From assembly GCF_001999965.1 (NCBI RefSeq), contig NZ_CP019646.1, positions 930,001-994,000 of the forward strand: a stretch of 64,000 bases of DNA, read 5' to 3'. The notes under the pieces were generated by a model, which was not told the origin of the DNA, did no database searches, and saw only the letters and a program-made list of their open reading frames with translations. This document shows positions 1 to 64,000 of the stretch, one piece after another (position 1 is the stretch's first letter; each line of letters opens with the position of its first letter). The position numbers and the translations under genes are program-made. Source of the DNA: Limihaloglobus sulfuriphilus (GTDB lineage: Bacteria > Planctomycetota > Phycisphaerae > Sedimentisphaerales > Sedimentisphaeraceae).

Positions 1-483
1 ATCAACAATAATATCTTCTATCACAATGGAGCTGATGGCCCAGATTATTTAGAAGAATATGCCGGCGCCGAAATACTTGAATATTGCCAGTCTCAAAATA
101 ATATTTTCTTTGATGAACAGAACCCGGCACGAGCACAAAGCTATCTGGCTTCTCTGCCCGGCCAATCCGGGAGCTTAGCGGCAGATCCACTGTTCGCGGA
201 TATCGCAAACGCCGATCTGAATCTCTCTGCCGGCTCACCGGCATACGGGCTTGGCTTCAAAGAAATTAAGTTTGACGCAATGGGGCTTTACTGGCCGTGG
301 GATTTGAATTACAACGGAACTGTCGGCATAGATGATGTTATCTATCTCTCACAAAGATGGCTTCAGGATGATTGTTTTATTGACATGAAAGAGGAGCTTG
401 CAAAGAGCGATTGTTTTGTTGATTACAGTGTCTTTGCGGAGTGGATTGCCAATTATAATGAAACCTCAAACATATGGGAGTGA
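1..483 (+). CDS. C-terminal end of a secreted dockerin-module protein (5' end outside window)
   Basis: The reading frame is open from base 1 to the TGA at 481-483, giving the last 160 residues of a larger protein. The first part, with INNNIFYHN and SQNNIFFDEQNP, has the asparagine-rich turns of right-handed beta-helix proteins such as polysaccharide lyases or surface adhesins. The segment LAADPLFADIANADLNLSAGSPA is the usual end of such a helix in environmental secreted proteins. The tail carries a dockerin-like calcium loop (DLNYNGTVGIDD) followed by SQRWL. It lies directly upstream of the sulfatase at 486, so it probably belongs to the same glycan locus. The catalytic part, if any, is outside the window, so enzyme class cannot be assigned. 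The beta-helix call is inference from repeat style. Confidence 0.75.
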   Translation: MNNNIFYHNGADGPDYLEEYAGAEILEYCQSQNNIFFDEQNPARAQSYLASLPGQSGSLAADPLFADIANADLNLSAGSPAYGLGFKEIKFDAMGLYWPWDLNYNGTVGIDDVIYLSQRWLQDDCFIDMKEELAKSDCFVDYSVFAEWIANYNETSNIWE

Positions 484-485
484 TA

Positions 486-1895
486 ATGAACAGAAGGGAT
501 TTTTTGTCGTCGGCATGTAAGATAGCAGCCTTTGCAGGTGCTGCGGGTTTTGTAAATACCGCATACACACAGACAGAAACCAGACCGAATATAATATTCA
601 TCTTAGCAGATGACCTTGGATGGGGCGACCTGGGCTGTTACGGCAACCCGAGAATCAAAACGCCCAATCTTGACAAATTGGCCGCGAAGGGAACCAGACT
701 TACACAGTTCTATACCTGCGGCAGTGTATGCTCGCCTACCAGGGTCTCCGTGCTTACCGGCAATTTCCCCGCAAGGCATGCAATTCACGGCCATTTTGCC
801 TCAACAGATCAAAATAAGCAAAGAGGTATGCCCGATAGCCTTGATCCCGCGGTGCAGACCCTGCCGCGTCTGCTCAAATCTGCCGGCTATATCACCGGCC
901 ATATCGGTAAATGGCATATAGGAATAGAAGACGCTTCTGAATACGGCTTCAACGAGGCAAAAACCACTAATGGCGGCGGCAGCGATGCCTATGCCATGCC
1001 CGATGGGTATCAGGCGTTCCGAAATAATTCAACAGAGACGTTTACCGATGACGCTGTTGATTTCATAAACAGGCACAAAAGCTCGCCGTTTTTTCTGAAC
1101 CTGTGGTATCTCGACCCTCATGCCACGCTTGAGCCCTCAGATGAGCTGCTCAAAGAGTATGAGCACCTGAGAGTCTCGGAGAAATTCACAGGTGCCCAGC
1201 AGATATACTATTCGATTGTAACCAATCTTGACAGGCAGGTGGGCAGGCTGCTTTCGGTGCTTGAGGAACAGGGCCTCTCTGATAATACGATAGTGATTTT
1301 CTCCAGCGACAACGGCCCCGAAGACATCTATATCTCAAACGCCTCTCACAGTGCCGCGGGCAGTCAGGGGCCCTTCAGAGGCAGGAAACGCAGCCTGTAT
1401 GAGGGCGGAATCCGGGTACCTTTCATCATCAGATGGCCCGGCAAGATCGGCGCCGGGGAGGTTGACGATACTACTGTTATGACAACCGCAGACCTGCTGC
1501 CTTCGCTCTGCCGCACAGCCGGGGTCGGCAATTACAGGCCGGTTGACGGTGAAGACCTTTCGCATGTTTTCAAAGGCAAAGAAGTCAAACGGGAAAAACC
1601 GATTTTCTGGGAGTACCGTTTCCCGGATTATTCATATCATATAAACCGCAGCCCGCTTATGGCGATGCGCCGGGGCAATTGGAAACTGCTTGCCAATCCG
1701 GACGGTTCAAGAATCGAGCTGTACGATATAAAAACAGACCCTATGGAGCTTGACAATCTCGCAGAAGAAAAACCGGAATTAACAGAAACACTGTTTACGC
1801 GGCTCTTAAAATGGCACAAATCACTGCCCGAAGGTGAAATATCGCCAAATGCCGGCTCAAACGGATACAACTGGCCGGAAACGCTGAATAGATAA
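486..1895 (+). CDS. Tat-exported formylglycine sulfatase
   Basis: A 469-residue family S1 sulfatase (alkaline phosphatase superfamily) that hydrolyses sulfate esters, here most likely on a carbohydrate. The N-terminus MNRRDFLSSA is a twin-arginine signal followed by a hydrophobic stretch, so export by Tat is expected; tatC is at 48158. Metal-binding NIIFILADDLGWGD lies near residues 35-48 and the modification motif CSPTR places the future formylglycine at Cys82. The later DNGPE and FRGRKRSLYEGGIRVP segments are also typical. I chose the ATG at 486 rather than 474 because it starts the twin-arginine leader and has GGGAG just upstream. It begins 2 bases after the previous gene and precedes the fucosidase by 19 bases, so the three look co-transcribed. 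A radical-SAM maturase would be needed; none is recognised here. Exact substrate cannot be read. Confidence 0.93.
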   Translation: MNRRDFLSSACKIAAFAGAAGFVNTAYTQTETRPNIIFILADDLGWGDLGCYGNPRIKTPNLDKLAAKGTRLTQFYTCGSVCSPTRVSVLTGNFPARHAIHGHFASTDQNKQRGMPDSLDPAVQTLPRLLKSAGYITGHIGKWHIGIEDASEYGFNEAKTTNGGGSDAYAMPDGYQAFRNNSTETFTDDAVDFINRHKSSPFFLNLWYLDPHATLEPSDELLKEYEHLRVSEKFTGAQQIYYSIVTNLDRQVGRLLSVLEEQGLSDNTIVIFSSDNGPEDIYISNASHSAAGSQGPFRGRKRSLYEGGIRVPFIIRWPGKIGAGEVDDTTVMTTADLLPSLCRTAGVGNYRPVDGEDLSHVFKGKEVKREKPIFWEYRFPDYSYHINRSPLMAMRRGNWKLLANPDGSRIELYDIKTDPMELDNLAEEKPELTETLFTRLLKWHKSLPEGEISPNAGSNGYNWPETLNR

Positions 1896-1914
1896 AAAAC
1901 AAAGAAAGTAAAAT

Positions 1915-3678
1915 ATGCAGGAAAACAAATTTATTAAAGATGCTCTTGATGAGTTTTTCATTGATCGGAAATTCGGAGTATTCATACATTGGGGTCTCTA
2001 TTCTGTCCTCGCCGGCAGGTGGCAGGGCAAAACAACTCCTTATATTGCCGAATGGATAATGAAACGTGAGAGAATTCCCGTCAAGGAATACGAGAAGATA
2101 GCTTCGCAATTCAACCCTGGTAATTTTGACGCCGATGAGTGGGTTGAGAACATAGCCCGCAGCGGGGCACGCTATATGGTTGTAACCGCAAAGCATCACG
2201 AGGGTTTTGCGATGTACCATTCAAAAGTCAGCCCGTTTAACGTGGTTGATGCTACAGAGTTCGGCAGGGATATAATCGGGGAGCTCTCTATCGCGGCGAA
2301 AAAATACGGGATTAAATTCTGCCTGTATTATTCTCATGACCAGGACTGGCATCACCCGCACGGCTTTGGCAACGATTGGGATTACCGTCCTCAAGACCAG
2401 GATTTCGATGTTTATTTTAATGAAATGGTTTTGCCTCAGGTACGTGAGCTTTTGACAGGTTACGGTTCAATAGGCATGATATGGTTCGATACCCCTTTCA
2501 GTATCGATAAGGCTAAAAGCCGCAGGCTCTGTGATTTTGTCCATGAACTCCAGCCGGCGTGTCTCGTAAACGGCCGTATCGGACATGATCTCGGTGATTT
2601 TTCAGAGATAAGCGATAACGGTGTGCCTTCAACAGTTGTGGAGCAGGCATGGGAAACTCCCCTGACAATGAACGATTCGTGGGGGTACAAGGTTGACGAT
2701 AATAACTGGAAGAAGCCGCAGACACTTGTGCGGTACCTCTCTGGGATCGTCGGCAAAGGCGGTAACTGCCTGCTTAATATAGGGCCCGACGGAGACGGCA
2801 ATATTCCCGAACAAAGCGTTGAGATTCTCGATTCTATCGGATCCTGGCTGAGGATAAACGGTGATGCGGTTTACGGCACGCATCACAATCCGTTTCCTGT
2901 TGATTATCAGTGGGGAACACTGACCAGCCGGAACAACAAACTGTTCCTCCATGTTCACAGGGCAAACGGCGGCAAAATAATCCTCAAGGGTCTCAAAAAC
3001 TCCGTTTTGTCCGTTGCCTACAAAAATCGTGAGCTCTTTTTCTCACAAGCTCAAGACAGCTCGGGAACACTGGAGATTGAAACGCCGCAAGACTTTGATC
3101 TTGAATATCCGGCTGTAATCAGGGTAGAGGTTGACGGTAAGGTCGAAGTTGACCGCTCAATAACCCAGCAAGGGGATAATTCTGTTGTTCTTGAAGCCGG
3201 AATTGCCGTTGCATCGGGATCAGATTCCCAGATAAGTATCAGCCATCTTGGAACTACAAACAACTGGTTTGACACAAATGAGAGTCTGTGCTGGAGCTTT
3301 CGGGTTGACAATCCCGGCCGTTTTCATATTAATATTGTTACAATTGGCGAAAGGGCAGACGGTGACCCGGCAACTCCGCTTGAGTGGGAGGGCGGCCACA
3401 AAATAACCGTAGCCGTAGCTGATAAATCGTTAACCGGAATTATAACTAAAGACAGCGAAATGGAGAATCCTGTCAACTCGCATTTTCCTCTGTATATAAC
3501 AGAGATTGGCGAGATTGATTTGAATGAACCCGGTGAGTATGAAATGCGAATACGAGCCAAGAGCATTGTAAACGAAAAAGAAATTGGATTCACCTTGCGT
3601 TCAGTAATTTTAAACCCAATAAAAACAGAAGCATATGAATATGAACAGGCCGAATGTAATTCTTGTCTTAACCGATGA
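1915..3678 (+). CDS. GH29 alpha-L-fucosidase
   Basis: A 587-residue glycoside hydrolase family 29 protein that removes alpha-linked L-fucose with retention. The N-terminal half shows the family hallmarks: KFGVFIHWGLYS near residue 19, AKHHEGFAMYHS near 92, and GMIWFDTPFS, where Asp192 is the expected nucleophile. GKGGNCLLNIGPDGDG is the usual end of the barrel, and the remaining residues form C-terminal beta domains. No signal peptide is visible, so the enzyme is probably cytoplasmic unless the start is wrong. It sits between two sulfatases and overlaps the second by 44 bases, an arrangement that fits processing of sulfated fucose oligosaccharides. The general acid/base cannot be placed with confidence, which is normal for this family. 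Confidence 0.94.
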   Translation: MQENKFIKDALDEFFIDRKFGVFIHWGLYSVLAGRWQGKTTPYIAEWIMKRERIPVKEYEKIASQFNPGNFDADEWVENIARSGARYMVVTAKHHEGFAMYHSKVSPFNVVDATEFGRDIIGELSIAAKKYGIKFCLYYSHDQDWHHPHGFGNDWDYRPQDQDFDVYFNEMVLPQVRELLTGYGSIGMIWFDTPFSIDKAKSRRLCDFVHELQPACLVNGRIGHDLGDFSEISDNGVPSTVVEQAWETPLTMNDSWGYKVDDNNWKKPQTLVRYLSGIVGKGGNCLLNIGPDGDGNIPEQSVEILDSIGSWLRINGDAVYGTHHNPFPVDYQWGTLTSRNNKLFLHVHRANGGKIILKGLKNSVLSVAYKNRELFFSQAQDSSGTLEIETPQDFDLEYPAVIRVEVDGKVEVDRSITQQGDNSVVLEAGIAVASGSDSQISISHLGTTNNWFDTNESLCWSFRVDNPGRFHINIVTIGERADGDPATPLEWEGGHKITVAVADKSLTGIITKDSEMENPVNSHFPLYITEIGEIDLNEPGEYEMRIRAKSIVNEKEIGFTLRSVILNPIKTEAYEYEQAECNSCLNR

Positions 3679-5431
3679 CCAGGGGTACGGCGATCTGGGC
3701 TGTCACGGAAACCGGATTGTACAAACGCCCAATATCGACAGCTTTTATGACGAGAGCTCTCGATTTACAAATTATCATGTAGGGCCCACCTGTGCGCCGA
3801 CAAGAGCGGGGCTTTTCACCGGCCATTACGCCAACAGCACCGGAGTCTGGCACACAATCGGCGGCCGCTCACTTCTGCGAGGTGATGAATGGACAATAGC
3901 TGATGCTATGAAATCCGCCGGTTGGAAAACAGCCATTTTCGGCAAGTGGCATCTGGGCGATGAATATCCGTATCTTCCTCATTACAGAGGCTTTGAGAAG
4001 TCTCTTATACACAAGGGCGGCGGCATCAGCCAGGCGCCGGACTACTGGGGAAACGATTATTTTGATGATACATATTATGATAACGGCAAGCCGGTAAAAT
4101 TCAGCGGATATTGCACAGATGTATGGTTCGACAAGGCAATCGAGTTTATAGAAGAGAATCGGGATAACCCTTTTTTGTGCTGTATTACGCCTAATGCGCC
4201 GCACTCTCCCTACAACGTGCCAAAAAAATACAGCGATATGTACGCCGGCAAAGTGCCTGCCGCCCGTGCCGCGTTTTACGGCATGATCACCAATATAGAC
4301 GAGAATTTCGGTAAACTGCGGCGAAAACTCCAAACGCTTGGCATAGAAGATGATACGGTCCTCATTTTTATGACAGACAACGGAACCAGCTGCGGGTGCA
4401 GCATAGATGATGAAGGTTTTGTAACCGATGGATACAACGCAGGGATGCGAGGCGTAAAGGGTTGGCCGTATGAAGGCGGGCATCGGACGCCGTTTTTTAT
4501 AAGATGGGCCCGGGGCGGCATTAACAAAGCGGCTGATATAAATAATGTAACCGGAAATATCGATTTTATGCCGACTATTCTTGATCTGTGCGGTATTGAT
4601 GACGGCGGCCGGACATTCCACGGCAAAAGTCTTGTGCCGCTTCTTGAGGGCGGTGCGCGGCAGGATCGGGTTATCGTTACCGATTCCCAGCGGCTGGTAA
4701 ATCCGGTTAAGTGGCGGCTCAGCTCTGTAATGACAGATAATTACCGTCTGATAAACGGCAGCGAACTTTATGATATAAGTTGCGATCCGGAGCAAAGATG
4801 CGATATTTCAGCTCAACATCAGGATATCGTTAACCGCCTCCGCGATGAGTATGAAAAGTGGTGGCGGCTCGTCAGCGGAAAGTTTGAGCAGGAGATACCG
4901 ATTCCGGTCGGTGCCGAGCTCGGCGAACAAACGGTTCTCTGCTGCCATGACTGGCGTTTTGAGCCGGCTTCTGGCGAGGAAGTTGCGGCGAATCTGCACA
5001 ACTGGAGGTTTGATGATTGTGATACCGCCTGGAGCCAGGGTCACATACGCCAGGCCAAGATAACTAACGGATATTGGGAAGTTTACGTCCAAAAAACCGG
5101 TATTTACAAGATAAAACTCTGCCGCTGGCCCCAGGAATCCGGCCATTCGCTCAAAGAAGGGTTCGAAGGTGATGATGTTCAATGGCGAAGCGATATCATC
5201 GCCTCGGAGGACTACTGGCTGTACAGAGACGGCAGGGCGATTGACATTGTCGAGGCAAAGCTGATTATTAACGGCAAAGAATACGTCAAGGATGTAACAG
5301 AAGATAAAATGTCGGCAGATTTCCAGCTGCGGCTGTCAAAAGGGCCGGCAAATCTGAAAACCATCTTTACGCTTTCAGACAACACGAAGCTGGGGGCGTA
5401 TTATGCTTATTTAACCAGAATTACCGAATAA
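3635..5431 (+). CDS. Sulfatase without signal peptide
   Basis: A 598-residue S1 sulfatase. NVILVLTDDQGYGDLG near residues 7-22 supplies metal ligands and CAPTR puts the formylglycine at Cys53. TDNGTSCGCS and GGHRTPFFIRWARGG follow in the expected order. The catalytic fold ends near residue 430; the final 170 residues are an extra domain that I do not recognise, beginning around GEQTVLCCHDWRFEP. There is no signal peptide, unlike the upstream sulfatase, so this enzyme may act in the cytoplasm on imported oligosaccharides, in step with the fucosidase, which also lacks one. The start lies inside the end of the fucosidase gene (44-base overlap), indicating translational coupling. Starts at 3635 and 3641 are both possible. 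Confidence 0.93.
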   Translation: MNMNRPNVILVLTDDQGYGDLGCHGNRIVQTPNIDSFYDESSRFTNYHVGPTCAPTRAGLFTGHYANSTGVWHTIGGRSLLRGDEWTIADAMKSAGWKTAIFGKWHLGDEYPYLPHYRGFEKSLIHKGGGISQAPDYWGNDYFDDTYYDNGKPVKFSGYCTDVWFDKAIEFIEENRDNPFLCCITPNAPHSPYNVPKKYSDMYAGKVPAARAAFYGMITNIDENFGKLRRKLQTLGIEDDTVLIFMTDNGTSCGCSIDDEGFVTDGYNAGMRGVKGWPYEGGHRTPFFIRWARGGINKAADINNVTGNIDFMPTILDLCGIDDGGRTFHGKSLVPLLEGGARQDRVIVTDSQRLVNPVKWRLSSVMTDNYRLINGSELYDISCDPEQRCDISAQHQDIVNRLRDEYEKWWRLVSGKFEQEIPIPVGAELGEQTVLCCHDWRFEPASGEEVAANLHNWRFDDCDTAWSQGHIRQAKITNGYWEVYVQKTGIYKIKLCRWPQESGHSLKEGFEGDDVQWRSDIIASEDYWLYRDGRAIDIVEAKLIINGKEYVKDVTEDKMSADFQLRLSKGPANLKTIFTLSDNTKLGAYYAYLTRITE

Positions 5432-5509
5432 AACACAGAAACATCTTGTTGTAAAGAAGTTATACACCGTCATTAAACGAACAATAATCGATCAGGAAAG
5501 GTCATATAA

Positions 5510-6580
5510 ATGTCGTATGAACATGGCTGGGCAGCAATCAATCTTGATATGCCCCCGAGAGTCCCCCGAACAGAGTATTCGGTTGAAAGCTATCACTTTG
5601 AACTTATCCGTGAAATAACGGGAATAGATGTGAACCGGCAAAGCAGCGATGCGGATAAACTCCGTGCCAGGCAGGCGTTCTGCAAGGCCTGGAACTATGA
5701 TTTTTATTTTGCCTGTCTTCCTTACACCACCGGCGAACTTGTAGCCGAAAAGAGGACTTCCATGGGGCACGCCGAATATGCCGCAAACGGTGATGACATG
5801 AACAGCGATGTCAGTTGCCCGTTTAAAACCCCGCAGGAAGTGTTAAGTTTCGATCCGTGGGAAGAATACGGTAATCGAGACCGCAAGAAGCTGGTTTCCA
5901 TGTTTGAGCAGGATTATAAAAAAAACTGCTGCGGCAATCCTGACGGCGTAAGCATGACCGGCATATACTGCTCGCTTATATCCGGTTTGATAGAAATTTT
6001 CGGCTGGGAGATGATGCTTACCGCTATGGGTACGGATCCTGCGGGTTTTGGTGAGGTTGCCAACCGCTACGCGGAGTGGAATCTCCAGCATTTCGAGAGC
6101 CTGGCAGAGGCGGATATACCAATTGTAATGATACACGATGATATAGTATGGACTTCCGGTCCGTTCACATCTCCAGACTGGTACCGGAAATACGTCTTTT
6201 CAAACTACAAGAGGCTTTTTGCTCCAATCCTTGAGAGCGGCAAAAAATTAACCTACTGTTCTGACGGCGATTATACGATGTTTATCGATGATATCGCGGC
6301 GTGCGGCGTCAACGGTTTTGTGTTGGAGCCGATGACCGATATGGCATATATTGCCGAAAAATACGGCAAGACGCATTATTTTATCGGCAATGCCGATACG
6401 AGGATATTGCTTGACGGCACAAAAGATGATATCCGCCGCGAAGTTGCACGCTGCATGGATATAGGCAAAAAATGCCCTGGTTTCTTTATGGCGGTTGGCA
6501 ATCATATACCGGCAAACACACCGGTTGATAACGCCTTGTATTACAATCAGTGTTACGAAGAAATGTCCAAAAGGAATTGA
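5510..6580 (+). CDS. Uroporphyrinogen decarboxylase-like (URO-D/MtaA family) protein
   Basis: A 356-residue protein of the URO-D/MtaA superfamily. Members are either heme-pathway decarboxylases or, more often in anaerobes, methyltransferases that move methyl groups to or from corrinoid proteins. Features seen are PPRVPRTEYS near the N-terminus, HDDIVWTSGPFTSPDWYRK in the centre and GFVLEPMTDM plus a C-terminal GNHIPANTPVDN. An AGGAAAGG ribosome site precedes the ATG. True HemE signatures are not obvious, and the neighbours are glycan enzymes, so a role in demethylating or otherwise processing a sugar-derived compound is more likely than heme synthesis; that is inference. No corrinoid protein is encoded beside it. 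It closes the sulfatase-fucosidase run and is followed by a terminator hairpin at 6890. Confidence 0.8.
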   Translation: MSYEHGWAAINLDMPPRVPRTEYSVESYHFELIREITGIDVNRQSSDADKLRARQAFCKAWNYDFYFACLPYTTGELVAEKRTSMGHAEYAANGDDMNSDVSCPFKTPQEVLSFDPWEEYGNRDRKKLVSMFEQDYKKNCCGNPDGVSMTGIYCSLISGLIEIFGWEMMLTAMGTDPAGFGEVANRYAEWNLQHFESLAEADIPIVMIHDDIVWTSGPFTSPDWYRKYVFSNYKRLFAPILESGKKLTYCSDGDYTMFIDDIAACGVNGFVLEPMTDMAYIAEKYGKTHYFIGNADTRILLDGTKDDIRREVARCMDIGKKCPGFFMAVGNHIPANTPVDNALYYNQCYEEMSKRN

Positions 6581-6889
6581 ACTTAGGTCGTTTAATCCTG
6601 TTACATTTCGCACAACTTTGCGAAATATTCGTAAAATACTACATGTTCAGTAAAAAACTCTTGCCACAGGCCGGAGAATCTATAGAATGAGCGACCTGTA
6701 AATTTTAGCGATTCGATATTTATGGTCGGGTCCCATACAAGTTGAGGCTCGTGAACCTGGTCAGGCGGGGAACCGAGCAGCCATAAGCGTAGTCTTGATT
6801 GTGTGTGGCAAACCCGGCCACCTTTTTTATACTTCATGCCGGATATAGCTGGGGCTGCTTCAGTTGTAAGAATTGTTAGCAATAAGCAT
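6581..6889. other. Intergenic stretch, possible gene remnant
   Basis: About 310 bases with no convincing gene. On the minus strand a frame is open from the IS end to 6601 and contains a hydrophobic run (LWAALCLLLTILTT) followed by EAAPAIS, which looks like a signal peptide. It has only a TTG start and 93 codons, and it runs through the terminator hairpin at 6890, so I do not call it as a gene. It may be the decayed end of a secreted protein. Confidence 0.3.
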
Positions 6890-6924
6890 AACGCTGCCCA
6901 TAAATGAATTACAGGCAGCGTTTT
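6890..6924 (+). terminator. Intrinsic terminator beside the IS insertion point
   Basis: A perfect 9-bp stem, AACGCTGCC paired with GGCAGCGTT, encloses a 15-base loop and is followed by TT before the IS end. In the rebuilt pre-insertion sequence the tail is TTTTAGG, a short U tract. It would stop transcripts coming from the uroporphyrinogen-decarboxylase-like gene. Confidence 0.65.
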
Positions 6925-6926
6925 AG

Positions 6927-8911
6927 CCCCAATTTCTCACTTAGGTCTCGAAACCGGTAAAAATAAAAATATTTTCGATGTTTCTGGCCTTTGAGGGGTG
7001 TTTCGATTCTGGATTTGGCTTTGGTACAGACCTGCCCTATTGCATAGGTGAATTTCTATGCGATAATTTGGGTATGTATTTGAAAAAGCACAGGCGTAAA
7101 AAGAACGGTAAATGCAACACCTATTACAGTATTGCTGAGAAGCGGAAGGTCTCCGGTTATCGGCATGTGGAGAAGGTGGTTCTTTACCTTGGTGAGATCA
7201 GCGGCTCTCAAAAGAAGGCCTGGCAGAGATCAATTGAGATAATCAACGAAGATAACAAACCTGTACACAAAACTCTTTTTGCTTTTGATCAGGACAACCA
7301 GAGCTGTCACGATGTTGATACGATACCGGTTAACATCTCAAAGATGAGACTGGAACGACCGCGTAGGTTTGGCGATTGCTGGCTGGCTTCTGAAATGTGG
7401 GATCAGCTTGGTTTTGACCGCTTCTGGTCAGAGCGGATTGATACAGACAGATCGCCGGTCGCATTCTCAAAAGTCCTCAAGTTGCTTACGGTGAGCAGGC
7501 TGATAAAACCTTCTGCCGAATACTTTGTCCATCAGCACTGGTTCAGCCAGAGTGCTATGGACGCCATTCTTGATTGTGATTTTGAGATTGCCGAGAAAAA
7601 CAGGCTCTACCGTTGTCTTGACCGTATCCTTCCATACAAAGAGGAACTTTGCAAATACCTTAAAGACACCTGGCAAGGAATGTTCAACCTTGAGTACGAC
7701 ATCCTGCTCTATGATATCACCAGCACGTATTTCGAGGGGCTATGCAAGCAGAATCCCAAGGCAGAATTCGGCCACAGCAAAGACAGACGCAGTGATTGCA
7801 GACAGGTGCTGATAGCCCTTGTTGTTACGCCGGAGGGCTTTCCTCTTGACTATGAAGTACTTCAGGGAAATACATCTGAAAAGACGACATTAAGACCCCT
7901 GCTCAACAAGATAGAAACAATGTACGGCAAGGCCAACAGGGTCTGGCTGATGGACAGGGGCATACCAACGGAAGCTACGCTCAAGTTCATGCGTAAGAAC
8001 AATATAAGCTATCTTGTTGGCACACCCCGCAGACAGCTCGATGATTATAGCAGTGAACTTTCTGAAAAGGACTGGGAGCAGGTAAACAGCAGTGTTCATG
8101 TGAAATACATCGAAAAAGAGGGCGAATGCTATGTCCTTGCCAGGAGCAGGGATCGTATGCAAAAGGAGAGGGCCATGCGTAAAAGAAAACTGCGTAAATA
8201 TCTTGACGGACTTGAAAAACTCAAGGGATATCGCAATTATGAACGTTTTTATAAACGCCTTGGGGCTTTGCAATCACAGGCCGGTAACGCTTATAGATGT
8301 GTGGAGCTCGATATTCCGGGGCAAAAGGAGCGGATTGAAGCCGGCGAATTCAGGTATCACATAAACCGGCAGAAATACCGTGATATGATCTATCGTGACG
8401 GCAAGTACTTTTTGCGGACCAATCAGAAGGGCAAGGATGGTAAGGCACTCTGGAATGAGTATATGCTGCAGTGCAACGTTGAGCAGTCTTTCAGAGAACT
8501 CAAGAGTGATCTTGGCATTCGCCCTGTATATCACCATAAAGAAGAGCGTGTTGATGCCCATATCTTTGTGGCGTTTATAAGCTATTGCCTGCAGGTGACA
8601 TTGCGGCATAAGCTGCGGGTGAGTGCCTGTGGCCTAACCGCACAGGCTGCCCTGGAAACGATGAGCCGTATCCAGATGCTTGATGTAACATTTGAAACAC
8701 TTGACGGTCGGTACCTCTTGATGGAGAGATACACCGAGCCCGAGGCAGATCAGCGTCTGATACTGCACCACCTGAACATGGATCTGCCGCTGCAGAAGCC
8801 ACCCAAAATATACAGCAGCCAGGTCAAAGATTAAGACCCCCTTTGGCGACACACCAACACCGCGGACGCTACCATAAACCCTGTTTTACACCCCTAAGTG
8901 AGAAATTGGGG
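6927..8911 (+). mobile_element. Insertion sequence of the IS1634 type, 1985 bp
   Basis: The element is bounded by perfect 19-bp inverted repeats, ccccaatttctcacttagg at 6927-6945 and its complement at 8893-8911. The bases TTAG occur directly outside both ends (6923-6926 and 8912-8915), the best candidate target duplication, although the family more often makes 5-6 bp duplications. It carries one full-length transposase gene and looks intact. It has entered the tail of a terminator between two convergent genes, so it probably harms neither. Confidence 0.85.
7074..8834 (+). CDS. IS1634-family transposase
   Basis: A 586-residue DDE transposase of the IS4/IS1634 group. Typical blocks are YDITSTYFEG, the following GHSKDRRSDCRQVLIALVVT, FPLDYEVLQGNTSEKTTL, and WLMDRGIPTEATLKFM, which hold the first two acidic residues. 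The third lies in the YMLQCNVEQSFRELKSDLGIRP segment. I chose ATG 7074 (MYLKKHRRKKNGK) because family members start with a basic segment like this; an upstream ATG at 6978 would add 32 residues without family resemblance. Full length and unbroken, so the element may still be active. Confidence 0.88.
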   Translation: MYLKKHRRKKNGKCNTYYSIAEKRKVSGYRHVEKVVLYLGEISGSQKKAWQRSIEIINEDNKPVHKTLFAFDQDNQSCHDVDTIPVNISKMRLERPRRFGDCWLASEMWDQLGFDRFWSERIDTDRSPVAFSKVLKLLTVSRLIKPSAEYFVHQHWFSQSAMDAILDCDFEIAEKNRLYRCLDRILPYKEELCKYLKDTWQGMFNLEYDILLYDITSTYFEGLCKQNPKAEFGHSKDRRSDCRQVLIALVVTPEGFPLDYEVLQGNTSEKTTLRPLLNKIETMYGKANRVWLMDRGIPTEATLKFMRKNNISYLVGTPRRQLDDYSSELSEKDWEQVNSSVHVKYIEKEGECYVLARSRDRMQKERAMRKRKLRKYLDGLEKLKGYRNYERFYKRLGALQSQAGNAYRCVELDIPGQKERIEAGEFRYHINRQKYRDMIYRDGKYFLRTNQKGKDGKALWNEYMLQCNVEQSFRELKSDLGIRPVYHHKEERVDAHIFVAFISYCLQVTLRHKLRVSACGLTAQAALETMSRIQMLDVTFETLDGRYLLMERYTEPEADQRLILHHLNMDLPLQKPPKIYSSQVKD

Positions 8912-8928
8912 TTAGGTTATTTGTGATG

Positions 8929-9387
8929 TTATACAGGCAGTTTCAGCTCAGATACATCAGCTTTTAACTCAACGAGCCTGTCATAATATATTTTAAAACG
9001 GTCTTTGAGGCTGGAGATAGAGCTTTTAATCTCTTCAACTTCTGATTTAACCTGTTTTGCTTCATCAGAAAGAAGGTCTGTAACCGAGAAGTCCTCAAGT
9101 TTGGCCTGAACGCCTTTGAGCTCATCGTATTTCTCTACAACAGCTTGTTTATACTTTTGGGCTGTCTGCATAAGCTGGTCAGTATTCATCTGCTGCGCCT
9201 TTTGTGTGAGCTCTGCAATTGAGCTTTGCAGGTCAACCGCGATTTTCCCGGCAGAAGAGCCGGCGGATTGGGCCTGTCCTGAAGCGGTTTCCGGGCCTGC
9301 GGGCGTAGGCTCATCACTGCCGCATCCGCACATGAAGATACTGATTACTGCTGTAAAAACTGCCGCCATAAGTAAGTTTTTATTCAT
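8929..9387 (-). CDS. Small coiled-coil lipoprotein, unknown function
   Basis: A 152-residue predicted lipoprotein. The N-terminus MNKNLLMAAVFTAVISIFMCGCGS is a signal sequence; Cys22, with Gly before it, is the likely lipidation site, though the lipobox is not classical. After a Gly/Ala/Ser-rich linker the rest is helical and highly charged (AELTQKAQQMNTDQLMQ, then KYDELKGVQAKLEDF and SEVEEIKSSISSLKDR), as expected for a coiled coil. No enzyme motif is visible. It faces the IS element and the glycan locus tail to tail. Membrane-anchored structural protein is the most that can be said. Confidence 0.75.
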   Translation of the reverse strand: MNKNLLMAAVFTAVISIFMCGCGSDEPTPAGPETASGQAQSAGSSAGKIAVDLQSSIAELTQKAQQMNTDQLMQTAQKYKQAVVEKYDELKGVQAKLEDFSVTDLLSDEAKQVKSEVEEIKSSISSLKDRFKIYYDRLVELKADVSELKLPV

Positions 9388-9622
9388 TTTTGATTTCCTT
9401 GTTAAAAATTATTACTGTTAAATTACATTACCGGTAATCATATTAAAGCTCTTGAGACCTGCAAGATAAAAGTATAACTCTTTTTGGTTTTATGCCTGCC
9501 GGCAACAGCCATGCCCTGCAAAGGAGGGTGAAGTAATAAAATCTTTGACTCAAAGGGTTTTATAGTTAAAATCCTATATGCTGTATTATAAATTAAAATA
9601 ATTGGTATTCAGGAGAATTAAA

Positions 9623-10591
9623 TTGTCTGTAAATACTTGCATTAAAAGGTTTTGTCTGTTAGCGGCGGTGTCGGTTCTTATTGTTGCAGGCGGCTGCGGC
9701 AGGCATCGTGCTGTAGAGCTGTATGTTGACGCGGTAATGCTTAATGACCTTGATCAGCGCGATAAGGCCCTTAGAAAACTTGACGGTGCCTTGATCAATG
9801 ACAGGTCTTTTGCGCTTGCCTATTCTCTCAAGGGCGATATCTACCAGAGGCAGGGCAATTACGAGATGAGTTCAAAGGCCTATGAAAGGGCAACAGAGCT
9901 CAATCCAATGTCATTTAAAGATTTTTACAATCTTGGCATCGTAAATGTTCATCTTGAGAGACTTCGTAAGGCCGCCAACGCATTTGTAGCCGCTTCCGAG
10001 ATAGATCCGCAGAGTTACGACTCACATTACCAGGCCGGAGTATGTTATCAAAAGTTAAAGGACTTCGCAAACGCGATTCCTTGTTACAACAAAGCCCGTC
10101 AGATCAAGCCCGACAGTACAGAGATTGACAAGATGCTTGGAGAGATATTTACAGAGCTTGAAGACTATGACAAAGCCGTAAGTGAATACCGAAGAGCGTT
10201 AGAACGAGAAGGCAATAAACCCGAACTGATGATGCCCCTGGCGACGGCCTACCTTCGTCTGGAGCGATACAATGCAGCCAAAGAACTCTTGAATGCAGTT
10301 GTTGATTTAGAACCTGCCAATAAGATGGCGCATCAGTACCTTGGTTTCGCGGTTATTAAGACCGGAAACCCTCAGGCGGCAGTGGGGCATTATTTGCAGG
10401 CCGTAGATCTCGATTATACCGACTGGATGGCTCATAAGGGCCTCGGTGTAGCGTATCTTTTAAGTTATGGCCAGACAGGCGATAAAAGTTTGCTGAAGAA
10501 GGGCGTTGACCAGTGGAAGTTGTCTTTGAAATTAAACCCTGATCAGCCTCAGCTGACACGCATGATAAGTAAATATCAGTCCCTGCTTTAA
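9623..10591 (+). CDS. TPR-repeat lipoprotein
   Basis: A 322-residue tetratricopeptide-repeat protein. The start is the TTG at 9623: AGGAG lies 7 bases upstream, and it begins a short basic leader followed by LLAAVSVLIVAGGC, a clear lipobox ending at Cys. At least seven TPR helical pairs follow (LAYSLKGDIYQRQGNYE, DFYNLGIVNVHLERL, SHYQAGVCYQKLKDF and later copies), giving a scaffold for protein-protein contacts at the membrane. It stands just upstream of lspA, the enzyme that would process its own lipoprotein signal. Partner unknown. Confidence 0.85.
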   Translation: MSVNTCIKRFCLLAAVSVLIVAGGCGRHRAVELYVDAVMLNDLDQRDKALRKLDGALINDRSFALAYSLKGDIYQRQGNYEMSSKAYERATELNPMSFKDFYNLGIVNVHLERLRKAANAFVAASEIDPQSYDSHYQAGVCYQKLKDFANAIPCYNKARQIKPDSTEIDKMLGEIFTELEDYDKAVSEYRRALEREGNKPELMMPLATAYLRLERYNAAKELLNAVVDLEPANKMAHQYLGFAVIKTGNPQAAVGHYLQAVDLDYTDWMAHKGLGVAYLLSYGQTGDKSLLKKGVDQWKLSLKLNPDQPQLTRMISKYQSLL

Positions 10592-10618
10592 CATTGAAGC
10601 AGTTTTTAAGGGCCTTTT

Positions 10619-11149
10619 ATGAGTTTCAAATATAAACCGCCTCAGCCTGGTTTGCTGGTGATTTTTGTAATAACCGCGTCAGTCTTTCTGTTTATTGACT
10701 TGTGGAGCAAATCCGCAGTTTTTGAATTTCTCGCCGATAAGCCGTATTGGCGTTATGAGGTAATACCCGGCTGGTTCAATCTGGTAATGCGGGAAAACTC
10801 CGGCGCTGCATGGAGCATGTTTGCCGGTCAGCGGTTGTTTTTAACCGGAATATCAGCATTTGCCATGGCGGCACTGATAGTAATAGCTTTTGTGGGAATG
10901 TTCAAAACACGAGTAGAATATTTTGTGCTGGGAATGTTCACAGCAGGCGTTGCGGGCAATCTTTATGACCGTTTGTTTAACGATGGTAAGGTCAGAGATT
11001 TTATAGATATAAATCTGCAGATAAATGATTATCACTGGCCGACATTTAATATAGCAGATTCCCTGCTCTGTATAGGCGTGGGAATTTACATTTTAGGTTT
11101 TGTATTTTTCGCAAAAGAAAAAGAGAGCAGAAATGATAGTACAGATTAG
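10619..11149 (+). CDS. lspA: Lipoprotein signal peptidase II
   Basis: A 176-residue membrane aspartyl protease that cuts signal peptides from diacylglyceryl prolipoproteins. Four hydrophobic helices are visible. Family motifs include FNLVMRENSGAAW, AGNLYDRL (first catalytic Asp) and FNIADSLL (second catalytic Asp). Length matches the family (about 160-180). It follows the TPR lipoprotein gene by 27 bases and overlaps ruvA by 17 bases, so lspA-ruvA-ruvB form one transcription unit. Confidence 0.96.
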   Translation: MSFKYKPPQPGLLVIFVITASVFLFIDLWSKSAVFEFLADKPYWRYEVIPGWFNLVMRENSGAAWSMFAGQRLFLTGISAFAMAALIVIAFVGMFKTRVEYFVLGMFTAGVAGNLYDRLFNDGKVRDFIDINLQINDYHWPTFNIADSLLCIGVGIYILGFVFFAKEKESRNDSTD

Positions 11150-11774
11150 AGGAAAACTTCTTGACCTTGATCAGAGTTATGCTGTTGTTGAGGTTGACAG
11201 TATAGCTTATGAAGTAATGCTGCCCGGATACTGTGTAAGCTCGCTTTCGGGCAGTATAGGTAAAGAAGTGACCTTGTGCACTATGGAATACTACGAGGGA
11301 ACGCCGGGCGGGGGCAATCTTATACCCCGACTTGTCGGGTTCAACACTCGAGGCGAGAGAGATTTTTTTGCTATATATACCGGCGTAAAGGGTATGGGCA
11401 TAAGGAAAGGGCTTAAAAGCCTTGCCATGCCGATAGAAACAATCGCCGCCGCCATCGAGAATGAAGATGAAAAGTTTCTAAAATCATTGCCGGGCGTCGG
11501 GCCCAGGCTCGCCCAGCATATCATCGCTGAACTGAGCGGCAAGCTGGTTACTTTTGCAATGCAGGGATATTCCGGCGGAGGCGAAGGCAAAGGCATCAAA
11601 GCTGATTTCACTGATTATCAGATAGAGGCACTTGAAATCCTGATTGCCTGGGGAGAAAAACGCAATGAAGCCATAGAGCTTGTTCAAAAGACTGTTCAAA
11701 ATCATCCGGACATTAAAAGCTCTGAGGAACTTGTTCCGCTGATATACAAACTAAAACAGGGCGGGGAGGTGTAG
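11133..11774 (+). CDS. ruvA: Holliday junction helicase subunit RuvA
   Basis: A 213-residue RuvA, which binds four-way DNA junctions and recruits the RuvB motor. The N-terminal OB domain starts MIVQIRGKLLDL, the central domain has the helix-hairpin-helix LKSLPGVGPRLAQHIIAEL, and a C-terminal three-helix domain contacts RuvB. I chose ATG 11133 over 11100 because it begins the conserved OB strand. It overlaps lspA by 17 bases and ends one base before the ruvB start codon. Confidence 0.95.
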   Translation: MIVQIRGKLLDLDQSYAVVEVDSIAYEVMLPGYCVSSLSGSIGKEVTLCTMEYYEGTPGGGNLIPRLVGFNTRGERDFFAIYTGVKGMGIRKGLKSLAMPIETIAAAIENEDEKFLKSLPGVGPRLAQHIIAELSGKLVTFAMQGYSGGGEGKGIKADFTDYQIEALEILIAWGEKRNEAIELVQKTVQNHPDIKSSEELVPLIYKLKQGGEV

Positions 11775-11775
11775 A

Positions 11776-12810
11776 TTGGCGATAGAACGTGTAGTCAATA
11801 CAGTTTCTCGAGGTAAGCAGGAAGAGAGTTTCAATAACGCCCTGCGTCCCGAATCACTCCAAGAGTGCATCGGCCAGCAGAATGTCAAAGATAAGCTATC
11901 AATTGCCATCACCGCAGCCCGGCAAAGAAGTGAGCCGCTTGAACATATACTTTTCTACGGCCCTCCGGGTCTTGGGAAAACCACCCTTGCAAATATAATC
12001 TCAAATGAGATGAAGGCCAATATTCGTGTAACCTCCGGGCCCGCCTTAACCAAGCAGGGCGATGTTATGGGGCTTCTGAGCAATATCAGCCAGGGTGATA
12101 TCCTTTTCATAGACGAAATACACCGGCTCAATACTGTAGTTGAGGAGTTTATATATCCGGCTATGGAGGATTTCAAGGTCGATTTTACCGTCGATTCCGG
12201 TATGCACGCAAAAACGATTAACTTTCCGCTGAAACGATTCACGCTCATAGGGGCCACAACCCGGGCAGGGCTGATAAGTGCGCCTTTGCGAAGCCGGTTT
12301 GGAATGCTGTTTCATCTGAATTATTACAATACCCGGGAACTTACACTGATAGTAAAACGCAGCGCAGGGATGTTGAATCTTGATTACGATGAAGATGCTT
12401 TGTCGCTTATAGCATCCCGGAGCCGCAGTACGCCGCGTATTGCGAACAGACTTCTCAAACGTGTTCGCGACTACGCCCAGGTTAAGGGCAGCGGGAAACT
12501 CACCGTTGATATAGTGGAATCTTCTCTGAAGATGGAGCGTATCGATCAGTACGGCCTTGACGAGCTTGACAGAGCGTTTCTCAAGGCACTTATCACAGTT
12601 TATGACGGCGGCCCCAGCGGCATAGAGGCAGTCGCGGCTACCCTGGGTGAGGAGCGGGACACTCTTGAGGATGTAGTAGAGCCCTATCTGCTTCAAAATG
12701 GTTTTCTGCGGCGAACTAAACGCGGCAGGGAGGCCACGAAAAAGGCGTATGATCATCTCGGTTTTGACAGCGGCGGTTTAGAAAAAAAAGAACCAAACCT
12801 GTTTGATTAA
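11776..12810 (+). CDS. ruvB: Holliday junction branch-migration ATPase RuvB
   Basis: A 344-residue AAA+ motor. Walker A is FYGPPGLGKTTLA, Walker B is ILFIDEIHRLN, sensor 1 is in LIGATTRAGLISAPLRSRFG, which also holds the arginine finger region, and the C-terminal winged helix has GGPSGIEAVAATLGEERDT. The start is a TTG at 11776 with GGGGAGGT ending 5 bases upstream, matching the usual beginning of the protein. No ruvC is adjacent. Confidence 0.97.
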   Translation: MAIERVVNTVSRGKQEESFNNALRPESLQECIGQQNVKDKLSIAITAARQRSEPLEHILFYGPPGLGKTTLANIISNEMKANIRVTSGPALTKQGDVMGLLSNISQGDILFIDEIHRLNTVVEEFIYPAMEDFKVDFTVDSGMHAKTINFPLKRFTLIGATTRAGLISAPLRSRFGMLFHLNYYNTRELTLIVKRSAGMLNLDYDEDALSLIASRSRSTPRIANRLLKRVRDYAQVKGSGKLTVDIVESSLKMERIDQYGLDELDRAFLKALITVYDGGPSGIEAVAATLGEERDTLEDVVEPYLLQNGFLRRTKRGREATKKAYDHLGFDSGGLEKKEPNLFD

Positions 12811-12811
12811 A

Positions 12812-13708
12812 ATGGCAGTAAGCAGAAGAAAATTCAGTCCTGCAAAAGCTATAATTGTATCGGCCGCAGTGCACGGCCTGATACTTATTGTGTTTTGCTT
12901 TATAACTTTTTCACGGGCGGATTCCCCCGGAAACGAAATCCAAACGCCGCAGGCAAATATTGAACATGTCCGAAGGATTATCAACAGCCGTCCGGTTATG
13001 CCCAAGCCGTCAGTAAAAAAACGTACATTTACTGCAAAACGTCCTGTAAAACGTGATATTTCCGCCAGAAGTCTGGTTACCCGAAGCGATACAGATTCTA
13101 CATTCAGCAGCGATGAGGAGCCCCAGATCACCTTCAGCGATCTTGGCGGTGACGGCATGAGTGACATTGAATTTTTCGGCAACAGGGCTTCAGCCTCAAA
13201 TGTATGCTTTGTCGTTGATGGTTCGGGCAGTATGCTTGGCCTTACGCACAGCGTAAAGAAACAGTTGATATCTTCTGTTAAAAGGTTAAATGCGGGCAAT
13301 CATATTTACTTGATTGTGTTCAGCGGCGATGGCCTGCTGACCACTGCGAATGATAAAATGGTCAGGGCATCTGCCGCGGCAGTGTCACAAACGGTTGAAA
13401 TGGTTAATGCCTTGCCGATGCCCTCAGGCAGCCCTAAAGCCTTATCAGCACTTAAAAAGGCATTTGAGCTGACCTCACACGACGGCGGCAAGCCGGATGT
13501 GATTTACTTTTTGACTGATGGGTTCGACTATTCAGATTCCGCGAACCGTGATTTTACGCAAACGGTGATGCGTTTGAGAAACGAAATCGCCCCGAATACC
13601 AGGATACACACAATTGGTTTCTGGTCAGGAGTCAGCGACAGTGAAATGCTCAGGCAGATAGCAGAGAATACCGGCGGAAAATTTTCCCGGTTTATGGGCG
13701 ATGACTGA
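12812..13708 (+). CDS. Membrane-anchored VWA-domain protein
   Basis: A 298-residue protein with one transmembrane helix (about residues 12-34), a basic proline-containing linker, and a von Willebrand factor A domain. The metal-site motif is DGSGS at 136-140, and FLTDGFDYSD is the later acidic loop. Such domains bind ligands or partner proteins through a divalent ion; the ligand is unknown. It begins 1 base after ruvB ends, so it is co-transcribed, yet a functional link with recombination is not apparent. A TTG three codons upstream (12803) is an alternative start that would overlap ruvB. Confidence 0.85.
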   Translation: MAVSRRKFSPAKAIIVSAAVHGLILIVFCFITFSRADSPGNEIQTPQANIEHVRRIINSRPVMPKPSVKKRTFTAKRPVKRDISARSLVTRSDTDSTFSSDEEPQITFSDLGGDGMSDIEFFGNRASASNVCFVVDGSGSMLGLTHSVKKQLISSVKRLNAGNHIYLIVFSGDGLLTTANDKMVRASAAAVSQTVEMVNALPMPSGSPKALSALKKAFELTSHDGGKPDVIYFLTDGFDYSDSANRDFTQTVMRLRNEIAPNTRIHTIGFWSGVSDSEMLRQIAENTGGKFSRFMGDD

Positions 13709-13735
13709 TAGAGACTAAAGAATATAGGTGGTTTT

Positions 13736-14299
13736 ATGCAAAACTCGGCAGCGATAGAAATGCCCCAGTGGCTCTTACCGGCCTGCGGAAATTATGTCCA
13801 GACAACAAATATTGAAGCTCAGATGCGTTTTGTGATAGAGCTCTCAAAAATGAACGTTTCTTATGAGACGGGCGGGCCTTTTGGGGCAGCGGTTTTTGAG
13901 CTGGAAACCGGCCGGCTTCTCTCCGCCGGAGTAAACCGTGTTGTGCCGCTTAGCAGCTCAATTCTACACGCTGAAATGACGGCATTGCTTTTTGCCCAGC
14001 AAAGCCTCGGTTCGTACTCAATCTCGGCTGCCGGCAGAGAGGCAGTTCTGGTCTCAAGCTGTGAGCCTTGTGCGATGTGTATGGGGGCGATACCCTGGGC
14101 AGGTCTCTCCGCCCTGGTCTGCGGCGCAAGGGATGAGGACGCCCGAAAAGCCGGCTTTGACGAGGGGGACAAACCCCAAGGCTGGGTTGAGAAACTCGAA
14201 AACAGAGGCATAAAAGTCACGCAAGATGTGCTTCGCGATGAAGCCGCGAAAGTTATCAGAGATTTTGCCCTTTCCGAGTCTAAAATCTACAACGGCTGA
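13736..14299 (+). CDS. Zinc-dependent nucleoside/base deaminase
   Basis: A 187-residue cytidine deaminase-fold protein. The zinc site is HAEM (His and catalytic Glu) plus SSCEPCAMCMGAI (two Cys). The GGPFGAAVFE segment and the length resemble guanine deaminase-type members better than tRNA adenosine deaminase TadA, which is shorter, but the substrate cannot be settled from sequence alone. AGGTGG precedes the ATG. It is followed by a clear terminator at 14300. Confidence 0.85.
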   Translation: MQNSAAIEMPQWLLPACGNYVQTTNIEAQMRFVIELSKMNVSYETGGPFGAAVFELETGRLLSAGVNRVVPLSSSILHAEMTALLFAQQSLGSYSISAAGREAVLVSSCEPCAMCMGAIPWAGLSALVCGARDEDARKAGFDEGDKPQGWVEKLENRGIKVTQDVLRDEAAKVIRDFALSESKIYNG

Positions 14300-14335
14300 G
14301 TCCAGACCCCTAACAAGTTCTCGGTTTGGACTTTT
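14300..14335 (+). terminator. Intrinsic terminator after the deaminase gene
   Basis: GTCCAGACC pairs with GGTTTGGAC over 9 bp (one G-U pair), with TTTT directly after. It separates the deaminase gene from the convergent dapB. Confidence 0.75.
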
Positions 14336-14345
14336 GGAGAGTTTT

Positions 14346-15140
14346 TTATAAGCCTAAGACATCTTTCATGGTGTACAAACCAGGTTTCTTCCCGGCTATC
14401 CAGTGAGCGGCCCTGATTGCGCCTCTAACGAAATTATCTCTGTTATGTGCAGAGTGCGAGAGCTTCACGGTTTCGCCAAGACAGCTGTAGAGTACCTCGT
14501 GTTCACCGATAATATCACCGCAGCGTACAGCGTGCATTCCGATAGTACCCTTTTTGCGGAGACAGTCGCCTCCTTCGCGTCCGTGCTGGAGACATGCGGG
14601 GTAATCCAGGCCGGCTCCTTCGGCGGCACGTTCTGCCAGCGTGAGGGCTGAACCGCTGGGCGAATCTTTTTTAAAGCGGTGATGCTGCTCAATGATTTCA
14701 ATGTCATATTCATCACCAAGCATCGAGGCGGCATTTTTTGCCATTTCAAAGAGAACATTCATTCCAACACTCATATTTGTTGCCTGGATTACAGCGATTT
14801 TCTCTGAAGCGGATTTTACTGCCGCAAGCTGTTTCTCTGAAAGCCCCGTTGTACCCATAATCAGTGCGGTACCGCTTGAAAGGCAGTAGCTGATTGTCTC
14901 ATCAGCGGCGGCTGCCAGGGTGAAGTCAATCATTACATCCGCGCCGTCAGGTTTTTCGCTTGATATCTTTGTGTCAATGTTTCCGACGCCGGCAACTTCT
15001 CCGGCATCCATGCCAAGCATCATGCTTTCAGTGTGCTCAAGTGCTGCTGTAATGTCAAAATTGCCGTTTTCCACAGCCAGAGCAGTTATTCGTCTGCCCA
15101 TTCTTCCGGCAGCTCCGTTTATGATTAGCGATGTAGTCAT
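14346..15140 (-). CDS. dapB: 4-hydroxy-tetrahydrodipicolinate reductase
   Basis: A 264-residue NAD(P)H-dependent reductase of the lysine/diaminopimelate pathway. The nucleotide-binding motif is NGAAGRMGRRI at the N-terminus; VMIDFT and ALIMGTTGLS follow, and the substrate loop is IIEQHHRFKKDSPSGSAL with the catalytic His-His and Lys. Length and motif order are those of the family. It is a single gene here, with no other dap genes beside it. Confidence 0.96.
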   Translation of the reverse strand: MTTSLIINGAAGRMGRRITALAVENGNFDITAALEHTESMMLGMDAGEVAGVGNIDTKISSEKPDGADVMIDFTLAAAADETISYCLSSGTALIMGTTGLSEKQLAAVKSASEKIAVIQATNMSVGMNVLFEMAKNAASMLGDEYDIEIIEQHHRFKKDSPSGSALTLAERAAEGAGLDYPACLQHGREGGDCLRKKGTIGMHAVRCGDIIGEHEVLYSCLGETVKLSHSAHNRDNFVRGAIRAAHWIAGKKPGLYTMKDVLGL

Positions 15141-15267
15141 AGTAAAATCCTTTATTTTTATTTCAATTCTGTTTTAATCTTATTATATATGAAAACCGCG
15201 GAATTTCAAGAATAGCCTGTTTTTCATGTTTGAGTTTTTGTATAATCAGTTTAAAACATAGATTAAA

Positions 15268-16038
15268 TTGGATGATATTTTGAAAAATTTCCTTAGAAAA
15301 GTAATTTTAGATGCGGGTGAGATTTCTCTTGATTACCGGCAAAAGGGCTTTGAAGTCTCGAGAAAGTCCGCCAAAGACCTTGTTACGGAGGCAGACAGGG
15401 CGGTCGAGAAATTTCTTACAAAAAAAATCACCGAGCAATACCCTTCGCATGGAATTCTGGGAGAAGAATACGGCAGCACAAAAACGGGAGAATACTGCTG
15501 GGTCATTGATCCTATCGACGGAACGTCCTCGTTTGTGCACGGCCACCCGTTTTACTCGATTTCTATTGCATTGCAGAGGGGCGGTGAAACTATTCTCGGT
15601 GCTGTTTACGCTCCTGTTCTTGATGAGCTGTTCACGGCAGAGAAGAACGCAGGGGCGTTTTTAAATTGTGAAAAGATTCAGGTTTCTCCTACATCTGAGC
15701 TGATTGATGTTATGGCTGCGACCGGATTTGCCTGTATCAGGGCGGGGCTCGAACACAACAACCTTAAATATTTCAATAGAATAATTCCTAAGATACGGGG
15801 GATCAGGCGATGCGGTTCCGCTGCGATAGATTTGAGCTATGTAGCGTGCGGAAGGTACGATGTTTTCTGGGAACTTAACCTCAAGAAATATGATTTCGCG
15901 GCAGGTGCGTTGATACTGGAAGAGGCCGGCGGCAAAGTTACAGGCTTTGACGGAAAACCTTCTCCAACAGGAGAAACACTTCTGGCGACAAATTCAATTC
16001 TTCACAGACAGTTTCTTGAAATGCTGAATTTGTTGTAA
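15268..16038 (+). CDS. Inositol monophosphatase family phosphatase
   Basis: A 256-residue lithium-sensitive phosphatase fold protein. Metal-binding motifs are LGEEYG, WVIDPIDGTSSFVHG and the late KKYDFAAGALILEEAGG. The family includes SuhB, histidinol-phosphatase and CysQ; the closest style is SuhB/inositol monophosphatase, but the substrate is open. The start is a TTG at 15268 without a strong ribosome site; a second TTG at 15280 would remove four residues. A terminator follows at 16052. Confidence 0.88.
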   Translation: MDDILKNFLRKVILDAGEISLDYRQKGFEVSRKSAKDLVTEADRAVEKFLTKKITEQYPSHGILGEEYGSTKTGEYCWVIDPIDGTSSFVHGHPFYSISIALQRGGETILGAVYAPVLDELFTAEKNAGAFLNCEKIQVSPTSELIDVMAATGFACIRAGLEHNNLKYFNRIIPKIRGIRRCGSAAIDLSYVACGRYDVFWELNLKKYDFAAGALILEEAGGKVTGFDGKPSPTGETLLATNSILHRQFLEMLNLL

Positions 16039-16051
16039 ACACCCAAAACAT

Positions 16052-16100
16052 CAGGGTGGGTTGCAGGGCCGTAAACAAGGTGTCCCACCCTGTTTGTTCG
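16052..16100 (+). terminator. Probable intrinsic terminator
   Basis: CAGGGTGGG (16052-16060) pairs perfectly with CCCACCCTG (16084-16092), followed by a T-rich TTTGTT. It lies just after the inositol-phosphatase family gene. Confidence 0.6.
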
Positions 16101-16318
16101 TGAATTAAAATATATTGAATTGCGAATGGATACTGTTTAAAGCATTTACACAAGTTGAAATACCGTTGGCTTGTCATGGTGTTTTGCAGTGAAGTTAAAT
16201 CATGGAGTGTGGTCTCGGAAGCATGCCAAGTTGCGTTTCAAAGATGTGCACCAACGGTATATTCAACCTGTTTATTCGGGGTTCAGTATTAAATTTTCAA
16301 ATTTCTTAAGTATGTCAA

Positions 16319-16360
16319 GCCGCGGCAGCCCATGGGTCGAAGCCGCCGCGGCCTTTTCTG
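16319..16360. terminator. GC hairpin between convergent transcripts
   Basis: GCCGCGGC at 16319-16326 and again at 16345-16352 (self-complementary) form a hairpin. On the plus strand it is followed by CTTTTCTGTTT. It lies 9 bases past the stop of the minus-strand trypsin-like gene and may serve both directions. The sequence from 16093 to 16318 holds nothing I can recognise. Confidence 0.5.
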
Positions 16361-16361
16361 T

Positions 16362-17378
16362 TTATTGTGCTATACTTTGGGAGATAACTGCCACGTCTGC
16401 GACTGTGACAGAACCGTCGTTGTTGATATCCCTTCCCTGGCACCAGCCGTTTTCGGGGCTGCATTCGGTTTCAAGCCAAAAGTTGGCAATCGCCGCAAGG
16501 TCCATGGAATTGACCAGGCTGTCACCGTTGATATCGCCTTTTGTGCCTCCAAAAACCAGGCTTGGGGGGATTATAGCAAGGGTTTCTTCAATCCACCCTG
16601 AGTAATAGCTTATCCTGTGGGCGTATGCCCTGTCAGGCTGGTCTCTGAGGGTGTCGGGATTTTTGAACCACGCCTGAGAATAGCTTGCGGATTTAGTTGA
16701 TACACCATAGGTTAAACCAGCAAGTTTCCATTGGCCTTCATGATATATGAACCACCCGCCTCCGGAGTCATATTCAGCCGCAGTGCCTTCGTACTGGGCC
16801 GCTGATGAATGACCGGGGCCGTCAAAGTCCAGCATCATGAAAGAGTCTCCCATTAGCGAGTCTATGTAATTTTGTGCCCAGCGAAGATTTGTGTTTCCCT
16901 CCGGGGCCCAGTTGTAGCCGTAGAGTTTGTTTTTGTTGTAAAGCCCTTCGCCGCGGCCTTTTCCGTACCCGCCGAGAACTATCTGCTTGCTTACTTCGGA
17001 GTCAGTCTCAACGTCCTCGGCTGTATATACTCCCGCGTAATTTGTGAAATTGGCGTTATTAAGAGAGCATATTCGAATGTCTGAGCCGACAGGGGGCACG
17101 TAAACGTCTTTGACTGTATAACTCTTGCCGTTTATGACTACCGGAGATGTCGCGGCGGCGTTGTAGCCGTTTTGGTGACAGGTCGTGATAACGACGTTGG
17201 GGCCGATAACTACGCATGAGGCGTTAGTTCCCCATCGCCCCATACACTCATTGGCAGGGTGGTCGCTCCAGTCGGCAGGGGGAGTTGTTTCAGAATGAGA
17301 TATTATCGCTGATGTTTCTACATTGATGTAAAGCAGGACAAATACGGCAACTAATGCGCACTTTGCAAAAGCTTTCAT
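16362..17378 (-). CDS. Secreted trypsin-like protein with dockerin module
   Basis: A 338-residue exported protein. After a signal peptide (about residues 1-23) comes a chymotrypsin-fold domain: VVIGPNVVITTCHQNG gives His68 as the catalytic histidine, SDIRICSLNN gives Asp100, and AEYDSGGGWFIYHEGQWKLAG gives Ser205. The histidine motif (TTCHQN instead of TAAHC) and the DSGGG serine loop depart from trypsin but keep the triad order. The tail has two calcium loops, DINGDSLVNSMD with NFWL, and DINNDGSVTVAD, forming a paired dockerin-like module. It is monocistronic, with a long leader on the minus strand. Protease activity is likely but unproven. Confidence 0.78.
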   Translation of the reverse strand: MKAFAKCALVAVFVLLYINVETSAIISHSETTPPADWSDHPANECMGRWGTNASCVVIGPNVVITTCHQNGYNAAATSPVVINGKSYTVKDVYVPPVGSDIRICSLNNANFTNYAGVYTAEDVETDSEVSKQIVLGGYGKGRGEGLYNKNKLYGYNWAPEGNTNLRWAQNYIDSLMGDSFMMLDFDGPGHSSAAQYEGTAAEYDSGGGWFIYHEGQWKLAGLTYGVSTKSASYSQAWFKNPDTLRDQPDRAYAHRISYYSGWIEETLAIIPPSLVFGGTKGDINGDSLVNSMDLAAIANFWLETECSPENGWCQGRDINNDGSVTVADVAVISQSIAQ

Positions 17379-17990
17379 GTTCCTTAAACCTTACTAATTA
17401 AACCACAAATTAAGTACCTGCACAATCAAGGCAGAGAAAGACGTGCATCAGTAGAATGACTAAAATATCAAATGCCGTATTCCCAGGAGCGCTGACCCAT
17501 GTAAAATGCGCTTTTAAACCTGGGCGAAATCAATGGTGTGTATAGTCAATTGACAGCTATTAACTGTCGTGCTGCTTGCCATTTCGTGCTCTAAAATTGT
17601 GCCCTAAACAAAGTCTGGAAACTCCAGACAACCAGGAATTATTCTATTGTTTCAAATATCGAGTTGCAAGTAAAATTTTAAAAAATCTGAAAAATTATAT
17701 TTTAACCCGATTGTTGCGATCTCTAAGTCTATTAGAATAATGACTTTGGATTCTTGAAATATTTTACGTTTTTTTGAGGGATTGTTGTATTTTTTTGTGA
17801 AGATTTATGAATTTAGTTAACTGTTTCTGGTTTTTTAAGGTGTTCGAAGTGAGCGGCTTTTAAAACGTACTTAAGTTTATTGTCTTAATAAACCGCTGAA
17901 AGTCTCGCATGGATAGCCCAAAAATACTTTTTAAGTTTAGAGGCTTTGATCAACTGAAAAATATTCTGACTAAATGAAGCGAAAATCAGG

Positions 17991-18018
17991 TTGTCAATAT
18001 TGTGTAAATATATATAAT
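17991..18018 (+). promoter_or_regulatory. Probable glyS promoter
   Basis: TTGTCA, 16-base spacer, TATAAT: a near-consensus vegetative promoter about 100 bases before glyS. Confidence 0.6.
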
Positions 18019-18043
18019 TCTTAATTTTAGTCAGAATATAATT

Positions 18044-18085
18044 ACTCCCGTCCTTTTGCGGTCAGACTTGCAGCCGCACGGGAGT
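18044..18085 (+). promoter_or_regulatory. Leader hairpin upstream of glyS
   Basis: ACTCCCGT pairs with ACGGGAGT, and inside it GCGG pairs with CCGC. It lies 30 bases before the glyS start with no U tract after it, so it is a leader structure and not a terminator. No T-box core is visible. Confidence 0.4.
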
Positions 18086-18115
18086 GCAATGCAGATGTAA
18101 AATTAAGGTTTAACA

Positions 18116-19579
18116 ATGGCAAAATTAACAAAACTTGACGATATCGTGTCTTTATGCAAACGGCGGGGATTTATTTTCCAGTCCAGTGAAATTTATGGAG
18201 GCCTGGCAAGCTGTTACGATTACGGCCCGCTGGGGTGTGAACTCAAACGTAATGTACGCCAGGCATGGTGGAAAGCCATGGTTCAGATGCGTGATGATGT
18301 TGTTGGGCTGGACAGCTCCATTCTTATGCATCCGCTTATCTGGAAAGCCTCGGGACATGCGGATCATTTCAGTGACTTGATTGTAGAATGCAAAAAGTGC
18401 CATACACGCACAAGAGTTGACCATCTCACAGACAAAGACGGTCGCACTGCTGAAGAGAGCGGCGGTGAACCGGCAGATACAAAAGACAAGGTTTGTCCCA
18501 ATTGCGGTACAGTGGGTAATTTCACCGAGCCGATGGCGTTTAAGCTCATGTTCGAGACTGAGATGGGTGCTAATGCCGACGACCGGATGACGCTTTACAT
18601 GCGGCCGGAGACGGCTCAGGGCATTTTTGCCAATTTCCGTAACGTTCTGGATACTACCCGTGTTAAGGTTCCTTTTGGTATAGCCCAGATCGGCAAGAGT
18701 TTTCGAAATGAAGTAACAACCAAGGCTTTTATCTTCCGTACACGGGAATTTGAGCAGGGAGAGATAGAGTTTTTCTGCGAGCCGGGAACAGATGACCAGT
18801 GGTATGAGCACTGGAAGCAGCAGCGTTTTGACTGGTATGTAAGCCTTGGCATAAACCCGGATAACCTGCGTATGAGAGATCATGCCCAAGACGAGCTGGC
18901 GCACTACGCAAAGGGCTGTGTCGATATTGAGTACAGATTCCCCTTTGGTTCGGGCGACTGGCAGGAGCTTGAGGGAATAGCAAATCGGACTGATTATGAT
19001 CTTCGCCAGCATCAGCGAGGAATGCGGTCTATAAATGACTGGATTGAAGCCGGGCGAGATCTTACCAAAATAGAGCTTAAAGAAGAATCGCAGGATTATC
19101 ACAAAGGTCCGCTGTCATATTTTGATGAGCAGCAGAAAAAACGCTATATCCCTTATGTTATAGAGCCAAGTGCCGGCATAGACCGCAGCACCCTTGCTTT
19201 TCTTGTCGATGCTTACGATGAAGAAGAGCTTGAGGGCGGCCCGAGGAATCTGCTGCGTTTCCATCCCGACCTGGCACCGGTTAAGGCGGCGGTTTTCCCG
19301 CTGGTTAAGCGCGACGGCATGCCGGATATCGCCAGAAATATCTGTGACGGCTTGAAAAAACATTTTGCCGCTTTTTATGATGAAAAAGGCGCAATAGGGC
19401 GCAGATACCGCAGACAGGACGAGGCAGGCACACCGTTCTGCATCACGGTTGACGGCCAGATTAAAGAAGATAACTGCGTAACCGTAAGGCACCGTGACAC
19501 CATGGTTCAGGAACGGGTGAATGTCGATCAGGTACTGAATTACCTCCGTGACGGCATGGATAACTGGATGGATAAGTAA
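18116..19579 (+). CDS. glyS: Glycyl-tRNA synthetase, dimeric type
   Basis: A 487-residue class II synthetase of the alpha2 type that is found in archaea, eukaryotes and some bacteria, and not the bacterial alpha2beta2 form. It begins MAKLTKLDDIVSLCKRRGF, has YDYGPLGCELKRN, an insertion with two zinc-like CxxC pairs (CKKCHT, CPNCGT), motif 2 around FRNEVTTKAFIFRTREFEQGE, and motif 3 around EPSAGIDRSTLAFL. The C-terminal anticodon domain ends with TVRHRDTMVQERV. A promoter and leader hairpin lie upstream. Confidence 0.96.
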   Translation: MAKLTKLDDIVSLCKRRGFIFQSSEIYGGLASCYDYGPLGCELKRNVRQAWWKAMVQMRDDVVGLDSSILMHPLIWKASGHADHFSDLIVECKKCHTRTRVDHLTDKDGRTAEESGGEPADTKDKVCPNCGTVGNFTEPMAFKLMFETEMGANADDRMTLYMRPETAQGIFANFRNVLDTTRVKVPFGIAQIGKSFRNEVTTKAFIFRTREFEQGEIEFFCEPGTDDQWYEHWKQQRFDWYVSLGINPDNLRMRDHAQDELAHYAKGCVDIEYRFPFGSGDWQELEGIANRTDYDLRQHQRGMRSINDWIEAGRDLTKIELKEESQDYHKGPLSYFDEQQKKRYIPYVIEPSAGIDRSTLAFLVDAYDEEELEGGPRNLLRFHPDLAPVKAAVFPLVKRDGMPDIARNICDGLKKHFAAFYDEKGAIGRRYRRQDEAGTPFCITVDGQIKEDNCVTVRHRDTMVQERVNVDQVLNYLRDGMDNWMDK

Positions 19580-19648
19580 TCTGTAACGGATTGTATTGCG
19601 GTAGATGCAGTATTCTGATAGAATAATTATTCCAAATTTGAGGCTATA

Positions 19649-20107
19649 ATGATAATCGACGATGTTCAAAATTCAGGGTTTTACAAAGGGATATCACCTT
19701 TAATAGATGAGGCTCTTGACCTGCTCGCAGCGGAAGACTTTCTTTCCAAACCTGACGGTGAGTATTCGGTTCAGGGCCGCGAGCTCTTTTATATAGTCCA
19801 GCGATACCCAACCAAACCGGTATCGGAGGGCTTTTTCGAAACCCACAAAAAATACATAGATATCCAGCTTGTCGTTTCGGGCTCTGAAATGATCGGTTAT
19901 GCAAACCGCAAAGACCTTGCAGTAAAAGATGCTTACGACGAATCACGTGATCTGGAGTTCTACGAAAGGCCCGAAACATTTACACCGGTAAACTTCAGCC
20001 GCGGCACCTTCGGCATATTCTGGCCGCAGGATGGGCACATGCCGGGAAGGTCCGACAAAGAAAAATCCGATGTCTGTAAAGTAGTTTTCAAGGTAAGATA
20101 CGAATAA
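19649..20107 (+). CDS. YhcH/YjgK/YiaL family protein
   Basis: A 152-residue member of the YhcH/EbgC cupin-like family, linked in other bacteria to metabolism of sialic acid or other sugars; its precise reaction is not agreed. Family blocks seen are FETHKKYIDIQLVVSGSEMIGYA and FGIFWPQDGHMPG, with conserved His and acidic residues in the barrel. It is the last gene with the usual local codon use before the AT-rich restriction-modification island, which starts 8 bases after it. Confidence 0.88.
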   Translation: MIIDDVQNSGFYKGISPLIDEALDLLAAEDFLSKPDGEYSVQGRELFYIVQRYPTKPVSEGFFETHKKYIDIQLVVSGSEMIGYANRKDLAVKDAYDESRDLEFYERPETFTPVNFSRGTFGIFWPQDGHMPGRSDKEKSDVCKVVFKVRYE

Positions 20108-20114
20108 TAGAATA

Positions 20115-21044
20115 ATGACTATTGAGGTTAAACAAAACTATATAAAGTCACCGCTAAATTACATTGGTGGTAAATATAGGCTGTTGGGGCAGATACTGCC
20201 TTTATTTCCTCAAAAAATCAAAACTTTCTTTGATCTTTTTGCTGGAGGCTGTAACGTTGGAATTAACACTGATGCCGCTAGTTTATGTTTTAATGACAAT
20301 CTTACGTACCTTGTTGATATGTATAAAGCTTTTCTTGAGAAGGGAATGTACCGGACGCTTGATCATGTCGAAAAAAGGATTTTTGAATTTGACTTGTCTA
20401 AAACCAATAGAGATGGATATTTAAAATTGCGTAAATTATACAATATTAAAAGAGACCCTTTAGATTTATTTGTTCTAATTGCGTATTCTTTTAATCACCA
20501 GATCAGGTTTAACAATTTACATGATTTCAATAATCCATTTGGTACAAATAAGAGCAGTTTTAATAATAATATGAGAAATAACCTTATTTCTTTTATTAGC
20601 AGGCTTGAAGCCTGCGATGTTTATTTCTCAGACAAGCGGTTTCAAGATTTTGATTTCACTCAAATCACTGAAGATGATTTTGTTTACTGCGACCCTCCAT
20701 ACTTAATAACAACAGGAACTTACAACGATGGCAGGAGGGGATTTGGCGGTTGGAGCGATACAGACGAATATCAGCTTTTGGCCGTCTTAGACAATTTACA
20801 TAAAAAGAGCGTTCGTTTTGCCCTCTCAAATGTACTGTTACATAAGGGTAAATTTAATTACATCCTGAATGATTGGCTGGATAAAAATCCAGCATTTTGT
20901 GTGAATCATATTAACTACAATTACTCCAATTCTAATTACCAGACGTTAGTCAGGGATGTGAGTGCTACTAAGGAGGTTCTGATAACTAACTATAAGCCAG
21001 ACATTCGTTCTGAAAAAGATCTTTTCAGTTGTTTAGAGTATTGA
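20115..21044 (+). CDS. DNA adenine methyltransferase, D12 class (first of two)
   Basis: A 309-residue N6-adenine DNA methyltransferase of the Dam/D12 class. SPLNYIGGKYRLLGQIL at the N-terminus and DLFAGGCNVGIN form the S-adenosylmethionine site, and VYCDPPYL is the catalytic DPPY motif near residue 195. Codon use is much richer in A and T than in the flanking genes. It is followed 2 bases later by a second methyltransferase and then a FokI-type endonuclease, so it is one of the protective methylases of a type IIS system. Two methylases are expected because the recognition site of such enzymes is asymmetric and each strand needs its own mark. Confidence 0.92.
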   Translation: MTIEVKQNYIKSPLNYIGGKYRLLGQILPLFPQKIKTFFDLFAGGCNVGINTDAASLCFNDNLTYLVDMYKAFLEKGMYRTLDHVEKRIFEFDLSKTNRDGYLKLRKLYNIKRDPLDLFVLIAYSFNHQIRFNNLHDFNNPFGTNKSSFNNNMRNNLISFISRLEACDVYFSDKRFQDFDFTQITEDDFVYCDPPYLITTGTYNDGRRGFGGWSDTDEYQLLAVLDNLHKKSVRFALSNVLLHKGKFNYILNDWLDKNPAFCVNHINYNYSNSNYQTLVRDVSATKEVLITNYKPDIRSEKDLFSCLEY

Positions 21045-21046
21045 CT

Positions 21047-22108
21047 ATGAGATTTATTGGAAATAAAGAAAATCTTGTAGAAACAATTTATTCAGTTATA
21101 TCTGATAAAAAGATCAGTGGAGATTCTTTTTTTGATGCCTGTGCAGGTACTGTGAGTGTGGCCAGGTATTTCAAGAATAAAGACTACAGAGTCGTAACTT
21201 CTGATTTGTTATATTTTTCATATGTCCTTCAAAGGGCATATATTGTTAATAATTCAGAACTGTCATTTAGTAAGTTATTAAATACTATTGAGAGCAAAAA
21301 ACAGAGTCTTTTTTCTTCTCCTTTAGAAATGGTAGTTAACTATCTGAATCACATAAAACCGATTAAAGGGTTTGTTTCCGTGAATTATACTCCGGGCGGA
21401 ACAGATCATTTGGATATCCCGCGGATGTATTACAGTGATTATAATGGAAAAAAAATAGATGCTATTAGAATTAAGATAGAATATTGGAAAGCAGAAGATT
21501 TAATAAATGAAGATGAATATTATGTACTGTTGGCCTGTCTTATAGAAACAGTTCCTTTTTATGCCAACATCACAGGAGTTTATGCAGCATTTTGTAAAAA
21601 GTGGGATCCGAGGGCTTTGAAAAAGATTATTCTTAGGCCAATTGGTTTAGTGTTGAATCATCGCAATAACGAATCATATAATCAAGACTCGGCAAGCCTA
21701 TTAGAACATATCGATACAGACATTCTATATATAGACCCACCTTATAACCAAAGGCAATATGCTCCAAATTATCATATTTTAGAAACAATTGCCAGATATG
21801 ATCAGCCGAATATAAGAGGGGTTAGTGGTATGCGGAATTATAGACATCAGAAGTCGCGATTCTGCAATAAAAACACAGCTTTAAACGAGTTGGCATATTA
21901 TGCTAAAAAGGGCAATTTTAAAACTTTAATATTGAGTTACAACAGTGAGGGAATTATGCCTGAAAAGGACATCTTATCTGTCCTTTCTGATTTTGGAAAT
22001 GTCGAATTGCTTGAATTTGATTATTTGAGATATAAAAGCAATAATGGGAAAAGTAATCGAAATAAGAAATATGTCAAAGAGCAACTATACATATTGAGGA
22101 AAACATGA
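21047..22108 (+). CDS. DNA adenine methyltransferase, D12 class (second of two)
   Basis: A 353-residue adenine methyltransferase. It begins MRFIGNKENLVETI, a start typical of D12-class enzymes in type IIS systems, then DSFFDACAGTVSVARYF for cofactor binding, and LYIDPPYNQRQYAPNYH with the DPPY motif near residue 230. I chose ATG 21047 because it begins this conserved block and lies 2 bases after the preceding stop. It overlaps the endonuclease start by 4 bases. In FokI systems the two methylase domains are fused in one protein; here they are separate polypeptides of 309 and 353 residues. The strand each one modifies cannot be told from sequence alone. Confidence 0.92.
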   Translation: MRFIGNKENLVETIYSVISDKKISGDSFFDACAGTVSVARYFKNKDYRVVTSDLLYFSYVLQRAYIVNNSELSFSKLLNTIESKKQSLFSSPLEMVVNYLNHIKPIKGFVSVNYTPGGTDHLDIPRMYYSDYNGKKIDAIRIKIEYWKAEDLINEDEYYVLLACLIETVPFYANITGVYAAFCKKWDPRALKKIILRPIGLVLNHRNNESYNQDSASLLEHIDTDILYIDPPYNQRQYAPNYHILETIARYDQPNIRGVSGMRNYRHQKSRFCNKNTALNELAYYAKKGNFKTLILSYNSEGIMPEKDILSVLSDFGNVELLEFDYLRYKSNNGKSNRNKKYVKEQLYILRKT

Positions 22109-23412
22109 GACCACGTGGTTGGATACAGGACAGCGGTAGTTTTGAAAATTTGATAAAAGTTGTTGAACTTTTTGATAAGAATTCCACTACAAATAAATTA
22201 TTGACTAACAAGTTTATCCGTGACAAGGTTTTGAATTTGGATTGTCAGGAATATTTAGTTAAATCTTTGTTAAATGAAGATGGTTATAAGAATAACCCTT
22301 TAATTGAATATAAAGCATTGGTTGGTTCAAGGACAAATAAGGAGGAAGTTGACGGTTTAATTCAGGTTCTAATACCAGGGCAAAGCAGGCTTGGTATTGT
22401 TGATTGGGCTTGTGATAACTTTATACGACTTGCTTATACTTTTAATTATCTCCAGTATAGTGAGAAAAATGATAGTTTTAGCATAACTGAAGTTGGATTA
22501 AAGTTAGCTAATGCAAATAATCTTGAAGAAAAATTTGAAATCATAAAACATTCTTTACTCTCATATCCACCAGTAACAAGAATTTTAGAGCTGCTAAATG
22601 TCCAGTATCAAAATTCTCAAGAACCATCATTAACTAAGTATGAAATTGGTAGAGAGTTAGGTTTTAAGGGTGAAGCCGGCTTTACATCATATTCCCAGAA
22701 AACAGTTGTGCATGCATTGTCCTGTGCCGAGTCAAACCCAGAAAGAACAAAAATCAAAAATAATTGGGAGGGCTCGAGCGATAAATACGCAAGAATGATA
22801 TCTAAGTGGTTATGTCACAATCAAGTTGGCTGGGTACAAACTGCTCGTAAAAAAATCACGGTACAAATAGGCGAGAAGAAATTTACAAGCCAGCTTAAAT
22901 CTTATCAGATAACTTTAGAGGGCATAAAGATTTTTAAACTAAGCAGAGCTCATAGTAGGCATCCCGGTGTTGAAAAGTCTGTGGGTTTTGAAATGCTGTC
23001 CACAAAAGAGAATGCTAGGAACTTCTTAAGGCTAAGGCGAGCTTATATTTTAACTTCGATAAAAAACACAAAGAATCTTGCGCAAATTCAAGATTATCTG
23101 AAAGCAAACAGCATGAACGCTGTCTCCTGTGAGACCATCAAAGACGATTTAGATAATTTTGCCAGAATTGGCTTGGATATTGCTTTTTCCAACAATAAAT
23201 ACAAAATAAGAGATAAAATTATTAATTTAGAAATCCCTCAGGATTTCACAGAAGAAGATTCTCAACCAGATTATATTGAACGAAGCAAAGATATGCTAAG
23301 AAAGTACTTAGAGAAACTTGATCACGGCTATCTTGATATGCTTGACTTGGGAGCCAGTGGTAGGAAAAAATCACGGTTATTTGAAACTCGGATAGTTGAT
23401 TTATTAAAAGCG
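22105..23412 (+). pseudogene. FokI-like type IIS restriction endonuclease, N-terminal part (interrupted by IS30 element)
   Basis: Codons 1-436 of a FokI-type endonuclease. It begins MRPRGWIQDSGSFENLIKVV, aligning with the FokI start (GWVQNPGKFENLKRVV), and contains the almost invariant NNWEGSSDKYARMI at residues 219-231, plus SYPPVTRILELL and GFKGEAGFTS, all in the three-part DNA-recognition region. The frame runs on for seven residues into the inserted element and stops at 23436, giving a 443-residue protein with no nuclease domain. It could at most bind DNA. The cleavage domain continues in the same frame at 24527. The gene overlaps the upstream methylase by 4 bases, so the operon was methylase-methylase-endonuclease. 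Confidence 0.9.
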
Positions 23413-24524
23413 GATTCAACTCATAAGTGCAATTAAGTCGCCAAAATTGTGGTGAGCTGGTATACTCTCTCACTGAATTATGGTGACCTCAACGAAAGGA
23501 ACACTTATGAGAGCGTACAAGCAGCTCACCGAAGACGATCGTATCGAAATATATGCCATGAAGCAAGCAGGAAATCAACAAAAACAAATAGCTGCGGCGT
23601 TGGGCGTTTCTCCCAGCACGATCAGCAGGGAACTGGCCCGCAATACAGGTCTGCGGGGCTATCGCCCTAAGCAGGCCCAGCAAAAGGCTTTATATCGACG
23701 GATGGCCGCCCGTAAAGCAGTCAAAATGAAGCCGGAGACGATAGAATACATTGAATCCCGCCTCCGGCAGCAACATTCGCCGGAGCAGATCGCAAAACGC
23801 ATGAAAACCGATCCCCACTGGCAGGGGCCGGCCGTCAGTCATGAGCGGATTTACCAGCACATTTGGCAGGATAAAGCCCGGGGAGAAACCCTGTATACCC
23901 ATCTGCGGATTGCCGGGACCAAACAAAGAAGAAAACGAAGAAACAGCCGGGACCGGCGTGGAACGATCAAAAACAGGGTTGGTATCGAAAAACGCCCACC
24001 GGTTGTAGAGAGAAAAAACCGCATCGGGGACTGGGAAGGCGACACCGTCGTGGGGAAAAACCATCAGGGAGCCCTGGTAACCCTGGTTGACCGCAAAAGC
24101 AAGCTGACGCTGATCGGTAAGGTAGATCGTTATACCGCCGAAGCGGTTGAACGGACCATTATCGCCCTGATCGGCACGCTGCCCCGACGAACCTATACAC
24201 TGACAGTGGACAATGGCAAAGAATTTTCAAACCATGAATCTATTGCCCATAACCTTAAAATTAAGGTCTTCTTTGCCGATCCCTACAGTGCATGGCAGCG
24301 GGGCTTGAATGAGAATACCAATGGCTTGATCCGTCAGTATGTACCAAAAGGAAGTGACATCCGAATGCTGACCAATCAGAAGATTGAGCACATAATGAAT
24401 CGACTGAATAATCGACCCAGAAAATCTCTTGGATTTTTAACCCCAAATGAAGTATTCTATAAGAGGAAAAAACTAACAGGATAACAAAACAGGATTTAAC
24501 TTAATTGCACTTGGGAGTTGAATC
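23413..24524 (+). mobile_element. IS30-family insertion sequence, 1112 bp, inside the FokI-like gene
   Basis: Terminal inverted repeats of 26 bp with two mismatches lie at 23413-23438 and 24499-24524 (both start gattcaactc when read inward). The dinucleotide CG flanks both ends (23411-23412 and 24525-24526), a 2-bp target duplication as expected for IS30. Joining base 23412 to 24527 gives ...LLKARNEIVIAKHL... in one frame, which matches the FokI linker-to-nuclease junction and so fixes the ends. The transposase gene is intact. Confidence 0.92.
23507..24484 (+). CDS. IS30-family transposase
   Basis: A 325-residue DDE transposase. The N-terminal helix-turn-helix is QIAAALGVSPSTISRELARN; the catalytic acids are in IGDWEGDTVVG, LTVDNGKEFSNH and GLNENTNGLIRQYVP. 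RPRKSLGFLTPNEVF closes the protein as in other family members. I chose ATG 23507 (MRAYKQLTEDDR), which has AAAGGA upstream and the usual family start. Base composition is more GC-rich than the surrounding restriction genes, so the element arrived separately from the island. Confidence 0.95.
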   Translation: MRAYKQLTEDDRIEIYAMKQAGNQQKQIAAALGVSPSTISRELARNTGLRGYRPKQAQQKALYRRMAARKAVKMKPETIEYIESRLRQQHSPEQIAKRMKTDPHWQGPAVSHERIYQHIWQDKARGETLYTHLRIAGTKQRRKRRNSRDRRGTIKNRVGIEKRPPVVERKNRIGDWEGDTVVGKNHQGALVTLVDRKSKLTLIGKVDRYTAEAVERTIIALIGTLPRRTYTLTVDNGKEFSNHESIAHNLKIKVFFADPYSAWQRGLNENTNGLIRQYVPKGSDIRMLTNQKIEHIMNRLNNRPRKSLGFLTPNEVFYKRKKLTG

Positions 24525-24526
24525 CG

Positions 24527-24958
24527 CGAAATGAGATTGTTATTGCCAAACATTTGTCAGGCGGTAACCGTCCAGAGATTGTATGTTATCATCCTGAAGA
24601 TAAACCAGACCATGGATTGATATTAGACAGCAAAGCATATAAGTCGGGATTTACTATCCCTTCTGGCGAACGTGACAAAATGGTGAGATATATTGAAGAA
24701 TACATAACTAAAAATCAATTGCAAAACCCTAACGAATGGTGGAAAAATTTAAAAGGAGCCGAGTATCCTGGAATAGTAGGATTTGGTTTTATTTCGAATA
24801 GCTTCCTTGGACACTACCGTAAACAGTTAGACTATATTATGAGGCGTACGAAGATAAAAGGTAGCTCGATTACTACAGAACATTTATTAAAAACCGTAGA
24901 AGATGTTCTGTCAGAAAAGGGTAACGTTATTGACTTTTTTAAATATTTTTTAGAATAG
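24527..24958 (+). pseudogene. FokI-like endonuclease, C-terminal cleavage domain (separated by IS30)
   Basis: Codons 437-579 of the rebuilt gene. The segment HLSGGNRPEIV, then HGLILDSKAYKSGF, corresponds to the FokI catalytic core. Numbered in the rebuilt protein, Glu453, Asp470 and Lys472 fall three positions after FokI Asp450, Asp467 and Lys469. Asp486 and Arg490 match FokI Asp483 and Arg487, which form the cleavage-domain dimer interface. NPNEWWKNL is also shared. Without the N-terminal part there is no proper start; a TTG at 24518 in the IS end is in frame but badly placed for a ribosome site. The first acid is Glu where FokI has Asp. Confidence 0.9.
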
Positions 24959-25003
24959 TTCTATTATTGACAATTAGTTAGTCTTAAATAAGGCAAAATC
25001 TTA

Positions 25004-26515
25004 ATGGCACAATATTATACAAGCAAGATAAATCAGCTTGCCGGGCACAACGGCGAAGAGGTCACAATAGCCGGCTGGCTGCAAAAGAGCCGAAGCGGCG
25101 GAAAAGTCTTATTCTTAGTGATTCGCGACGGCAGCGGATTCTGTCAGTGCATCGTTGAAAAGGCCATGGTCAGTGGTGAGCTTTTTTCTGAACTGAAACA
25201 CCTTGGGCAGGAATCTTCTCTCTGTATTACCGGCCAGGTACGCAAAGACGAGAGAAGCGTTGGAGGCTATGAGATCTTAGTCTCTGAGGCAAAGGTTTTT
25301 TGTGATACCAAAGATTACCCCATAACGCCTAAGCCGCATGGCGTTGAGTTTCTTATGGCCAACCGGCACCTGCATTTAAGGTCGCAGAGGCAGTGGGCAC
25401 TGAACCGTGTCCGCCATACTGTCATCGCCGCAATACGTGATTTTTTCAACACGAATGACTTTATCCTTATTGATACGCCGATTTTTACTACCGCTGCCGG
25501 TGAGGGCGAGCAGAATCTGTTCAATGTCGATTATTTCGGCGAAACAGCCTGTCTCTCTCAGACGGGACAGCTTTATCTTGAGTGCGGGGCATTGAGCCAC
25601 GGCAGGGTTTACTGTTTTGGTCCGACTTTTCGGGCAGAAAAGAGTAAAACCCGCCGCCATCTAACAGAGTTCTGGATGGTTGAGCCGGAAGTTGCCTTTA
25701 TCACGCTTGATGAGCTTATGGAGCTTGCCGAGGATTTCGTTTGCTCAATCATAAAGGCTGTGCTTGAGAATAATATTTCCGATCTTGAACTTCTGGGCTC
25801 AGATATTGAATCATTGCGGAAAATAAAAAAGCCTTTCTACAGGCTTACATATTCTGAAGCTGTAGATATTCTGACCGGCCCCAAAGCGGCTAAATATCTT
25901 GAAGATGAACTAATCTCTCTTAGTTCTTCACTTGAAGATGCGGAGAACAAGCTGGCAGAACTTACAGAAACTCAGTCCCAGGCGAAGAAGCAATGGCAAA
26001 AGGATAAAGCCGCGGCAGAGATAATAGAGATTAACTCTGCGATAGCAGAGCTCAAACGCAGGATTGAGAACAATCCCAAACATGCCAGACTTGCAGCCGG
26101 ATTTCAATGGGGCAAGGATCTTGGCGGCTCAGACGAGACAATCATCTCCATGATGCATGACCGGCCGGTTTTTGTAACGCATTACCCCAAAGACGTAAAG
26201 GCGTTTTACATGAAATCAAACGAATCAGACGCAGGTGTGGTGGACAACTTCGATATGCTCGCTCCGGCAGGTTTTGGCGAGATAATAGGCGGTTCGATGA
26301 GAGAAGACAGCTATGAGATGCTGCTTGAGAGGATCAATGAGAAGGGATATAACCCCCAGGACTATTCGTGGTATCTTGATCTGCGTAAGTACGGCTCTGT
26401 CCCTCACGGCGGCTTTGGCCTGGGCGTAGAGCGTACAATAGCATGGCTTACCGGAGAAAAGCATATTCGCCAGTGTATAGCATTTCCGCGTCTGATGGAT
26501 AAAATAGAGATATGA
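25004..26515 (+). CDS. asnS: Asparaginyl-tRNA synthetase with coiled-coil insertion
   Basis: A 503-residue class IIb synthetase. The OB-fold anticodon domain (about 1-110) starts TIAGWLQKSRSGGKVLFLVIRDG; the catalytic domain has TPIFTTAAGEGEQNLF, FGPTFRAEKSKTRRHLTEFWMVEPE (motif 2) and GGFGLGVERTIAWL (motif 3). Bacterial AsnRS are usually about 465 residues. The excess is a charged, heptad-like segment at about 291-365 (YLEDELISLSSSLEDAENKL and KRRIENN), inserted between motifs 2 and 3. It is the first host-like gene after the restriction island. Confidence 0.95.
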   Translation: MAQYYTSKINQLAGHNGEEVTIAGWLQKSRSGGKVLFLVIRDGSGFCQCIVEKAMVSGELFSELKHLGQESSLCITGQVRKDERSVGGYEILVSEAKVFCDTKDYPITPKPHGVEFLMANRHLHLRSQRQWALNRVRHTVIAAIRDFFNTNDFILIDTPIFTTAAGEGEQNLFNVDYFGETACLSQTGQLYLECGALSHGRVYCFGPTFRAEKSKTRRHLTEFWMVEPEVAFITLDELMELAEDFVCSIIKAVLENNISDLELLGSDIESLRKIKKPFYRLTYSEAVDILTGPKAAKYLEDELISLSSSLEDAENKLAELTETQSQAKKQWQKDKAAAEIIEINSAIAELKRRIENNPKHARLAAGFQWGKDLGGSDETIISMMHDRPVFVTHYPKDVKAFYMKSNESDAGVVDNFDMLAPAGFGEIIGGSMREDSYEMLLERINEKGYNPQDYSWYLDLRKYGSVPHGGFGLGVERTIAWLTGEKHIRQCIAFPRLMDKIEI

Positions 26516-26538
26516 TTACGACAATTTGGTTTACTTAA

Positions 26539-27390
26539 ATGGCAACCTGGACAACTACCAGACTTCTTGAATGGATGGAACAGTACTTTACCGGCAAGGA
26601 TGTTGACTCTCCCCGGCTTACAGCGGAGATGCTGCTTTCGCACGTTCTTAACATGAAAAGAATTGAGCTGTACATGCATTTCGAAAAACCGGTACCGCAG
26701 GATAAACTTGATACTCTGCGGCAGATGGTTAAGGAAGTGGGAGAGCATAAACCTGTTGCTTATATTGTCGGATACAGGGAGTTTTATTCGCTGCGTATAA
26801 ACGTAAAGCCGGGCTGTTTGATTCCGCGGCCGGAAACGGAAATGCTTGTTCAGCACTCAATTGACCTGATCCGCAGCAAGAGTATAACGCGTGTGCTTGA
26901 TCTTTGCACCGGCAGCGGCTGTATAGCCGCGGCGATCGCTCATAACTGCCCGGAAGTTGAGCTTACTGCTTCAGACATATCAGAAAAAGCCCTTGAGACG
27001 GCACGAGAAAACGCAGAAAATCATTCACTGAAAAATATCACTATTACAAAGTCCGACCTTTTTGAAAACATTGAGGGCAAATTCGAGCTTATAGTGTCGA
27101 ATCCGCCTTATATAAAGTCGTCTGAAATACAGCGGCTTGATAAGAATGTTGCCGCTCACGAACCCTTAGAAGCTCTAAACGGCGGAGATGACGGCCTTGA
27201 TGTTTACAGGAAGATTATAAAAAAACTGCCTGACTACCTCGAAAAGCAGGGCATGGTGATATTCGAGATAGGATTCGATCAGGCTGAAGCGGTAACAAAA
27301 CTGCTTGAAGAACAGGCGTTTATAGATGTAAAATCATTCAAAGATACAGCAGGAAAATGGAGAATGGTAACAGCTGTATCTCCGGCTTAA
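26539..27390 (+). CDS. prmC: Peptide chain release factor N5-glutamine methyltransferase
   Basis: A 283-residue PrmC/HemK enzyme that methylates the GGQ glutamine of release factors. The N-terminal helical domain (SPRLTAEMLLSHVLN) leads to the Rossmann fold with RVLDLCTGSGCIAAAIA and the catalytic IVSNPPYIK. PRPETEMLVQ lies between them as usual. It follows asnS by 23 bases and precedes the SGNH gene by 19, so the three may share a transcript. Confidence 0.94.
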   Translation: MATWTTTRLLEWMEQYFTGKDVDSPRLTAEMLLSHVLNMKRIELYMHFEKPVPQDKLDTLRQMVKEVGEHKPVAYIVGYREFYSLRINVKPGCLIPRPETEMLVQHSIDLIRSKSITRVLDLCTGSGCIAAAIAHNCPEVELTASDISEKALETARENAENHSLKNITITKSDLFENIEGKFELIVSNPPYIKSSEIQRLDKNVAAHEPLEALNGGDDGLDVYRKIIKKLPDYLEKQGMVIFEIGFDQAEAVTKLLEEQAFIDVKSFKDTAGKWRMVTAVSPA

Positions 27391-27409
27391 ATAATAAAAG
27401 GATAATATC

Positions 27410-28897
27410 ATGGCCGCTAAGATTTCATTGTTGTTCGTTTTATGTTCAGTGTTGTTTGTTTCTGCCGACAGTGCCGGTGACTGCCGGGATATATTTGAAT
27501 CTGAGCAGTGTTGGAAGAATACACTCGATAAATTCCGGCCTAAGGATGGCTCGCAGCTTGACTCACCGTCTTTCAGATATTTTAAAGCAGCTCCCAATAT
27601 GCCGCGGGTTCTTATTTACGGCGATTCTATATCGATAGGATACACGCAATATGTTCAAGACATGCTGGCGGGCAAAGCCATTGTGCAGCGAATCCCGACA
27701 AACGGCGATGACACATTTCACGGAGCGGAATATCTTGAGCTTTGCGGCATGGAAAAAGGGCGCTGGGATGTCATTCATTTTAACTGGGGGCTGCATGACC
27801 TTAAGCGTCTCAGCAAAACAGATGACGGCAGGGTGGTTCCTGACAAAGAAAAGGCCGCTCCCGCTAACAGCATTGAGGCTTATTCGGCTAATCTCGAAAA
27901 ATTGATCAAACTCATGAAATCAAGCGGTGCTGAACTTGTTTTTGCCGCCACTACGCCCGCAGGCGGAAATGCCGCGAGTATGCTCGATTCTGATGTCAGA
28001 GCATATAATGAAGCTGCTTTTGCGGTTATGGAGAAACACGGCGTAAGGGTCAACAATCTTTATTCTGTAATCAAACCAAATCTCAGCAGTTATCAGGGCG
28101 GTGACGGCGTGCATTTTAAACCGCAGGGATCACTTGCTCTGGCCGCAGAGGTCGGCTGGAGTATCTTGAGTGTGCTTGACATGGCTGATTGCAGCGACAT
28201 ATACTCTTCCAGGCTTTGCTGGACAAGGGCTCTAAACGCGCATAAAATACACATTGATGCACCGGCCTACAGATATGTAGAAACCAGACCAGATTTGCCC
28301 AGAGTTTTGATTTATGGCGATTCCATATCAATCGGATATACAAAATATGTACAGGATTTACTCGAGGGAAAAGTAATAGTTCAGCGGATACCAACCAACG
28401 GAGGCGCTACTGCCGGCGGCTATGATAAGCTCAAATACGCCGGCTTAGAGCAGGGAAAGTGGGATCTTATTCATTTCAACTGGGGGTTGCATGACCTCAA
28501 GTACCTTTATAAACAGCCCGGCGGCAGAACTGTTCTTGATGCAGAAAGGGGCAGTCAGGTAAGCAGTGTTAATGAGTACGCAGATAACCTCGATAAGCTC
28601 GTTGAAGTTCTTAAAACAAGCGGCGCAAAACTGGTATTTGCTTCGACAACACCGGTCGGTCCCGGTAACGCCGGGCGCAAGATCGGTGATGCCGCGAGGT
28701 ACAACCAGGCCGCTTCGCAGGTGATGAAAAAACACGGAGTGAGCATAAACGATCTTTACGGACTTGTTAAGCCCCGTCTCTCCGAATATCAGCTGCCCAA
28801 TAATGTCCACTATAACGAAGACGGCTCAAGAGCCATGGCCCGTCAGGTCGCTGAGTGCATAGTAAAAGAGCTTGAAATCGGAATTACCAAGAAATAA
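27410..28897 (+). CDS. Secreted tandem SGNH/GDSL esterase
   Basis: A 495-residue exported protein made of two copies of an SGNH hydrolase domain (about 66-258 and 298-490) after a signal peptide. Each copy has RVLIYGDSISIGYT with the nucleophile (Ser73 and Ser305) and IHFNWGLHDLK with the Gly/Asn oxyanion block. In the first copy the DxxH motif is intact (Asp232, His235). In the second the matching positions are Asn464 and His467, so the Asp is lost. The copies share long identical runs, pointing to internal duplication. Such domains usually remove acetyl or other acyl groups from glycans. Its stop codon abuts the stop of the convergent panC. Confidence 0.87.
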   Translation: MAAKISLLFVLCSVLFVSADSAGDCRDIFESEQCWKNTLDKFRPKDGSQLDSPSFRYFKAAPNMPRVLIYGDSISIGYTQYVQDMLAGKAIVQRIPTNGDDTFHGAEYLELCGMEKGRWDVIHFNWGLHDLKRLSKTDDGRVVPDKEKAAPANSIEAYSANLEKLIKLMKSSGAELVFAATTPAGGNAASMLDSDVRAYNEAAFAVMEKHGVRVNNLYSVIKPNLSSYQGGDGVHFKPQGSLALAAEVGWSILSVLDMADCSDIYSSRLCWTRALNAHKIHIDAPAYRYVETRPDLPRVLIYGDSISIGYTKYVQDLLEGKVIVQRIPTNGGATAGGYDKLKYAGLEQGKWDLIHFNWGLHDLKYLYKQPGGRTVLDAERGSQVSSVNEYADNLDKLVEVLKTSGAKLVFASTTPVGPGNAGRKIGDAARYNQAASQVMKKHGVSINDLYGLVKPRLSEYQLPNNVHYNEDGSRAMARQVAECIVKELEIGITKK

Positions 28898-29758
28898 TCA
28901 GCCGGCAGCAGAAACATTTAACATGATATTGTCGATCAGACGGGCAGGGCCGATTTTTACAGCAAGAGCGGCCATTGCCTGTTTTTCAACGGTATCAACA
29001 TCCTCAAGCGTATCAGGATCAACGATTTGTATATAGTCAATCTCGGCCCCGTCAACATTGCTTATCATTTTTCGCATAGTATCAACAAGCAGACGTGCAT
29101 TTCTTGTTCCTGAATCGACCATCTCTCTGCATTTAACGAGGCTTTGGTACAGCACCGCGGCATCTTGTCTTTCTTTGTCGCTGAGGTATTTATTGCGGCT
29201 GCTCATTGCAAGACCGGACTTCTCGCGTATTATCGGGCAGACCTGAAGCTGCAGAGGCATATTCAAATCCTTTACCATCTTTTTTAACACTGCGGCCTGC
29301 TGGGCGTCTTTGCGGCCGAAAAAAGCGATGTCAGGCATAACAATATTGAAGAGTTTTGCGCATACCGTGGTTACACCTCTAAAATGGCCCGGCCTTGATT
29401 TGCCGCAGAGGTTTTCGGTCAGTTGCCCCTCAACCTCTACCCATGACTGGAGTTTATCCGGATACATTTCTTTGACTGAAGGAACAAATATCAAATCAGC
29501 GCCGGCGCTTTGACACTTTGCCCTGTCATCCTCAAGTGTACGCGGGTAATTTTCCAGATCCTCTCCCGGGCTGAATTGAACAGGATTAACAAAAATGCTT
29601 ACCACAACATAATCTGTCCGGCTGCAGGCGGCTTCTATAAGAGATACGTGACCTGCATGAAGAGCGCCCATAGTTGGCACAAAACCTATGCTTTTGCCCG
29701 ATGTACGGGCTTTTCGGGTTAATACCTTGATTTCTTCAATTTTTTCGGCGATATCCAT
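28898..29758 (-). CDS. panC: Pantothenate synthetase
   Basis: A 286-residue enzyme joining pantoate and beta-alanine with ATP. Motifs are GFVPTMGALHAGHVSLIE at the N-terminus, FVNPVQFSPGEDLENYPRT, KSRPGHFRGVTTVCAKLFN, and KDAQQAAVLKKMVKDL, with the KMSKS-like SGLAMSSRNKYLS. Order and length match the family. Its start lies inside the end of the upstream RNase Z-like gene (23-base overlap), suggesting co-transcription. Confidence 0.96.
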   Translation of the reverse strand: MDIAEKIEEIKVLTRKARTSGKSIGFVPTMGALHAGHVSLIEAACSRTDYVVVSIFVNPVQFSPGEDLENYPRTLEDDRAKCQSAGADLIFVPSVKEMYPDKLQSWVEVEGQLTENLCGKSRPGHFRGVTTVCAKLFNIVMPDIAFFGRKDAQQAAVLKKMVKDLNMPLQLQVCPIIREKSGLAMSSRNKYLSDKERQDAAVLYQSLVKCREMVDSGTRNARLLVDTMRKMISNVDGAEIDYIQIVDPDTLEDVDTVEKQAMAALAVKIGPARLIDNIMLNVSAAG

Positions 29759-30620
29759 TTTCAGCTCTGTTTTGAGGGTAAAGATCCATAAGTACTGTAA
29801 GTTTATTCCAGATTTGCTCTGACAAGTGCTTTTTCAGCTTGGCCTTGGCTTCTCTTATAGATGTCCGCTGGCTTATATGAGTTATCACAATATGCTCATT
29901 GTTGAGCAGCTCTAACATTTCCTGCAGCTGTTTTACATGTGTGTGCTTGCCTGCTTTGGCCCGCTCAGAATTATCGTCCATATAGAAAGTGCACTCTGTT
30001 ATCAGCACGCGGCTGTTTTTAACAAAATCCAGATGCGAGTAATCACAAGCGGCAGTGTCTCCAAGGTAAGTTACCAGAGGCATTTCAATGATATTTTCAA
30101 TCTGGGTGCCTTCTTTTTTTAGTTTCACGATTTCTTTGCCGCTCAAGCCAGAAAATTCAGGCTTTAACTTTTTGCGGCGTTCAATTATTGTATATCCGAG
30201 TGATGTCCGGTTGTGGAAGGTCTGGAATACACGCGCGAATATATTTGGCTTTATCTTAAACTCGCTGCCGGCATTTACTTCTATCAGATTAGCTTTTATA
30301 GGACTGCCGTCAAGTACTCCCCAGGCCGTTAAAATCTGGCCTATTGGTTCTATAAGCTCCGGGTGGGCGTACACGTTTCCAGCTTTCTGGCCGCAGAACT
30401 GCCGGTGTGAAAGATGGTAGGCAAGCCCTGAAATGTGGTCTATATGCCCATGTGAAACCAGAACGTTGTTTATGGGTATAAACTGCTCGGGAGACTTGCC
30501 GATGTCAAAACAGACATCAAGCTCCGGTACCGCAACAACAGTTTCTTCGCCGGCTACGGAGTAACCGCTAACTGTCATAAGTTTATCAATTTTTTTTTCT
30601 ATTAGTTTGTGGCTCGGCAT
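29736..30620 (-). CDS. RNase Z-like metallo-beta-lactamase fold protein
   Basis: A 294-residue zinc hydrolase. The signature is VLVSHGHIDHISGLAYHL; further ligands are expected in YLGDTAACDY and IVITHISQR. The central segment FSGLSGKEIVKLKKEGTQIE resembles the substrate arm seen in tRNase Z proteins, and the overall order fits that branch, which trims tRNA 3' ends. The match is not close enough to name it rnz. It lies upstream of panC and overlaps it. Confidence 0.78.
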   Translation of the reverse strand: MPSHKLIEKKIDKLMTVSGYSVAGEETVVAVPELDVCFDIGKSPEQFIPINNVLVSHGHIDHISGLAYHLSHRQFCGQKAGNVYAHPELIEPIGQILTAWGVLDGSPIKANLIEVNAGSEFKIKPNIFARVFQTFHNRTSLGYTIIERRKKLKPEFSGLSGKEIVKLKKEGTQIENIIEMPLVTYLGDTAACDYSHLDFVKNSRVLITECTFYMDDNSERAKAGKHTHVKQLQEMLELLNNEHIVITHISQRTSIREAKAKLKKHLSEQIWNKLTVLMDLYPQNRAENGYRRKN

Positions 30621-30685
30621 TTATGTTTTCTTAAAGTAATATGCAGTTCAATTTTAAAAGGGCGGATTAGAGCTTATTGCTAAAA

Positions 30686-32053
30686 TCAATCAAGTCCATC
30701 CTCTAATGCGTGAAGACCGTTTGTCTGAGCAACTTTTTTGTACCACCACGCCGAGAGTTTGGGTGTTCGTTTCTGGGTTTGGTAGTCCACATGTACCAGA
30801 CCAAAACGCTTTGAAAAGCCTTCAGCCCATTCAAAGTTATCCATGGTTGTCCATACAAAATAGCCTCTTATATCAGCACCCGCTTCTATAGCACGGTGAA
30901 GGGCGGTTATGTATCGCTTGAGATAATCGATTCGCTGATAATCACGCACAGTGCCGTCACTTAACACCCAGTCGCAGTTCGCCATGCCGTTTTCTGTAAC
31001 TACCAGCGGCAGTTTGTAACGCTCATGGTGGAACTTTGCCGCCCATTCGAGGCCTTCGGGGCTGAGGGGCCAGTTAAAATGAGTCAGTGGGTCTCCGGCT
31101 TTCGGGGATAGAATCTCCGGGCCGTCATCCCCCATTCTTACTGCCGGGGCACGGTAAAAATTAAATCCAAAGAAATCAAGCGGCTCTGATATAATTTTGA
31201 AGTCCTCATCAGTGAATTTGGGGACACTCTTTCCAAACACTCGCAGACCGTCTTGGGGGTAGCAGCCTTTAAAGACGGCGTCGTTGATCCAGGTGCTGTT
31301 CCATAAATCCGGACTGTCAAAGCTGTAGGTCATTTCGTAAGCGGCTTTTATATCTTCCTGGCTGTTCGTCTGCGGATAAAAGCTCTTTCCTACGGGAGCA
31401 AATCCTATATTGGGTTGTTTTTTTGCCTTTTCACGAATGGTTTTAACAGCCATACCGTGTGACTTCAGGGCATTATGTGTTGCCAGCAGCACCTGCTCAA
31501 GGCCAAGTTTATCGCCCGGAGCATGATTTCCGGTCTTGTGGCCAAGCCAGAGAAAACAGTACGGTTCATTCAGTGTCATCCAGTTGCTTACACGGTCGCT
31601 TAGTTTATCCACAATGATTTCTGTATATTCAGCAAACCATTCAGGGCTTTTGGGGTTCAGCCAGCCGCCGCGTGTGTACAGGTGATACGGATAATCCCAG
31701 TGAAACAGAGTTACCCAGGGCTCGATACCGTCTTCAAGCAGTTTGTCAACAAGGCGGCTGTAAAAATCCAGCCCGGCCTCATTCACCTTCCCTGTACCTT
31801 GAGGCAGGACTCTCGACCAGCAGATAGAAAAACGATACGCCTGCATCGACATCTGCTTCATAATTTCTACGTCTTCTTCGTAACGATTGTAGTGGTCACA
31901 GGTTGTGTCACCGGTGTCGTTGTTGAAAATAGCGTTTTCTTTGCGGCACATCATGTCCCATGTGCTTGGGCCTTTGCCATCCTGTGACGCGGCTCCCTCG
32001 ATCTGATAAGAGGCCGTTGCGGTGCCCCATTTAAAGTTAGCTGGAAATGCCAT
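30686..32053 (-). CDS. GH1 beta-glucosidase
   Basis: A 455-residue family 1 glycosidase. FKWGTATASYQIEGA opens the barrel, WMTLNEPYCF holds the acid/base Glu163, and PLVVTENGMAN the nucleophile Glu. No signal peptide is present, so it acts on imported beta-linked disaccharides. I chose the ATG at 32053 (MAFPANFKWG), which has GAGAG 8 bases upstream; a TTG at 32068 would fall right against the previous stop. It follows the M29 peptidase gene by 15 bases on the same strand. Confidence 0.94.
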   Translation of the reverse strand: MAFPANFKWGTATASYQIEGAASQDGKGPSTWDMMCRKENAIFNNDTGDTTCDHYNRYEEDVEIMKQMSMQAYRFSICWSRVLPQGTGKVNEAGLDFYSRLVDKLLEDGIEPWVTLFHWDYPYHLYTRGGWLNPKSPEWFAEYTEIIVDKLSDRVSNWMTLNEPYCFLWLGHKTGNHAPGDKLGLEQVLLATHNALKSHGMAVKTIREKAKKQPNIGFAPVGKSFYPQTNSQEDIKAAYEMTYSFDSPDLWNSTWINDAVFKGCYPQDGLRVFGKSVPKFTDEDFKIISEPLDFFGFNFYRAPAVRMGDDGPEILSPKAGDPLTHFNWPLSPEGLEWAAKFHHERYKLPLVVTENGMANCDWVLSDGTVRDYQRIDYLKRYITALHRAIEAGADIRGYFVWTTMDNFEWAEGFSKRFGLVHVDYQTQKRTPKLSAWWYKKVAQTNGLHALEDGLD

Positions 32054-32068
32054 AAGTTTATCTCTCAA

Positions 32069-33166
32069 TTAAATAATAAATTTTCCGTTTTCGTAGATTT
32101 TTTCACCGTCAGCGTATATTTCGCCGCCGTTAGTCATATCAGCCAGCAGATCCCAGTGCACACTTGATTCATTAGTGCCGCCGGTTTCGGGATATGAAGC
32201 CCCGATGGCCATGTGTATTGTGCCGCCGATTTTCTCATCAAAGAGCATGTTTCGGGTAAACTTTGTTATTCCGTGGTTCATGCCGACCGCAACTTCGCCG
32301 AATCTTCTTGTGCCTGGGATGTCAAATACCTTGTCAAGAAGTTCCTGTCCTTTTTTGGCGGTCCAGCTGACAACTTCGCCGTCCTTGATATCAAGTGTGA
32401 TATCTTCTATTTCCTGTCCCATAAAGATACCGGGGTATGAAAAGCGAGCTCTGCCGTTGACACTGTCCTCAACGGGAGAAGTAAAGACCTCGCCGCTGGG
32501 CATGTTGTTTGTGCCGGCGGAATTGAGCCAGGTTCTGCCTTTTGTGCTGAACGTAACATCAACATCAGAGCTGAGATAACGAATTTGACTTTTAGTATTC
32601 AGATAATCTACAACTTTCTGCTGTTTGTCACGGAGCTGGCACCACTTTGCTATTGGGTCGTCATCATAAAGGAAGCACGCCGAATAGACAAAATCCTCAT
32701 ATTCATCAAGGCTCATTCCCGCTTCCTGGGCACCGGCCTGTCCTGGGAAGACACACAATGTCCATTTAAGCTCATGTGAAGCGGCCCGCCGCATAAAGGT
32801 TTTGTTCAGCTCGGCACGTGCCATGCTGACTTTTTGTTTTTTCTCCGCCGCTACGTTCTGAAGCTCTTTTACATTATATGGAGAGCGAATGTTGAGAATT
32901 GCATCATATTCGTTCATCACCAGCTTGGATGTTGGAGGGATATATGCGAGCTGCTCATCTGAGGCACAGTCATAAAAGATTTTTTCGAGCCCGGGGACGC
33001 TGATTTTTATCTCAGGGTGAGCCCCGGCTTCAAGTATCTGCCGATAAACGACTTTTAGAAAATCTTTTGCGAAATACGCTGAATTTACCAGAACCTTTTC
33101 ACCGGGTTTAAGTGACAGCGAGTACTCCACTATAACCCTGGCATATTTTTCATAAATGATGTTCAT
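32069..33166 (-). CDS. M29-family aminopeptidase
   Basis: A 365-residue metallo-aminopeptidase of family M29 (AmpS/aminopeptidase T/PepS type). The metal-ligand regions are NMPSGEVFTSPVEDSVNG, then FGEVAVGMNHGITKFTRNMLFDEKIGGTIHMAIG and SVHWDLLADM. The N-terminal domain begins YARVIVEYSLSLKPGEKVLV. Length is slightly below the usual 400. No signal peptide, so cytoplasmic. It is upstream of the GH1 gene on the same strand. Confidence 0.9.
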   Translation of the reverse strand: MNIIYEKYARVIVEYSLSLKPGEKVLVNSAYFAKDFLKVVYRQILEAGAHPEIKISVPGLEKIFYDCASDEQLAYIPPTSKLVMNEYDAILNIRSPYNVKELQNVAAEKKQKVSMARAELNKTFMRRAASHELKWTLCVFPGQAGAQEAGMSLDEYEDFVYSACFLYDDDPIAKWCQLRDKQQKVVDYLNTKSQIRYLSSDVDVTFSTKGRTWLNSAGTNNMPSGEVFTSPVEDSVNGRARFSYPGIFMGQEIEDITLDIKDGEVVSWTAKKGQELLDKVFDIPGTRRFGEVAVGMNHGITKFTRNMLFDEKIGGTIHMAIGASYPETGGTNESSVHWDLLADMTNGGEIYADGEKIYENGKFII

Positions 33167-33236
33167 ATTTTATTTCCTTTAATTGTTATCATATTCTGTA
33201 CTAAAGCAGAAAATCCTGAAATCCTATTATTAGCTG

Positions 33237-35987
33237 TTAATGTCCGGTTGACCAGTCTTTTCCCCAGCCGCAATCGGCTATTATCGGTACAGACATCTCA
33301 ACAGCATTTTCCATCATAGAGACAATCCAGCTGGAATGCTCTTCTACATTTTTCTCCGGCACCTCGAAGACCAGCTCATCATGTACCTGAAGTATCATGC
33401 GGACAGGTTCATTTTTTTCATCGATTCGCCTCTGGATATTTATCATTGCAATCTTGATAAGGTCAGCGGCCGAGCCCTGCAAAATAGTGTTAAAAGCCAT
33501 CCTCTCTGCCTGAGAACGAATGTTGTAGTTTGAAGAATTTATGCCGGATACGGGGCGTCTTCGCATGAACATTGTTTCTGCATAACCTTTTTTGCGGGCA
33601 TTCTCGAGAGACGACTCCATATACATTTTAATTGAGCTGTAACGCTTAAAATAGCTGTTGATAAATTCTCTGGCTTCTGTCTGTGAGATACCGATTGTGT
33701 TGGAGAGCCCAAATGCTCCCTGCCCATAAATTATGCCGTAATTAACTGCCTTGCATTTGCTTCGCATATCAGGGGTTACATCTTCGAGTGGAACATTAAA
33801 AATCTGATGCGCTACAAAGCTGTGGATGTCCCGTCCGTCAGCGAACGCCTCCATAAGCCCCGGATCCTGGGATAGATGGGCCAATATTCGGAGTTCAATC
33901 TGAGAGTAATCAGCGCTTAATATAACATGGTCAGCCGCACCCGGCACAAACGCCGAGCGTATCTTTCTGCCGATCTCTGTACGTATCGGAATGTTTTGCA
34001 GGTTTGGGTTGGAAGAGCTCAGTCTTCCCGTTGCTGTAACTGTTTGATTAAAAGAAGCGTGCAGTTTTCCGCTTCGCTGAGATATCATGGTCGGCAGTTT
34101 GTCGATGTAAGTGTTCTTGAGTTTTGTCAGTTGCCGATACTCTATGATATCATCAATGCAACTGTGGGCTGTCCTAAGTTCTTCCAGGACACGGATATCG
34201 GTACTTCTTTTTTTGACCTGCGGCAGGCCGAGTTTATCAAATAGAACTTCTGACAGCTGTTTGGGGGAGTCTATATTGAAATCACTGTCAGTTTTGTCGT
34301 ATATAGCGTTTGAAAGTATCTCAATGCGTTCCGCCAATGTCTGTGACATTTGTTTTAGTATTGATATGTTTAATGCAACCCCATTTTGTTCAAGCGTTTT
34401 GAGCACAAACAGAAGCGGCATTTCTATCTCGTTGAACAGCTTTTCCAGCTGCGGCCGGGCCGTAAGCTCAGGTTTAAGGTACTGGTAAAGCTGCCAGGTT
34501 ATGTCTGCATCCTCCGCGGCATACTCACAGGCCAGGGCGGTTTCAACACTGTCGAATGTTCGCTGTTTTTTACCCTTGCCTATAAGTTCTGTGATCGGCA
34601 TACATTCATATTTAAGATAGTCCCTGGCCATATTATCCATAGAATGGCTGTTCCGCTCCGCTGCCAGGACATATGAAGCGATCATTGTGTCAAAAACAAC
34701 GCCTTTTAGTTCAAAGCCGGCATTTTCAAGTACAATCAGGTCATATTTGATATTCTGGCCAATCTTTTTTATTGATGAGTCCGTCAGAATCGGGCCGAGT
34801 TTTTCTTTTAGAATCGCCGTCTCAAGTTTTTTGTCCCCCATAGGAGCTTTGACAGGCAGATAATAAGCCAGCCCCTTTGTACCGCATAGGCTTATCCCCA
34901 CAAGTGACGCATCGACGGGATTTAATGAAGTTGTTTCGGTGTCAATGGCAAATTCCTCTAAGCGGCTTATGTCTTTGAGCATGTCTTCAAGTTTTTCGGG
35001 GGTGTTGACCAGCCTGTAATCATGTTTTACTGTAGTGATATTCAAATATTCGGCAGGGCTTTCCTGCTGACCCTCATCAAGTGCCGCGAACAGATCTGCT
35101 TTGCCGGCGGATTTAGGCTCCGGTTTGGCTAATGTCAGGTCAAACGCGGCAGCGAGTTTTGTAAATCCAAGCTCACTAAAAATATTTGTCAGCTTACCTG
35201 TGTCAGGATCCTGCAGTTTAGCTGTATTGAGATCAAATTGAACAGGTGCGTCGCAATCGATAGTAACAAGTTTTTTGCTCATTATCGCCTGTTCTTTATT
35301 ATCACGTAAAGATTTGCCTCTCTTGCCTTTAATATCATCGGCATGTTCATATAAATTCTCAATGGTGCCGTATTTGGCTATCCATTGTATTGCAGTTTTA
35401 GGACCGACATCGGGCACGCCTGGTACATTGTCAATACTGTCGCCCTGGAGAGCAAGCACATCGATAAACTGCACGGGGTCAATTCCCAGCTCGTTTTTTA
35501 TCCAGTTCTCGTCTTTTACTTTGTCTTTCTGTATGTCGTATATACAGGTACTCTTGTTGATTAACTGCTGCATGTCTTTGTCTTTGCTGCATATATAGAC
35601 ATTTCCCCCGTTAGATTCCCATTGTCTGCTCAGCGTTCCAATCACATCATCAGCTTCGAAGTTCTCAACTGTCACAGCCGGTATTCTCAGCGCATCAAGG
35701 ATTTCCCGTACCCGTTCAATTTGTGGACGCAGATCCTCAGGCATTGGGGGTCTGTTGGATTTGTACTCCGGGTATATTTCGCCGCGAAAGCCCTTGCCTT
35801 TTGAGTCCATCGCAACCACCACATATTCGGGGTTTTTGCGTTTAATCAGGCTCATCAATATATTTGTAAATATATACACAGCTTTTGTCGGCTCGCCTGC
35901 CGGCGAAGTGAGGGCGGCAGACATGGGCGCGTAGTATGCCGAATATATGTGGCTGTGTCCATCGAGTATATATAAATCTTTGCTCAT
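33237..35987 (-). CDS. polA: DNA polymerase I
   Basis: A 916-residue polymerase with all three activities represented. The 5'-nuclease domain (about 1-290) starts LYILDGHSHIYSAYYAP and has FEADDVIGTLS. The 3'-5' proofreading domain (about 320-510) keeps Asp349 and Glu351 in FAIDTETTSL and EDADITWQLY near its end, so proofreading is probably active. The polymerase domain has DYSQIELRILAHLSQ (motif A), CKAVNYGIIYGQGAFGLS (motif B) and VHDELVFE (motif C). It is divergent from dnaA, with about 220 bases between them. Confidence 0.97.
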   Translation of the reverse strand: MSKDLYILDGHSHIYSAYYAPMSAALTSPAGEPTKAVYIFTNILMSLIKRKNPEYVVVAMDSKGKGFRGEIYPEYKSNRPPMPEDLRPQIERVREILDALRIPAVTVENFEADDVIGTLSRQWESNGGNVYICSKDKDMQQLINKSTCIYDIQKDKVKDENWIKNELGIDPVQFIDVLALQGDSIDNVPGVPDVGPKTAIQWIAKYGTIENLYEHADDIKGKRGKSLRDNKEQAIMSKKLVTIDCDAPVQFDLNTAKLQDPDTGKLTNIFSELGFTKLAAAFDLTLAKPEPKSAGKADLFAALDEGQQESPAEYLNITTVKHDYRLVNTPEKLEDMLKDISRLEEFAIDTETTSLNPVDASLVGISLCGTKGLAYYLPVKAPMGDKKLETAILKEKLGPILTDSSIKKIGQNIKYDLIVLENAGFELKGVVFDTMIASYVLAAERNSHSMDNMARDYLKYECMPITELIGKGKKQRTFDSVETALACEYAAEDADITWQLYQYLKPELTARPQLEKLFNEIEMPLLFVLKTLEQNGVALNISILKQMSQTLAERIEILSNAIYDKTDSDFNIDSPKQLSEVLFDKLGLPQVKKRSTDIRVLEELRTAHSCIDDIIEYRQLTKLKNTYIDKLPTMISQRSGKLHASFNQTVTATGRLSSSNPNLQNIPIRTEIGRKIRSAFVPGAADHVILSADYSQIELRILAHLSQDPGLMEAFADGRDIHSFVAHQIFNVPLEDVTPDMRSKCKAVNYGIIYGQGAFGLSNTIGISQTEAREFINSYFKRYSSIKMYMESSLENARKKGYAETMFMRRRPVSGINSSNYNIRSQAERMAFNTILQGSAADLIKIAMINIQRRIDEKNEPVRMILQVHDELVFEVPEKNVEEHSSWIVSMMENAVEMSVPIIADCGWGKDWSTGH

Positions 35988-36129
35988 AATTATTTCCAGG
36001 CTTTCTTTTAGTTTAATAGATTATGGACGTATCGCAAATAATGTCAATAATATAGAGAGAGTTTAAGTTCAAATGTTTAGTCAAAATATTTTAAAGTTTG
36101 AAATAGATCCTGAAATACTCTCGCAAAGT

Positions 36130-36157
36130 TTGACTTCAATGAGAGTTTAAATATAAT
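36130..36157 (+). promoter_or_regulatory. dnaA promoter
   Basis: TTGACT, 16-base spacer, perfect TATAAT, about 50 bases before the dnaA start. The nonamer GAGAGTTTAA lies in the spacer and recurs near 36056, so it may be a regulator site. I see no run of DnaA boxes, so the origin is not shown to be here. Confidence 0.65.
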
Positions 36158-36209
36158 ATCGTCTTTAACGCAATTATAATTAGTCAGTCTGATTAGCAAG
36201 GATAAGTTT

Positions 36210-37523
36210 TTGGCCTCTCAAGGAACTCAAGTTTCATTATATGAAATAATAAATAAGGTAAAGGACCTCGATCCTGAAAGCCATCGCAAATGGTTTGATG
36301 AGCTGAAGTTAATAACTTTTGACGGCGGGGTTATGCAGATCGGCTGCCCTGAAAGCTCGATGGTGCAGTACCTTATAAATAACTCCTCTGCGAGTTTCAA
36401 CAAGGCTGCGCAGTCTTTAACCGGACATCTTGTAACGGTCGAATTCATGACACTGGAACCGGGTTTTATGCCCCAGGCATCTGGTTTTGATGACCATGAT
36501 GCGTCCTGTCGGCTCAATCCTGATTTGACCTTTGATAATTTCGTTGTCGGCCCGTGTAACCGCCTTGCGCACGCCAGCTGTGTGGCAGTGGCGAATAATC
36601 CCGGTGAGACTTACAACCCTCTGTTTCTATATGGCAAGGTCGGGCTGGGTAAAACCCATCTTCTACATGGAATTTGTTATGAAATGATCAAGTCGCACCC
36701 GGCTTCAAAGGTCAGCATACTGACATGTGAGGAATTTGTTAACAATTTTATAAAGTCGATTAAAGACGGAACAGTAACAAAGTTCCAATCGCAGTTCCGC
36801 AATGTTGATACGCTTGTTATCGACGATGTTCAGTTTTTGCGTGAGCGGGAGGGCAGCCAGGAAGAATTTTTCCATACTTTCAATGCCCTTTACGAAAGTA
36901 AAAAACAGATTGTACTCAGCGGTGATTCAGCACCCGGAGAGATGAAACAGCTCGAAGAGAGGCTTGTCAGCAGGTTTAAATGGGGGCTTGTGGCGCGTAT
37001 TGATCCTCCAACATACGAAACACGCATCGCAATTGTCCAGAAAAAGGCGCAGCTGAGAGGGCTCGTCATTTCTGAGGATGTTGCAGAATTTATTGCACGC
37101 CGCGTAAAAGCAAATATCAGGGAGCTCGAAGGCGCTCTCACAATGATTTATGCTCTTGCCAGGACCGAGCAATGTGAAATAGACCTTGATCTGGCAACCA
37201 TGGCTCTCAGCGTTGAGTCAGACCAGGGAACGCGTCAGCTTTCAATAAGTGACGTCATAAAGATAGTGGCGGAATATTACAACGTTAAGCTCACTGATTT
37301 ACAGAGTAAATCAAGGAGCCAGTCAATATCACTGCCCAGACAGGTTTCGATGTACCTGGCCAGAAAACACACCCGCTCGAGCCTCGAAGAAATTGGAGGC
37401 CATCTCGGCGGCAGGGATCATACGACTGTTATGCATGCCTGCAATAAAATAAAGATGTGCAAGGAAAACGATGAGGAGCTTAACCTGCAGATTCAGAAAC
37501 TTTCCGAGATGATAGCGTCTTAA
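36210..37523 (+). CDS. dnaA: Chromosomal replication initiator DnaA
   Basis: A 437-residue initiator. Domain I is at the N-terminus (VSLYEIINKVKDLDPE and WFDELKLITFDGG). The AAA+ domain begins LTFDNFVVGPCNRLAH and has Walker A LYGKVGLGKTHLLH and Walker B TLVIDDVQFLR. The C-terminal DNA-binding domain has SLPRQVSMYLARKHTRSSLEEIGGHLGGRDHTTVMHACNKI. Domain II is very short, as in several planctomycetes. The start is a TTG at 36210 preceded by AGGATAAG. It is divergent from polA and followed by a strong terminator. Confidence 0.97.
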   Translation: MASQGTQVSLYEIINKVKDLDPESHRKWFDELKLITFDGGVMQIGCPESSMVQYLINNSSASFNKAAQSLTGHLVTVEFMTLEPGFMPQASGFDDHDASCRLNPDLTFDNFVVGPCNRLAHASCVAVANNPGETYNPLFLYGKVGLGKTHLLHGICYEMIKSHPASKVSILTCEEFVNNFIKSIKDGTVTKFQSQFRNVDTLVIDDVQFLREREGSQEEFFHTFNALYESKKQIVLSGDSAPGEMKQLEERLVSRFKWGLVARIDPPTYETRIAIVQKKAQLRGLVISEDVAEFIARRVKANIRELEGALTMIYALARTEQCEIDLDLATMALSVESDQGTRQLSISDVIKIVAEYYNVKLTDLQSKSRSQSISLPRQVSMYLARKHTRSSLEEIGGHLGGRDHTTVMHACNKIKMCKENDEELNLQIQKLSEMIAS

Positions 37524-37580
37524 ATCAAACTGCTTACCAGCCAATCAGGCAGCTTGTATTTCAAACAGATCAAATGCAAA

Positions 37581-37610
37581 AAGGCCGGTCCCTCTGAAGG
37601 AGCCGGCCTT
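37581..37610. terminator. Bidirectional terminator between dnaA and ppdK
   Basis: AAGGCCGG pairs with CCGGCCTT, with further pairing of TCC and GGA inside, flanked by A-rich sequence on one side and TTTAATG on the other. It lies between two convergent genes. Confidence 0.75.
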
Positions 37611-37638
37611 TAATGTTTGTTTATAGTGTTCTAAATGC

Positions 37639-40341
37639 TTATTTCACAGCTGATTGTGCTGCTGCGAGCCTTGCTATCGGAACACGATAGGGTGAACATG
37701 AGACATAGTTCATGCCGAGTTCGTGGCAGAAAGCTACAGTTTTAGGTTCTCCGCCATGTTCTCCGCAGATACCAATCTTGAGACGTTTCTTGGCTGAACG
37801 GCCCAGTTCAATGCCTGTTTTGACAAGTTTTCCAACACCGTTCTGGTCGAGCACCTGGAAAGGATCTTCTTTGTAGATTCCCTCTACAAGATACTGGCCT
37901 ATAAAACGGCCAATGTCATCGCGGCTGAAACCGAGAGTCATCTGCGTCAGGTCGTTGGTGCCGAAGCTGAAGAAGTCTGCCTCGTTTGCGATCTCGTCGG
38001 CAGTCAGTGCCGCACGCGGAATCTCGATCATGGTTCCAATCTTGTAAGTTAGTTTCTTGCGGCTTTTCTTAAGCACCTGTTTAATCTCATCGACAACTTC
38101 GGCCTTAACCTGTGCCAGTTCAGAGACTTCACCTACAAGGGGAATCATGATTTCAGGTATAACCTTATTCTTTGGAGTGCTGAGCTTGAGAGCTGCTTCA
38201 ATTATGGCTCTGGCCTGCATCCTGTAGATTTCGGGGTATGTAACTGCAAGACGGCAGCCGCGGTGGCCAAGCATCGGGTTAAACTCATGAAGTTTTTCAA
38301 CCATATTCTTGACATCTTTGAGCTTAATTTTCAGCCGGCTTGCCATTTCTTTCTGTGAAGCTGCGTCATTAGGGAGGAACTCATGCAGCGGCGGGTCAAG
38401 CAGTCTTACCGTTACAGGGAGGCCCTTCATAGCTTTGAATATGCCTTCGAAATCTTTACGCTGATATGTAAGGAGTTTCTTAAGAGCGCCTTCATAGTTT
38501 TTCTTTGTGTCGGCATATTTCTTTTTGATGGCCGCGGCATCCTTTTTGTCGGCTTCGGCAAGTTCTTTTTTCATCGCCGCATAGTCGTCAGCCGCGAGTA
38601 TCAGGGAACGAACATGCCATATCCGTTCACCTTCAAAGAACATGTGTTCTGTTCTGCAAAGGCCGATTCCTTCAGCACCAAATTCACGTGCTGCAGCCGC
38701 GTCGTCCGGTGTGTCAGCGTTTGTGCGTACTTTTAATTTGCGCACCTTGTCGCAGATAGCCATAAACTTGGCAAAATCGCCGCTCATTTTAGGTTCAACC
38801 AGTGGTATCTGGCCCATGGCTACTTCGCCTCGGGTGCCGTCAAGGCTCAGCCAATCGCCTTCTTTGACAGTTTTTTTGCCGACTGTGAATTTTCTGGTTT
38901 TGTAGTTAACGCTGATTTCACCAACACCGGCAACACAGCATTTGCCCATGCCGCGTGCAACCACAGCGGCGTGAGAAGTCATGCCGCCTCTCTGGGTAAG
39001 AATACCTTCGGACGCGTGCATTCCTGAAATGTCTTCAGGGCTGGTCTCTATTCTTACAAGAATAACCTTTTTACCCTCTGCTGCCCAGGCATCAGCTGTC
39101 TCTGCGTCAAATACAACCTGGCCTACAGCTGCCCCGGGTGAGGCGGGAAGACCTTTAGCAATGACATCTCTTTTTGCTTTACTGTCAAAACTTGGGTGCA
39201 GCAGCATGTCAAGCTGTTCGGGCATTACCCTGGTTACGGCAACCTTGTTGGGTATCAGCTTTTCGGCGACCATATCCACGGCACATTTGACGGCTGCGGC
39301 AGCGGTGCGTTTACCGTTTCGTGTCTGGAGGATATAAAGTTTTTTCTGTTCAATTGTAAACTCGATATCCTGCATGTCTTTGTAGTGTTTTTCGAGTTTT
39401 TTCATCAATGCCACAAGCTCTTTATAAGCCTTAGGCATGATCTTAGAAAGTTTTTTCATTTCCAAAGGTGTTCTGATGCCCGCAACGACATCTTCGCCCT
39501 GGGCGTTGATGAGAAATTCGCCATAAAGTTCTTTTTCTCCGGTACTTGGGTTACGTGTGAAGCACACGCCCGTTCCGCAGTCTTCTCCCATATTTCCGAA
39601 TACCATGGCCTGGACATTTACGGCCGTTCCCAGAAGATTTTCGATCTTGTGGATCTGGCGGTATTTAATAGCCCGCTCACTGTTCCAGGAGCCGAATACC
39701 GCATCGATGGCACCCTTGAGCTGATCGAGAGGTTTCTGCGGGAACATTTTGCCGATATTTTTTTTGTATATTTTTTTATAGCTTTCGACTAACTCTGCCA
39801 GCTGTTCTGCGGAAAGCTGGTTGTCGTTCTCGACTTTTGCCTTTTTCTTAGCTGCTTCGAGCGCTTCTTCAAACTTTTCGTGTTTGCAGCCCATGACAAC
39901 ATCGCCGTACATGTCTATAAATCTTCTGTAGATATCGTACACGAATCGGGGGTTGTTGGTCATTTCAATAAGACCGGCAACAACGTCATCATTAAGACCG
40001 AGGTTGAGGACTGTGTCCATCATACCGGGCATAGATACGGCGGCACCGCTGCGGACACTGACAAGCAGAGGGTTCTTGGGGTCGCCGAATTTCTTGCCCA
40101 TTGCTGTTTCGAGTTTCTTAATGTTTTTAGAAACTTCAGCCTCGAGCCCCGCAGGCCATTTTGCGTTGTTTGAATAGTATTCCTGGCAGACATTCGTGGC
40201 GATAGTAAAACCGGCAGGTACCGGAACGCCGAGGTTTGTCATCTCAGCGAGATTGGCGCCTTTGCCGCCAAGAAGCTGCTTCATGGAAGCTTTGCCTTCG
40301 GCTTTTTTGCTGCCGAAGAAGTAAACTCTTTTTTCAGCCAT
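37639..40341 (-). CDS. ppdK: Pyruvate, phosphate dikinase
   Basis: A 900-residue enzyme that interconverts pyruvate and phosphoenolpyruvate with ATP/AMP and phosphate. The ATP-grasp part holds KQLLGGKGANLAEMTNLGVPVPAGFTI and VSVRSGAAVSMPGMMDTVLNLG. The phosphohistidine is in ILTQRGGMTSHAAVVARGMGK. The C-terminal barrel has GLCRTEHMFF and FFSFGTNDLTQMTLGFSRDD. Length fits the family (about 880-900). The pyrophosphate-linked route suits a fermentative anaerobe. Confidence 0.97.
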   Translation of the reverse strand: MAEKRVYFFGSKKAEGKASMKQLLGGKGANLAEMTNLGVPVPAGFTIATNVCQEYYSNNAKWPAGLEAEVSKNIKKLETAMGKKFGDPKNPLLVSVRSGAAVSMPGMMDTVLNLGLNDDVVAGLIEMTNNPRFVYDIYRRFIDMYGDVVMGCKHEKFEEALEAAKKKAKVENDNQLSAEQLAELVESYKKIYKKNIGKMFPQKPLDQLKGAIDAVFGSWNSERAIKYRQIHKIENLLGTAVNVQAMVFGNMGEDCGTGVCFTRNPSTGEKELYGEFLINAQGEDVVAGIRTPLEMKKLSKIMPKAYKELVALMKKLEKHYKDMQDIEFTIEQKKLYILQTRNGKRTAAAAVKCAVDMVAEKLIPNKVAVTRVMPEQLDMLLHPSFDSKAKRDVIAKGLPASPGAAVGQVVFDAETADAWAAEGKKVILVRIETSPEDISGMHASEGILTQRGGMTSHAAVVARGMGKCCVAGVGEISVNYKTRKFTVGKKTVKEGDWLSLDGTRGEVAMGQIPLVEPKMSGDFAKFMAICDKVRKLKVRTNADTPDDAAAAREFGAEGIGLCRTEHMFFEGERIWHVRSLILAADDYAAMKKELAEADKKDAAAIKKKYADTKKNYEGALKKLLTYQRKDFEGIFKAMKGLPVTVRLLDPPLHEFLPNDAASQKEMASRLKIKLKDVKNMVEKLHEFNPMLGHRGCRLAVTYPEIYRMQARAIIEAALKLSTPKNKVIPEIMIPLVGEVSELAQVKAEVVDEIKQVLKKSRKKLTYKIGTMIEIPRAALTADEIANEADFFSFGTNDLTQMTLGFSRDDIGRFIGQYLVEGIYKEDPFQVLDQNGVGKLVKTGIELGRSAKKRLKIGICGEHGGEPKTVAFCHELGMNYVSCSPYRVPIARLAAAQSAVK

Positions 40342-40565
40342 TTTTAAAATTCTCCTGTATGAAAATTAATATTTTTTAGAGCTGTCACGTAAATTATAAG
40401 TCTTCATAGATGCAAAAATTGCAGTATAGATTTTTCTGCGGTAAAGTCAAATTCTTTGATATGTTTTTATTCAAAATTCGAACAAATGTAAAAATTTTCG
40501 TTGTCAATACATTTGCCGGCATGAATTTTTATGGATAGTTTCAAATTTGAGTTTATACTGATAAA

Positions 40566-41258
40566 ATGCAAATCAATAAGAAAAAACTCTCGGGCGCTGC
40601 CCTGGCAATGATCTTGCCGGCTCCAAGCATCGGCGTAATTACAGCAATGATACTTATGCCCGGTACTGTGGTCGGCAGGGTTGTGTTTTTTTTCTGTAAG
40701 ATTTGGCTGCTGGCATTACCGGTTCTCTGGCAGCTGGTTGTTGACCGAAAAAGTCTGAGCATTTCAAAGCCGCGGCAGGGCGGTTTTGCCCTTGCCTTCG
40801 TTACAGGTGCAGTAATGGGTTTAGCTGTTATTGCCGCATATCTGTTTCTGGGCAGATTTTTGATAGAGCCCCAGACTCTTAAAGACATGGCCGCGCAAAA
40901 CGGGCTTGACAGGCCCGCTATTTATATTGCCGGAGCTTTGTACTGGATAACGATCAATTCAGTGTTAGAAGAGTATGTCTGGCGGTGGTTTGTTTTCAAA
41001 AAATGTTCAGATATATTTTCAACTAAAACAGCAATAGCGGCTTCTGCTGCCGGTTTCACTCTACACCATATCTTCGCAATGCAGATATATTTTAACTGGT
41101 TTGTTACTCTGGCAGCTGCGGCGGGAATATTTATCGGCGGAGGCGTATGGTCATGGCTGTATTTACGTTACAAATCGGTGTGGCCCGGTTACGTTTCACA
41201 TGCTATTGTTGATCTGGCTGTTTTCGGTGTTGGCTGGCATTTGATTTTCTGTGTCTAA
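40566..41258 (+). CDS. CPBP-family intramembrane metalloprotease
   Basis: A 230-residue membrane protein of the CAAX/bacteriocin-immunity (Abi, CPBP) family. Motif 1 is EEYVWR (Glu135, Glu136, Arg140), motif 2 is FTLHH (about 164-168), and motif 3 is SHAIVD (His212, Asp216). Six or more hydrophobic helices are evident. Role unknown; relatives process prenylated proteins or protect against peptides. It is monocistronic in appearance. Confidence 0.85.
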   Translation: MQINKKKLSGAALAMILPAPSIGVITAMILMPGTVVGRVVFFFCKIWLLALPVLWQLVVDRKSLSISKPRQGGFALAFVTGAVMGLAVIAAYLFLGRFLIEPQTLKDMAAQNGLDRPAIYIAGALYWITINSVLEEYVWRWFVFKKCSDIFSTKTAIAASAAGFTLHHIFAMQIYFNWFVTLAAAAGIFIGGGVWSWLYLRYKSVWPGYVSHAIVDLAVFGVGWHLIFCV

Positions 41259-41312
41259 GATACAAGCGTCTCTGTCGCCGGGCCAAAGCATCACTGAAAA
41301 TAGAGTTATTCA

Positions 41313-41341
41313 TTGACACAAACCCGCCTTGGCGGTTTAAT
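41313..41341 (+). promoter_or_regulatory. Promoter of the thymidylate-synthase-like gene
   Basis: TTGACA, 17-base spacer, TTTAAT. The spacer holds an inverted repeat (CCGCC/GGCGG) that could be an operator. Confidence 0.5.
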
Positions 41342-41412
41342 TGTTTACAGTGGACGCCGTTGCCGCTGTTACAGGTATGATAAATATTAGCATATAGATT
41401 TGAGGTGAACGA

Positions 41413-42291
41413 ATGCAGAACGGGTATATACCGACAATTTTTGTTAAAGCTGAAACTATTCCGCAGGCCTGGGAAAGAGCCGTCCTTGAGGTGTGGCAGA
41501 AGGGTTGTCAGATAAAAACCCAGTACGACAAGCCTGAGGACCCCGCAAGCCGGGACGCTACAGGTATAATCGAAGTTGAAGACCCTTTTAAAGAGCCGCG
41601 GATACATAAAAATTTCCCCGGCGGCCCCGAAGAACTTGAATCCTACCGGCAGGAAGTTGTTGACGGGATACACAACCACTGGATAAACCCTGAGGAGGAT
41701 AAATGGACATATACTTACAACGAACGCCTCTTTGAATATTCTCCCTGCGAGGATCTGAGCAAGTCTTCATCTCCAAGGCCTTTTAAGCCTGTCAATCAGG
41801 TTCAGTGCATGATCGAACAGCTCAGCCAGGCAACCTACTCACGCCGTGCGCAGGCGATAACCTGGCAGCCGACATGTGACCCCAAGACTTACGACCCGCC
41901 GTGCCTCCAGCGTGTATGGTGCAGACTTCTTGAGGATGAACAGGGAGAGCTGGTGCTGAATATGAATACCCACTGGAGGAGCCGCGATCTTTATAAGGCG
42001 TGGTTTATGAACGTTTACGCACTCACTGATCTTCAGAAAATTATAGCCGCGAAGATAGGTGATAAACTTCAACGCACAGTAAAAGTCGGCCGATATGTTG
42101 ACATAGCTGACTCTCTGCACCTTTACGGCAGTTATTTCAGTGAGATTGAGCCGGAAATAAAAAAAATGAAAGATACTCCTCTGGATAACAGGGTTTGGAG
42201 CTCTGATAATCCGGCATTTGTAATGATGACAGAAGAGGCAAAACACAAACTTGCAGAAGATCCTGACTGGTACAGAAAGGGCAGGGGATGA
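41413..42291 (+). CDS. Thymidylate synthase superfamily protein
   Basis: A 292-residue protein with the thymidylate synthase/dCMP hydroxymethylase fold. DPPCLQRVWCRL puts the nucleophile at Cys164; VLNMNTHWRSRDLYKAWFMNVYALT corresponds to the phosphate-binding RS block and the following helix; VDIADSLHLYGSY (Asp233, His236, Tyr238) is the dUMP-contact segment. The N-terminal third is unlike that of classical ThyA, and the protein looks closer to archaeal-type members. It could be the cell's thymidylate synthase or a nucleotide-modifying relative. GAGGTGAACGA precedes the ATG. Confidence 0.8.
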   Translation: MQNGYIPTIFVKAETIPQAWERAVLEVWQKGCQIKTQYDKPEDPASRDATGIIEVEDPFKEPRIHKNFPGGPEELESYRQEVVDGIHNHWINPEEDKWTYTYNERLFEYSPCEDLSKSSSPRPFKPVNQVQCMIEQLSQATYSRRAQAITWQPTCDPKTYDPPCLQRVWCRLLEDEQGELVLNMNTHWRSRDLYKAWFMNVYALTDLQKIIAAKIGDKLQRTVKVGRYVDIADSLHLYGSYFSEIEPEIKKMKDTPLDNRVWSSDNPAFVMMTEEAKHKLAEDPDWYRKGRG

Positions 42292-42465
42292 TTCGCGGCA
42301 GAAAACTGAAGGTATATGTCTAAAACCCCGCATTTAAATGTTTTAGCGTGTTCAGAAGCATTGATTATGCTTCCGCAGAGCTGTCCGGAGTTTTAGAAAA
42401 TGAAAATATTTATTGCCGTTTAGCTTTTCTGCCGTTAGAATGGTTTTCAACACAAATAGTGATTC

Positions 42466-42600
42466 GGTACCGGCAGCGAATGGAGCGATAGCGACTTCAG
42501 CGATGTGTCGGCAAAGGGCCAACACCATAAAAGGTGCCTTTGGGCTACACACCCGCCGGATGATCAGCAGGCTTGGCGACCCCTTGCCTGCTGTTTTTTT
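42466..42600 (+). ncRNA. Candidate structured RNA or riboswitch ending in a terminator
   Basis: Within the 570-base gap 42292-42861 this part is GC-rich and folded. CAAAGG at 42512-42517 pairs with CCTTTG at 42537-42542, with CACC (42523-42526) and GGTG (42533-42536) pairing inside. A perfect intrinsic terminator follows: CAGCAGGC (42565-42572), GCCTGCTG (42586-42593), then seven T. I could not match it to a known riboswitch class; the GGCAAAGGGCC segment recalls cyclic-di-GMP-I aptamers but the partner blocks are absent. It lies 260 bases before the secreted peptidase gene. The remaining gap sequence is AT-rich and featureless. Confidence 0.5.
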
Positions 42601-42861
42601 GTTTGAACAATCCCTTTCTGGTAGTAAAAATTTTTTTCAACACTGTTCTGCGTGGGATTAATAATTTTAAATATTATATAAATAATTTTCTGCAAACAGG
42701 TTAGAGTTCGCGTTAAATTTAAATAATTCTTTAACTTGTAAACGCTGAATAAGTTTGTTACTATGAATTACGGTGTATGTTGTCTCAGAATTTAGCATCG
42801 GCATTTTGGCCCGTTTTTTCAGTTTTTTTTAATATTACAATTTTTTTTAATTGGAGGAATC

Positions 42862-45648
42862 ATGATGAAAAATTCAATCATTTCTATTGTAATTGTGGTG
42901 TTACTTTTAATTTCAGCCGGCACTTCAAGAGCAGACTGGATGCGTGACCCTGCATCTGACGTTGACAAGGAATTCATTTCCGGCAACGAAGGAATAGCCC
43001 CGGGTACTCCACCGACTGACAATTCATGTTGGATGGCGGCAGCTTCTAACATGTTGGCCGGGGCCGGTTACGGAAACGGAGCAACGATTCAGGAGAGAGC
43101 CCAGGATATCTATTACGATATGCTGCTGTGGCGGAAGTCACTTGATCCAACTGACATCCACGGCACCCAGGACGGCGGCTGGATGGATAACGCTCTGAAC
43201 TGGTGGCTCGGTTCGCCAAACAACGTGTGGCCTTCAAATCCATACGTAATTGTAACCGAATACGGCAATAAAAGTTATGACCCATGGGCATATTCACAGG
43301 GAGCCAGGTTCATTGGAAATCTGATACGTGATTATAAACAGGTCAGTATAGGCATCCGGTGGCCCCGCACCACTGCAGGCGGAAGCCCCAGCGGCGGACA
43401 CGCTATAACACCCTGGGGTGATAGTGGTACAGCAGCTTATCTTTATTCGAATCCTGCAGAGATGATCACTGCGGATTCAGACCGAGATAACGGCGGAGAC
43501 TTTCAGACATATACTTATGACTCGTTTACTAACCCAAATCCGGGTGGATTTAACGAGGGAAACGGCTGGTATTTCAATTTCAGCGGCAACCATACATATA
43601 TATGCTACGCAGCTACCCTGACGCCTGCCGACAGTCCCATCGACCCTTCGGACGGGCCTACACAAAAGGTTGTCGGTTCATATAGGATTGACCAGGACAG
43701 TCTTGAAGATGCAACTGATATTCATTATACTGCATATACGGATTATGATATTCTCGCTTACCGTACCCAAATCGACCGCAATACTGTCAACGAACCCGAG
43801 ATTGTTGAGGATAATGTGCACTATCCTCACCTAACCCGCTCAGATATTCACGTTGACTGGGACATCTCGGACAATCCTGTTCCGTACGGCGATGATGTTA
43901 CTATAACAACTGAGTTTGTCCTCCAGGGCTGGAACGGAATCAGGTACGACGATGTTTATTTCACGTATCCAAATGAGATGGATACTAAATATATTCAGCC
44001 GCCTGACGAATCGACTCTTGGCACTGATGTCCGTGTGGACAGTAACGACGGGATTTACAGGATGCTGGCAGATGATTTTCCATGCACCAGAACAGGGCCG
44101 GTTACCAAAATTTTCCTGTGGAATTCATGGCTTGGTGACGGGCGGACAGGCCCTGCACCAGGTAATGTGGAGAAACTCAGTTTGACCATATACAGTGATG
44201 ATCCAATTGGCGATGATCCAGATAATAAGTATGATGATCCAGGTAACAAGTTTTCAATGCCTCTTGAGGAGCTCTGGAGCGGCAGTTTCACGGAATTTCA
44301 AGTCAGTGAGTACGGCCTTAGTAATGAATTTTTCTGGGATCCCTACGTTGACGGCCAGCTTGGCAGTGATTATCGGATATGGCAATATGTTGTAGATATA
44401 CCTGAAGAATCGGCTTTTGTTCAGGAAGGCACGCCCAGAAACCCAAAGATATACTGGCTGTCAGTTTCTGCTGAGATATCCGGCGTTGATAATCCACAGT
44501 TCGGCTGGAAAACAACACCCCTCAAGAATGCATGGAACGACACTGCTGTACACTGGGCCGATACATGGGAGTTTACAGATGAATTTGATTATTGGGAAGA
44601 CCAGGAAACACACAGTTTCAAAGTTGACGGTTCCTGGTTCAAGGGTGCTTATAATTGCGCCACAGAATCTATACGGCTTGGAAACTGCGATCAGGGTACA
44701 TATGCTTCCATTGTCGCGGCTGTAACCCCGGGCACGGATAAAGTAATGCTGCGTTTTCGTATTCCCTGGTCAGGTTCATCAGCCGGAGCAGGCCCTTCAG
44801 GCACATCAGTTTATGTGGACGATGTTTATCAGGGCTCAATATCCGGCTATGACTGTATATGGGATGAAATTATTCTGGAAGGAATGGCCCCTTATACAGA
44901 GGATGGCGAGATTCAAGTCCTGTTGATGGATGAAAAAGAGGGCTGCGACGGAGACATTCAGGTTACCTATCTCGAGGTTTATTCGGGAGCCAAGTCCTGG
45001 AAACCTCTTTATTATCCCCTTGGTCATGAGCTTAATGGCTATGACGTGAATATGTCATTCGGCATAGTTACCAGAAGCACTCAGCCGGGAACCCTGCTGC
45101 CAGGTTTTGGCTGGTACATAAACTCTTTTCCTCTTGAGAATGTGAATATTCAGGATATAACAGGCGGGTATGTCGTAGGTGCTTTCGATCTGATGGACTA
45201 TGCCGGAGAACCGAAAATGCTTGGCGAGTACCGGTTTATTCACCAGCATCCGTATATATTTGACCCTGAGCTGTTCGAATTTACAATCGAACCGCCGCAA
45301 GGACAGGAAAACTGTGAGTTCGCGGCACGTAACTTCAGATTTGGACATACCTGGGGTATGCCCAACACTGCCGAGCTCTGGGAATTTAACCAGTGGATGA
45401 CCGCTCTGCCCCAGGAGGTTTTCTTGTGCAGTCCTACTCCGGTAGTAATTCCGGTTAACTGGGACGGCAGACTTCCGTATCCCAAGAGCGACATTACACC
45501 TGCTCATCTGATTCCTGATGCTCCAGACTGCACAGTTTATCTGGAAGCGGATATTAACAAAGATTGCTGCGTAAATGTTCTTGATTTCCGGATTATGGCA
45601 TCGCAGTGGCTTGAGTGTACAACAACACAAGGATTGTTTTTAAACTAA
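42862..45648 (+). CDS. Secreted IdeS-like cysteine peptidase with dockerin module
   Basis: A 928-residue exported protein. After the signal peptide (about 1-24) the first domain has NSCWMAAASNMLAG with Cys56, SGGHAITPWG with His180, and a TADSDRD segment with Asp205/207, the layout of IdeS/C39-type papain-fold cysteine peptidases. A long middle region contains repeated beta-rich segments such as YRMLADDFPC and FGWKTTPLKNAWNDTAVHW that are common in planctomycete secreted proteins but of unknown function. The tail DINKDCCVNVLD then SQWLEC is a dockerin-like loop. GGAGG precedes the start. Protease activity is inference from the triad. Confidence 0.8.
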   Translation: MMKNSIISIVIVVLLLISAGTSRADWMRDPASDVDKEFISGNEGIAPGTPPTDNSCWMAAASNMLAGAGYGNGATIQERAQDIYYDMLLWRKSLDPTDIHGTQDGGWMDNALNWWLGSPNNVWPSNPYVIVTEYGNKSYDPWAYSQGARFIGNLIRDYKQVSIGIRWPRTTAGGSPSGGHAITPWGDSGTAAYLYSNPAEMITADSDRDNGGDFQTYTYDSFTNPNPGGFNEGNGWYFNFSGNHTYICYAATLTPADSPIDPSDGPTQKVVGSYRIDQDSLEDATDIHYTAYTDYDILAYRTQIDRNTVNEPEIVEDNVHYPHLTRSDIHVDWDISDNPVPYGDDVTITTEFVLQGWNGIRYDDVYFTYPNEMDTKYIQPPDESTLGTDVRVDSNDGIYRMLADDFPCTRTGPVTKIFLWNSWLGDGRTGPAPGNVEKLSLTIYSDDPIGDDPDNKYDDPGNKFSMPLEELWSGSFTEFQVSEYGLSNEFFWDPYVDGQLGSDYRIWQYVVDIPEESAFVQEGTPRNPKIYWLSVSAEISGVDNPQFGWKTTPLKNAWNDTAVHWADTWEFTDEFDYWEDQETHSFKVDGSWFKGAYNCATESIRLGNCDQGTYASIVAAVTPGTDKVMLRFRIPWSGSSAGAGPSGTSVYVDDVYQGSISGYDCIWDEIILEGMAPYTEDGEIQVLLMDEKEGCDGDIQVTYLEVYSGAKSWKPLYYPLGHELNGYDVNMSFGIVTRSTQPGTLLPGFGWYINSFPLENVNIQDITGGYVVGAFDLMDYAGEPKMLGEYRFIHQHPYIFDPELFEFTIEPPQGQENCEFAARNFRFGHTWGMPNTAELWEFNQWMTALPQEVFLCSPTPVVIPVNWDGRLPYPKSDITPAHLIPDAPDCTVYLEADINKDCCVNVLDFRIMASQWLECTTTQGLFLN

Positions 45649-45660
45649 GTCAAATCAATA

Positions 45661-45698
45661 TTACGGTACAGGCCCTGCCAGTCGGGCCTGTGCCGTAA
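45661..45698 (+). terminator. Long hairpin after the peptidase gene
   Basis: A 15-bp stem (45661-45675 with 45684-45698, one G-U pair) and an 8-base loop, 12 bases after the stop. It is followed by A and not T residues, so it may protect the mRNA 3' end or act without a U tract. Confidence 0.5.
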
Positions 45699-45839
45699 AA
45701 AATGTTGTAACCGTTCTTCCTTGAATCCGGCGGTTGCGTAAAATTCCTCTATTTTTCTTGTTTTTACAGCTGAATATGTAAAATAGAATCTATTACGTTT
45801 TAGACAAATGGAATTTAATTTTTGATTTGACGGATATTC

Positions 45840-47519
45840 ATGGCATATACAGTTCTGGCAAGACGTTACAGATCGCAGTCCTTTGATGATGTTGTAGGGC
45901 AGGACGCAGTTTCGCAGACGTTGAAAAACGCGATTGATGCAGACAGGGTCTCTCACGCCTACCTCTTTTGCGGAACTCGCGGAGTGGGAAAGACCACCAT
46001 GGCCAGAATTCTGGCCAAGGCACTCAACTGTCTTTCATTCGATAAGCCTACTACCGAACCCTGCTGTAAATGTGACAGCTGTCTGGCTATAAATACCGGT
46101 GAAGATATTGACGTAATTGAGATTGACGGTGCAAGCAATAACAAGGTTGAACACATACACGATTTGCGGCAGAATGCCATATACCGTCCGGCCAGAAGCC
46201 GTTACAAAATATACATAATTGATGAAGTTCATATGCTCAGCAACAGTGCGTTTAACGCCCTGCTCAAAACGCTTGAGGAACCGCCTGATCATGTAAAATT
46301 TATATTTGCCACTACCGAGCCGAACAAGGTTCTTGCTACTATACAGTCCCGTTGCCAGAGGTTTGACTTTAAATCCATAGAACCTCAGGAAATAGCCGCT
46401 CAGCTGGCCAGGGTTCTGGATAGTGAGTCAATCGGTTACGATTCAGACGTTGTTACCGCCGTTGCAAGACTGGCCAACGGTTCTATGCGGGATGGGCTCA
46501 GCGTGCTGGATCAGCTTATAAGCAGCGGGGCTGACCCTTTAGATATGAAGGTGTTTGAAGACGTTCTTGGTGAACCCGACAGGGATCGGATAGCCTCATT
46601 ACTTGAGATGGTGGGCTCTGACGACACTTCTGGTGTCCTTGGTATGCTTGACGGGCTTTTAAGAGACGGCATGACACCGCTGCAAATAGTCGAAGCCGCC
46701 ATTGAGGTACTTCGTGACATGATGGTTGTCAAAGCCGGCGGCAGTGAAAAACTGCTTATATTGACTACTGCTGAGAAAAATCGCATAAACAGTATTGTTG
46801 AGCAGTTTGACATTGCTTCAATAATTTACGCAATCGCCTCGCTTGAAAAAATACGCTACCCGGTCAAAGAGTCTCAAAGCGCCCGGGCACTTCTTGAGGC
46901 TTTGTTTCTGCGGCTGACTCTTAGTGAGCATTTTATTGGTGTAAATGAGCTTATAAAGCGTATAGACACCGGACGGCTGAACGTAAAAAAAAAATTAACA
47001 GATAGTTTCAAGCCCAGCTCTGCGGGATTGAGTTCATTAAAAAATGAATCAGTATCCAGTGAATCTTCTCCTGATAAAGCCTCTTGCGGCCGACAACCAG
47101 AGATGCAAACCTTTACATGCCGCGATCTTGATGAAGTAGTCAATAACTGGCAAAATATCACCAATTCACTTGGTGCGATACAACAGCGTCTCGGTCTTTC
47201 GCTTGCTAAATCCCAGCCTTCGGAATTTGACGGTCAGACGCTTAAGGTACAATTTTCTGCCTCAGACAAAATGCCGATGCAGATATGTACTCATGCTTCA
47301 GATGAGGTATGCACGTACCTCTCAAAGCTGCTTGGCAGTAAAACCACTGTCAAATTCGAGATATCTCAAAGCGTTGGAACCAAAAAACAAGCCCGCCGCT
47401 CAAAAGGAGCCGGTTTCAGCAGGCAGCAAAAAGAACAAGCCCTGCAGGATTCAGGGGTAAAAATGCTTACTGAGGCTTTTAAAGCCAGGGTGGTCGGAAT
47501 TCATCTAAAGGAACAGTGA
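45840..47519 (+). CDS. dnaX: DNA polymerase III gamma/tau subunit
   Basis: A 559-residue clamp-loader ATPase. Walker A is FCGTRGVGKTTMARILAKALNC, the zinc module has CCKCDSCLAI, and YIIDEVHMLSNSAFNALLKTLEEPP is the Walker B/sensor region. Domains I-III end near residue 370. Directly after them lies a run of ten A (46985-46994, encoding VKKKL). One extra base there gives a stop after three codons and the other frame gives an immediate TAA, so slippage would yield a short gamma form of about 385 residues besides full-length tau. It is followed 3 bases later by recR, the usual pairing. Confidence 0.95.
   Translation: MAYTVLARRYRSQSFDDVVGQDAVSQTLKNAIDADRVSHAYLFCGTRGVGKTTMARILAKALNCLSFDKPTTEPCCKCDSCLAINTGEDIDVIEIDGASNNKVEHIHDLRQNAIYRPARSRYKIYIIDEVHMLSNSAFNALLKTLEEPPDHVKFIFATTEPNKVLATIQSRCQRFDFKSIEPQEIAAQLARVLDSESIGYDSDVVTAVARLANGSMRDGLSVLDQLISSGADPLDMKVFEDVLGEPDRDRIASLLEMVGSDDTSGVLGMLDGLLRDGMTPLQIVEAAIEVLRDMMVVKAGGSEKLLILTTAEKNRINSIVEQFDIASIIYAIASLEKIRYPVKESQSARALLEALFLRLTLSEHFIGVNELIKRIDTGRLNVKKKLTDSFKPSSAGLSSLKNESVSSESSPDKASCGRQPEMQTFTCRDLDEVVNNWQNITNSLGAIQQRLGLSLAKSQPSEFDGQTLKVQFSASDKMPMQICTHASDEVCTYLSKLLGSKTTVKFEISQSVGTKKQARRSKGAGFSRQQKEQALQDSGVKMLTEAFKARVVGIHLKEQ
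46985..46994 (+). promoter_or_regulatory. Ten-adenine slippery run in dnaX
   Basis: An uninterrupted A10 tract at codons 382-385 of dnaX, at the domain III boundary. Shift by one base gives ATT AAC AGA TAG; the remaining frame reads TAA at 46996. This is the design expected for a programmed gamma form made by transcriptional slippage or frameshifting. Confidence 0.55.
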
Positions 47520-47522
47520 TAA

Positions 47523-48128
47523 ATGAATAAGGCATATACAGACAGCCTCAACAATCTGATAAATGAATTTTCTAACCTGCCCGGAATCGGAGCAAAATCC
47601 GCCGAGAGACTGGCTTTTCATATTCTCAAATCCTCAAAACAGGATGCTATGAAACTTTCTTCGGCAATAAACGATGTAAAAACCAGGATTGTCCAATGCA
47701 GCAGATGCCACAATCTTTCAGAGCAGGAATTATGCCCGATATGCTTAGACAATGCCAGGGATTCATCTGTCGTTTGTGTCGTTGAGCAACCCAAGGACCT
47801 CATAAGCCTTGAAAATACAGGGTTTTGTGCATGGAAGTATCATGTTCTCGGCGGCCATATTGCTCCGCTTGAGGGGATTGAGCCGGAAGATTTAACAATA
47901 GATCATCTTATTGAACGTGTCGGCAAAGAAGGTATCAAAGAAATCGTCATGGCAACCAACCCTACAGTGGAAGGTGACGGAACCGCACTTTACATATGCT
48001 CTCTGTTGAGAGATATGGATGTAAAGGTGACGCGCCTTGCCAGAGGGCTGCCGGCCGGCAGCAGTATTGAATTTTCAAACTCTGCCATTCTTGCCGATGC
48101 GATACTTGGCAGGACAGAAATTGACTGA
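47523..48128 (+). CDS. recR: Recombination mediator RecR
   Basis: A 201-residue RecFOR-pathway protein. The helix-hairpin-helix is NLPGIGAKSAERLAFHIL, the zinc finger CSRCHNLSEQELCPIC, and the Toprim domain begins VCVVEQPKDLISLENTG, followed by GGHIAPLEGIEPEDL. It lies 3 bases after dnaX, the conserved arrangement. Confidence 0.96.
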   Translation: MNKAYTDSLNNLINEFSNLPGIGAKSAERLAFHILKSSKQDAMKLSSAINDVKTRIVQCSRCHNLSEQELCPICLDNARDSSVVCVVEQPKDLISLENTGFCAWKYHVLGGHIAPLEGIEPEDLTIDHLIERVGKEGIKEIVMATNPTVEGDGTALYICSLLRDMDVKVTRLARGLPAGSSIEFSNSAILADAILGRTEID

Positions 48129-48157
48129 TTTCTAATAACCTTTCTTAGCGTAGGCTT

Positions 48158-48955
48158 TTACAGCTCTTTATTTTTTCTTCTCCGTGACAGGCGGCAGGCG
48201 ATAATGCTTCCTTCATAGAGAATGTATAAAGGCGTTGCCAATGCTATCTGTGAGACCACGTCCGGTGGAGTGGCCATGGCGGAAACTATAAGAAGCCCGA
48301 TAAGGACGAATTTGCGAATGGATGTAAGCATTTCCACATCTACAAGGCCCATCTTTTCAGCAAATACGATGGCAATTGGAAGTTGAAAAGCTATACCAAA
48401 GATAAGTGTCAGCCGAAGTATGAAATTTATGTAGCTTGTCAGCGTAACTCCTACCTTGACAAATTCTATGCCGGTATCAAATCCAAGAAAAAATTTCAGT
48501 GATATCGGCCCGATTACCAGAAGAAAAAAGAAACAGCCAGTGATAAAAAGAAAAGCACTTATAGGCGTTACATAATATACATATTTTCTTTCGTGCCTGT
48601 AAAGGCCGGCTGAAACGAATCTCCATACATGATAAATTGCCCAGGGACTTGACAGTATTATGCCGAAAATAAGCGATGTTTTCAGGTAGATTAAGAATTT
48701 CTCTGCCGGTTCGAGTATCTGCAGTTCCGGCTCCATCCCGACCTGCTGCATAGCTATGCGAAAGGGTTCAGCTATAACATCAAGCAGAAATTTCCCCATG
48801 AAAAGACAGATTACCATTCCCAGGAATATTCCCATAAATGCCATTACCAGCCGGTAGCGAAGTTCCTCAAGGTGATCGCCAAGACTCATAGAAATTAGAT
48901 CTTTTTCGTCCGGAACGGGCAGTTTCTTTTGGTTTTTTTTATTTTTTTTAGCCAT
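48158..48955 (-). CDS. tatC: Twin-arginine translocase subunit TatC
   Basis: A 265-residue six-helix membrane protein that recognises twin-arginine signals. The start MAKKNKKNQKK is a basic N-terminal tail, then MSLGDHLEELRYRLVMAFMGIF, the family signature, and SPWAIYHVWRFVSAGLYRHERKY. ATPPDVVSQIALATPLYILYE closes the fold. It is downstream of rsmG on the same strand with a 40-base gap. The tatA partner is not in the window. The sulfatase at 486 is one likely client. Confidence 0.95.
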   Translation of the reverse strand: MAKKNKKNQKKLPVPDEKDLISMSLGDHLEELRYRLVMAFMGIFLGMVICLFMGKFLLDVIAEPFRIAMQQVGMEPELQILEPAEKFLIYLKTSLIFGIILSSPWAIYHVWRFVSAGLYRHERKYVYYVTPISAFLFITGCFFFLLVIGPISLKFFLGFDTGIEFVKVGVTLTSYINFILRLTLIFGIAFQLPIAIVFAEKMGLVDVEMLTSIRKFVLIGLLIVSAMATPPDVVSQIALATPLYILYEGSIIACRLSRRRKNKEL

Positions 48956-48995
48956 ATATAAGTAATTTTGATTGGTTTATCGTTGAAAAGATCCT

Positions 48996-49730
48996 TTATG
49001 TTTTTTCACCTAAAGGACTTGCTTTAATAGTTTTATATTCCCTGGGATACTGGCCTGGCACGGGAGATACCTGGGTTGCTTCCAGAAGTTTATAATCGCT
49101 GTCGGCTACTCCGGGTAAATTATATGGAATTATATTGATATCTCTGCCGCCAAGCAATTCAATTGCAGCCTTTCCGGCTATCAGCTCTTGGTCAAGTTTA
49201 GGCCCTTTCCAGCAGATAAACTTGCCTCCTGTCTTAATGAAGGGCATCGTCAGCTCCGAAATGATGCTCAGTCTTCCCATGGCTCTTGTGACCGCGGCGT
49301 CGAACTGGCCCCGGAAATCAAATTGATTTGCGAGTATTTCAGCTCTTTCAGGGTAGATGTCAACATTATTGAGCCCCATCTTTTCCGCCGCGGTATGCTG
49401 AAAACGAGCTTTCTTGCCCGTGGCTTCAACAGAAACTATATTCCAGTCAGGCAGGGCAACTGCCAGTACAAGTGCCGGAAAACCGCCGCCCGAGCCAATA
49501 TCTATCAAAGAGTTCTTACGGCCCGGCAGTCTCAGCGTTTCAAGTACAGCCAGGGCCTGAAGTGAATCTTCAAAATGACGTGTCCAGATCTGATCAATTT
49601 CCGTTATACGAGTCAGATTTAAATATTTATTGTGATCCTGCAGAAGCTGCGCAAACAGTTTGAGCTGCTCAATTTGCTTATCAGATAGCTGTGATGTATA
49701 TTTGCCGGTTAACATTAAAAATTGCGGCAT
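48996..49730 (-). CDS. rsmG: 16S rRNA (guanine-N7)-methyltransferase
   Basis: A 244-residue RsmG/GidB enzyme that methylates G527 of 16S rRNA. YLNLTRITEIDQIWTRHFEDSL precedes the cofactor motif LIDIGSGGGFPALVLA, and VTRAMGRLSIISELTMPFIKTGGKFICWKG is typical. A second ATG at 49715 would shorten the protein by five residues. Divergent from smpB. Confidence 0.93.
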   Translation of the reverse strand: MPQFLMLTGKYTSQLSDKQIEQLKLFAQLLQDHNKYLNLTRITEIDQIWTRHFEDSLQALAVLETLRLPGRKNSLIDIGSGGGFPALVLAVALPDWNIVSVEATGKKARFQHTAAEKMGLNNVDIYPERAEILANQFDFRGQFDAAVTRAMGRLSIISELTMPFIKTGGKFICWKGPKLDQELIAGKAAIELLGGRDINIIPYNLPGVADSDYKLLEATQVSPVPGQYPREYKTIKASPLGEKT

Positions 49731-49827
49731 ATGGTCTAAAACCCGGCTGCCGGTAACCCTGTATTGAATTCTTGTTCTATAAATTGAAAATTATATCAAG
49801 AGGCTGATGAAATACAACAACATTAGC

Positions 49828-49855
49828 TTGCAAAATGTAATAGAATTGCTATTAT
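49828..49855 (+). promoter_or_regulatory. smpB promoter placing the start site at the ATG
   Basis: TTGCAA, 16-base spacer, TATTAT. Transcription would begin 7-9 bases downstream, at about 49863, which is the A of the likely start codon or the base before it. Confidence 0.45.
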
Positions 49856-49863
49856 TGTCGGCA

Positions 49864-50343
49864 ATGGTCAGCAAACAGAACAAAAACTCAACCGGGGCGG
49901 TTGCTTCAAACAAAAAAGCCCGGTTTGAATATGAGATAGTTGATAAGATTGAAGCCGGGATTTCTCTTAACGGGAGTGAGGTGAAATCACTCAGGGCGGG
50001 AAATGCCGATTTAAACGGATCTTATGCACGCATAATAAACGGTGAGTGTTATCTCTACAGTTCTAAAATTGATCAGTATTTTGAGGCCAGTTACAACAAT
50101 CACGACCCCCAAAGGCAGCGAAAACTCTTATTACACAAAGCAGAGATCAGAAAACTCTATACAAAACTCGATCAAAGAGGCTATACTCTTGTTCCGCTGA
50201 AAATCTATTTCAATTCCCGCGGCATAGCAAAGGTTCAGCTGGCACTTGCCTCCGGTAAGAAGAAGTATGATAAAAGAAATACTATTAAGGAACGGGATAA
50301 CAGACGTGATACAGAACGCCAGATGCGGAATTTTGGCAGGTGA
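49864..50343 (+). CDS. smpB: tmRNA-binding protein SmpB
   Basis: A 159-residue partner of tmRNA in ribosome rescue. ASNKKARFEYEIVDKIEAGISLNGSEVKSLRAGNADL and YNNHDPQRQRKLLLHK are family blocks, and a basic C-terminal tail (KYDKRNTIKERDNRRD) is present. I chose ATG 49864; the upstream ATG at 49807 would add 19 hydrophobic residues unlike the family. No ribosome site precedes 49864, and a promoter ends just before it, so the mRNA may be leaderless. No tmRNA gene was found nearby. Confidence 0.92.
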   Translation: MVSKQNKNSTGAVASNKKARFEYEIVDKIEAGISLNGSEVKSLRAGNADLNGSYARIINGECYLYSSKIDQYFEASYNNHDPQRQRKLLLHKAEIRKLYTKLDQRGYTLVPLKIYFNSRGIAKVQLALASGKKKYDKRNTIKERDNRRDTERQMRNFGR

Positions 50344-50376
50344 AATAAAATTAACTTAAAATAAAAGGATTTCTTA

Positions 50377-50751
50377 ATGACTGACGAGAAAAAAATCATA
50401 ATTGACCAAGACTGGAAAAAAGAAGCAAAAGCAGAAAAAGAAAAGTTATCAAAAGAAAATAAAGAATCACAGGAATCTTCTGACCAGCAGAGCCAGCAGC
50501 TGCCTGATGCCGATTTCTCGGTACTGGTAAGTATGCTTTCAACACAGGCACTCTTTGCAATGGGGCTTGTCGCTCCGGAGGGTATGGAAGACAAAATTAA
50601 AAAAGACTTAAAACTGGCTCAATTTAACATCGATCTTCTCGCTATCATTGAAGAAAAAACCAAAGGCAACCTTTCAAAAGAAGAAGAAGAATTGCTTAGC
50701 GGTTCTTTAAGCCAGCTGCGTATGGCATATGTAACCGTTGCTGAGAAGTAA
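50377..50751 (+). CDS. DUF1844 protein
   Basis: A 124-residue protein with a charged N-terminal half (KKEAKAEKEKLSKENKESQE) and a helical DUF1844 segment starting DFSVLVSMLSTQALFAMGLVAPE. The family is widespread and of unknown function, often near translation or repair genes. It follows smpB by 33 bases with AAAGGA upstream. Confidence 0.85.
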   Translation: MTDEKKIIIDQDWKKEAKAEKEKLSKENKESQESSDQQSQQLPDADFSVLVSMLSTQALFAMGLVAPEGMEDKIKKDLKLAQFNIDLLAIIEEKTKGNLSKEEEELLSGSLSQLRMAYVTVAEK

Positions 50752-50806
50752 ATTAAACATCATCCTTTGCTGTTGCGGTGTAAGTTGTTAGCAATTATAT
50801 GCTTAC

Positions 50807-50955
50807 AAAAGAAGGGCGGGTACAAACCCGCCCTTGAAACCCGCGATTCGCGGGGCATTTCCGAAGCCAGGTGCCGGGGTTAACCGGCCGTCCTTTTACA
50901 CTCTTTTTGGCTCTCTGGAAAGAGCCTGTCATCACACTCATCTGGCTATTAACGC
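50807..50955 (-). ncRNA. Candidate small RNA on the minus strand
   Basis: Between the DUF1844 gene and clpP, both plus strand, the minus strand shows a promoter (50962-50990) and, about 150 bases on, a perfect 10-bp hairpin (50812-50835, loop ACAA) followed on the minus strand by CTTTTG. Inside are three more hairpins: CCCGCG/CGCGGG (50840-50854), GCCGG/CCGGC (50873-50888) and GGCTCT/AGAGCC (50909-50926). No open frame fits. It does not match 6S, SRP, RNase P or tmRNA signatures that I know. Confidence 0.4.
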
Positions 50956-50961
50956 ACTATA

Positions 50962-50990
50962 ATATTACCAGAGCCGGTACCCCTTTGCAA
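50962..50990 (-). promoter_or_regulatory. Minus-strand promoter for the candidate small RNA
   Basis: Read on the minus strand: TTGCAA, 17-base spacer, TAATAT. A plus-strand TATAAT at 50958-50963 overlaps it and could serve clpP, so the region may hold divergent promoters. Confidence 0.4.
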
Positions 50991-51238
50991 CTCGTATAAA
51001 TACGTGTTTCTATGAAAAAAAACGTTTTTGAGCTAAATAATCTTAATTCTCTCTGGAGAGTTTTATACCGATCAATCAATTCTGTGGGTAACTTTCATGA
51101 CAGAGAGGGGTTAAAATCCCACGTTTCTCTGGACAGCGAGAGAGAAAAGGATAAAATACACCAATCTTTTAATGGTGTTTACCGTGATAACCGGTGCAAT
51201 TATATAAATCTGCAATGTATTTTACCAGGATGAAACTC

Positions 51239-51883
51239 ATGAGAGAAAACATAGAAGCCAAAACACAAAATTTAAATGAAGCCCGCATGGCCGCGTACTC
51301 GCAAGTTAGCGGCTACCAGCGTACACGCGAGATGACTCTTGATGATATGCTGTTGGATAATCGTATCCTCTTTATGATTGGAGAGATAAATTACCGCATG
51401 GCTACAGAGGTCATCATGAAGCTGCTCTATCTTGACAACAGCAAACCGGGAAGTGAGATCAACCTCTATATCAATTCCCCCGGCGGCAGTGTCGATGACA
51501 CCATGGCGATCTACGATACGATCCGTTTCATTAAAAGCCCCGTTGCTACGTATTGTATCGGCAGGGCGCAATCGGGCGCTGCGGTAATTCTCGCGGCCGG
51601 CGCAAAAGATAAACGCTTTGCTTTGCCCCATGCCAAGATTATGCTTCACCAGCCCTGGGGGGGAGTTACCGGCCAGGCCGCAGATATTAAGATACAGGCT
51701 GAAGAAATTATTAAAGCTCGAGCCATGCTAAACGAGGTGCTTTCGAAACTCACCGGACAGACCATCTCAACCATTGAGAAAGAAACAGACCGTGATAAAT
51801 ATATGACCGCTAAAGAGGCTTTTGATTACGGAATAATAGACGAAGTACTTACAGAGCCTGAGGAAGAAAAAGACACCAAATGA
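51239..51883 (+). CDS. clpP: ATP-dependent Clp protease proteolytic subunit
   Basis: A 214-residue serine protease. GEINYRMATEVIMKLLYLD and INLYINSPGGSVDDTMAIYD open the fold; the catalytic Ser112 is in CIGRAQSGAAVILAAG and His137 in HAKIMLHQPWGG; the Asp is expected near ETDRDKYM. Ser112 is followed by Gly, where most ClpP have Met. I chose ATG 51239 because AGGA lies 8 bases upstream; ATGs at 51194, 51215 and 51230 are less well placed. The ClpX/ClpA partner is not in the window. Confidence 0.93.
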   Translation: MRENIEAKTQNLNEARMAAYSQVSGYQRTREMTLDDMLLDNRILFMIGEINYRMATEVIMKLLYLDNSKPGSEINLYINSPGGSVDDTMAIYDTIRFIKSPVATYCIGRAQSGAAVILAAGAKDKRFALPHAKIMLHQPWGGVTGQAADIKIQAEEIIKARAMLNEVLSKLTGQTISTIEKETDRDKYMTAKEAFDYGIIDEVLTEPEEEKDTK

Positions 51884-52005
51884 GTGGCCTTGATATAATT
51901 AAGATACTTAATTGCATTCAGCCATTGGGTTTATGAAAAATCTGCTTAATTCTCTAAAAAGATTTGATTTCATAGCGGTTTGCCAGTATATTTATGTCAT
52001 TATTA

Positions 52006-52020
52006 TTGATTTAAAATCAA
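52006..52020 (+). promoter_or_regulatory. Palindrome before the Rrf2 regulator gene
   Basis: TTGATTT-A-AAATCAA, a perfect 7-bp inverted repeat ending 10 bases before the start codon, positioned like an autoregulatory operator. Confidence 0.4.
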
Positions 52021-52030
52021 GGATTATGGT

Positions 52031-52438
52031 ATGATAACCAGAGAAGCAGATTACGCTATACGCATGATTCAATATCTTGCAGACCATTATGATTCGTCAG
52101 TGCCGGCTACCGCAAAGGACATATCAGAGGTCATGGAGATTCCATACAGGCATCTTCGGCTCATAGCCGGAAAACTTTCTAACGCGGGAATACTTAAGAG
52201 TTGGCGGGGAAGCAGCGGCGGCTACTGGCTCAACAAAGATCCTCAAGAGCTGAGTCTTTTTGAAGTTCTTGAGGCCATTGCCCCGAGAAGTTTTATGCTT
52301 AATATGTGTATGGATAAAAATACGCCGTGCCACCGCGCAAGCTACTGCAAAGTTCATGAGCAGCTCGAAAACCTGCAAGAGAATGTCAATAAATCACTTT
52401 CCAATATATATTTCGATCAGCTCAAGCAGGGCAGATAG
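52031..52438 (+). CDS. Rrf2-family transcription regulator
   Basis: A 135-residue winged-helix regulator. It begins MITREADYAIRMIQYLAD, the family signature, with SEVMEIPYRHLRLIAGKLSNAGILKSWRGSSGGYWL as helix-turn-helix and wing. Cys93, Cys100 and Cys106 (CMDKNTPCHRASYC) match the cluster ligands of iron-sulfur members such as IscR and NsrR, so it probably senses iron-sulfur status, nitric oxide or redox state. No target gene is adjacent. Confidence 0.88.
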   Translation: MITREADYAIRMIQYLADHYDSSVPATAKDISEVMEIPYRHLRLIAGKLSNAGILKSWRGSSGGYWLNKDPQELSLFEVLEAIAPRSFMLNMCMDKNTPCHRASYCKVHEQLENLQENVNKSLSNIYFDQLKQGR

Positions 52439-52482
52439 CAAGATTTACAGCAATATGCCTTATCCATTTTGCCTTGGCTTGT

Positions 52483-53433
52483 TTAGTCGCCGGGCAGTTT
52501 AAATTTATAAAATATCCCTTCTTCCCTCTGTTCCGCAGTAATAAGTTTCTCTTCTGAGAGCGAGCTTATTATTTTAGATATTACACTGGCGTTTACATCA
52601 AGACTTTTTGACAGACCCTCGATGGTGCATGGCCTTCTCTTGAGCGTTTCAAGTACGTCGCTGCGGGAAGTGTAATGGCTTTGGCCGGCGTTTTGTTTGC
52701 TGAAAGCAGCTATGACCTCGGCTTTTCCGCCAAGGCGTTTTGCGATTTCGTTCATTTTCTCTTGCGGCACTGTTTTGGCAGCCGGGTCGGTTACCGGACG
52801 TACTGCGGTGTTGAGCTGTACCCTGTCGGGATTTATCCGGCTGATGTGTTCCGCGAAGGCTTCTATCTGCTGATCGGACGTGTTAAGCCCTTCAAGGAGA
52901 AAAACTTCCAGCCAGTATTGGCCGCTGTATTCCTGGCGAAACTTTATCAGCCCCTCCAGGTGCTTCTCAAAAGTTATGCTTTTGTGCGGCTGGTTGACCA
53001 TCTCAAATGTCGCCTGGTCAACTGCGTCGAGAGACGGCATGACAGTATCCGCCGCGAGCAGCTCTTTTCGGACCTGCGGATCCCATAACAGTGTGCCGTT
53101 GGTTATAACCACCATAGGGATATCTGTCATGGCTTTTATGCCGGTGATCAGCCTGCCGATGCCCGAGTTGAGCGTCGGTTCGCCTGAGCCGCTAATCGTT
53201 ATCCTGTCGATTTTTACGTCTTCGGCGAGTTTGCGTTCAAGCTCTTTGAGAACAAGGCTGACGTCAACATACTCCTGGCGTTGTACTGTGACATCGCTGT
53301 TCATGCCGAGCTGGCAGTAGCGGCAGTTCTGGCTGCACGTCTTGAGCGGGATAATATCAAGTCCCAGACTCCAGCCAAGCCGCCGGCTCGGTACGGGGCC
53401 GTATATGTATTTGTATTTTCTCATTTTAAACAT
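52483..53433 (-). CDS. Radical SAM protein with C-terminal winged helix
   Basis: A 316-residue radical S-adenosylmethionine enzyme. CSQNCRYCQLG holds the three cysteines of the 4Fe-4S cluster; PVPSRRLGWSLGLD precedes it and TISGSGEPTLNSGIG follows, the pattern of the COG0731-type family. The last 70 residues look like a winged helix (SDVLETLKRRPCTIEGLSKSL and ISSLSEEKLITAEQREEGIFYKF). Substrate unknown. A second ATG three codons downstream (53424) is an equally good start. Confidence 0.82.
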   Translation of the reverse strand: MFKMRKYKYIYGPVPSRRLGWSLGLDIIPLKTCSQNCRYCQLGMNSDVTVQRQEYVDVSLVLKELERKLAEDVKIDRITISGSGEPTLNSGIGRLITGIKAMTDIPMVVITNGTLLWDPQVRKELLAADTVMPSLDAVDQATFEMVNQPHKSITFEKHLEGLIKFRQEYSGQYWLEVFLLEGLNTSDQQIEAFAEHISRINPDRVQLNTAVRPVTDPAAKTVPQEKMNEIAKRLGGKAEVIAAFSKQNAGQSHYTSRSDVLETLKRRPCTIEGLSKSLDVNASVISKIISSLSEEKLITAEQREEGIFYKFKLPGD

Positions 53434-53852
53434 CCGTGTTTAAATATTGGCTCGATGGAATCGTATTATGTACAATTATAACAGTCAGCTTATAGAAAGT
53501 CAATTGAGCTGTTATGTGATCAGTAATTCTGTAAGATATTTTTGTGGGAATGTTTTTGCTGCAATATCTGACTTAGAATCTATTAAGGTTGACCAGCTTC
53601 GGAACGCATAGTCTTGTTCGTCTGAACCAATATCTAATCCCGCATATAATTGATTTGCCAGTATAACAATGCTATTGATCATCTTTCGTATTTGCGGCTT
53701 GATATTATGCATGTAAATACACTGGGTAAGAATAACAACTGTTTTTTAAGCTACCAAAAGTAGTTTAATTGTTGTAAGTTGTTTTTTTTAAAGAAGCTAT
53801 AATTAAAATATTAAAAATTTTTAAAGTTTTTAAATTTATATTGTATTTTTAC

Positions 53853-53882
53853 TTGACTTATGTTTGATTATTAGCATAATAT
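53853..53882 (+). promoter_or_regulatory. Promoter of the GntR/LacI-hybrid regulator gene
   Basis: TTGACT, 18-base spacer, TAATAT, about 55 bases before the start codon. Confidence 0.55.
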
Positions 53883-53888
53883 AGGCAA

Positions 53889-53900
53889 CATAATATTATG
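53889..53900 (+). promoter_or_regulatory. Palindromic operator candidate
   Basis: CATAATATTATG, a 12-base perfect palindrome just after the -10 element, with a related half (GCATAATAT) overlapping the -10. Placed to allow self-repression. Confidence 0.45.
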
Positions 53901-53935
53901 TTTTTTAATGTGTTTTATTTTATGAATGAGAGATT

Positions 53936-55081
53936 ATGAATAATTTATTGGATAATATCGCTATTGATAAGGGGAAAGACAAGAAAGTGTCTATATTCCG
54001 GCAGATTGAAAGACAAATAAGGCTAAAGATGATTATGGGTGAACTGAATACTGGCGATAAATTACCAACAGTATCTGATATGGTTAACAGTTTCAAGGTA
54101 GATTATCGTACTGCTAATGAAGCGCTCAAAGTATTGGAGAACAAGGGCTTGATTCACATTCCAAAGGGGAGAGGCAAAAAACCTACGGTACTTAGCAATG
54201 GTGATCTTAATAGTCACAAAGACCTCCGGGTTTCCGTGTCATACATTCGCTGGAATATTGATCCTATGGGAATGCAAATAGCATCTGGAATGAACGAATT
54301 TGCAAGAAACAGTTTGAAATGTGTTGATCTTCGAATAGTAGATGCGCACGGTGATATTGATAGCTATTTTAACCTACTTCTTAATAGTACTTCAAATGGT
54401 ATTATTACAGGTGCGTATGATACTCCAGATTTCCGTAATGTTGTTAGCCAACTCTTAGAAAACAACAAAAAACTACTTTTTATTGATCGTATGCTATCAG
54501 ATTTGTCTGTTAATTGTATTTCAATTGACCACATTGATGGAGCATATCATGCCACAAAACACTTGTTAATGGAACATAAAATGCCAGTTTATTACTTAGG
54601 GTGTGATGTCTTTAATGGAGCCAGTGCCAGCGAGGATCGTTTTTACGGCTGGAAAACGGCAATGATAGAATGTGGTTTTTCCGATCTTGGTCAGTATGTT
54701 TTGAGCGAATCTGCAGATAATTATAAAACAATAAATCAAGTCAATATTGCTTATGAAAGAGCACTGCAATTGTTTAAAGAGCAGAGAAATAAGCAGTTTT
54801 CCTTATTTGCCATTAATGATTTTGTGGCGAAAGAAGTTTACGCTGCGGCTGATGCGGCCGGTTTGCGAATCGGAAAAGACGTATTTGTTGTTGGTTTTGG
54901 CGACTATCCTTTTTGTGAACAACTGCCAGTCGCCCTAACCAGCGTTAAGCAATTCAACAAAATTGTGGGGCATGAAGCTATAAAACTTTTGGTGCAGAGT
55001 GCTCTGTTTGGTAGCTCTGGATATGTGTATTACAAAATACCCTCAGAGTTGGTTATAAGGGAAAGCAGTGTATGCAGCTGA
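53936..55081 (+). CDS. GntR-type regulator with LacI-like sugar-binding domain
   Basis: A 381-residue regulator of the AraR architecture. The N-terminal winged helix (about 20-90) has IFRQIERQIRLKMIMGELNTGDKLPTVSDM and ALKVLENKGLIHIPKGRGKKP. The rest is a periplasmic-binding-protein-like domain with LLFIDRMLSDLSVNCISIDHIDGAYHATKHLL and FAINDFVAKEVYAAADAAG and VFVVGFGDYP, as in LacI proteins that bind sugars. It leads a plus-strand run of secreted proteins and a GH172 hydrolase and most likely controls them in response to a sugar. Confidence 0.88.
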   Translation: MNNLLDNIAIDKGKDKKVSIFRQIERQIRLKMIMGELNTGDKLPTVSDMVNSFKVDYRTANEALKVLENKGLIHIPKGRGKKPTVLSNGDLNSHKDLRVSVSYIRWNIDPMGMQIASGMNEFARNSLKCVDLRIVDAHGDIDSYFNLLLNSTSNGIITGAYDTPDFRNVVSQLLENNKKLLFIDRMLSDLSVNCISIDHIDGAYHATKHLLMEHKMPVYYLGCDVFNGASASEDRFYGWKTAMIECGFSDLGQYVLSESADNYKTINQVNIAYERALQLFKEQRNKQFSLFAINDFVAKEVYAAADAAGLRIGKDVFVVGFGDYPFCEQLPVALTSVKQFNKIVGHEAIKLLVQSALFGSSGYVYYKIPSELVIRESSVCS

Positions 55082-55143
55082 AATGTTATATTTGAATTAA
55101 GTTGTTCTTTTTACGAATATTATTATAAAGAAAGGTGCTTAAC

Positions 55144-55983
55144 ATGAAAAGTAAAGTTCTATTGTGCAGTATTGTTGTGTCTTTATTCACGGTTCCTGGT
55201 ATTGCTGAATGGATATTTTGGACTAACGGTTCCGGCGACAGGTGTTGGAGCAACCCACAAAACTGGGATTTAGGCAGAGTACCAGCCGCAGATGACCAAG
55301 TTTGCATGGACCACAATTGTGGCGGTGGACCTGTTATTGAAGGTGACATTGTTGTCGACTGGTTTGTTATAGGTTCAGGTTGGGAACCCGGTGCTAGTCT
55401 TGATTGTGAGGTGACAATAGCTGAACAAGCTAATGTTTTATGTAATGAATTCTTCATCGCAGACAACACAACAGCAAATGTAGTTTATAATCAATATGGC
55501 AACATGACAGTCAATAATATATCTCGTTTAGGTTTGAGCGGAATTGCAACTGTAAATATTTATGGTGGCACATTTAATTCAGTGGGACCGTTGGGTATAG
55601 GATATAATCCTGGCAGTATAACAAGAGTAAATATTTACAATGGATCCTTGGAAACCACAAATACTCTGGTATTTTCTGTCTATGAAGCAACAGATATTCT
55701 TGTTGATATACAAGGTGACGGCCAGTTAATCTGTGGCGGAAGTAATTTCTTGATATATTTTCAACACTGGATTAGCCAAGGCTGGATTAAATCGTATGGC
55801 TTATCTGAGCGGGTAGGAATTGATTACGGTTATCTTAATCCAGGGAAAAATACCGCCTATGCACTCCAGTATTCGGCACGCAATCGTTCTGATCTAAATT
55901 TAGACGAGATAGTTGATATGGATGATTTTTTCCTTTTTGCTTCTCAATGGCTCCTGTCTGAAACATGGTGGCAAACACGATAG
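55144..55983 (+). CDS. Secreted dockerin-module protein, paralogue A
   Basis: A 279-residue exported protein. The signal peptide is MKSKVLLCSIVVSLFTVPGIAE. The body has WTNGSGDRCWSNPQNWDLGRVP and the repeats VVYNQYGNMTV, VNIYGGTFN and VNIYNGSLE, suggesting a short beta-solenoid of the kind in PEP-CTERM or autotransporter-like proteins. The tail DLNLDEIVDMDD then SQWLL is a dockerin-like loop. I chose ATG 55144 (AAAGGTG upstream) rather than a TTG at 55135. Its neighbour at 56027 is a paralogue. No enzyme motif; likely a surface or glycan-binding protein. Confidence 0.78.
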   Translation: MKSKVLLCSIVVSLFTVPGIAEWIFWTNGSGDRCWSNPQNWDLGRVPAADDQVCMDHNCGGGPVIEGDIVVDWFVIGSGWEPGASLDCEVTIAEQANVLCNEFFIADNTTANVVYNQYGNMTVNNISRLGLSGIATVNIYGGTFNSVGPLGIGYNPGSITRVNIYNGSLETTNTLVFSVYEATDILVDIQGDGQLICGGSNFLIYFQHWISQGWIKSYGLSERVGIDYGYLNPGKNTAYALQYSARNRSDLNLDEIVDMDDFFLFASQWLLSETWWQTR

Positions 55984-56026
55984 TTTTTTTTGTTCTATAA
56001 TAAACAAATTTTTAAGGAATATAGTA

Positions 56027-56839
56027 ATGAACAAAGCAGCAAAAAAATCAGTTTTAGTTTTCATTTTTATAGCATTTACTTCGCACCTCTGTCAAGGTTC
56101 TGATATGGTATGGACAAATGATGATATGGATAATGATTGGCATAACGACTGGAATTGGATAAATGGTGCAGGTACAGAGCCAACAGAAACCGATAATGTG
56201 TGGATTGATAACACTGATGCTATTGGCGGTGGACCAGTAATAACGGGTGATGCAAGAGCAAATATAATATTTTTAGGTGCTAACGGCGCAGGCAGTACAC
56301 AATTAACCGTAGCAGCTCAAGGCGATGTTACCGCTTTCGAATTAGGATTATCTGACCACCCACAAGCTGTTGCGGTTTATAATCAATATGGTAATGCAAG
56401 TTTTACTTCTGTCTTAAATATCGGAGTGATGGGAGAAGCGATGGTGAATATCTATGGCGGCACACTGGTGTCGCCAATCTCTTTAGCCAAAGCAATATCT
56501 TCAAAAGCAAGATTTAATATTTATGATGGTACAGTTGATGCAACAGCGGGCTTTACAATGCCTGCAGATACTAAATGTAATGTAGTCATTAATATTGAAG
56601 CAGGTAATTTGATTCTATCCGGTAATGTTATTGAGGATGTTGAGTTCTGGGCAGCAAATGGTTGGTTAACTGGTTATGGGTCTCCATTAAATATTTGCGT
56701 CTCGTATGATGAACAGACAGACAGAACCTCTGTGTACTCTGTAAATGTATATTCTCATGGCATTGGTGCTGACATAAACAAAGATGGAATGGTTAATTTA
56801 GAAGATTTAGCGATTCTCATGGAAGAATTAATACTGTAA
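56027..56839 (+). CDS. Secreted dockerin-module protein, paralogue B
   Basis: A 270-residue exported protein similar to paralogue A. After the signal peptide it has [41 protein letters not shown] and FNIYDGTVD at matching places, and ends with [14 protein letters not shown], a dockerin-like loop that lacks the usual Trp-Leu. I chose ATG 56027, with AAGGA upstream; the longer frame starts inside paralogue A. The pair probably arose by duplication. Confidence 0.76.
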
Positions 56840-56879
56840 GAATTTACGTAATAAATTAATTTTTAAACTGGAGTATATC

Positions 56880-57668
56880 ATGCACTTGACAATCAAAAAG
56901 AAAGGTTTTACCTTAATCGAATTACTGGTGGTTATTTCGATAATTGCCATTTTGATGGGCATATTATTGCCCGCCTTAAACAAAGTCCGGGAGAATGCAA
57001 GAACTGTAGTATGTGCTTCTAATGTAAAGCAATGGGGATTAGTCTTTGCACTTTATAATAATGATTTTAATGATCTGTACCCGGATGAAACGAGTGTAAA
57101 TGGGGAGCAGGGAGCAAATGCCAATTGGTGGTTCGAAAAACTCAAACCTTATTACCAGAACACAGAGCTTTTGTTATGCCCTTCTGCAAAAAAAGCCTAT
57201 GATGCTGGTGCGCAAAATCCACATGCTTGCTGGAATGTGGTGTGGGCCGACAATAATAATAACCAAGTTGCACATTGCAGTTACGGCGCAAATGCCTGGA
57301 TAGCCAGCCAGTCAAAATCAGGGGCTCCTCTGTGGATATATGATACAAGCAAATTTTGGCAAAAAAACAATGCCTCAAAACCGCAGAATGTTCCTGTATT
57401 TATGGATTGTGCTTTGTTTGATGGCTTTCCAGAAGATTACGATAGAGCTCCGATACAATATGGAGTATTTAATTATGGACTCGGCCCAAATATGATGTGG
57501 CGGTTTGCAATCGACAGGCATGAAGGCTACGTTAATTGCACCTTTATGGATAGTTCTGTAAGGAAGATTCATATAAAGGAACTGTGGGAATTAAAGTGGC
57601 ATCGTAAATTCGACACTAAGCGGGATTATAACGGTGGCAGATGGCCTGAATGGATAAATAAATTATAA
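56880..57668 (+). CDS. Pilin-like protein with type IV prepilin leader
   Basis: A 262-residue protein. [37 protein letters not shown] is cut by a prepilin peptidase after the first Gly; the Glu at position 5 of the mature protein is present. The globular part has [21 protein letters not shown] and [17 protein letters not shown], the form common in planctomycete pseudopilins. These are very abundant in the phylum and their role, in secretion or at the surface, is not settled. It lies between paralogue B and the GH172 gene in one run. Confidence 0.85.
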
Positions 57669-57682
57669 AAGGAAAAATTGTT

Positions 57683-59353
57683 ATGATAAATTATGCGAGG
57701 CACCTAATCTTATTGTTATCAATTGCAACTATAGTGTTGCCATCTTCCAGTTTAGCTACAATGGAAGAAGAAAAATCACAAGAAATGGCCAGATTTGGCA
57801 TGGAATCTCTTCACATAATATCTGATGTAAAAACCCGTTCTCTGTCAGCAGAAAACCCGACAGGAGAAAAAGGCAAAGGCGCAATGGCTGTACCAAATCC
57901 TAACAGGCAGGGACCACAGCCTGCGGGTGCGGGTTGTGCGGATGACCTTGGTCAAGGTTGGAAAGTAAGGCCGTTTGTGAGAGTTAATAAAGGAGAAACT
58001 GTTACGCTTATGGATAATGACGGTCCGGGAATAATTCAGCACATATGGCTTGTTGACGGTGTGTTAGGCGAAAATTCGCTGAGCCGTTCTCATGTGCTTA
58101 GATTTTATTGGGACAGAGAAACTACGCCATCAATTGAGGTTCCAGTTGCTGATTTTTTTGCAGTGGGTCATCAAACGTTTGCACCTGTAGTCTCTATGCC
58201 TGTTACTGTACACCCGGCTAACTCTCTCAATTGTTACTGGCAAATGCCATTTAGAAAACATGCCAAAATTACTTTTTCCAACGAATCTGAAACTGACGAC
58301 TTGCCACTTCTAGCGTATCAAATCACCTATGCAGAAACGGAAGTTTCTGATGATGCAGGGTATTTACACGTCCAATTTCGTAGGGCAAGAACCGGTAATC
58401 ACAATCCTTACGTTATTGTAGATGATATAAGAGGAAAAGGGAAATACGTAGGAACCTTTATATCATGGTCGCAGCGTGATGAAGGTTGGAATGGTATAAC
58501 TGAAGGTGAAATAAAGTTTTATATAGATGGCGATAAAGAATTTCCTACTATCTGTGGTACGGGAACAGAAGACTATTTTTGTCATAGTTTTGGTCTTTAT
58601 GCTGATACATCATCTCTGTATACAGGAAATAAAAGGGTGTCAAAACCGGGAGAATTTCCTGTTTTGTGGAGTTTGTATCGGTGGCATATTATAGACCCGA
58701 TTTATTTTGAGAAAGACTTAAAAATAACTCTACAAGCAATGGGTTGGAACAAACAAACCGGGAAATATAGACTGCTTGACGATGACATTGCATCTGTGGC
58801 ATATTGGTACCAGACAGAACCTCATGCTGAATTCTCTAAGTTTCCTTCTGTTGAGGAACGGTGCAAAAAAGTCAAACCGGTAGCATATTTAATGAAAAAA
58901 ATTGTAAGGGTAGAAGATGCCTTCGAGTGCGAGAGTTTAGAAATTTTAACGAAATCGCCAGGTACAGAGGCTGTTATTCAGGATGTAAGTGGCATAGCTA
59001 TAGGTGTTAATGGTGATAAACAGCTTTGGGTAAAACCTAAAAAGAAAGGTGATTACATTGAATTATCTATTCCGTCAGAAAGCACGGGAGCCCAGTCCAT
59101 AACCCTTTATACTGTTAAGTCACATGATTATGGAATTCTTGAGTTTTCGGTGAACGGCGTAGATATCCCCGGAACTTACGATAGCTACGGTACAATAGCC
59201 CAAAGATCAGATCCAATTAAATTAGGTGAATTTGTGCCAATTGAGGGTCGTTTTGTTCTTAAAGTTAGAATTGCAGGTAATAATTCTCTTGCAAGACTTT
59301 CTGGAGATTATTATTACTTTGGATTAGATTGTATTGTTTTGTCCGTTGATTAA
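57683..59353 (+). CDS. GH172-family (DUF2961) glycoside hydrolase
   Basis: A 556-residue exported protein; the signal peptide is about residues 1-25. The DUF2961/GH172 core has GPGIIQHIWLVDG, FRRARTGNHNPYVIVDDIRGKGKYVGTF, EGEIKFYIDGDKEFPTICGTGTEDYF with Glu296 and an upstream Glu around 274-276 as the likely catalytic pair. Known members act on difructose anhydride or arabinans/galactofuranose, so a furanoside is the probable substrate. It ends the cluster led by the GntR/LacI-type regulator, 14 bases after the pilin-like gene. Confidence 0.87.
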   Translation: MINYARHLILLLSIATIVLPSSSLATMEEEKSQEMARFGMESLHIISDVKTRSLSAENPTGEKGKGAMAVPNPNRQGPQPAGAGCADDLGQGWKVRPFVRVNKGETVTLMDNDGPGIIQHIWLVDGVLGENSLSRSHVLRFYWDRETTPSIEVPVADFFAVGHQTFAPVVSMPVTVHPANSLNCYWQMPFRKHAKITFSNESETDDLPLLAYQITYAETEVSDDAGYLHVQFRRARTGNHNPYVIVDDIRGKGKYVGTFISWSQRDEGWNGITEGEIKFYIDGDKEFPTICGTGTEDYFCHSFGLYADTSSLYTGNKRVSKPGEFPVLWSLYRWHIIDPIYFEKDLKITLQAMGWNKQTGKYRLLDDDIASVAYWYQTEPHAEFSKFPSVEERCKKVKPVAYLMKKIVRVEDAFECESLEILTKSPGTEAVIQDVSGIAIGVNGDKQLWVKPKKKGDYIELSIPSESTGAQSITLYTVKSHDYGILEFSVNGVDIPGTYDSYGTIAQRSDPIKLGEFVPIEGRFVLKVRIAGNNSLARLSGDYYYFGLDCIVLSVD

Positions 59354-59536
59354 GGGGAGTATAGCATGTGTATGTGTGAGTTTTTAGTATTTTACGTTTG
59401 ATAAACAATTTCTATTTTAAAGTATTAACGCGAATTTGCTATTTTGAAAGATTTTATTTGGAAATACTTACTTGCGATGACTTATATATATAAAATCTAA
59501 ATTCCGGAGTTACTTATGCAATTTGATTTTTTTAGC

Positions 59537-60346
59537 TTAGTAACCCGGGCCCCAGAATGACTTGTTTTCCTGGGCTGTCTGGAGTCTCAGTTCCGGGGAG
59601 AACATATGTTTGCCGTTGTCGAATTTTGGAGGTATCCATCTATCCTCCTTTTCGCAATCTATTCCCCTGAAAGCCTTTACATGGCCGTCAGTGTACAGCA
59701 CATTCATTGAGCCGTCGTGATAAAAACCGCTTGTCATGCGATGGTGGCCGTCGTTTCGGATGTTGTATTTGCCGGTTTGCGGGGCCTGATTATCGTAGAA
59801 CTGCGAGGCGTAGCTTGTTTCGCCCATCATCATGCAGTCCGCGGGAGAGGGTATCTGGCTGAATTTGTACCCTCCGCCGGGCCCGAGCCGCACATTTCTG
59901 CCGTTTGTTTGTGTGTTTTCGTGGTAGCCGTTCAGTGCGTAACTGGTCATGCCGGTATGGGGATTGAACTTAAAACCCAGTGGATAAGGGTCTTTATCTG
60001 CCGGGCAGAACCATGTCTGGGCGGCATTCTTGAGCAGGTCGGTTTCAACCCTCACATCTACGTACGGCAGGAGAGCGATATTCCAGAGCATTCTAACCTC
60101 TTGTGCTGAATGGGTATAGAGGATTTCACCTGCGTGGATTACTTTGTCGCTGTTGTCGGCGGCATACGCCCTCAATGCCAGCGATATCTGGTTCATGTTC
60201 GTTGAACAAATCAGCCGGTTTGCTGTGTTCCTTGCCCGCCGCAGTGCAGGCAGCAGAATCGACATGATCAGAGCAATTACAGCTATGACCACTAATAATT
60301 CCACAAGTGTAAAAGCTCTTTTGTTTTTAGAGGTGCCATTCATCAT
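59537..60346 (-). CDS. Pilin-like protein with type IV prepilin leader
   Basis: A 269-residue protein beginning MMNGTSKNKRAFTLVELLVVIAVIALIMSILLPALRRARN; the cut falls after Ala in KRAFTLVELL. Blocks such as AQTWFCPADKDPYPLGF and GFYHDGSMNVLYTDGHVKAF are typical of planctomycete pilin-like proteins. It lies downstream of a dockerin protein gene, separated from it by a strong hairpin. GC content is higher than in the neighbouring cluster, so the two pilin genes probably have different histories. Confidence 0.83.
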   Translation of the reverse strand: MMNGTSKNKRAFTLVELLVVIAVIALIMSILLPALRRARNTANRLICSTNMNQISLALRAYAADNSDKVIHAGEILYTHSAQEVRMLWNIALLPYVDVRVETDLLKNAAQTWFCPADKDPYPLGFKFNPHTGMTSYALNGYHENTQTNGRNVRLGPGGGYKFSQIPSPADCMMMGETSYASQFYDNQAPQTGKYNIRNDGHHRMTSGFYHDGSMNVLYTDGHVKAFRGIDCEKEDRWIPPKFDNGKHMFSPELRLQTAQENKSFWGPGY

Positions 60347-60355
60347 GTGTAATTA

Positions 60356-60390
60356 AACAGGCGGCAGACATCCGCGGCCGGCCGCCTGTT
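60356..60390 (-). terminator. Hairpin between the dockerin and pilin-like genes
   Basis: AACAGGCGGC (60356-60365) pairs perfectly with GCCGCCTGTT (60381-60390). The tail on the minus strand is TTAATTA, a weak U tract, so it may lower expression of the downstream pilin gene. Confidence 0.55.
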
Positions 60391-60397
60391 AATGTTG

Positions 60398-61204
60398 TTA
60401 TTGAATTGCGGTAGAGCTGAGCCATTGGCTGGAAAGAATGGCAAAATCAGCCAGATCTACAATGTCATCGCCGTTAAAATCATAATCCGATACGGTTTTG
60501 GTGTCGATATCAACCTGATCAACCATCGCAGAGCCGCCCATAGTGTGCTCTGCGTCCGGCGGGTAGCGGAAAACGCTGAGTTTGAGGTAGAGGCCGTTGT
60601 TTTTGTCTGAGTAGCGGAAAATTCCTGTTGTCCTGTACCAGCGGCCAATCGAACCGGCTGTCTCATCAAGCACTTCAGTATTAACCGAGACGGTTTCAAT
60701 ACCGGCAGAATCCGCCATTGTTTCATCGTGAGCCGCGGCCAAAGCAAAAGGTTCCGCTCCGTCCATGCGGCCGAAGTATGTCATTTGAACCCATACCAGG
60801 TTGTCGCAGCCGATCTGTGCAGCGGCGGCGGGTACATGGAATTTTAGATGAGTATGTCCCATGCCTCCGTAGTATCCCTTGCGGGGAGTCACTAAATATT
60901 CAACTTCCGGCATCCAGCCGACAAGTCCCATAGCGATCAGGTGCTGATACTCCGGAGGCACATCGAAACTGGTCTCAATCAGGGCGGCATCGCCGAACTC
61001 GTTTATTGGTTCAGGGACGCCGTCGGGATTGAGCGGAAGTGCCGGACCCTCTGGAGCGGTGTATTCGGGTTCCATAAAGTCCCAGCTCTGGTGCGAGAAG
61101 TTCATGCTCTGCTCCCACATCGGAGGGTTGGCATAATCGCCGGCGGCAAAGCCGGAGGCGAAAATAATACTTAGTGTACAAATTAATAGTGCTGAACGTT
61201 TCAT
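60398..61204 (-). CDS. Secreted dockerin-module protein
   Basis: A 268-residue exported protein. MKRSALLICTLSIIFASGFAAG is the signal peptide; I chose this ATG because GAGG lies about 11 bases upstream, rather than one 15 bases earlier. The body (MWEQSMNFSHQSWDF and GGMGHTHLKFHVPAAAAQIGCDNLVWVQMTYFGRMDG) is beta-rich and has no motif I recognise. The tail DFNGDDIVDLADFAILSSQWL is a single dockerin-like loop. It is the first gene of a two-gene unit with the pilin-like protein. Confidence 0.78.
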   Translation of the reverse strand: MKRSALLICTLSIIFASGFAAGDYANPPMWEQSMNFSHQSWDFMEPEYTAPEGPALPLNPDGVPEPINEFGDAALIETSFDVPPEYQHLIAMGLVGWMPEVEYLVTPRKGYYGGMGHTHLKFHVPAAAAQIGCDNLVWVQMTYFGRMDGAEPFALAAAHDETMADSAGIETVSVNTEVLDETAGSIGRWYRTTGIFRYSDKNNGLYLKLSVFRYPPDAEHTMGGSAMVDQVDIDTKTVSDYDFNGDDIVDLADFAILSSQWLSSTAIQ

Positions 61205-61241
61205 AAGTAAGTACCTCATTAAATAATTTTTATATAATTTT

Positions 61242-62030
61242 TTAAGCGTAATTGTGCATCCCTGTGAAAATATTCGATATGTTTACCCATAGAAGAGTTA
61301 TAACTATAAAGATAAACCCCATGACCACAATCATACAGTTTAATTTGGGCATTTTCTGCCCGTAAGTGTATCTGAAATGAAAATAGCCTACATAAACCAA
61401 TACCGTTGCCAGCGACCACAGCTCCTTCGGATCCCAGCCCCAGTAACGGCTCCAGGCAGCTTTTGCCCACAGGCTGCCCAGCAGCAGACCCAGTACCAGC
61501 AGAGGAAAACCCGCACGGCAGAGCCTGTAGGCTCCTGTTTCGCATATTTGAGATATTTGTAGATTGTCGCTGCCTCTGAAAAAAGGTATCGACGCCATAA
61601 CAGCAGCCTTTGTCAGCAGCATATAAGCGAAAATGTAAACCGCCACATGCGGTATGAAGTACGGGCTTTGCAGGGCGGGGGGCAGGCGGTGTGCCTCGCC
61701 GCTGAAGATGAAGCCGCAGGGGAATAGAATCGCCAATACTATAAGTGTGTCGGCCTTAAGCATATCAATACCGAGTTTACGTCTGCTGATTTCGTAGCAG
61801 GGGTATGCTGCGGCCGCGAGAAATAAGAACACCTCAAACATCGACTGAAGCGGCAGCTGTCCCTTGTTTATCCAGCGGACAACGAAAGCGGCGATTCCTG
61901 TGATAAATGATAGCATGAACACCCGTCTTGCAGTTTTTTCGAGTTTAATAACCGCCAGAACGAAAGACAAAAGGCACATCGCCATCATAATATATATCAG
62001 GTATCCGAGAAGATCAGTCTTTAAGGTCAT
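61242..62030 (-). CDS. ccsA: Cytochrome c biogenesis protein CcsA
   Basis: A 262-residue membrane protein of the CcsA/CcmC family, which carries heme for attachment to cytochrome c (system II). Eight hydrophobic segments are visible and the signature is YWGWDPKELWSLATVLVYVGYFHFR with the tryptophan-rich motif. YFIPHVAVYIFAYMLL supplies a conserved histidine. It overlaps the ResB-like gene by 17 bases, and the pair would handle heme export and joining. Confidence 0.9.
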   Translation of the reverse strand: MTLKTDLLGYLIYIMMAMCLLSFVLAVIKLEKTARRVFMLSFITGIAAFVVRWINKGQLPLQSMFEVFLFLAAAAYPCYEISRRKLGIDMLKADTLIVLAILFPCGFIFSGEAHRLPPALQSPYFIPHVAVYIFAYMLLTKAAVMASIPFFRGSDNLQISQICETGAYRLCRAGFPLLVLGLLLGSLWAKAAWSRYWGWDPKELWSLATVLVYVGYFHFRYTYGQKMPKLNCMIVVMGFIFIVITLLWVNISNIFTGMHNYA

Positions 62031-63021
62031 TTTTCCCGCCTTTCTTTCTCAGGTACGAGCGTGCGAAAAGACCCGCCAGAAGCAGTGCAAAACCGGTATT
62101 TATTACGAGGCTGCCTGAATCGGATACAACTTTGAGTACGGTGTATCTGTGTCCCGCGGAGTCGTAGGAGTTCTGATAGATGTGGTACCCTCCATAATGC
62201 AGAGGTTTGTTGACCTTTATATCTTTGGTAAACACTTCACCATCGGCTCCTGTGATCTCAACTTCGCTGACATATTCCCTGATCTCTTTGCGGTATGCCA
62301 TTCTCAAGCCGTTTTCATCAGGCCTTTGTTCTGGAAATTTCGCGAAGATATATTTTTTATAGCTCTTCGCCTCGGGAGGCTCAACCTTGACCTCAACTGC
62401 CGGGTTTATGCCGTCTTGCTGCGAGTCATAGGGCTGCATTCCTGTTTCTGTCTCTTCGAGTTTAAAATTTGAGAACTTTCTTGCTGCCATAATTTTTGTG
62501 CCGTCCTGCATTTCTACAAAAGCGCCTGGGAGTATAGAAAGTGTTTTGACCTCCCGGCCGGCATATTCAACAATCAGATAGTCGTCTTTGTAATGTTCCA
62601 CCCTGAAATCATTCAGATTTACAGTAAAATCGAGTTTTCTGGATGATTCGTCCGGCAGGATTACGCTGTTGGTCTTCTGGCCTTCATATATAACCATAAA
62701 TCCCTGGTTGAATTTGTCTTGTTTTAACAATTTGTTCAGGACAAAAGTCCCGAGCACCGATGACATCGCAAAGCCTGTTAGAATCAAAATACAACCGATA
62801 TGTATCAAAAACAGAGTTTTCTGCTTCCTCAGGCTTTTAAAGCAGAAGATTCCAAACACTAAACTCAAAATCATGGCTGCCCAGAAAACCATCATTGGCA
62901 CAGAGCTGAAAAGCCCAGCCGCCTTATCGGCGCCCATAAAGGCACCAACGATTGACCACACTGTCCAGAGAACAATGAAAACAATCGTGAGATTCATGGT
63001 TTTTCTGCGTATATTCTTCAT
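62014..63021 (-). CDS. ResB/CcsB-like cytochrome c maturation protein
   Basis: A 335-residue ResB-family protein with three N-terminal membrane helices (WTVWSIVGAFMG, VFWAAMILSLVFGIF, FLIHIGCILILTGFAM), a long periplasmic part, and a C-terminal helix. KPLHYGGYHIYQNSYDSAGH is the family signature. With CcsA it forms the system II complex. It is upstream of ccsA and overlaps it. It is shorter than many ResB proteins (about 450). Confidence 0.87.
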   Translation of the reverse strand: MKNIRRKTMNLTIVFIVLWTVWSIVGAFMGADKAAGLFSSVPMMVFWAAMILSLVFGIFCFKSLRKQKTLFLIHIGCILILTGFAMSSVLGTFVLNKLLKQDKFNQGFMVIYEGQKTNSVILPDESSRKLDFTVNLNDFRVEHYKDDYLIVEYAGREVKTLSILPGAFVEMQDGTKIMAARKFSNFKLEETETGMQPYDSQQDGINPAVEVKVEPPEAKSYKKYIFAKFPEQRPDENGLRMAYRKEIREYVSEVEITGADGEVFTKDIKVNKPLHYGGYHIYQNSYDSAGHRYTVLKVVSDSGSLVINTGFALLLAGLFARSYLRKKGGKNDLKD

Positions 63022-63171
63022 CAGGTTTGTTCCGAAAACGAAGTCAAAATAAGTTACAGTTAATATTTACCGGCAATATGATATGTATTTTGTGGTATAT
63101 AGCAAGGATAATACAGCTTAATTGAGCAGTAAATAAGCTGTAAAAAGGGTCTGTGTGTTTCTAAAAGATAT

Positions 63172-64000
63172 TTATTCTGTCAGAAGCCACTGTTCAACAA
63201 AGAGTTTGAGATCAGATATGTCCACAAATCCGCTCAAATCCAGGTCGGCATCACCGCAGGGTGCCTCAACCGTGCACTCAGAGAGCCAAACCGCTGCCAG
63301 TGCAGATTGGTCAAAGAAATCGACTATGCCGTCCGAATCAAAATCAGCCGAGCGTGTTCCCGCGTACTGCTGTTGGTCGATGTTGTAATTCACCGGCCCT
63401 GTATATGATACTGCAGCCGGTTCAAACCACCAGCCGTCTCTGGCGGGGTAGATTGTGCCGCCTTGCCAGCCTAACGGGACTTCCAGACTGTAGCTGCCCT
63501 GGGAATCAGTTGTTGCAGAACCGGTCAGCTCGCCGGACGCTATCAGGACATCAGCAACGCCGTATCCGCTGTCTGTGGTTATATTTCCGGAGATAGTTAC
63601 TGTGCAATTCTGGTCGGCAGCGGCGCTAACGATGTTAGACATCTGCATATTACCCGCGGAGCTATAGGCCTGGACCGCAAAATAGTATGTGCTCAGAGGG
63701 TCAAGCCCTGAAATGTCAACAGAATCCACCATTCCCAGATCCGTTCCGGACGGGGGAGTGCCGTCTGTTAACGGGGTAAATGGAGCTTGATCTGAATTTT
63801 CCTGATAGTATAAAATATATCCTTGAGCACCGGCGGGGTGGCTCCAATCCAGGCTTACCTGGCCGCAGTCCGGACCGGCGGTAACCGCAAGATCGGTAAC
63901 ACCCGGTTCAGAGAGTGTCTGGCCGCTGATTATCAGTGAATACTGCTGATGCTGATTTGTCAGGCTGCCTTTATAACTGACTTCAACCGTATAATCACCA
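63172..64000 (-). CDS. C-terminal end of a secreted dockerin protein, probably a subtilase (5' end outside window)
   Basis: The frame is open to the window edge, giving the last 275 residues. GDYTVEVSYKGSLTNQHQQYSLIISG is the P-like beta domain that follows S8 (subtilisin) catalytic domains in many environmental proteins. A fibronectin type III domain comes next (SLDWSHPAGAQGYILYYQEN to YFAVQAYSSAGN), then a small Gly-rich beta domain and two calcium loops, DFDSDGIVDFFD with AVWL and DLDLSGFVDISD with EQWLL. The catalytic part is not visible, so protease function is inference from the domain order. Confidence 0.75.
   Translation of the reverse strand, partial: GDYTVEVSYKGSLTNQHQQYSLIISGQTLSEPGVTDLAVTAGPDCGQVSLDWSHPAGAQGYILYYQENSDQAPFTPLTDGTPPSGTDLGMVDSVDISGLDPLSTYYFAVQAYSSAGNMQMSNIVSAAADQNCTVTISGNITTDSGYGVADVLIASGELTGSATTDSQGSYSLEVPLGWQGGTIYPARDGWWFEPAAVSYTGPVNYNIDQQQYAGTRSADFDSDGIVDFFDQSALAAVWLSECTVEAPCGDADLDLSGFVDISDLKLFVEQWLLTE

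Follow-up and report, generated by a model that had tools for sequence, protein, structure and literature searches.

What is left of a type IIS restriction-modification system once a mobile element has entered its endonuclease gene, and which of its activities would the cell keep? The question is raised by a locus in Limihaloglobus sulfuriphilus, of which we analysed a window of 64,000 nucleotides (positions 930001-994000 of the single 3,868,357-base contig of the genome; coordinates below count from the first base of the window). A gene in this window, here called R, very probably belongs to the FokI family of type IIS endonucleases and is split by an element of the IS30 family, as judged by comparison of sequences. 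The present locus is a remnant of a type IIS restriction-modification system, and its endonuclease gene is not intact. It offers a clear example of how a FokI-type system would lose cutting while keeping its methylases, through insertion into the terminal gene of the operon. Taken as a whole, it is an ordinary IS inactivation within a known kind of system, and the clade of relatives that carry Glu450 is its sole mildly novel part. A literature search, with subscription papers mostly outside its scope, found no report of the R locus or of a Glu450 variant of FokI.

A putative FokI-type endonuclease gene in two pieces

R lies on the forward strand in two parts. The first (22105..23408, 434 codons and 2 bases) spans recognition domains D1-D3 and the first stretch of the cleavage domain. 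PF02981, PF02980 and PF16902, the models of recognition domains D1, D2 and D3 (Pfam FokI_D1, FokI_dom_2 and FokI_D3), all score over their cut-offs in this piece, as does PF09254 (FokI_cleav_dom), and its best match to a FokI chain in the PDB covers FokI residues 6-431 with an E-value of 2e-64. The second part (24532..24958, forward strand, with its stop at 24958) holds the catalytic core. Here PF09254 is again over cut-off (E 4e-28), and the best FokI match (E 9e-21) aligns the piece to residues 437-550 of 1fok_A, which are 440-553 of 2fok_A. As open reading frames, the two parts reach somewhat further, the first frame running 9 codons into the element to a stop at 23436 (ORF 22105-23436, 443 aa) and the second beginning at 24518 (24518-24958, 146 aa). 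The insertion separates the catalytic residues, all of which are on its far side, from the recognition domains.

The initial annotation had proposed a full-length FokI homologue split by an IS30 element. The ORFs on either side do match FokI, the transposase between them scores over the IS30 cut-off, and the two pieces together supply the FokI domains, match the FokI chains of the PDB and join into 576 codons. The 440-470 region, on whose similarity to FokI that proposal was made to depend, aligns with FokI.

The ends of the IS30-family element

The element spans 23409..24528 on the forward strand and is 1120 bp long. Its transposase ORF (23480..24484, forward strand, 334 aa as listed) scores 312 bits against NF033563, for which the cut-off is 80, and carries the Pfam domains HTH_38 and rve; an ATG at 23507 is also a possible start. 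Near-terminal inverted repeat arms at 23410-23438 and 24499-24527 are 93% complementary, and a 3-bp target duplication, AAA, stands on the left (23406..23408) and on the right (24529..24531), as identified by comparison with the joined site and from the duplications at all full copies. The element thus has the transposase, the inverted repeats and the short target duplication of the IS30 family. The family member ISApl1 makes a duplication of 2 bp rather than the 3 bp found here, according to PMC5821093, which also mentions spacers of 1 and 3 bp.

Where exactly does the element end? It had been described as 1112 bp plus one copy of CG. In its own genome, this 1112-bp core matches 11 places, comprising ten full copies and one 52-bp end. 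All ten full copies have AGCG before the core and CGCG after it, and all ten have a perfect 3-bp duplication outside AGCG...CGCG (AAA, AAA, CTT, TAT, TCA, TTC, AAT, AAA, TAT and AAA for L001-L010). Therefore, the element is the 1120 bp from 23409 to 24528, with ends common to every full copy. Four places in 3 other genomes of the order hold elements that align with its positions 1-1119 at 75-79%, a span to be anticipated if the element truly ends there. Eight of the ten full copies, including the one in the window, score as high as an exact copy can; of the remaining two, one scores slightly lower and the other, at 99% identity, is longer by 9 bp.

Removing the element and one AAA joins base 23408 to 24532 and yields a frame of 576 codons without an inner stop, compared with 579 residues in 2fok_A. 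In this frame E450, D467, S468, K469, D483 and R487 have an offset of 0 from FokI, which carries D450, D467 and K469 at the same numbers when aligned as 2fok_A. The carboxylate-carboxylate-lysine active site, E450, D467 and K469, is in register with FokI 450/467/469, and D483 and R487 also keep their FokI numbers. Moreover, the joined protein aligns without a gap across residues 400-500 to its three nearest relatives, to which it is identical at 302/574, 301/566 and 270/508 positions (about 53%).

An earlier join, of base 23412 to 24527, was rejected. The flanking AGCG...CGCG that it divides is part of the element in all ten full copies, and the K-A-R that it adds is missing from the three nearest relatives. 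It had been presented as an exact in-frame restoration; it does reproduce a frame of 579 codons, but its junction is nine bases longer than the correct one and preserves the frame by luck. The constant offset of three from FokI that had been read from it is produced by these three spurious codons. The key residues once placed at 453/470/472 and 486/490 do have equivalents in the correct frame, although the first of them is Glu where FokI has Asp450, a difference that had been overlooked.

Methyltransferase genes and probable acquisition of the cassette

Two genes lie upstream of R, both on the forward strand and both predicted to encode D12-class adenine methyltransferases with an intact DPPY motif. 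M1 (20115..21044, 309 aa) matches PF02086 at E 5.7e-34 and scores over the cut-off of TIGR00571; M2 (21047..22108, 353 aa) matches PF02086 at E 1e-37. We took the ATG at 21047 as the start of M2, for which the ORF list begins at a TTG at 21029. The stop of M2 and the start of R at 22105 overlap as ATGA, and R is the final gene in the operon order M1-M2-R. The cassette is bounded by yhcH, which ends at 20107, and asnS, which starts at 25004. The initial annotation was silent on the two open methyltransferase genes and on the insertion of the cassette between yhcH and asnS.

Type IIS enzymes usually have two methyltransferases, separate or joined as in FokI, according to PMC4081073. Both are present here as open D12 genes, with activity predicted from sequence. 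FokI differs in having one fused methyltransferase protein (PMC4081073) rather than the separate M1 and M2 of the window. How common is the arrangement seen here? Among 86 loci with a match to R outside its own genome, M2 and M1 are fused in that order in 36 and are separate, in the order M2-M1, in 18. Only one methyltransferase is found at 6 of the 86, and none at 23, 7 of which have short flanks. M1 precedes M2 at just three (L022, L023 and L101). The M1-M2-R operon of the window recurs in L022 and L023; in L101, M1 and M2 are set apart from R and on the opposite strand. M1 of the window is 62% identical to M1 of both L022 and L023, and M2 is 63% identical to that of L022 and 61% to that of L023. 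A locus in a Planctomycetia MAG (L070) has an M1 and an M2 that are 58% and 55% identical, and an R that is far more distant (194/552).

FokI-type systems are rare in this lineage. Among 161 genomes of the order, R was found only in its own, and thus the uninterrupted copy that the initial annotation suggested seeking in related genomes is absent from these; such copies exist elsewhere, in the three nearest relatives, which are Bacteroidota MAGs with no gap at the junction. No allele of the same species without the insertion was found. Only L. sulfuriphilus itself carries PF02980 among the 392 genomes of a phylum sample, and PF09254 occurs in 2 of the 397 genomes of a class sample, the second being a distant 601-aa frame in G535. 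Relatives occur in 13 plasmid records, six of which were opened; R had no match in phage records and none that was confirmed in viral contigs.

Two genomes of the same family (G637 and G681) have glyS-asnS spacings of 462 and 456 bases with a yhcH homologue (36% identical) between the genes and no cassette. The other two family members searched (G303 and G325) are uninformative on the empty locus, since asnS finds matches of no more than 26-27% identity in them and a yhcH was not found beside their glyS. GC content is 33-36% in the cassette without the IS versus 47-50% in the flanking synthetase genes; low GC (0.39-0.40) is also found outside the cassette, at 17000-18499. The simplest reading of these sequence patterns is that the cassette was gained horizontally.

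A glutamate at the first catalytic position

Scanning named genomes gave 146 confirmed relatives, of which 80 were kept. An alignment of 82 rows and the tree drawn from it exclude matched ORFs shorter than 500 aa (L020, L021, L039, L044 and L063) and pieces from the organism's own genome (L008, L012, L013 and L015). In this quick tree the window protein groups with its three nearest relatives at a support of 100. With a length of 0.66, the window branch is long and was flagged, and its deeper placement is unsure, so only this group of four is used here. The three relatives (L022, L023 and L024) come from MAGs labelled Flavobacteriia, Bacteroidales and Flavobacterium, and the L024 contig begins inside the R gene. 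They resemble the window protein in their 53% identity, their Glu450 and their gap-free junction, and L022 and L023 in operon order as well; they differ in their phylum label (Bacteroidota) and in having no IS in the gene.

At the first catalytic position the window protein has Glu, as do 3 of 81 relatives, precisely its three nearest; the other 78 have Asp. The window protein therefore lacks the usual Asp as first acid, a feature that we take as non-defining for the FokI family. The equivalents of D467 and K469 are identical in 81 of 81 relatives. Was the endonuclease already dead or weakened through this change from Asp to Glu, with the IS merely marking an unused gene? The predominance of Asp among relatives would fit such a history, as would the catalytic deficiency of FokI D450A described in PMC4081073. 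However, the change from Asp to Glu is a conservative one, and the three nearest relatives share it in uninterrupted open frames that keep the other catalytic residues. Moreover, the two relatives with upstream DNA retain the same operon. We therefore consider loss of function before the insertion unlikely, and Glu450 looks like a shared trait of the clade, not a sign of decay.

The fold of an uninterrupted relative is predicted to match that of FokI. For the L022 protein, an AlphaFold model (mean pLDDT 88.5, pTM 0.89) aligns with FokI over 551 residues at Z 40.0 and 35% identity, and Foldseek gives TM-scores of 0.87-0.91 against FokI; structure matches ranked under FokI were left out of use. 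On this model, the insertion point of the window gene would fall at the end of a helix (420-435), ahead of a strand (440-443).

Does the window protein share the specificity of FokI as well as its domains? FokI (PDB 1fok and 2fok) is a type IIS enzyme that recognizes GGATG and cuts at 9/13. Five of its residues, W105, K225, R228, E220 and N13, we take to be base contacts. For N13, this is supported by PMC4081073. The equivalents of W105, K225 and R228 are invariant across the 81 relatives. At the position of E220, 72 relatives have E and 9 have D; at that of N13, 30 have E, 27 have D and 22 have N, with a gap in the other 2. Variation at these putative contacts hints at several specificities among the relatives. 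The window protein, L022 and L023 all have Asp in place of Asn13, and GGATG is therefore not to be assumed as the site of the window enzyme.

We see an even chance that the window gene belongs with its three nearest relatives to a natural subclade of FokI in which Glu450/Asp467/Lys469 is a working active site, possibly directed to a site other than GGATG. Zinc-finger nucleases and TALENs use the FokI cleavage domain as their nuclease (PMC4081073). If the subclade is real, its naturally altered first catalytic residue would be a test of how far that position tolerates change.

Proposed history and present state of the locus

We propose that an M1-M2-R operon of FokI type was gained horizontally and placed between yhcH and asnS. 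M1 and M2 would methylate an asymmetric site, one strand apiece, and R, presumably an open frame of 576 codons at the time, would have cut beside unmethylated sites. Insertion of a 1120-bp IS30-family element behind base 23408, duplicating 3 bp, would then have stopped cutting; the point of entry would lie past the last helix that precedes the catalytic core and short of the first strand of that core. No cutting is expected of the present gene, since the recognition domains and the catalytic residues are now in separate frames. Because R is the last gene of the operon, M1 and M2 are expected to be unaffected, and the cell would not be exposed to its own enzyme. Modification without restriction is the most likely present state, as both methyltransferase genes are upstream and uninterrupted. 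M1 and M2 would be functional and R dead, the most likely picture being a cell in which methylation of the sites persists and cutting has ended. The initial annotation had described a single recent insertion. One IS30-family insertion is what we find, and its recency is probable, given that 8 of 10 copies share the top score and the joined frame has no other stop.

Could the element act as a reversible switch, exiting precisely in part of the population and restoring restriction as a form of phase variation? The perfect 3-bp duplication at its flanks and the open joined frame mean that precise loss would indeed restore R. However, IS30-family elements are described as copy-out-paste-in movers (PMC5821093), a mode that leaves the donor copy in place. 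Precise loss over 3 bp should also be rare, and we regard such switching as highly improbable.

It is equally hard to credit that the 443-aa first piece has been retained to bind DNA in a role of its own, such as regulation of the operon. The piece does contain all three recognition domains. Moreover, a similar FokI-like frame on a Staphylococcus plasmid (L020) ends at about 309 aa beside an IS257 transposase, and eight Staphylococcus plasmid records, one of which was read, match the query over residues 1-300 only. Against this, the insertion looks young, and the stop of the piece lies in IS sequence.

Finally, that the split is an assembly error is scarcely believable: assemblers can misplace an element with ten full copies, but this genome is one contig and 99.97% complete, and the 3-bp duplication is perfect at the window site and at the other nine.

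R genes without neighbouring methylases

Sixteen of the FokI-like endonuclease (R) genes have no relative of either D12-class adenine methyltransferase gene, M1 or M2, within ~5 kb on either side (loci L048, L050, L063, L071, L073, L075, L077, L078, L080, L082-L085, L087, L088 and L092). Their hosts are for the most part Lacrimispora and its kin. An adjacent pair of D12 genes is present elsewhere in all 10 of the genomes searched from this set, and on the closed chromosome of L063 the pair lies ~1.5 Mb from R. At these loci, R seems to be unlinked from its likely methylases.

Other arrangements and cassette ends

At L055, R is placed between M2 and M1. L101 has both methylase genes on the strand opposite to R, ~2.3 kb behind it, with M1 ahead of M2. 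A D12 relative was detected for M2 only at L031, from a Poribacteria MAG, and likewise at L037 and L058. Between M2 and R, L031 carries a 316-aa frame (4042-4992) which, from a DPPYG motif read by eye, looks like a methyltransferase of another kind.

In the window, a 10-base inverted match stands at both ends of the M1-M2-R cassette (20103-20112, AATAATAGAA; 24959-24968, TTCTATTATT), and may be due to chance.

Truncated and interrupted genes

In eight Staphylococcus plasmid records, the matched part is confined to residues 1-300 of the window R protein. One Staphylococcus plasmid, L020 (NZ_CP035293.1), holds a FokI-like frame (1544-2470) that stops at ~309 aa with an IS257 transposase (2512-3186) adjoining, a further FokI-like gene without the cleavage domain. 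In three relatives (L039, L044 and L063) the R frame falls into two overlapping pieces, the breaks being either real frameshifts or sequencing errors. One of the other copies of the IS30-family element that splits the window R, near 3.545 Mb of its own genome (L001, 825-2940), likewise lies within a gene, the first part of which matches DUF3644.
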